Shown: one piece after another, positions 1 through 21,911 of the stretch | How the letters are laid out: each line of letters opens with the position of its first letter | How positions within the stretch are numbered: position 1 is the stretch's first letter | From: a virus | IMG/VR virus record: IMGVR_UViG_3300031857_001576 | Coordinates: 1-21,911 of that record | Length of the DNA stretch: 21,911 bases | Strand: one strand, 5' to 3' | The notes under the pieces: generated by a model | What the model was told of the DNA's origin: nothing | Database searches by the model: none | What the model saw: the letters and a program-made list of their open reading frames with translations, nothing else | Program-made: the position numbers and the translations under genes

Positions 1-1
1 C

Positions 2-244
2 ACCACCAAAGGTGACCACATCATTGAGACTATCATCAAGAAAGCCTTGGATCCTACCGATAAGGACCAGGCAGCGATGCTCAAGATGTGTGCCGATAGG
101 CTGTTACCGCTGTCTTACTTTGAGAAGGATAAGACTGGCGGTAAAGCTGGCATAACTATCAACATCAGCGGCATTGCTGATACAAAGATAGAAGCAGATG
201 ATGTTATTGACGCTGAGGATGTAGACTTTGAATCTAGAGATTAA
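2..244 (+). CDS. terS: Terminase small subunit, C-terminal part (5' end outside the window)
   Basis: The reading frame is open from base 2 to the TAA at 242-244, giving 80 residues with no start inside a sensible context, so the gene begins left of the window. The visible part has a lysine-rich helix, then MCADRLLPLSYFEKD, then a glycine-rich turn and an acidic tail. This pattern, together with the position directly before the large terminase and a 17-base overlap with it, fits the end of a podovirus small terminase subunit, which recognises the phage DNA and hands it to the large subunit for cutting and packaging. The DNA-binding N-terminus is not visible, so the call rests mainly on context and on the general look of the C-terminus. 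An internal TTG at 47 is possible but unlikely as a start. Confidence 0.65.
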   Translation, partial: TTKGDHIIETIIKKALDPTDKDQAAMLKMCADRLLPLSYFEKDKTGGKAGITINISGIADTKIEADDVIDAEDVDFESRD

Positions 245-1484
245 GTTACTTCCTTGGCAACAAGAAGTATGGAACGATGATACTCGTTTCAAGGTAGTTG
301 CTGCTGGCCGTAGAACTGGTAAAAGTAGACTAGCAGCCTGGATGCTCATAGTCGAGGCACTACAGACTGATAAAGGCCATGTCTGGTATATTGCTCCTAC
401 ACAGGGACAAGCCAGAGATATTATGTGGCTCACGTTATTGGAACTTGGTCACCCAGTCATTGAATCTAGTCATGTGAATAATATGCAGATTCGTCTGGTC
501 AACGGTGCACAGATCAGTCTTAAAGGTGCAGATAGACCAGAGACAATGCGTGGTGTCAGTCTAAAGTTTGTTGTGCTAGATGAATACGCAGACATGAAGC
601 CTGCTGTGTTTGAACAGATTCTTAGACCAGCACTGGCAGACTTAAAAGGCAAGGCACTGTTCATTGGTACACCCATGGGTAGAAATCATTTCTATGAACT
701 CTACCAGTATGGACTAGATAACAAAGATGATAACTACAAGTCTTGGCACTTCACCAGCTTTGATAACCCACTGCTGGACCCAAAAGAGATTGAAACCGCC
801 AAGAAAAGTATGTCCAGTTTCGCCTTCAGGACTGAGTTCATGGCCTCCTTTGAAGCAGCCTCCGGTGGCATCTTTAAAGAAGAATGGATCAAGGTAGACG
901 AAGAAGAACCAAAGGATGGCCGCTACTATATTGCTGTAGACCTTGCTGGCTTTGAGAATGTAGCAGTTGCTACCACTGCAAAAAAGAAAAGACTAGACCA
1001 GTCTGCTATCGCTGTAGTCAAGGTCTGTGCTGATGGCACATGGTGGGTTGCTAATATTGAGTATGGCAGATGGGACATCAAAGACACTGCACAAAGAATC
1101 TTTGATGCTGTTAGAGACTATGAACCACTATGTGTTGGCATCGAACGTGGTGCACTAAAGAATGCAGTCTTGCCATACTTGTCTGACCTGATGCGTAAGT
1201 ATAATAGTTACTTTCGTATTGAAGACCTAACACACGGTAATAAGAAAAAAGCAGATAGGATTACTTGGTCCTTGCAGGGTCGCTTTGAACATGGTAAAAT
1301 CATATTCAATGACAAAGAGTGGGTGTCTGAGATAACTGATGAACTACTTAACTTCCCCAACACCCAAGTACACGATGACCTGATTGATGCACTTAGTTAC
1401 ATTGACCAGATCGCTATTGCTGAATACGCAACCTACATAGATGAAGATAACTTTACACCAATGGATGCCGTTGCTGGATATTGA
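228..1484 (+). CDS. terL: Terminase large subunit (packaging ATPase and nuclease)
   Basis: 418 residues, a normal length for the family. The N-terminal ATPase shows an adenine-contact PWQQEVW (residues 9-15), a Walker A GRRTGKS (27-33), a Walker B VVLDE (115-119) and a coupling motif IGTP (146-149). The C-terminal RNase H-like nuclease shows acidic residues expected at the active site: D238 in YYIAVDLAG, E306 in VGIERGA, and D383/D384/D387 in HDDLIDA. The enzyme pumps DNA into the prohead through the portal and cuts it. The start is TTG at 228: a stop codon lies two codons upstream in frame, the first ATG comes only after Walker A, and a GAGG at 215-218 is well spaced. It overlaps the small subunit by 17 bases, so the two are probably translated in a coupled way. 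Confidence 0.96.
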   Translation: MNLEIKLLPWQQEVWNDDTRFKVVAAGRRTGKSRLAAWMLIVEALQTDKGHVWYIAPTQGQARDIMWLTLLELGHPVIESSHVNNMQIRLVNGAQISLKGADRPETMRGVSLKFVVLDEYADMKPAVFEQILRPALADLKGKALFIGTPMGRNHFYELYQYGLDNKDDNYKSWHFTSFDNPLLDPKEIETAKKSMSSFAFRTEFMASFEAASGGIFKEEWIKVDEEEPKDGRYYIAVDLAGFENVAVATTAKKKRLDQSAIAVVKVCADGTWWVANIEYGRWDIKDTAQRIFDAVRDYEPLCVGIERGALKNAVLPYLSDLMRKYNSYFRIEDLTHGNKKKADRITWSLQGRFEHGKIIFNDKEWVSEITDELLNFPNTQVHDDLIDALSYIDQIAIAEYATYIDEDNFTPMDAVAGY

Positions 1485-1494
1485 GGAGACCTAG

Positions 1495-1758
1495 ATGGAC
1501 TACGAAAATAATAATGAAGAAATGGAAGAATCTTACGTTCCACTAAACTGGGATACTCTGTCTTCCAATCCTGATGTATGGGAAACAATTAAAGAAGAAC
1601 TAGATGATAAGTTAGACGCTGAGTGTCTAATGAAGATTATTACTAAAGCAAAAGAAGTAGGCCTAAAAGACGATAAGATCTTTCTGCCTGTAGAGAAGGA
1701 ACAACCAGAGATGGAGTATGCTTCTTTATTCTCTAACACCACCGAAGAGGATCTGTGA
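1495..1758 (+). CDS. Small acidic protein of unknown function
   Basis: 87 residues, strongly acidic, especially near both ends (NNNEEMEESY at the start, TTEEDL at the end), with a predicted helical middle around KEELDDKLDAECLMKIITKA. It has a good ribosome site (GAGGAG, 1483-1488) before ATG 1495, and its TGA stop shares one base with the ATG of the portal gene, so it belongs to the terminase-portal block. No motif is recognised. Its place between large terminase and portal suggests a packaging or head-assembly role, but that is inference from position only. Confidence 0.75.
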   Translation: MDYENNNEEMEESYVPLNWDTLSSNPDVWETIKEELDDKLDAECLMKIITKAKEVGLKDDKIFLPVEKEQPEMEYASLFSNTTEEDL

Positions 1759-3794
1759 TGGAAGAACAACAGTACAACTCTAAAGAGATGGAGATTACCA
1801 GTTGGGTGATGTCTCGCTGTGAGAACTGGCGTAACCAACGTGATGAGAACTATCTAGAGTCTTGGAAAGAATATGAGCGCCTCTGGCGTGGTATCTGGGC
1901 TGGTGAGGATGCCACTCGTGACTCTGAGCGTTCCAAGATTGTTACGCCTGCACTACAGCAAGCAATTGAGACTTCAGTAGCTGAGATCGAAGAGGCTATC
2001 TTTGGTCGTGGTGAGAAGTTCTTTGACATCATTGACGACAGAGCAGACAACAATAAGATTGATGTAGAAGAGATTAAAAATCAGATGGTAGAGGACTTTA
2101 AGAAAGAGAAAGTCCGTAAGTCAGTATCTGATATTGTTCTTCTTGGTGCTGTGTATGGCACTGGCATTGGTGAGATTACCATCGCAGAAAAGACAGAACT
2201 AAGACCAGCGATGAGGCCCATAGTAGAGATGGGTGTTGCTGCCATTGGTGTTGAAGAAGTACCTAGATTCGTTGTTGGTCTAAAGCCAATTAACCCTAAG
2301 AACTTCTTAATTGATCCCAATGCCACCAGCATTGAAGATGCTCTTGGCTGTGCTATTGAAGAGTATGTGTCCATTCACAGCGTTGTTGCTGGTATGGAGG
2401 CTGGTGTTTATAAGAAAGTAGAAAACCTTGGCCCCGCCGCAGTCGAAGATGACTTAGAGCCAGTACAGGAAGACATTGAGTATCAGCAAGACAAGGTTAA
2501 ATTATTACGCTACTACGGCCTTATTCCCAAGTTCATGCTTGAGGAAGACGGTGAAAAGATTATGGAACTCTTTAGCAAAAAGCAAGAAGAGTTTGGTAGC
2601 GAAGCAGCAGAGTACACAGAACTGGTAGAAGCCATTATTGTTATCGCTAACGATGAGCATTTACTCAAGGCAGAACAGTCGCCATACATGATGGAAGACC
2701 GTCCTGTGGTGGCTTTCCAGTATGACTCCATGCCCAATCGTTTCTGGGGCCGTGGCATCGCTGAAAAAGGCTATAACTGCCAGAAAGCCATCGATGCACA
2801 AATTCGTAGTCATCTAGATAGCCTAGCATTGACTACTGTGCCTATGATGGGTATTGATGCTACTCGTCTGCCTCGTGGTGCTAAGTTTGAGGTAAGGCCA
2901 GGTAAGACTATCCTAACTAATGGTAATCCAGCAGAGATTCTGCAACCATTTAAGTTTGGTAATACTGACCCAGGCAACCTTGCCACTGCTAACCAGTTTA
3001 TGCAGATGCTGCTAATGGCAACAGGTACAGTAGACTCTGCACAACTAAATGCTGGCACCACTGGTGATATGGCTGGTATGTCCCCAGCACTATCAGCAAT
3101 CATTAAGAAGAATAAGCGCACCTTAGTCAACTTCCAAGAGCAGTTCTTAATACCGTTTGTAACTAAGTCTGCATACCGCTTTATGCAGTTTGATCCTGAG
3201 CGCTATCCTGCACAAGACTTTATCTTTGTTCCTTCTTCTAATCTTGGTATCATTGCTCGTGAATATGAGCAGATGCAGTTTATGAACCTGTTGAAGACAC
3301 TTGGACCAGATAGTCCTGTTGTGCCGATAGTGATGAAGTCCATTATTGAGAATAGTGGCCTTGCTGACCGTGAGAAGTTGGCTGCACAACTTGACCAAGC
3401 AATGCAACCCACGCCTGAACAGTCTCAGATCCAGCAAGTTCAACTACAGTTGCAGTTGGCTCAGGCACAGGCACAGGTAAAACAGTTGGAGGCATCGGCA
3501 CAGAAAGACCAGGCTGAAGCTGCCAAGGCTGTTGTAGAGGCTCAGATGATGCCAGAAGAGACTCGTGCAAAAGTACTCAGTGCAGTGAGTAAAAATCTAC
3601 CCACCGCTGACGACCAAGCACAGAAAGAGTTCGATAGGCGTGTTAAAATTGCTGAACTGATGCTCAAAGAAGCCGATATTAAAAATAATACCAAGATAGT
3701 AGAGTTGCAAATGGCAGAGAAAATTGCTACTATCGGCAAAACTGAGCAAGAATTTCTTGATAAAATAACAAAAGAGATTGAAAACAATGCCTAA
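1758..3794 (+). CDS. Portal protein (head-to-tail connector)
   Basis: 678 residues from ATG 1758. A GTG three bases earlier is also in frame, but the ATG is better spaced from GAGG (1746-1749). The N-terminus has the aromatic-rich helices typical of podovirus portals (ESWKEYERLWRGIWAG, then IVTPALQQAIETSVAEIEEAIFG), and the middle includes VVAFQYDSMPNRFWGRGIAE, typical of the portal core. Roughly residues 550-605 form a glutamine- and alanine-rich coiled coil, and a charged helical tail follows. The portal is a ring at one head vertex through which DNA is packed and ejected, and it binds the terminase and the adaptor. Its position right after the large terminase agrees. The last 8 bases overlap the fibre gene. 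Confidence 0.9.
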   Translation: MEEQQYNSKEMEITSWVMSRCENWRNQRDENYLESWKEYERLWRGIWAGEDATRDSERSKIVTPALQQAIETSVAEIEEAIFGRGEKFFDIIDDRADNNKIDVEEIKNQMVEDFKKEKVRKSVSDIVLLGAVYGTGIGEITIAEKTELRPAMRPIVEMGVAAIGVEEVPRFVVGLKPINPKNFLIDPNATSIEDALGCAIEEYVSIHSVVAGMEAGVYKKVENLGPAAVEDDLEPVQEDIEYQQDKVKLLRYYGLIPKFMLEEDGEKIMELFSKKQEEFGSEAAEYTELVEAIIVIANDEHLLKAEQSPYMMEDRPVVAFQYDSMPNRFWGRGIAEKGYNCQKAIDAQIRSHLDSLALTTVPMMGIDATRLPRGAKFEVRPGKTILTNGNPAEILQPFKFGNTDPGNLATANQFMQMLLMATGTVDSAQLNAGTTGDMAGMSPALSAIIKKNKRTLVNFQEQFLIPFVTKSAYRFMQFDPERYPAQDFIFVPSSNLGIIAREYEQMQFMNLLKTLGPDSPVVPIVMKSIIENSGLADREKLAAQLDQAMQPTPEQSQIQQVQLQLQLAQAQAQVKQLEASAQKDQAEAAKAVVEAQMMPEETRAKVLSAVSKNLPTADDQAQKEFDRRVKIAELMLKEADIKNNTKIVELQMAEKIATIGKTEQEFLDKITKEIENNA

Positions 3795-6531
3795 CATCAA
3801 AGAATTTATTAAAAAAATAGGTTCTGAGTCTGTTTCCTTAGAGGAACAGCAACAAGCATTGGTTGAAATTGAACAAACCATTAAGGCTGCTCGTCAAAAG
3901 CGTGAAGAAGAGGTAGGTAAAAACGCTAAGATGGTGGTAGACGCTCTAAAACAGATCGAAAGCCGCCTAAATGACAAGTTCCAAGAACTGTTGGCAACAC
4001 CAGCAATGGTTGGTGCTCCCGGCAGAGACGGTAAAGACGGCAAAGACGGTAAAGATGGCCTACCAGGCCCTGCTGGCCTCAATGGCGCACAGGGTAAGGA
4101 TGGTATTGATGGTGTAGATGGCAAGGATGGTGTCTCTGTTGTTGATGCTAAGATTGATTTTGATGGCTCCTTAGTCATTACACTGTCTAATGGCGATGAG
4201 ATTGATGCTGGTTTAGTCGTTCCAACAGCAGTAGCAGAGCAATATAACGCCTTTATGACTAGAGGCGATATTATTCCTACTCAGTCAGGCAACTCTGGTA
4301 AATATCTAACCACTGATGGCTCCAACCTTGCCTGGGACCAGATCAATATCTCTACCGCAGACATTACTGGTACTCTACCAATTGCTAATGGCGGTACTGG
4401 CGCTACTACTGCACCCAATGCTAGGACTAATCTAGGTCTTGGCACTATTGCTACACAGAATGCTAACAGTGTAACAGTCACTGGCGGCTCAATAGACGGC
4501 ACTACCATCGGCGGCTCCACCCCAGCAGCAGGCACTTTTACTACTCTAGCCCTAGACGCACCCACCACAGACGCAACCCTGACAATCGACACAGGCATTA
4601 CTGGCTGGGTTTACTCTGGTAAGACCGTGAGTGTTGTGGGGCAGGAAAATAACCCCCAAGGATTATTTATTGGTTCAAACGGAACCAAGATGTATGTCTG
4701 TGGTTCGACTGGTGATGATGTAAACGAATACACTCTTGGGACTGCGTGGGATGTTTCTACCGCAACATTTACTGCGGTATCAACAGGAGTAACACAAGAC
4801 ACCACACCTGTTGATGTTTTTTTCAAAGACGATGGTCTGACGATGTTCATGCTTGGTCAAACAAACGATACCGTCTACCAATACACATTATCCGTAGCGT
4901 GGGACATAACAACCGCAACCTACGCATCCAAATCCTTTAGCGTAACAACCCAAGACTCTGCGCCAACTGGTATGTGGTTTAAGCCTGATGGCACGACCAT
5001 GTATATTGTTGGAGCGACTAATGACACGGTTTACCAATACACATTAAGCACACCTTGGGATATTTCAACCGCTTCTTATGCAAGCATTTCTTTTAGCGTT
5101 GCATCTGTTGAATCTAATCCACAACAAGTAAATCTAAGCGCAGACGGAACAAAGATGTGGGTGCTTGGCTCTACTGGTGATGACATAAATGAATATACGC
5201 TTGGAACCGCCTGGAATATCAGCACCGCTACGCGCGTAAACAATATCTATGTTGGATTTCAAGAAACAGGCCCAACTGGATTATTTATAGATTCAACTGC
5301 GGCAAACAGAGTTTATGTGGTTGGCTTAACTACCGATGCAGTTTATCAATACAACACAGTTACTAATACGATAGACGCAACAACCGATAGATTCTATGTA
5401 AGTGGCGAAGGCTACATAGAAGGAAATACTTATTATGATAATAATGTCTATGTAGACGGTGCTGTAACAGCCAACGGAAGTTTAACTGCAGCTTCCTCAA
5501 TTAATTTTTCAACTGCTGGAAGCAACATATCAATTGGAACTGGATTAACTACTGGAGTTTTAACTCTTGGTGGCACAGCTCAAACATCAGCAATTACAGT
5601 AGGCCAGTCCACAGGCGCACAGACCCTAAACCTTGGTACTGGCGCAACTACCAACGGAACGACAAAAGCAGTCAACATCGGAACCGCTGGTGTCTCTGGG
5701 TCTACCACGACCATTAACATCGGCTCGGCTGTATCCGGTGCGCTTGGTAACATAAGTATGGGCAATAGCGGAACACAATTTCTTGTTGCCCCAACAACTT
5801 CTGCAGTCAACTATGTTCAGGTTACTGGTAATGCAACCACATCTCGCCCTGTTATTTCTGCACAAGGCTCTGATGCAAATATTGGGTTGCAGCTTGCCAG
5901 TAAAGGTAATCGTTCAATTTCATTACTGACTAATAGTGTTACATCATTAGATGTGTTATCACCGGCCTCTGGTGTTAATTATTTTACCTTAAATGGTTCA
6001 ATTACTAACCTTTCTCCAAGTATTGTTTCAACCGGAACAGACACCAACATCGACCTAAACCTGACTACTAAAGGAACTGGTGCTGTTAAGTTAAATACTG
6101 GTGGTGGTGAGCAGTTAAGAGTCAGCAACACCGCCTCTGCTGTGAACTATGTGCAGGTTACTGGTAACGCTACTACAGGGTATCCGCAGTTATCGGCGCA
6201 AGGTTCTGATACAAATCCTGGAATTTTGTATACGACAAAAGGTACTGGTGAACATCGTTTCTCAACTGCGTCAAGCGTAACGGCAATCCAGTTCCGTGTT
6301 CGTCATATTAACGCCCCTGCAAATTATTGCGCGGTTATTGGCGCTCCTGCTGGATCTACCCCTGAATTTCAAACTCTTGGAACTGACACCAACATCGACC
6401 TAGCACTAACACCAAAAGGTACAGGACTGGTTCGCTTTGGTACGCACACAGCAACAGCATTAACAATCTCTGGTTACATTGAGATCAAAGACGCAGGTGG
6501 AACAATTCGTAAACTAGCAGTAGTTACTTAA
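3787..6531 (+). CDS. Large fibre-like virion protein: coiled coil, collagen-like stretch, beta-propeller, repeats
   Basis: 914 residues from ATG 3787 (a TTG at 3778 is also in frame), overlapping the portal by 8 bases. In order: charged coiled coil (about 1-70); 13 unbroken Gly-X-Y triplets (G76-G115); a short beta domain (118-145); a fibre linker with IANGGTGATTAPNARTNLGL (199-218); a propeller-like region (273-530) of about five 50-residue repeats built on DGTKMYV...YQYTL...WDISTA; a threonine- and glycine-rich stretch (565-660); and four copies of an NY-x-TG repeat starting near 675, 731, 787 and 847; then an end domain SGYIEIKDAGGTIRKLAVV. Coiled coil plus collagen repeat implies a trimeric fibre, with the propeller probably binding a surface sugar or receptor. 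The position next to the portal is unusual for a fibre, so a head fibre is a fair alternative. No peptidoglycan or depolymerase active site is recognised. Confidence 0.82.
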   Translation: MPNIKEFIKKIGSESVSLEEQQQALVEIEQTIKAARQKREEEVGKNAKMVVDALKQIESRLNDKFQELLATPAMVGAPGRDGKDGKDGKDGLPGPAGLNGAQGKDGIDGVDGKDGVSVVDAKIDFDGSLVITLSNGDEIDAGLVVPTAVAEQYNAFMTRGDIIPTQSGNSGKYLTTDGSNLAWDQINISTADITGTLPIANGGTGATTAPNARTNLGLGTIATQNANSVTVTGGSIDGTTIGGSTPAAGTFTTLALDAPTTDATLTIDTGITGWVYSGKTVSVVGQENNPQGLFIGSNGTKMYVCGSTGDDVNEYTLGTAWDVSTATFTAVSTGVTQDTTPVDVFFKDDGLTMFMLGQTNDTVYQYTLSVAWDITTATYASKSFSVTTQDSAPTGMWFKPDGTTMYIVGATNDTVYQYTLSTPWDISTASYASISFSVASVESNPQQVNLSADGTKMWVLGSTGDDINEYTLGTAWNISTATRVNNIYVGFQETGPTGLFIDSTAANRVYVVGLTTDAVYQYNTVTNTIDATTDRFYVSGEGYIEGNTYYDNNVYVDGAVTANGSLTAASSINFSTAGSNISIGTGLTTGVLTLGGTAQTSAITVGQSTGAQTLNLGTGATTNGTTKAVNIGTAGVSGSTTTINIGSAVSGALGNISMGNSGTQFLVAPTTSAVNYVQVTGNATTSRPVISAQGSDANIGLQLASKGNRSISLLTNSVTSLDVLSPASGVNYFTLNGSITNLSPSIVSTGTDTNIDLNLTTKGTGAVKLNTGGGEQLRVSNTASAVNYVQVTGNATTGYPQLSAQGSDTNPGILYTTKGTGEHRFSTASSVTAIQFRVRHINAPANYCAVIGAPAGSTPEFQTLGTDTNIDLALTPKGTGLVRFGTHTATALTISGYIEIKDAGGTIRKLAVVT

Positions 6532-6544
6532 TCAAGGAGAAAAC

Positions 6545-6814
6545 ATGGCACTCAAAAAATCTGTAATGACTGAGTTTGGTGTAGAGGCGCAGTATTGGAA
6601 CATCGGAGCCGTACAAGAGGACTTCAAAGGCAAGGGAACTGAGGTGACCTTTTATGGCTACGCATCTGCCGAGGCTCGTGCCGCTGAGAAACAGCCTCTA
6701 GCCGCTGGCAAGGTTCAGATCGCTGGTGACGAGTATGTCGCTGGTGCAGACCGTGCCCAACTCTACGCAATCATCAAGCAAAAGCCTGAGTTTGAGGGTG
6801 CAGAGGACTGCTAA
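6545..6814 (+). CDS. Small conserved-looking phage protein, function unknown
   Basis: 89 residues with an AAGGAG site six bases before ATG 6545. The sequence (MALKKSVMTEFGVEAQYWNI, then VTFYGYASAEARAAEKQPLA) looks like a compact beta-rich domain and resembles small proteins often found beside phage fibre genes. It has no transmembrane segment and a single cysteine as the last residue. It probably shares the transcript of the fibre gene and may be an accessory or assembly factor for it; this is inference from position. Its TAA stop overlaps the stop of the opposite-strand nuclease gene by three bases in a shared CTAA. Confidence 0.72.
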   Translation: MALKKSVMTEFGVEAQYWNIGAVQEDFKGKGTEVTFYGYASAEARAAEKQPLAAGKVQIAGDEYVAGADRAQLYAIIKQKPEFEGAEDC

Positions 6815-7380
6815 GTAATTCTGTGCTGCCGCATGAACTGAGCAATTTTCTCATGTTCTTCGGCAGTACCATTATTCTTAATGCGGTTAGCCCTCATAGA
6901 GATTATAGCGACATTACCTTTGATGTAGCCTTTTAGTGGGTCTATACGATCAAAGGACGGAGAATCATCTAAGTAGCCTTCTTCATTGAAGTAATTAAGT
7001 TCTATCCCAAGGATAGGACAGTGAGTAGGGAAGTCAATATCACCAAACTCAATTGAGAACTCTTTTCCAACACGAAGAGAGTTTGCTTTTTTGGCTTTGA
7101 ACTTCTCTCTCATGGCGGTATAAATAAAAGACTTACGGTATTCCATGTCTTTCCATTTATTACCCCACTTAGCTTGCATCTTGGCCTCGAATTGTTCGCG
7201 CCTCTTTTGACGCTTAATCTCAGTTGCCTTGATGTTATTCTTTTTACATATTTGCTCTACTCTTTGCTTAGAGACTTTGTTATTTAGTTTACTGGCTATT
7301 TCAGTATAACCAAAGCCTTGCTTGGCCCAGGTTAATAAATTAGTTCTTTCTTCAGCGGTAAGGACATATTGAAATGGCAT
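6811..7380 (-). CDS. HNH-type endonuclease with N-terminal helix-turn-helix (homing-like)
   Basis: 189 residues, the only opposite-strand gene inside the late block. The start is ATG at 7380 because an AGGAG lies at 7386-7390, five bases before it; the longer frame up to 7431 would run through the promoter. Residues 9-50 look like a helix-turn-helix (TEIASKLNNKVSKQRVEQIC). Residues 120-170 carry HCPILGIELNY, then SFDRIDPLKGYIKGNVAIIS and ANRIKN, the pattern of a phage HNH family that lacks zinc cysteines (only C121 is present here). Such genes are often free-standing homing endonucleases that cut phage DNA lacking them and spread by repair. It has its own promoter and meets the plus-strand gene stop to stop, as expected for a late insertion. 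The catalytic residues cannot be assigned with certainty. Confidence 0.8.
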   Translation of the reverse strand: MPFQYVLTAEERTNLLTWAKQGFGYTEIASKLNNKVSKQRVEQICKKNNIKATEIKRQKRREQFEAKMQAKWGNKWKDMEYRKSFIYTAMREKFKAKKANSLRVGKEFSIEFGDIDFPTHCPILGIELNYFNEEGYLDDSPSFDRIDPLKGYIKGNVAIISMRANRIKNNGTAEEHEKIAQFMRQHRIT

Positions 7381-7402
7381 AGAGTCTCCTGTGAAACAGC
7401 AG

Positions 7403-7431
7403 ATGTTAGCATACTTATAGTTGAATGTCAA
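7403..7431 (-). promoter_or_regulatory. Sigma-70-type promoter for the HNH gene
   Basis: Read on the minus strand, TTGACA (complement of 7426-7431) is followed by exactly 17 bases and then TAACAT (complement of 7403-7408), with a TG one base before the -10 box (extended -10). Transcription would start near 7396-7397, leaving a leader of about 16 bases that holds the AGGAG of the HNH gene. Box quality and spacing are both close to consensus. Confidence 0.75.
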
Positions 7432-7449
7432 GAAATATTTTGGTATAAT
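7421..7449 (+). promoter_or_regulatory. Sigma-70-type promoter reading toward scaffold and coat genes
   Basis: TTGAAT (7421-7426), a 17-base spacer and a perfect TATAAT (7444-7449), with TG at 7441-7442 giving an extended -10. The expected start lies at 7455-7457, which is the ATG of the next gene at 7457, so the message would have little or no leader. It sits back to back with the minus-strand promoter, and the two -35 boxes share base 7426. Confidence 0.72.
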
Positions 7450-7456
7450 TAAGAAA

Positions 7457-7699
7457 ATGTCGCCAGAACTACAACAATATTACGATAACAGGTTCGACCT
7501 CTTCATCCACCCCGGCTGGAAAGACCTAATCGAAGACCTGCAAGCGATGCTTCAGCAATACGAAGACATCCGTAACTGCGATAAAGACACTATCGAGTTC
7601 CGTAAAGGACAAATCGACATCCTAGACTATTTCATTGGACTACGGGAACTGTCGCAACGAACCTATGAGGAACTAAAAGATGGCGAAAAGAATATTTGA
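7457..7699 (+). CDS. Small helical protein of unknown function
   Basis: 80 residues from ATG 7457. A longer frame from TTG 7421 would begin inside the promoter and is unlikely. The protein looks all-helical and rather acidic (LIEDLQAMLQQYEDI, then FRKGQIDILDYFIGLRELS) and has no cysteines of note and no membrane segment. There is no clear ribosome site, since only AAGAAA precedes the start, which fits either leaderless translation from the promoter at 7421-7449 or weak expression. Its last 20 bases overlap the next gene. No known function is recognised; similar small helical proteins occur between fibre and scaffold genes in podoviruses. Confidence 0.72.
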   Translation: MSPELQQYYDNRFDLFIHPGWKDLIEDLQAMLQQYEDIRNCDKDTIEFRKGQIDILDYFIGLRELSQRTYEELKDGEKNI

Positions 7700-7913
7700 A
7701 TTCCGCTGCGTGAAGGATCACGTCAGTGAAAAATACGTTGATGATTCAGTAACAGTCATACAGTGTCCTCACTGTGGAAATGACGCATCTAGAATCATCA
7801 GCACTCCGCACTTTATGTTGGAAGGCTACAGTGGGTCTTTTCCCACCGCCGCTGCCCAATGGGTGCGTAAACGCGAGAGTCACATCAAGTACGAAAGGAA
7901 GATGAACTCTTAG
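7680..7913 (+). CDS. Small zinc-ribbon protein, FmdB-like
   Basis: 77 residues with GAGG (7667-7670) well placed before ATG 7680. The N-terminal half is a small zinc ribbon: the first knuckle is C10-x3-H14 and the second C29-P-H-C32, followed by DASRIIS as in FmdB/putative-regulator zinc ribbons. The second half (HFMLEGYSGSFPTAAAQWV, then a basic tail) matches a phage family usually annotated as hypothetical. The replacement of a CxxC by CxxxH in the first knuckle is worth noting. It lies just before the scaffold gene and may be a small assembly or regulatory factor; no partner is known from the sequence. Confidence 0.75.
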   Translation: MAKRIFEFRCVKDHVSEKYVDDSVTVIQCPHCGNDASRIISTPHFMLEGYSGSFPTAAAQWVRKRESHIKYERKMNS

Positions 7914-7980
7914 AGGGGAACGGGAACGCCCTCACATTTGTAAAATGCTTTCCTAAAATGCTATATGCACGGGAGACAAT

Positions 7981-8778
7981 ATGGCTCGTTTTATTGAAGA
8001 AGGTAAGGAAGAAGAAACACAAGAAGTTATAACCGACATCGCCGCTGAACCTACTCAAGCAGAATCTGCAGAACCAGTTCAGCAAGAGCAAGTTGAAGAT
8101 GAAGGCCTCCCTGATAAATATAAGGGTAAGAGTGCCAAAGAAATTGCTCAGATGCACATGGAGGCTGAGAAGTTAATCGGTCGCCAAGGCAGTGAGGTCG
8201 GAGAACTTCGTAAAGTTGTGGATGACTTCATCAAAGCCCAAACTTCGACAAAACAGCAACTGCAATCGGAACCTGTAGAAGAAACTGATTTCTTCGCTGA
8301 TCCGAATAGAGCAGTAGCAAAGGCAATTGAGAATCATCCAAAGATTAAAGAAGCTGAACAGCTTTCCTTTGAGATGAAACAGGCAAAGGCTTTTAATGAA
8401 CTAAAGGCACGACATCCCGACTTTCAGGAAATCGTTGCTGATCCAGGATTCCAAAATTGGGTTGCTGGTTCAAAGGTTCGTGCAGAGTTGTTTGTTCGTG
8501 CTGACAGGTCTTTTGACTATGATGCTGGCGATGAACTTCTTTCCTTATGGAAGGAACGCAAGCAAGTAGCAACACAGACTGTCAACGCAGAGAAACAAGT
8601 CAGGAGCCAAGCCGTCAAAGCCGCTACTACTACTGTTCCATCTGGTAGCGATGAAACGCCTTCTAGGAAGGTTTATCGTAGAGCAGACATTATTAAACTC
8701 ATGCAAACTGACCCTGACCGATACGATATGATGCAAGACGAAATCATGCAGGCATACCGAGAAGGCAGAGTTAGGTAA
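7981..8778 (+). CDS. Scaffolding protein for head assembly
   Basis: 265 residues, with GGGAG (7971-7975) before ATG 7981. The composition is typical of phage scaffolds: a very acidic, glutamate- and glutamine-rich N-terminus, then LPDKYKGKSAKEIAQMHMEA (about residues 43-62), a long helical middle rich in lysine and glutamate, and a basic C-terminus (RKVYRRADIIKLMQTDPDRY to REGRVR) that would bind the coat protein. The gene directly precedes the coat gene, the classic order. The protein forms the temporary core of the prohead and is lost before or during packaging. There is no sign of a fused protease. Confidence 0.88.
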   Translation: MARFIEEGKEEETQEVITDIAAEPTQAESAEPVQQEQVEDEGLPDKYKGKSAKEIAQMHMEAEKLIGRQGSEVGELRKVVDDFIKAQTSTKQQLQSEPVEETDFFADPNRAVAKAIENHPKIKEAEQLSFEMKQAKAFNELKARHPDFQEIVADPGFQNWVAGSKVRAELFVRADRSFDYDAGDELLSLWKERKQVATQTVNAEKQVRSQAVKAATTTVPSGSDETPSRKVYRRADIIKLMQTDPDRYDMMQDEIMQAYREGRVR

Positions 8779-8810
8779 CTAACTTAACATTTTAGAAAAG
8801 GAATTTTATC

Positions 8811-9773
8811 ATGCCTTTGGGTACCAATAACATTACACAATCGAATGCCAACACCGCAGGTTTCGTACCTGAGGTATGGTCTGACGAAATCGTTGCCGCT
8901 TACAAAAAGAACCTAGTTGCTGCTAATCTGTTCAAGAAAATGAACATGAAAGGCCGCAAGGGTGACGTGGTTCACTTCCCCGTTGCTGGTCGTGGCTCTG
9001 CTACTTCCAAGACTGCTTCTTCGCAAGTTACTCTGATTGGCGAGAGCAGCACGGAAAAAACTGTCACCATCGACAAGCACTTTGAGTATAGCCGACTGAT
9101 CGAAGACTTTGCTGAAGTTCAGGCTCTGTCATCGCTGCGCCGTTTCTATACCGAAGACGCTGGTTACAGCCTTGCTCGTCAGATTGACACCACGCTGGTT
9201 CGCCTTGGTCGTGCCGCTAATGGTGCTACCATCGGTACGGATGACTATGCTTCTTCAAGCGCTTCGACCAAAGCCTTTATTGGTTCGGATGGCTCGACTG
9301 CATACAACTCCTCGTCTTCTAACGCTGCTGCACTGACCGATGTTGGTATTCGCCGTGCTATTCAGCGTCTGGATGATGCCGATGTTCCGATGGATGGTCG
9401 TTTCCTGATCGTTCCTCCATCAAGCCGTAACACCCTGATGGGTATTGCTCGTTTCACTGAGCAGGCCTTTACTGGTGATGCTGCTGGTGGCAACACCATC
9501 CGCAACGGCATGATTGGCGACATCTATGGCGTTAAAGTCTATGTCACGACCAATGCTGATACAGGCGCTGGTAATACTACTACAGACCGTATCTGCTTGC
9601 TGGCACATCCTGACTTTGCAGTTCTGGTTGAGCAGCTTGGTGTTCGTGTGCAGACCCAGTACAAGCAGGAATACCTTGGTACGCTCTTGACCGCTGACAC
9701 GCTGTATGGTGCTGGTGCTCTGCGTACTGGTGCTTCTGACTCTGCTGCAGTGGCTCTTGCTGTTCCGGCCTAA
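8811..9773 (+). CDS. Major capsid protein, HK97 fold
   Basis: 320 residues with AAAAGGAA upstream of ATG 8811. N-terminal GFVPEVWSDEIVAAYKKNLV, then VVHFPVAGRG and KHFEYSRLIEDFAEVQ, match the N-arm and E-loop region of podovirus coats. Later MDGRFLIVPPSSRNTLMGIA and IYGVKVYVTTN match the P-domain and A-domain of this family, and the end (LLTADTLYGAGALRTGA) is the usual coat C-terminal region. It forms the icosahedral shell. The codon use is noticeably richer in GC-ending codons than the flanking small genes, as expected for the most highly expressed virion protein. A GC-rich hairpin follows the stop codon. Confidence 0.93.
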   Translation: MPLGTNNITQSNANTAGFVPEVWSDEIVAAYKKNLVAANLFKKMNMKGRKGDVVHFPVAGRGSATSKTASSQVTLIGESSTEKTVTIDKHFEYSRLIEDFAEVQALSSLRRFYTEDAGYSLARQIDTTLVRLGRAANGATIGTDDYASSSASTKAFIGSDGSTAYNSSSSNAAALTDVGIRRAIQRLDDADVPMDGRFLIVPPSSRNTLMGIARFTEQAFTGDAAGGNTIRNGMIGDIYGVKVYVTTNADTGAGNTTTDRICLLAHPDFAVLVEQLGVRVQTQYKQEYLGTLLTADTLYGAGALRTGASDSAAVALAVPA

Positions 9774-9789
9774 TCGGGATAACTGAGTT

Positions 9790-9814
9790 GGGGCTGGCTC
9801 ATAAGGCTGGCCCC
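9790..9814 (+). terminator. Strong hairpin after the coat gene (attenuator or processing site)
   Basis: A 10-base-pair stem closes a 5-base loop: GGGGCTGGCT (9790-9799), loop CATAA, GGCTGGCCCC (9805-9814), with three G-T wobble pairs. Only a short ATTAA follows, so it is a weak intrinsic terminator at best. It may protect the coat message 3' end or reduce read-through into the next gene. Confidence 0.55.
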
Positions 9815-9839
9815 ATTAACCACTAAAGGAGATTAAGAA

Positions 9840-10169
9840 ATGGCAAACGCAACCGCAGTTACTTCAGTTCGCGGACGTGAACAGTTCCAAGGCCTGTTTA
9901 GCGAGATGTGGGAAGTTAAAGCCACCATCAATGCTGACAGCCTTGCAGATGGCGCTGGCGACAGCGATACTATTGCAGTTCCTGGTGTTGCTCTTGGAGA
10001 CATCGTTATTGGCTTCTCTCTTGGAGTTGACCTTGCTGGTATGACAGCAACTGCTTGGGTATCTGCTGCTAACGTAGTTACTGTACGCTTCCAAAATGAG
10101 AGTGGCACTGATCCGCTAAACCTTGCTGAGACAACTATCAAGGTTCTGGTTGGTCGTCCTACTTGGTAA
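9840..10169 (+). CDS. Probable capsid decoration / small head protein
   Basis: 109 residues with AAAGGAG (9826-9832) before ATG 9840. The N-terminus has SVRGREQFQGLFSEMWEVKA, followed by a beta-rich domain with VPGVALGDIVIGFSLG and the repeated hydrophobic pattern of a small virion protein. It lies directly after the coat gene, between two strong RNA hairpins, which suggests high, separately controlled expression. That position and size fit a decoration or head-stabilising protein. The family function is not certain, and a small tail-completion protein is possible. Confidence 0.6.
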   Translation: MANATAVTSVRGREQFQGLFSEMWEVKATINADSLADGAGDSDTIAVPGVALGDIVIGFSLGVDLAGMTATAWVSAANVVTVRFQNESGTDPLNLAETTIKVLVGRPTW

Positions 10170-10170
10170 T

Positions 10171-10208
10171 AAAACCTTAACGGTTTTGCCCCTATGGGGC
10201 TTTTCTTT
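10171..10208 (+). terminator. Intrinsic terminator after the decoration gene, with extra upstream hairpin
   Basis: AAAACC-TTAAC-GGTTTT (10171-10187) forms a first 6-pair hairpin, immediately followed by GCCCC-TAT-GGGGC (10188-10200) and the tract TTTTCTTT (10201-10208). GC stem plus T-run is a textbook intrinsic terminator for plus-strand transcription, two bases after the decoration gene stop. Confidence 0.8.
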
Positions 10209-10237
10209 AGCATCTTTACTAAGGGTGTTAAAGAAAA
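10201..10237 (+). other. 17-pair RNA hairpin abutting the terminator
   Basis: TTTTCTTTAGCATCTTT (10201-10217) pairs without mismatch with bases 10221-10237, leaving an ACT loop; three pairs are G-T wobbles. The stem reuses the T-run of the terminator. It could be an RNase III-type processing site or a structure that protects the 5' end of the downstream message, since read-through RNA would carry it just before the ribosome site at 10241-10246. Confidence 0.6.
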
Positions 10238-10252
10238 CTAAAGAGGCCTAAT

Positions 10253-10549
10253 ATGATACCTCGTTGCTATCCTTCCACCTATGCCACTGCCAACGGAGAA
10301 ACCAAAATAGTTGTCAATGTGTTGGCAAGTACTACTGGTTTAAAGAAGTGGATTGATTACATTCCTGTACAGAATCAAGTCTCTGCTCCGGTACCAGCAA
10401 ATAGTTATGACACCGCGATGCTAGTAGACGTTCTTGCTAGTACTACTGGTAAAGTTGCAGGTCGTGATTACATCAATGTCTATGAAGACGCATCAGCCAC
10501 CGTTGCTTGGTCTACGAACGCTAATGGCTACATTCCAATTTACTACTAG
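10253..10549 (+). CDS. Small protein with an internal duplication, function unknown
   Basis: 98 residues, with AAGAGG before ATG 10253. Two copies of one motif stand out: VVNVLASTTGLKKWIDYIPV (residues 20-39) and LVDVLASTTGKVAGRDYINV (57-76), each with a similar lead-in, so the protein is two similar beta-type half-domains. It ends in a hydrophobic aromatic GYIPIYY. No membrane segment and no known family is recognised. It sits after a terminator and before a mini-holin candidate, among head and tail genes, so a small virion component is the simplest guess, from position only. Confidence 0.7.
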   Translation: MIPRCYPSTYATANGETKIVVNVLASTTGLKKWIDYIPVQNQVSAPVPANSYDTAMLVDVLASTTGKVAGRDYINVYEDASATVAWSTNANGYIPIYY

Positions 10550-10557
10550 GTATAATT

Positions 10558-10734
10558 ATGGCACAACAGGCAACAGAAGGCGTTAAGCAAGTCACTGATG
10601 TTTTATCGGTGGCTACCGTTATTGGTACACTAGCAGAGGTTCTACCCGCTATTGCTGCTTTATTTACGATTGTGTGGACTTCCTTTAGAATCTACGAAAC
10701 TGATACTGTACAGAAGTGGCTCGGTAAGAAATGA
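10558..10734 (+). CDS. Small membrane protein, holin candidate
   Basis: 58 residues from ATG 10558 to TGA 10732-10734. A polar N-terminus (MAQQATEGVKQVTDV) leads into one long hydrophobic stretch (about residues 15-42, VLSVATVIGTLAEVLPAIAA then LFTIVW) and then a charged tail, RIYETDTVQKWLGKK. This layout, with a WTSFRIYE boundary, resembles small podovirus holins, which open the inner membrane at the end of infection. Its stop overlaps the next start in an ATGA. The ribosome site is weak (TAGG). It is far from the lysozyme gene, and a second holin candidate lies at 20214, so it could instead be a virion membrane protein. Confidence 0.68.
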   Translation: MAQQATEGVKQVTDVLSVATVIGTLAEVLPAIAALFTIVWTSFRIYETDTVQKWLGKK

Positions 10735-11078
10735 CCAGAAAAGTCTCCGCTGTTACAACTAAGACCACCACCACCAAGGATACTATTCTTACGGTTCCTA
10801 CCAAGAATACTGGTCTTTGGCAGTTAATGTATATCATTAGTCTTACCGGCAATGACACTCCAAAGGTCTATTGGTATGATGTCTCTACTAACACTGAATA
10901 CTTCATTGTTGGTGGTAAGAACTTAGGTGCTGGTGATTTTATTAGATTAGATGGAGAGGCAGAGGTAGTTTTACAAGCTGGTGATGAGATTCGTGTGCAA
11001 AACTCTAGCACTAACACAGTAACCTACATAGCAACTGTAGAGTTCATGCCTGAAATGACAGTTCAGTTCCAATTCTAA
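10731..11078 (+). CDS. Small beta-rich phage structural protein
   Basis: 115 residues, ATG 10731 overlapping the upstream TGA by four bases (ATGA), so probably translated by coupling. The N-terminus is threonine-rich (VTTKTTTTKDTILTVP); the rest alternates strands with IYLISLTG-like, VYWYDVSTN, LQAGDEIRVQNSS and VTYIATVEFMPEM. The LQAGDEIRV...TVTYIATVE pattern is common in small virion proteins of jelly-roll type. It may be a decoration or tail-collar component. Exact role unknown; no enzyme motif is seen. Confidence 0.68.
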   Translation: MTRKVSAVTTKTTTTKDTILTVPTKNTGLWQLMYIISLTGNDTPKVYWYDVSTNTEYFIVGGKNLGAGDFIRLDGEAEVVLQAGDEIRVQNSSTNTVTYIATVEFMPEMTVQFQF

Positions 11079-11089
11079 AGGAGAATAGT

Positions 11090-11260
11090 ATGCCAATGGT
11101 AGACGGAAAGAAATACCCTTACACCAAGAAGGGTAAACAAGCAGCAGCATCGGACAAGATCCGTAAACTTCGTAAAGAAGGTATGCCTCAGAAGCAGGCA
11201 GTTGCTGTTGGCCTAGCAATGACTGGTATGTCTAAGAAGAAAGCTGGTCGTGGACGATGA
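11090..11260 (+). CDS. Tiny lysine-rich protein 1 (DUF6496-like)
   Basis: 56 residues with AAAGGAG (11077-11083) before ATG 11090. Sixteen lysines and arginines against three acidic residues make it strongly basic. The pattern KKYPYTKKGKQAAASDKIRK then EGMPQKQAVAVGLAM resembles a small phage and bacterial family annotated only as a domain of unknown function. A glycine- and lysine-rich tail (KKKAGRGR) could bind nucleic acid. It is the first of three overlapping basic mini-genes. A DNA-binding or packaged role is plausible but not shown. Confidence 0.72.
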   Translation: MPMVDGKKYPYTKKGKQAAASDKIRKLRKEGMPQKQAVAVGLAMTGMSKKKAGRGR

Positions 11261-11400
11261 AACCAGGACTCTACGCTAACATCCAAGCCAAACGCAAGCG
11301 CATTAAAGAAGGCTCTGGCGAGAAGATGCGTAAGCCAGGCACTAAAGGTGCTCCTACAGCCAAAGCATTTAGAGAAGCTAAAAAGACTGCGAAGAAATAA
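11257..11400 (+). CDS. Tiny lysine-rich protein 2, unknown
   Basis: 47 residues. ATG 11257 overlaps the previous stop in ATGA, and its TAA (11398-11400) shares one base with the next ATG, so it is wedged between coupled genes. Sixteen basic against three acidic residues: KPGLYANIQAKRKRIKEGSG, then KPGTKGAPTAKAFREA and a KKTAKK end. The same AxAFReAkktak style occurs in very small phage proteins of unknown function. Probably nucleic-acid binding by charge alone; no structure can be inferred. Confidence 0.66.
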   Translation: MKPGLYANIQAKRKRIKEGSGEKMRKPGTKGAPTAKAFREAKKTAKK

Positions 11401-11645
11401 TGGTCAAAAAAGTCTATCAGAATCCTGAAGGCGGCCTAAATGCTAAAGGTAGAGCATACTTCAAGAATAAAGAAGGCGCTAACCTAAAGCCACCAGTGTC
11501 TGCTAAACAGGCATCAAAGTCTCCCAAGGCTGCAGCACGGCGTAAGTCATTCTGTGCTCGTATGGGGGGTATGCCTGGGCCTATGAAGGATTCTAAAGGC
11601 AGGCCTACTCGCAAGGCACTGGCATTAAAGAAATGGGACTGTTAA
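11400..11645 (+). CDS. Small basic protein 3 (DUF6321-like, CARMGGM motif)
   Basis: 81 residues, ATG 11400 sharing one base with the upstream stop. It shows GGLNAKGRAYFKNKEGANLK, PPVSAKQ, and a central KAAARRKSFCARMGGMPG, ending in ALKKWDC. The SFCARM-GM core and the K-W-C end recur in a phage family of unknown function found in cyanophages and other aquatic phages. Two cysteines (about residue 52 and the last residue) could pair or bind a metal. Very basic, so DNA contact is likely. The adaptor gene starts immediately after its stop. Confidence 0.75.
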   Translation: MVKKVYQNPEGGLNAKGRAYFKNKEGANLKPPVSAKQASKSPKAAARRKSFCARMGGMPGPMKDSKGRPTRKALALKKWDC

Positions 11646-12302
11646 ATGGCTAACAAGACTTACCTGCAGATGATTAACGATTTGCTTGTCCGCTTGCGAG
11701 AAGCAGAGGTGCCCGCTAATAATGCTAACTCATATTCTTCTTTAGTTGGTAAGTTTATTAACGATGCCAAGAGATATGTTGAAGATGCTTATGATTGGAC
11801 AGCACTAGAGACAACTAAGACTGTCACTACTAGCAACGGTGTCTATAACTACACCATTACTGGCGCTGGTTTACGATTCCGTACAAAGCGTGTATTAAGC
11901 CAAGAAAGTGATTGGTTTCTCTCTATTGAGAATCCAAATGTAATGGAAGACTATCTGCGAAATAACACACAGCAAAGCGGTGCTCCTGATCGATTCTGCT
12001 ATAAAGGTGCAGACTCCAATGGTGACGGTAAAGTATTATTCTTTCCTGTCCCTAATGGTGTGTACAACATTGACTTTGACTTGATTGTACCACAAAATGA
12101 ACTGGCTAGTGACTCCACAGTCATCACAGTGCCTGATGTGCCTGTTATTCTTCGTGCCTATGCTATGGCTATTCGTGAACGTGGTGAAGACGGCGGAATC
12201 AGCGCATCTGAGGCCTTTGGAATAGCACAGCAGACCCTAGCAGACTATATTGCTATTGAGCAGGGACATAATGGTGCTGGAACTACTTGGGATGCTGTTT
12301 AA
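11646..12302 (+). CDS. Tail adaptor (head-to-tail connector, tail tubular A / gp4-like)
   Basis: 218 residues, starting on the base after the preceding stop. Helical N-terminus YLQMINDLLVRLREAEVP, then FINDAKRYVEDAYDWTAL, a beta hairpin with VTTSNGVYNYTITG, and a later helix RAYAMAIRERGEDGGISASE. This pattern is that of podovirus adaptor proteins (T7 gp11 and P22 gp4 type), which form a ring below the portal and take the nozzle. It lies immediately before the nozzle gene and overlaps its ATG by one base. No ribosome site is obvious, so coupling with the basic mini-gene upstream is likely. Confidence 0.82.
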   Translation: MANKTYLQMINDLLVRLREAEVPANNANSYSSLVGKFINDAKRYVEDAYDWTALETTKTVTTSNGVYNYTITGAGLRFRTKRVLSQESDWFLSIENPNVMEDYLRNNTQQSGAPDRFCYKGADSNGDGKVLFFPVPNGVYNIDFDLIVPQNELASDSTVITVPDVPVILRAYAMAIRERGEDGGISASEAFGIAQQTLADYIAIEQGHNGAGTTWDAV

Positions 12303-13903
12303 TGGCTGAAGAGTTAGTAACAGCAACAATTTCTGCTCCTGGCTTTGCAGGCCTTAATACACAAGAGTCTTCTATTCAGTTAGACTCTGGCTTTGCATCG
12401 CAGGCCTTTAACTGTGTTATCGATAAGTTTGGTCGTATTGGTTCAAGAAAAGGCTGGTCAAAGGTTAATACTACTAACACTGACTTAGGGTCTAATCCTA
12501 TTCAGTTTATGTTTGAGTTAGTGGATGCTTCTGGTAATCAGTTCCTTAGTGCTGGTAACAATAAACTATTTACTGGTACTACAACATTAACACAGAAGAC
12601 AGTTAGAAACTCTACCGATAGTGGTGATGTAGCGTACACCATCACTGCCAATCACTGGCAGGCAGCGGCATTGCCTTATGGTGATGGTACTAGCGCATCG
12701 CCTCATGCCTTCCTTGTGCAAGCTGGTCACCCAATGTTGGTGTTCCACAAACTGGGCGCTACCTCACACGCACATACTGGTTCTTACGGCTTTCAGCAAT
12801 TTGGTGATATTGGCACTCTTCCTACAGGCTATTCTACATCTGACTTCAAACCAAACTGTGCACTAGCTGCCTATGGCCGTATTTGGGTAGCAGACATTGT
12901 TGGTGATAGACAGACTGTGTATTTTAGTAGGCTTTTAGACGGCTCAGACTTTGATGGTGGCGACAGCGGATCACTGGCATTAAATTCAGTGTTCCCTAAT
13001 AATGACCAGATTGTTGCACTAGCAGCACACAATGGTTTTTTAATTATCTTTGGTAGCAACAACATTGCTATCTATGCTAATCCTATCGATGTTACTACAT
13101 TAACATTACAAGAATATATTCCTAATGTTGGTTGCATTGCTAGAGACTCTGTGGTATCAACAGGTACAGATGTTATATTCCTGTCTAACGGCGGTGTTCG
13201 TAGTTTAACACGTGTTATACAAGAAAAGTCTTTACCGTTTAGAGACTTGTCTAAGAATGTTCGTGATGAGTTGATGGCGCTGGTTACCAGCGAAACTAAG
13301 ACAGCTATCAAAGCAGTTTATAATGAAGTAGAGGCTTTTTACTTATTAACTCTACCAACAACAAAGCAAACCTATTGCTTTGATATGCGCGGATTCTTGC
13401 CTGATGGCTCCAGCCGGATAACAATCTGGACTAGCATTGAACCTAAGTCACTCTTTGTTACTTCAGCAAAACTAATGTATCTAGGCATGACTGGGTATAT
13501 TGGTCTGTATGATAATTATTTAGACGATACTGAAACGTATCGAATGATTTATTTTACTAACTATTTTGACTTACAGAAGCCTACAATACAGAAACTATTA
13601 AAGAGAGTAAACTGGGTTGTTGTTGGTGGCTCTCAACAAGAGGTAGTGACTAAATACGGATTTGACTATAAAGATGCTTATAGGTCTGTAACAGAAACAT
13701 TACCAGCAGCGGATATTTCTGAGTATGGTACAGGGGAATACAACATTGCTGAGTATTCTTCTAACCGTATTATTGCAAAGTTTACAGAACAAGTAGGCGG
13801 TGCTGGTGTAGTAATACAGTTAGGATTTGAAACGGAAATTAATACTGAAGCAGTGTCAATTCAAAAGATTGATTGTTATGCTAAGTTAGGTAAGATTATT
13901 TAG
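12302..13903 (+). CDS. Tail nozzle / stabilisation protein
   Basis: 533 residues from ATG 12302 (TAATG overlap with the adaptor stop); an in-frame TTG at 12287 is less likely. The N-terminus is diagnostic: ISAPGFAGLNTQESSIQLDS, then FASQAFNCVIDKFGRIGSRK, seen in podovirus nozzle and packaged-DNA-stabilisation proteins. The rest is beta-rich, with DLSKNVRDELMALV in the middle and a C-terminal sandwich, in keeping with a propeller-like ring. It forms the distal tail tube that plugs the DNA channel after packaging. Length fits the family. Confidence 0.85.
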   Translation: MAEELVTATISAPGFAGLNTQESSIQLDSGFASQAFNCVIDKFGRIGSRKGWSKVNTTNTDLGSNPIQFMFELVDASGNQFLSAGNNKLFTGTTTLTQKTVRNSTDSGDVAYTITANHWQAAALPYGDGTSASPHAFLVQAGHPMLVFHKLGATSHAHTGSYGFQQFGDIGTLPTGYSTSDFKPNCALAAYGRIWVADIVGDRQTVYFSRLLDGSDFDGGDSGSLALNSVFPNNDQIVALAAHNGFLIIFGSNNIAIYANPIDVTTLTLQEYIPNVGCIARDSVVSTGTDVIFLSNGGVRSLTRVIQEKSLPFRDLSKNVRDELMALVTSETKTAIKAVYNEVEAFYLLTLPTTKQTYCFDMRGFLPDGSSRITIWTSIEPKSLFVTSAKLMYLGMTGYIGLYDNYLDDTETYRMIYFTNYFDLQKPTIQKLLKRVNWVVVGGSQQEVVTKYGFDYKDAYRSVTETLPAADISEYGTGEYNIAEYSSNRIIAKFTEQVGGAGVVIQLGFETEINTEAVSIQKIDCYAKLGKII

Positions 13904-13912
13904 GAGATATAA

Positions 13913-14590
13913 GTGTCTAATTACATTAAAGCTACTAACTTTGCAACTAAAGATGGACTTTCTACTGGAAATCCATTAAAGGTTGTTAAAGGTACAGAGA
14001 TTGATGATGAGTTTAATGCTATTGCTGTTGCTGTAGCAACCAAAGCAGACACGGCGTCTCCTACCTTTACTGGTACGCCAGCGGCACCCACTGCATCGGC
14101 AGGCACTAATACAACACAGATTGCTACCACAGCGTTTGTTACTACTGCTCTACAGGCAGCATATCCTGTTGGCTCTATCTACATCAATGCTACCAACAGC
14201 ACCAACCCAGGAACCCTGTTAGGATTCGGCACATGGACCGCCTTTGGTGCTGGTCGTATGATGGTTGGTTTCAATGCCTCTGATACGCTGTTTGATACTG
14301 CTGAAGAGACTGGTGGTTCTAAGGATGCTATCGTTGTCAGCCACACCCACACAGCCACTGTAACAGACCCAGGCCATACCCATACGCTATCACCAACAAA
14401 CAGAGCTGTTTATAACTCCGGTGCTGGAGGCACTGCTGGTTTATCTAATGGTGGAGAACAGTTTACACAATTGACTATGAGTTCGGCAACTACTGGTATT
14501 ACTGTTGCAAACAGCACTGAAGGTTCATCAGGCACCAATGCTAACCTACCGCCGTACATCACAGTTTATATGTGGAAGCGGACTGCTTGA
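13913..14590 (+). CDS. Tail fibre or collar-type receptor-binding protein with His pairs
   Basis: 225 residues. The start is GTG 13913, supported by AGGAG at 13902-13906. N-terminal NFATKDGLSTGNPLKVVKGT and DEFNAIAVAVATKAD are typical of podovirus fibre N-termini that anchor to the nozzle, followed by TFTGTPAAPTASAGTNTTQI. From about residue 84 there is a collar-type domain (YPVGSIYINATNSTNPGTLL, then FGTWTAFGAGRMMVGFN). Two HTHT motifs (144-147 and 155-158) can bind metal, as HxH motifs do in T4 short-fibre tips. The end, LPPYITVYMWKRT, is the standard close of this domain. It is short, so probably a small fibre or spike rather than a main receptor fibre. Confidence 0.85.
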   Translation: MSNYIKATNFATKDGLSTGNPLKVVKGTEIDDEFNAIAVAVATKADTASPTFTGTPAAPTASAGTNTTQIATTAFVTTALQAAYPVGSIYINATNSTNPGTLLGFGTWTAFGAGRMMVGFNASDTLFDTAEETGGSKDAIVVSHTHTATVTDPGHTHTLSPTNRAVYNSGAGGTAGLSNGGEQFTQLTMSSATTGITVANSTEGSSGTNANLPPYITVYMWKRTA

Positions 14591-14874
14591 AGGTACCAGT
14601 AGTACAGACAGATCAGTTTATTTTGTACATAGAGGATGTTGATGGTTATTGGTTTATACACTGTGATGTATTAACTAAATGGAATAAAGCAGTAAAGCAT
14701 AATTTAAAGTTGTGGTTTAAAAGATTGACTGATGAGTGTGGTAAAGAATTGTTTGCTCTTCATACTCCGGAAGATAAGAAACATGAAAAGTTTTTAAAGA
14801 TTTTTAATTTTTCTTATCTGCATTCTATTAAAGGAAATGATAGTAAAAATTATGATATTTATATCTGGAGATAG
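14587..14874 (+). CDS. AT-rich small gene of unknown function (possible GNAT-like fold)
   Basis: 95 residues if it starts at TTG 14587, whose TTGA overlaps the fibre stop; GTG 14572 (100 residues) is an alternative. Sequence features include FILYIEDVDGYWFIHCDVLT, KWNKAVKHNLKLWFKRLTDE and ALHTPEDKKHEKFLKIFNFS. The pattern of a strand, a WNK helix and a K-FLKIF-F segment resembles degenerate acetyltransferase-like phage proteins, but no acetyl-CoA motif (RxxGxG/A) is visible, so this is weak. A spot count of bases 14641-14700 gives 18 G+C of 60, clearly lower than the neighbours, suggesting separate acquisition. Confidence 0.62.
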   Translation: MKVPVVQTDQFILYIEDVDGYWFIHCDVLTKWNKAVKHNLKLWFKRLTDECGKELFALHTPEDKKHEKFLKIFNFSYLHSIKGNDSKNYDIYIWR

Positions 14875-14876
14875 TT

Positions 14877-15827
14877 ATGGGTATTGAAGCAGCGGTAATA
14901 GCTGGAGGTGCAGGTTTACTTGGCTCTGCTATGGCAGGCAGATCTGCTGAAAGAGCGGCAAGAACATCGGCAGATGCCCAACTGGAAGCAGCACGAATAG
15001 CGGCAGAGGAAGCCAGATTTAGGCCAGTAGGTATTACCTCTCGCTTCGGTACTTCTCAGTTTGCTTTTGATGGTGGTAGGTTAACTGGCGCAGGCTACCA
15101 AGCCTCACCAGAGGTACAGGCACTGCAGAACAGACTATCTGCATTGTACGGTACAAGCCTGGGGCAGGCAGAGGCGGCTCCAGCAGTAGCAGAGACGCTA
15201 TTTGGCCTCGGTAGACAATATCTAGGTGAGAGTCCTGAAGCCATTAGGCAACAGTATTTTAGAGAACAACAGGCGCTACTGGAGCAACCACGTCAGGCAG
15301 AGGAACAGCGTCTTGCTGCCTCTGTATTTGGTCGTGGTCGTGCTGGTCTTAATGTAGGTGCCACAGGACAGCCAGAATTGGCTGCTCTTGCCTCTGCTAG
15401 GCGCCAGCAGGACCTGCAGTTAGCAGCGCAGGCAGAACAGGCTGCACAGCAGCGTATTGGCTTTGGAACAGGTCTGTTTGGTGAAAGTTATGGACTACAG
15501 CCACGGGCCTTGGCACCGTTCCAGGCCCAGTTCAATGTATCGCAGTTGCTGGAAGAGGCAGCAAGGCAGCCGTTAGACATCGGTGCTCAGTTGGGCGGTA
15601 GAACAGCCGCTTCTGGATCAAATGTTGGTCAAATGTTACTAACTGGTGGTTTAGGAGCAGCACAGACCCAACTACAAGGCGGTTTGGTTGGTCCTACTTT
15701 ATTTGCTCAAAACATAGCAAATATCGGCCAGCAATATATGCAAGGCCAGCAACAACAATCGCTTTATGATAAGTTATTAGGCTTAACTAGATATAACCCT
15801 GCAAACTTTCAAAACGTAGCCTATTAA
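14877..15827 (+). CDS. Internal virion (ejection) protein A
   Basis: 316 residues with GGAG (14867-14870) before ATG 14877. An N-terminal glycine- and alanine-rich hydrophobic segment (AAVIAGGAGLLGSAMAG, residues 5-21) could insert in a membrane. Long alanine-, arginine- and glutamine-rich helices follow (ADAQLEAARIAAEEARF; ALASARRQQDLQLAAQAEQA), ending in QQYMQGQQQQSLYDKLLG. This layout, and its place first of three large genes after the fibres, matches podovirus internal core proteins that are ejected with the DNA and build a channel through the cell envelope. No enzymatic motif. Gln codons here are mostly CAG, unlike the next gene. Confidence 0.72.
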   Translation: MGIEAAVIAGGAGLLGSAMAGRSAERAARTSADAQLEAARIAAEEARFRPVGITSRFGTSQFAFDGGRLTGAGYQASPEVQALQNRLSALYGTSLGQAEAAPAVAETLFGLGRQYLGESPEAIRQQYFREQQALLEQPRQAEEQRLAASVFGRGRAGLNVGATGQPELAALASARRQQDLQLAAQAEQAAQQRIGFGTGLFGESYGLQPRALAPFQAQFNVSQLLEEAARQPLDIGAQLGGRTAASGSNVGQMLLTGGLGAAQTQLQGGLVGPTLFAQNIANIGQQYMQGQQQQSLYDKLLGLTRYNPANFQNVAY

Positions 15828-15848
15828 ATAATACACTAGGAACTAATT

Positions 15849-17081
15849 ATGGCAATCCAATCTTTATTTGGTTCTACTTCTAATGTGTTTGGGCCTTCTC
15901 CAGCAGAGATTGCTCTTGCTCGACAGAGAGAAGCACAACAAGAACAGTTATTGCGTAATCAAATGATTTCCCAACAAGGACAGGAATTTGGTCCTTTTAG
16001 AGGGTTATATCAGGCTGGGCTTCGTTTTGGAGATATTGCCGGACAAGCGGTTAAACAAGGATTGTTTCCTGCTCCTGTTGATCCACAACTACAAGAAGCA
16101 GTAGCAGTTCAAACTGTACTATCTAAGTATGCTAATCAGAATCAAACAGACCCTAATATTCTTAACAAGATTGGACAAGAACTAATGTCTATTGCTCCTA
16201 ATGCGGGGCTTAGGGCATTAACTATTGCACAACAATTTGCAAAAGAATCTCCTTTTGGTAAAATAGATCCTTCAAAGTTTACTTCTGAATCTTTACAGAC
16301 ATATCAAAGAACTAGAAATATATCAGATTTAGTTCCTATTGAAAAAGTTAAGGCACTTGCGCCAGGACAAGAAATTATAAGAGCAGCAGGCGCTCTTGGG
16401 TTCGCTATTCCATCAGATGTAACAGCCTTTACTAAAGATCAGTGGGTTGCGATTGATGCTAAAATAAGACAAGATGAAACAAACAGGGCCGCAGCTTCTG
16501 CTGCTAAAATGAACTTTGAAGACCCAAGAGGCAAAGTTGAAGCAATAGCACTTATAAATAATCAGTTAAAACCATTTGTTCAACAAATTACAGCACTTGA
16601 TCAAGCAATTAGTTTACGAAGAAATGATAAATCACCGTTCTCCCAAAGATTATTTGAACAAACTGTGGCAGGTGCTTTTGGAGATTCTCAGAAAGCTGCC
16701 TCTGAAATCAATAGGCTTGTTAATACTGGTAATCTTGGTGAGCGTGTCACAAACACTTTAAGTCTGTTTGTTAGCGGTAATATTGGTAACGCAACAAAAG
16801 AAGATCAATTAGAAAGTTTAAACGCAATTCGTGATTACATTGCTAAACAATATGATTCTACTGCAACTCCGTTTAGGGGCGCTTTAAAAGAAAAAGCAGA
16901 CGAAATTGCTCCGCTTTCCGCTACTAAGTTCACTCGTCCTAAACTTCCAGAAGGACAACAGTATATCCCTATTGATGTTGTTAATCAGTACAAGTTAACA
17001 AAAGGACAAAGATTAAAGCAAGGCGATAAAGAGTTTATTTATAATGGTGACGGTACTATCACTATTCTGAAAGGTCAATAA
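15849..17081 (+). CDS. Internal virion (ejection) protein B
   Basis: 410 residues with AGGAAC before ATG 15849. The N-terminus is polar and glutamine-rich (PSPAEIALARQREAQQEQLL), followed by helical segments (GQELMSIAPNAGLRALTIAQ; FEQTVAGAFGDSQKAASEIN) and a small basic C-terminal domain (KLTKGQRLKQGDKEFIYNGD) that looks like a short beta hairpin. It ends in TAATG, sharing one base with the next start. By position, size and helical character it is the second ejection protein. Composition is visibly more AT-rich than ejection protein A. No catalytic motif is recognised. Confidence 0.68.
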   Translation: MAIQSLFGSTSNVFGPSPAEIALARQREAQQEQLLRNQMISQQGQEFGPFRGLYQAGLRFGDIAGQAVKQGLFPAPVDPQLQEAVAVQTVLSKYANQNQTDPNILNKIGQELMSIAPNAGLRALTIAQQFAKESPFGKIDPSKFTSESLQTYQRTRNISDLVPIEKVKALAPGQEIIRAAGALGFAIPSDVTAFTKDQWVAIDAKIRQDETNRAAASAAKMNFEDPRGKVEAIALINNQLKPFVQQITALDQAISLRRNDKSPFSQRLFEQTVAGAFGDSQKAASEINRLVNTGNLGERVTNTLSLFVSGNIGNATKEDQLESLNAIRDYIAKQYDSTATPFRGALKEKADEIAPLSATKFTRPKLPEGQQYIPIDVVNQYKLTKGQRLKQGDKEFIYNGDGTITILKGQ

Positions 17082-19741
17082 TGGCACAAGATAAAAGCGT
17101 AATGGGTCCGATTAAGTGGGACGAGCCTATTACATCTATTGGTCCTGCTGGTGATTTTACTCCTTTAGAAGCTGGTGCAACTCCTTCTCGTGTTTCTCGT
17201 GCTGGTTTTGAAAACGTATTAAGTGAGAATTTAAAAATAGGAGCGGCTAATGTAGCACAGCTGTTGTTACTGCCGTTTCGTATTCCTACATTTGAAACAG
17301 AACTAGCCGCAACTAAACTATCTAAAAGCATTCCAAGTTTGTTTGGAGTAACTGAGATAGGACCGCCTGAAGATGTTGTTCAACGAACAATAGCGGCAGG
17401 CACACAAGCGTTGCCTACTATACTGCTTCCTGGCCCTAAAGGCGCATCATTATTTACTCGTTCTCCGAAGGCGGCAGGAGAGGCTGTGGCAACCGCATTT
17501 GGTGCTGGTGCTGGTTTTGAAATAGGAAGAATGTTAGGAGAGGGTTCTGCATTTGAAGCACCGTTAGCTATCGGAGGTGCTTTATCTGCTGGAACAGCAT
17601 CTAGCATTTTATATAATGCGTTTACACTTGCGCCCAAGGTTGGAAAAGAATTTATTACTTCTTTAAAAGGTAAAATACAGGGTGCTGTTGGAGATGAGAA
17701 TTATAATAAACTTGTAAACGCAGTAAACGCTGATCAGATCAATCGTATTATGATTGAAGATCCAACTATTCCTGAGAAGTTAAGCCGTGTTGCAGAGATT
17801 CAACAACTTATTCCAGGCTTTAGTCCTAACTTATTTCAAGCCACGGCATCACCCACTGTTGGAATTAGAGCACAAGCGGCTTTACAGCGGCAAGTAGATA
17901 AGATTCCTGAAGTTATCTCACAGACACAAAATAGCATGACCGCTGTGCGTGCTAAAACTGCTGAGTTGTTTCCGGTAACTGAGTCTTCATTTGTGTTTGC
18001 TGGTAGGCAAGCAGATAAAACTAAAACAGCACTAGCTTCATTAGTTAAAAATGCCGATGATAATATTGAAAATTTAAGTTCTACTTTTGTAAGGACAGGC
18101 AGGCAAGAACTTGGCGATAAAATTAGGCAGGCTTACGAAACACGAAGAAAAGCTGTTGGTGATTTATTTAAAGATCAGTATTCTGCTTTAGATTCAGAAG
18201 CAGATTCTATTGGTGCTCGTTTAGCATCTAACGAAGTTGGAAACATTTATAACACTGTTTTACAGAATAGACAGATTTTTGAACAATCTCCAGAGTTGTT
18301 TACTCTTGTTCAAACAGCGTTCAAGCCAAAACAAGTACCTACTCCAAGTATATTAGGTCCGTCAGGAGAGCCTCTTGCTACAGCGGCAGCGCCTAGTTTT
18401 GAACCTGTTAATTTTAATGACTTACGTTCTTTGTCTCGTAGAGCCAATGCTGACTTTTTTGCCGCACAACAAGCAAATGCTGCTAACATTCCCGGTGCCG
18501 GACAACGGATGTTTGCTCTGGGTCAGCTAAAAACACAGATTGATAACGCTATTGAAACACTACCGGACGATATTAAAAATAAATACAAAGCACTAAATGC
18601 TGCTTATGACGATCAATACAGGGAAGTATTTCGTAAAGGTCTTGGTGGTATTGTAGGCGCTAAAACAAGGATGGGAGAAAGAGTAAAAGATGAAGATATT
18701 ATAAATCAACTTGTAAAACCAAGCAATGTTGATGATTTCTATCGTATCTTTGGTCAAAATTCGGACACAGAGCAGTTTCTATCAAATGGTTTAATAACTA
18801 AGTTTTTATCACAGCCTAACTCTTTGACTCCTGATGGTGTACTAAATCAAGACGCATTGCGTTCTTTTGTGCGTAAAAATGAGGAAGTTATTGCAAAAGT
18901 TCCATCATTGCAAGGTTTTCTTTCTAATGCAGAAAAGAATATGGAAACATTTATTGCACAGAGACAAGCGGCGGTCAGTGGGATGCAGGCATTAGAAGAC
19001 TCCGCACTAAAAGCAATAGCAAAGAAACAAGACCTAGACCAAGTATTTAAAACAGGAGAGTCTGGTGCGTTCCAAGATTTAAGTAAATTATCACAGTTAA
19101 TTGGTGCTTCTAAAGCAGACCCAACAGGCAGAGCATTAAAAGGCTTGCAAGGAATAATGTTAAATAAAGCATTAGATGCTCAAGATCCTGTTGACTTTCT
19201 AAATAAAAATAGAAAGGCTTTTGAACGTGCTTTTGGTGATAACTTTTCTACTGTAGAAAAACTAACAGAGGCCGGACAAATACTTGGCCGTTCTTTTCCT
19301 GTAAATCCGCCTGCTCGTGTTCTTGAAGGTGACATATTAGAAAGAGCAATTGGAACATCTGGTCCTGGCGTTGGTTCTTTACTGCGTGACCGTATTTCAT
19401 CCTTTGGATATAAAGCGTCTATTTTGTTTTCTAGGTTTACACAACAGAAAGGCATTGAATCCAAAGACAATGCTTTTTTAGAAGTGTTTAAAAATCCAGA
19501 GTTAGCACAAGAGGCTGCAAAGAATATCCAGATTATAAACTCACAGGCTGCATCAGACAAAGCAAAAGAAATTGCTAAATCTGGTTTGTATAATGTTTTA
19601 GTAAGGTCTGGTGTGAATATGTATCGCGCTGGTGTTGTAGGTTCTGCTGCAGAAATGGGACAACAAAGAGCCGAGGAACAAAGACAAACTGGGCTACAAA
19701 CACCTATTGAATTACCAGCAGACTTACAACTAGGACAATAA
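17081..19741 (+). CDS. Internal virion (ejection) protein C, large
   Basis: 886 residues, the longest of the ejection set. It starts MAQDKSVMGPIKWDEPITSI and has hydrophobic, glycine-rich stretches in the first 190 residues (NVAQLLLLPFRIPTF; APLAIGGALSAGTASSILYN) that may enter the membrane. A long helical and alanine-rich body follows, with MYRAGVVGSAAEMGQQRAEE near the C-terminus. It is analogous by place and size to T7 gp16, P22 gp16/gp20 and similar proteins, but no lytic transglycosylase motif (ES and GLMQ) is visible, so it probably lacks wall-cutting activity. It would be the main part of the DNA-ejection channel. Confidence 0.7.
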   Translation: MAQDKSVMGPIKWDEPITSIGPAGDFTPLEAGATPSRVSRAGFENVLSENLKIGAANVAQLLLLPFRIPTFETELAATKLSKSIPSLFGVTEIGPPEDVVQRTIAAGTQALPTILLPGPKGASLFTRSPKAAGEAVATAFGAGAGFEIGRMLGEGSAFEAPLAIGGALSAGTASSILYNAFTLAPKVGKEFITSLKGKIQGAVGDENYNKLVNAVNADQINRIMIEDPTIPEKLSRVAEIQQLIPGFSPNLFQATASPTVGIRAQAALQRQVDKIPEVISQTQNSMTAVRAKTAELFPVTESSFVFAGRQADKTKTALASLVKNADDNIENLSSTFVRTGRQELGDKIRQAYETRRKAVGDLFKDQYSALDSEADSIGARLASNEVGNIYNTVLQNRQIFEQSPELFTLVQTAFKPKQVPTPSILGPSGEPLATAAAPSFEPVNFNDLRSLSRRANADFFAAQQANAANIPGAGQRMFALGQLKTQIDNAIETLPDDIKNKYKALNAAYDDQYREVFRKGLGGIVGAKTRMGERVKDEDIINQLVKPSNVDDFYRIFGQNSDTEQFLSNGLITKFLSQPNSLTPDGVLNQDALRSFVRKNEEVIAKVPSLQGFLSNAEKNMETFIAQRQAAVSGMQALEDSALKAIAKKQDLDQVFKTGESGAFQDLSKLSQLIGASKADPTGRALKGLQGIMLNKALDAQDPVDFLNKNRKAFERAFGDNFSTVEKLTEAGQILGRSFPVNPPARVLEGDILERAIGTSGPGVGSLLRDRISSFGYKASILFSRFTQQKGIESKDNAFLEVFKNPELAQEAAKNIQIINSQAASDKAKEIAKSGLYNVLVRSGVNMYRAGVVGSAAEMGQQRAEEQRQTGLQTPIELPADLQLGQ

Positions 19742-19742
19742 A

Positions 19743-20183
19743 ATGTCTGATCCAGCAGCATCAGTCCGTGCTGCGCTAGGAGGCATCAAAGAAGCGGTAA
19801 AAGTTGGCAGAGAGATCAACGAAACCGCCAAAGAAGTCAATACCTTCCTAGACGAGGAAGCAAAGGCTAGGATTGCCTGGAAGCGCAAACAACAGCAAAT
19901 TGAACGCCGTGGTGACATGATGTTCATGTCTGCCTATGAAGAGTACAAAATCATTAGGCAAATCAGGGACGCAGAGATGGAGATGTATAAGCAGATTGAA
20001 GTGGAGTTTGGAAGGCCAGCAGTGTCAGAAGTCAAGTCCTTAATTACACAACTACGAAAACAACATCTAGAACTTAACGATGAGTTTTATCGTAAGCGTA
20101 TGCAGACTAGACGAGAGTGGGGAATGATTTTAGTTGCTAGTGCTGTTGTGTATGGAATCTTTAAATTGACTGGAGTTATGTAA
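19743..20183 (+). CDS. Coiled-coil protein with C-terminal membrane anchor
   Basis: 146 residues, AGGAC before ATG 19743. N-terminal ASVRAALGGIKEAVKVGREI, then long charged helices (DEEAKARIAWKRKQQQIERR; VEFGRPAVSEVKSLITQLRK), and one C-terminal transmembrane segment (about residues 125-143, WGMILVASAVVYGIFKLTG). Tail-anchored orientation, with the coiled coil in the cytoplasm, is likely. It lies between the ejection proteins and the holin, so it could be part of the lysis block, for example a spanin-like or holin partner, or a late virion protein. It lacks a signal peptide and a lipobox, so a standard spanin is not supported. A 31-base tandem repeat overlaps its stop. Confidence 0.66.
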   Translation: MSDPAASVRAALGGIKEAVKVGREINETAKEVNTFLDEEAKARIAWKRKQQQIERRGDMMFMSAYEEYKIIRQIRDAEMEMYKQIEVEFGRPAVSEVKSLITQLRKQHLELNDEFYRKRMQTRREWGMILVASAVVYGIFKLTGVM

Positions 20184-20229
20184 TGATTACTTTAATATGA
20201 CTGGAGTTATGTAATGATTACTTTAATAT
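20167..20229 (+). repeat. 31-base tandem duplication at a stop/start junction
   Basis: Bases 20167-20197 and 20198-20228 are identical (31 bases), and base 20229 continues the match. Each copy holds the GGAG ribosome site, the TAATG stop/start and the first five codons of the next gene. In the first copy those five codons run into TGA (MITLI then stop, 20183-20200); the second copy supplies the true start of the holin gene at 20214. Confidence 0.95.
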
Positions 20230-20696
20230 CTACGCTAATCTCCTTCCTTATGGGAGGCCTGCCCAAGTTCCTAGACTTCTTTCAAGACAGGTCAGATAAG
20301 AAGCATGAGTTAGACCTAGCCAAGATGCAGACAGACCGTGAACTGGCTATGGCCGAGAAAGGCTTCTTAGCACAGACTCGCATAGAAGAGATACGCACAG
20401 ATCAGGTAGCGATGCAGACAGCGGTGCAGGAACGACAGGCACTCTATGCACACGATATTGAGATTGGCAAAGGTGCATCACAGTGGGTTATCAATCTTCG
20501 TGCTTCAGTAAGGCCTCTGATTACCTATGGTATGTTCGTAATGTTGCTCTTTGTGAACATCTTTGGCTTCTTCTACGCATGGAAGACTGGTGTGCCTTTT
20601 GACCAAGCAATGGCTATCCTGTGGGATGAGGACAGTGCTATTATCTTTTCATCAGTGATTGCCTTCTGGTTTGGTACACAATCGTTTAAGAAATGA
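20214..20696 (+). CDS. Holin, three-segment type (GTA_holin_3TM-like)
   Basis: 160 residues from ATG 20214, with GGAG (20203-20206) upstream. An N-terminal hydrophobic segment (MITLISTLISFLMGG) is followed by a charged coiled coil (residues 26-85), then two transmembrane segments: LITYGMFVMLLFVNIFGFF (about 102-120) and IIFSSVIAFWFGTQ (about 143-156). The order S-x-W-V-x-x-L-R-A-S-V-R-P before the membrane pair, and an FWFGTQSFKK end, matches the three-segment holin family known from gene-transfer-agent and phage lysis genes. Its TGA overlaps the lysozyme ATG (ATGA). It makes the inner-membrane hole that lets the lysozyme reach the cell wall. Confidence 0.8.
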   Translation: MITLISTLISFLMGGLPKFLDFFQDRSDKKHELDLAKMQTDRELAMAEKGFLAQTRIEEIRTDQVAMQTAVQERQALYAHDIEIGKGASQWVINLRASVRPLITYGMFVMLLFVNIFGFFYAWKTGVPFDQAMAILWDEDSAIIFSSVIAFWFGTQSFKK

Positions 20697-21169
20697 AGGT
20701 ATCTGCCGAATGTATTGACATGATTAAGCACCATGAGGGTGTTCGTGTCAAGCCATATCGCTGTCCTGCGCTGCTGTGGACAGTTGGCGTAGGCCATGTC
20801 ATAGACCCTAACCATATAAAGGTGCCTTTTGATGAACGAAAAACACTACCAATCCCTGATGGCTGGGACAGACAGCTTACTACAACAGAGGTTGATGCCA
20901 TTCTTGCCGCAGACTTGGCTACGTTTGAGCGAGGCGTATTACGACTGTGTCCTGCTGATCTTACTCAGTCTAGGTTTGACAGCCTCGTATCCTTCTCTTT
21001 CAATGTTGGCCTCGGCAATCTCCAACGCTCTAGCATCCGCATGAAGCACAACCGTGGTGACTTTGATGGCGCTGCGGAAGCCTTCATGCAGTGGACCAAG
21101 GCTGGCGGTAAAGAACTGCCTGGCCTTGTAAAACGCCGTAAGGATGAGATGTCTTTGTATCTTAGATAA
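20693..21169 (+). CDS. Endolysin, GH24 lysozyme
   Basis: 158 residues, no signal peptide, so it depends on the holin just upstream. The GH24 signature is clear: HHEGVRVKPYRCPALLWTVG with the catalytic Glu at E15, C24 nine residues on and T30 six further, the same spacing as E11-D20-T26 of T4 lysozyme but with Cys in place of Asp. Later LTQSRFDSLVSFSFNVGLGN, a WTKAGGKELPGLVKRRKDEM block and an LYLR end match the C-terminal lobe. It cleaves the sugar backbone of peptidoglycan. ATG 20693 overlaps the holin stop, so the two are coupled. Confidence 0.95.
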   Translation: MKVSAECIDMIKHHEGVRVKPYRCPALLWTVGVGHVIDPNHIKVPFDERKTLPIPDGWDRQLTTTEVDAILAADLATFERGVLRLCPADLTQSRFDSLVSFSFNVGLGNLQRSSIRMKHNRGDFDGAAEAFMQWTKAGGKELPGLVKRRKDEMSLYLR

Positions 21170-21194
21170 AAAAAAGAGCCTCCGAAGAGGCCCT
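21168..21194 (-). terminator. Intrinsic terminator for the minus-strand operon
   Basis: Read on the minus strand, a GC-rich stem (GCCTC and GAGGC, with an outer mismatch and further pairs) closes a TTCG tetraloop and is followed by eight T (complement of A 21168-21175). Bases 21176-21193 form the stem and loop. It ends the transcript that carries the reductase and the 43-residue gene. On the plus strand there is no T-run after the stem, so it is not an efficient terminator for the late genes. Confidence 0.82.
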
Positions 21195-21216
21195 AAAGTA
21201 CCGCCACCTAGACTCT

Positions 21217-21348
21217 TTACCAAAGAAACATTATTCGTAACACAAACAAATCGATGACTATGCCTTTGTTAAAGTCTTCGTCATCGTCTAAGTTTACGAA
21301 TTCTGCACCAACCATCATACCAGAAATAAGATAGAAGTTTATAATCAT
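21217..21348 (-). CDS. 43-residue protein after the reductase, unknown
   Basis: ATG at 21348 overlaps the reductase stop in an ATGA arrangement, and the frame ends with TAA (complement of 21217-21219) close to the terminator. The sequence is hydrophobic at the start (MIINFYLISGMMVGAEFVNL), then very acidic (DDDEDFNKG), then hydrophobic again (IVIDLFVLRIMFLW). Similar short hydrophobic-acidic-hydrophobic ORFs occur in aquatic podoviruses, in my recollection, but no function is assigned. It could be a small membrane-associated protein. Coupled translation with the reductase is likely. Confidence 0.62.
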   Translation of the reverse strand: MIINFYLISGMMVGAEFVNLDDDEDFNKGIVIDLFVLRIMFLW

Positions 21349-21911
21349 ATTTCGCAATGCCCAGAAACGCAGGCCAATGTCTGAGCGCCTTCGACATTAT
21401 CATCCTTCTCAACAAGACCGTCCCAGTAAATATCTTTAGGCATCTTTGCTAAGAGTTCATTGTATGCTTCTTCGGAACACTCTTCATAAGGCGCTTGGCG
21501 GTAACTACCACCGTCCCAAGGCAGGAACGATATACCAGAGATTTCATCGAAGTTCCTCCACACCCATGCGCCAACATCCATCCATTCATCTTCCTTAACA
21601 GAGATAGTCACAGACGGTTTGTGCTCACACCAGTGACGCTGATACATCAACCATAGGTCGAGGTGCTCTAATGCTGTTAGATCGTCACGCAGTCTTGCTC
21701 CTTCAGGAGCCTTCATCGGAAAGGAAAAGACTACTGTGCTGTCTGGTCGCATTACACAATCTTCGGCAGGAACACCTTGCTCAACTAGAAAAGTCGAAAG
21801 AGGGTCCTTTTTATCGCCACGAACCCTTCGTATGTAATAACGACTATGTCGAGCATGAATACCAGAGGCAGAATCAACAAGTTGGCTAACAGTGCCACTA
21901 GGTTTGACACA
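21345..21911 (-). CDS. nrdJ: Class II ribonucleotide reductase (B12-dependent), C-terminal part
   Basis: 188 residues to the window edge, still open, so the N-terminal part lies to the right of the window. Readable parts are VKPSGTVSQL near the edge (the phosphate-binding PSGT segment), SRYYIRRVRGDKKDPL, then KPSVTISVKEDEWMDVGAWV and ISGISFLPWDGGSYRQAPYE. The C-terminus ends in ACVSGHCEI, a CX4C pair like the redox-relay cysteines at the end of the monomeric Lactobacillus enzyme. The enzyme turns ribonucleoside triphosphates into deoxy forms and supplies DNA precursors for phage replication. It is transcribed against the late genes. The active-site radical cysteine lies outside the window. 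Confidence 0.93.
   Translation of the reverse strand, partial: CVKPSGTVSQLVDSASGIHARHSRYYIRRVRGDKKDPLSTFLVEQGVPAEDCVMRPDSTVVFSFPMKAPEGARLRDDLTALEHLDLWLMYQRHWCEHKPSVTISVKEDEWMDVGAWVWRNFDEISGISFLPWDGGSYRQAPYEECSEEAYNELLAKMPKDIYWDGLVEKDDNVEGAQTLACVSGHCEI

Follow-up and report, generated by a model that had tools for sequence, protein, structure and literature searches.

The receptor-binding proteins of the Staphylococcus phages phi11 (Gp45) and 80alpha (gp61) are trimers that carry a five-bladed beta-propeller in mid-protein; in Gp45 an N-terminal strand closes the ring, and a GlcNAc site has been proposed on one of its faces (PMC4901313, PMC7048315). In tachylectin-2, the propeller is built from 47-residue repeats with sugar sites between the blades (PMC4735018), and in eCIS fibres of the group eBAP3 collagen-like shafts are combined with propeller lectins (PMC12923769).

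Here we analyse a 21,911-nucleotide stretch of virus DNA (the window), in which an initial annotation, made from the letters alone, had proposed a complete five-bladed propeller embedded in a phage fibre. We propose that a closed five-bladed propeller of a YVTN/SMP-30-like lineage sits in a virion fibre shaft, where it most likely acts as an exchangeable receptor-binding domain. The ring itself is predicted by a structural model; at the sequence level, the proposal draws support from unit counts in relatives that go by fives, from exchange between phage backbones, and from variability concentrated in loops assigned to one face.

Organization of the fibre gene

The start codon of the fibre open reading frame overlaps the 3' end of the portal gene (Table 1). 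The N-terminal segment is 63% identical to that of locus L048 and was undetected in most other propeller proteins, and residues 73-135 match PHROG collagen-like minor tail and tail fibre families. The C-terminal shaft, for which a Pfam search returned no match, contains four divergent repeats at window 5790-6440. In one relative (L013:1-1957) the propeller is identical and the frame of the C-terminal shaft is interrupted or shortened, by mutation or by assembly error.

The fibre is followed by an 89-residue protein, of which 80-85% identical copies stand behind the fibre in L035, L038, L046 and L049, and the slot showed no copy of it in fibre-less relatives. In L046 and L049, where no portal homologue was found in the examined DNA, it follows the fibre too. 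Scans of window 3500-8900 for promoters and terminators stayed at chance level. Elsewhere in the window, a tandem 31-base repeat (20159-20229, 2.3 copies) spans a gene end and the start of the next gene, and contains an ATG.

Table 1. Features of the propeller-bearing fibre gene and of the gene behind it, in window coordinates
Feature	Position	Strand	Basis
Fibre-like protein, 914 residues, propeller-bearing	3787..6531	+	ORF
N-terminal segment, residues 1-75	3787..4011	+	Sequence comparison
Collagen-like Gly-X-Y stretch, residues 76-115	4012..4131	+	Pfam PF01391, E 1.7e-7, above cut-off
Exchanged module, smallest DNA stretch common to unrelated phages	4547..5409	+	DNA identity
Predicted velcro strand (residues 274-282), ahead of blade 1 and completing blade 5 as its outer strand	4606..4632	+	AF2 model; relatives' partial unit in profile searches
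Predicted blade 1, strands A-D	4654..4779	+	AF2 model
Predicted blade 2, strands A-D	4807..4941	+	AF2 model
Predicted blade 3, strands A-D	4963..5097	+	AF2 model
Predicted blade 4, strands A-D	5119..5250	+	AF2 model
Predicted blade 5, strands A-C; the velcro strand (4606-4632) supplies strand D	5272..5358	+	AF2 model
C-terminal shaft, divergent repeats (TASAVNYVQVTGNAT ... GTDTNIDLxLTxKGTG), conserved GYIEIKDAGGTIRKLAV tail at the end	5419..6528	+	
89-residue protein	6545..6814	+	Accompanies fibre in some relatives

Repeats and structural model of a velcro-closed ring

The initial annotation had placed the propeller at residues 273-530 (window 4603-5376), and these coordinates are correct within the reading frame. 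Its four full and one partial repeat of about 51 residues were recovered by local alignment, with scores of 35-169 against shuffled means of 22-26; repeats 1-4 match one another at z 15 to 28 over shuffles, and the partial fifth repeat at z 2.7 to 7.7. The strand that it had read as the missing end of the ring, immediately ahead of repeat 1 (WVYSGKTVSV), indeed aligns with the repeat's last strand in close relatives (consensus YSxxSFSVxxQE), and profile searches picked up this velcro strand in many relatives as an incomplete unit, spanning model positions from about 30-39 to 51.

We modelled residues 261-544 with AlphaFold2 (AF2), using 32 aligned sequences taken from the window and from other loci, with phage-record rows left out. 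The resulting model was confident (mean pLDDT 90.6, pTM 0.88), and DSSP assigned it 20 strands: one at residues 274-282, then four complete A-B-C-D sets and a final A-B-C. The predicted fold is therefore a beta-propeller of five four-stranded blades, in which, by model and sequence alike, the terminal strands would pair within one blade to close the ring, much as the annotation had suggested for this fibre-like protein.

The model finds independent support in relatives, whose unit counts come in multiples of five. All open frames of 91 loci were searched with a profile of the repeat unit (51 residues), and we counted the arrays that were uncut by contig ends and held at least 4 detected units. 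Complete arrays had 5, 10, 15 or 20 units in 104 of 107 cases (5 units in 88, 10 in seven, 15 in eight and 20 in one; two arrays had 4 units and one had 8), and after clustering at 90% identity 67 of 70 arrays were multiples of five. In arrays whose last unit ends near model position 30, the first unit often starts at about 30-39, which brings the total to five. The fifth unit of L004 and of L008 is weak or matched in part, chance probably explains the single-unit matches in L020, L023 and L091, and other counts off five stem from contig ends.

These counts, together with the five four-stranded blades of the model and the recurring split phase of first and last units, argue strongly against an open solenoid or a ring of another blade number, to which we assign next to no probability. 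The case for such an arrangement is the complete 8-unit array of L081; this array is 92% identical to one of 10 units, and so may be a collapsed assembly, or else a real deletion.

Several of the long arrays show some of their strongest blade likenesses at a spacing of five; in L066, for example, the values at lag 5 are 0.75 and 0.86, compared with 0.63-0.69 and 0.71-0.77 at lags 1-4 (L068 is an exception). Arrays of 10-20 units therefore likely arose, in some cases, by duplication of whole rings, and the multiples of five form a natural series in which to study the duplication of closed propellers. Two adjacent genes that consist almost wholly of propeller blades occur in L066, L074, L077 and L079, as pairs of 10 and 15 units or, in L079, of 20 and at least 13. 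For L074, a relative with 10 blades, AF2 returned a low-confidence model (pLDDT 74, pTM 0.54), and its Foldseek fits were poor, several of them to tandem double propellers.

History of the blades

Within the window propeller, blades 1 and 4 are 60% identical and blades 2 and 3 are 61% identical, compared with 38-43% for the remaining pairs among blades 1-4, which bears out the likenesses listed in the initial annotation. Its explanation, duplication in pairs, is not supported: the blades run A-B-B-A, where copying a two-blade unit in tandem would have produced A-B-A-B, and simple pairwise duplication was rejected as a poor fit to this order.

A tree of 96 blades from 19 proteins, built on a short alignment and with many forks left open, showed strongly clustered position labels (17 changes, compared with a shuffled mean of 58). 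One fork, supported at 100/97, unites blades 1 and 4 of the closer relatives (those at about 47% identity or more) and sets them apart from blades 2 and 3; their likeness is thus shared by descent within the window's group. The blades of the distant L006 also fall into this fork (100/97). Blades of the distant proteins L002, L006 and L090 mostly group within their own protein, and the likeness of blade 1 to blade 4 is absent from more distant family members.

A module exchanged between phage backbones

The receptor-binding domains of environmental phages are mostly unknown, and the propeller is common: a single scan of viral contigs recovered 190 matching stretches. Some relatives lie in proteins that match tail fibre families. 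Two distant matches, one of them weak, lay in bacterial genome contigs, and a plasmid search gave no match. The family is covered neither by Pfam above cut-off nor by any named PHROG family. Among viral models, the best Foldseek matches were proteins of Lentibacter phage ICBM2 and of uncultured Caudovirales. Isolated phages of Lentibacter, other Rhodobacteraceae, Synechococcus and Maribacter carry the propeller, making its binding directly testable.

The exchanged module is 86-95% identical at the DNA level to L014-L017, L019 and L047, and in L017 the shared match runs on to window 5741. In L047 the propeller is 91% identical and the portal 53% identical to the window's. L014-L017 combine a propeller of 86-90% DNA identity with unrelated N-termini (that of L015 and L017 reads STIVTRAxKGSPLTH, unlike the window fibre's), and no portal, scaffold or capsid homologue was detectable in their examined DNA. 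L018 and L021 have another N-terminus again, and C-termini likewise differ among relatives.

Phages with portals 53-64% identical to the window's again carry the propeller in the same slot, and L068 and L083, with scaffold and capsid 63-70% identical, have three-ring genes at a different slot. In the 62 relatives whose portal is 68-81% identical and whose contig also covers the next gene, the portal-to-scaffold slot was empty in 43, held an HNH-like gene alone in 16 and a mini-fibre in three; a propeller was found in none of the 62. Since 16 relatives carry the HNH-like gene alone there, the slot looks like an insertion hot spot. The window has an HNH-like gene in this slot as well (6811-7431, minus strand; assigned by eye, with a weak Pfam HTH match). 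The mini-fibres (L096:3787-4275 and L097:2723-3238; 163-172 residues) have neither propeller nor long shaft; they keep the collagen stretch and the window fibre's last residues, including the GYIEIKDAGGTIRKLAV tail, and lack the middle.

Exchange across backbones, together with the empty slots of relatives with close portals, indicates that the propeller is mobile relative to the phage backbone and to N-terminal anchors, as judged by sequence comparison, and such modular exchange is what a receptor-binding domain would be expected to display.

The location of the fibre gene between portal and scaffold makes a head fibre possible, and the protein could be a fibre of the head or a decoration of the capsid whose targets are general surfaces, mucus or particles for instance, and not a specific receptor. 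The gene order portal-fibre-scaffold-capsid, the collagen-like stretch and the existence of mini-fibres devoid of any binding domain (L096, L097) all agree with such a role, but the same module occurs in tail-fibre-like genes of other phages (L055, L060) and adjoins tail genes in L002. We regard this alternative as possible, though rather doubtful.

Sequence change concentrates in loops assigned to one face

Propellers present their DA and BC loops on one face and their AB and CD loops on the opposite face. With loops assigned from the strands of the AF2 model, mean column entropy across the wider family was 1.54 bits in DA and BC loops, compared with 0.99 in AB and CD loops (p 0.0003). In copies sharing 89% identity or more, variable sites numbered 22 of 57 in DA and BC loops and 6 of 59 in AB and CD loops (Fisher p 0.0004). 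The AB and CD loops contain structural motifs (the DG turn and W-D-x-S-T), and the contrast between faces may therefore reflect structural constraint in part. Between distinct close copies, dN/dS of the propeller was mostly 0.19-0.29, indicative of purifying selection with no sign of positive selection overall; given these values, the domain is constrained, and within it change is tolerated or favoured on one face.

The same pattern bears on whether the ring might be a spacer or structural bulge without a ligand, recognition then residing at the C-terminal end or in another tail protein. The propeller does lie in mid-protein, the C-terminal repeats could contact the host instead, and a separate tail protein (13913-14590), with a T4 Gp10-like C-terminal domain (Gp10_C), is a second candidate for host contact. 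Yet changes concentrate on one face, the ring occurs with differing C-termini, and in several relatives (such as L066, L083 and L090) the protein stops at the last blade, so that the propeller is the tip there; a spacer is therefore unlikely.

A receptor-binding domain would account for the exchange, the many N-terminal anchors, the terminal position in some relatives and the one-face variability. The ring would interrupt the shaft of a virion fibre that is presumably trimeric and stiffened by collagen, and the fibre's ends would anchor it to the virion; the N-terminal strand is predicted to join the last three strands and so close the ring, and variable residues of the DA/BC loop face would contact a ligand on the host surface. 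Here we infer the trimer, the attachment to the virion, and the binding and type of ligand; module exchange and one-face changes argue in favour of receptor binding by the propeller. On the wider scale, we lean somewhat towards an undescribed, sequence-distinct family of five-bladed adhesion rings that would serve phages of aquatic bacteria as a mobile host-recognition cassette, swapped between unrelated phages behind many anchors, tuned on one face, and multiplied by duplication of whole rings so that a chain holds one to four of them.

Comparison with known propellers

Searches against structure databases, another step the annotation had recommended, returned propellers by both routes. By profile, the relative among PDB sequences was the YVTN surface-layer propeller 1l0q (E 8e-13), and the SMP-30 Pfam model matched 30 of 32 relatives (best E 8e-14) and the lactonase model 22 of 32; in the window protein itself, Pfam propeller matches all fell below cut-off. 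This profile similarity extends over several blades and suggests a blade lineage in common with YVTN, SMP-30, lactonase and NHL-like propellers. The closed rings differ: 1l0q is seven-bladed, SMP-30 six-bladed and the lactonase model seven-bladed according to its Pfam description, and YVTN repeats measure about 42 residues, compared with five blades of 51 residues in the window propeller.

From these Pfam neighbours (SMP-30, lactonase and arylesterase, all weak), and from how many relatives they match, one might suppose an enzyme acting on surface polysaccharide or lactone-like substrates. Such matches are expected from general propeller similarity, however; most invariant residues appear structural and occupy the same positions in several blades (the G of DG, the Y/Q of YQY, and S-T-A), the BC and DA loops are the most variable, and no single conserved polar set was seen. 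We hold an enzymatic role to be very improbable.

In Foldseek comparisons with the PDB, the best match was the C-terminal domain of the bacterial protein YjiK of E. coli (3qqz), with a TM score of 0.79 by target and rmsd 3.5 at 11% identity, a fit that would agree with an equal blade number; most other propellers among the best 50 of 883 significant matches fitted at rmsd about 6-10. Tachylectin-2, raised in the initial annotation, was absent from the PDB profile matches and from these best 50 of 883 fold matches, and kinship with it was dropped for want of sequence signal. It resembles the window propeller in its five blades, velcro closure and high internal identity (PMC4735018), and differs in repeat length (47 against 51 residues). 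The eBAP3 fibres, likened to the window fibre by description, belong to contractile injection systems and have a TNFR-like C-terminal domain.

Kinship with phi11 Gp45 was likewise dropped, as neither BLASTP nor profile comparison found homology to the window propeller (hhalign probability 0.1). Gp45 has a coiled-coil stem and tower domains where the window fibre has a collagen and repeat shaft, and its blades are not described as near-identical repeats, unlike those of the window propeller. The mid-protein ring of five blades with an N-terminal closing strand, predicted for the window fibre, is known from Gp45, which by analogy offers a precedent of the same architecture, a five-bladed platform for which GlcNAc binding has been proposed (PMC4901313). 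With phi11 Gp45 as a known five-bladed receptor binder of a phage, the window propeller is a new, sequence-unrelated variant.
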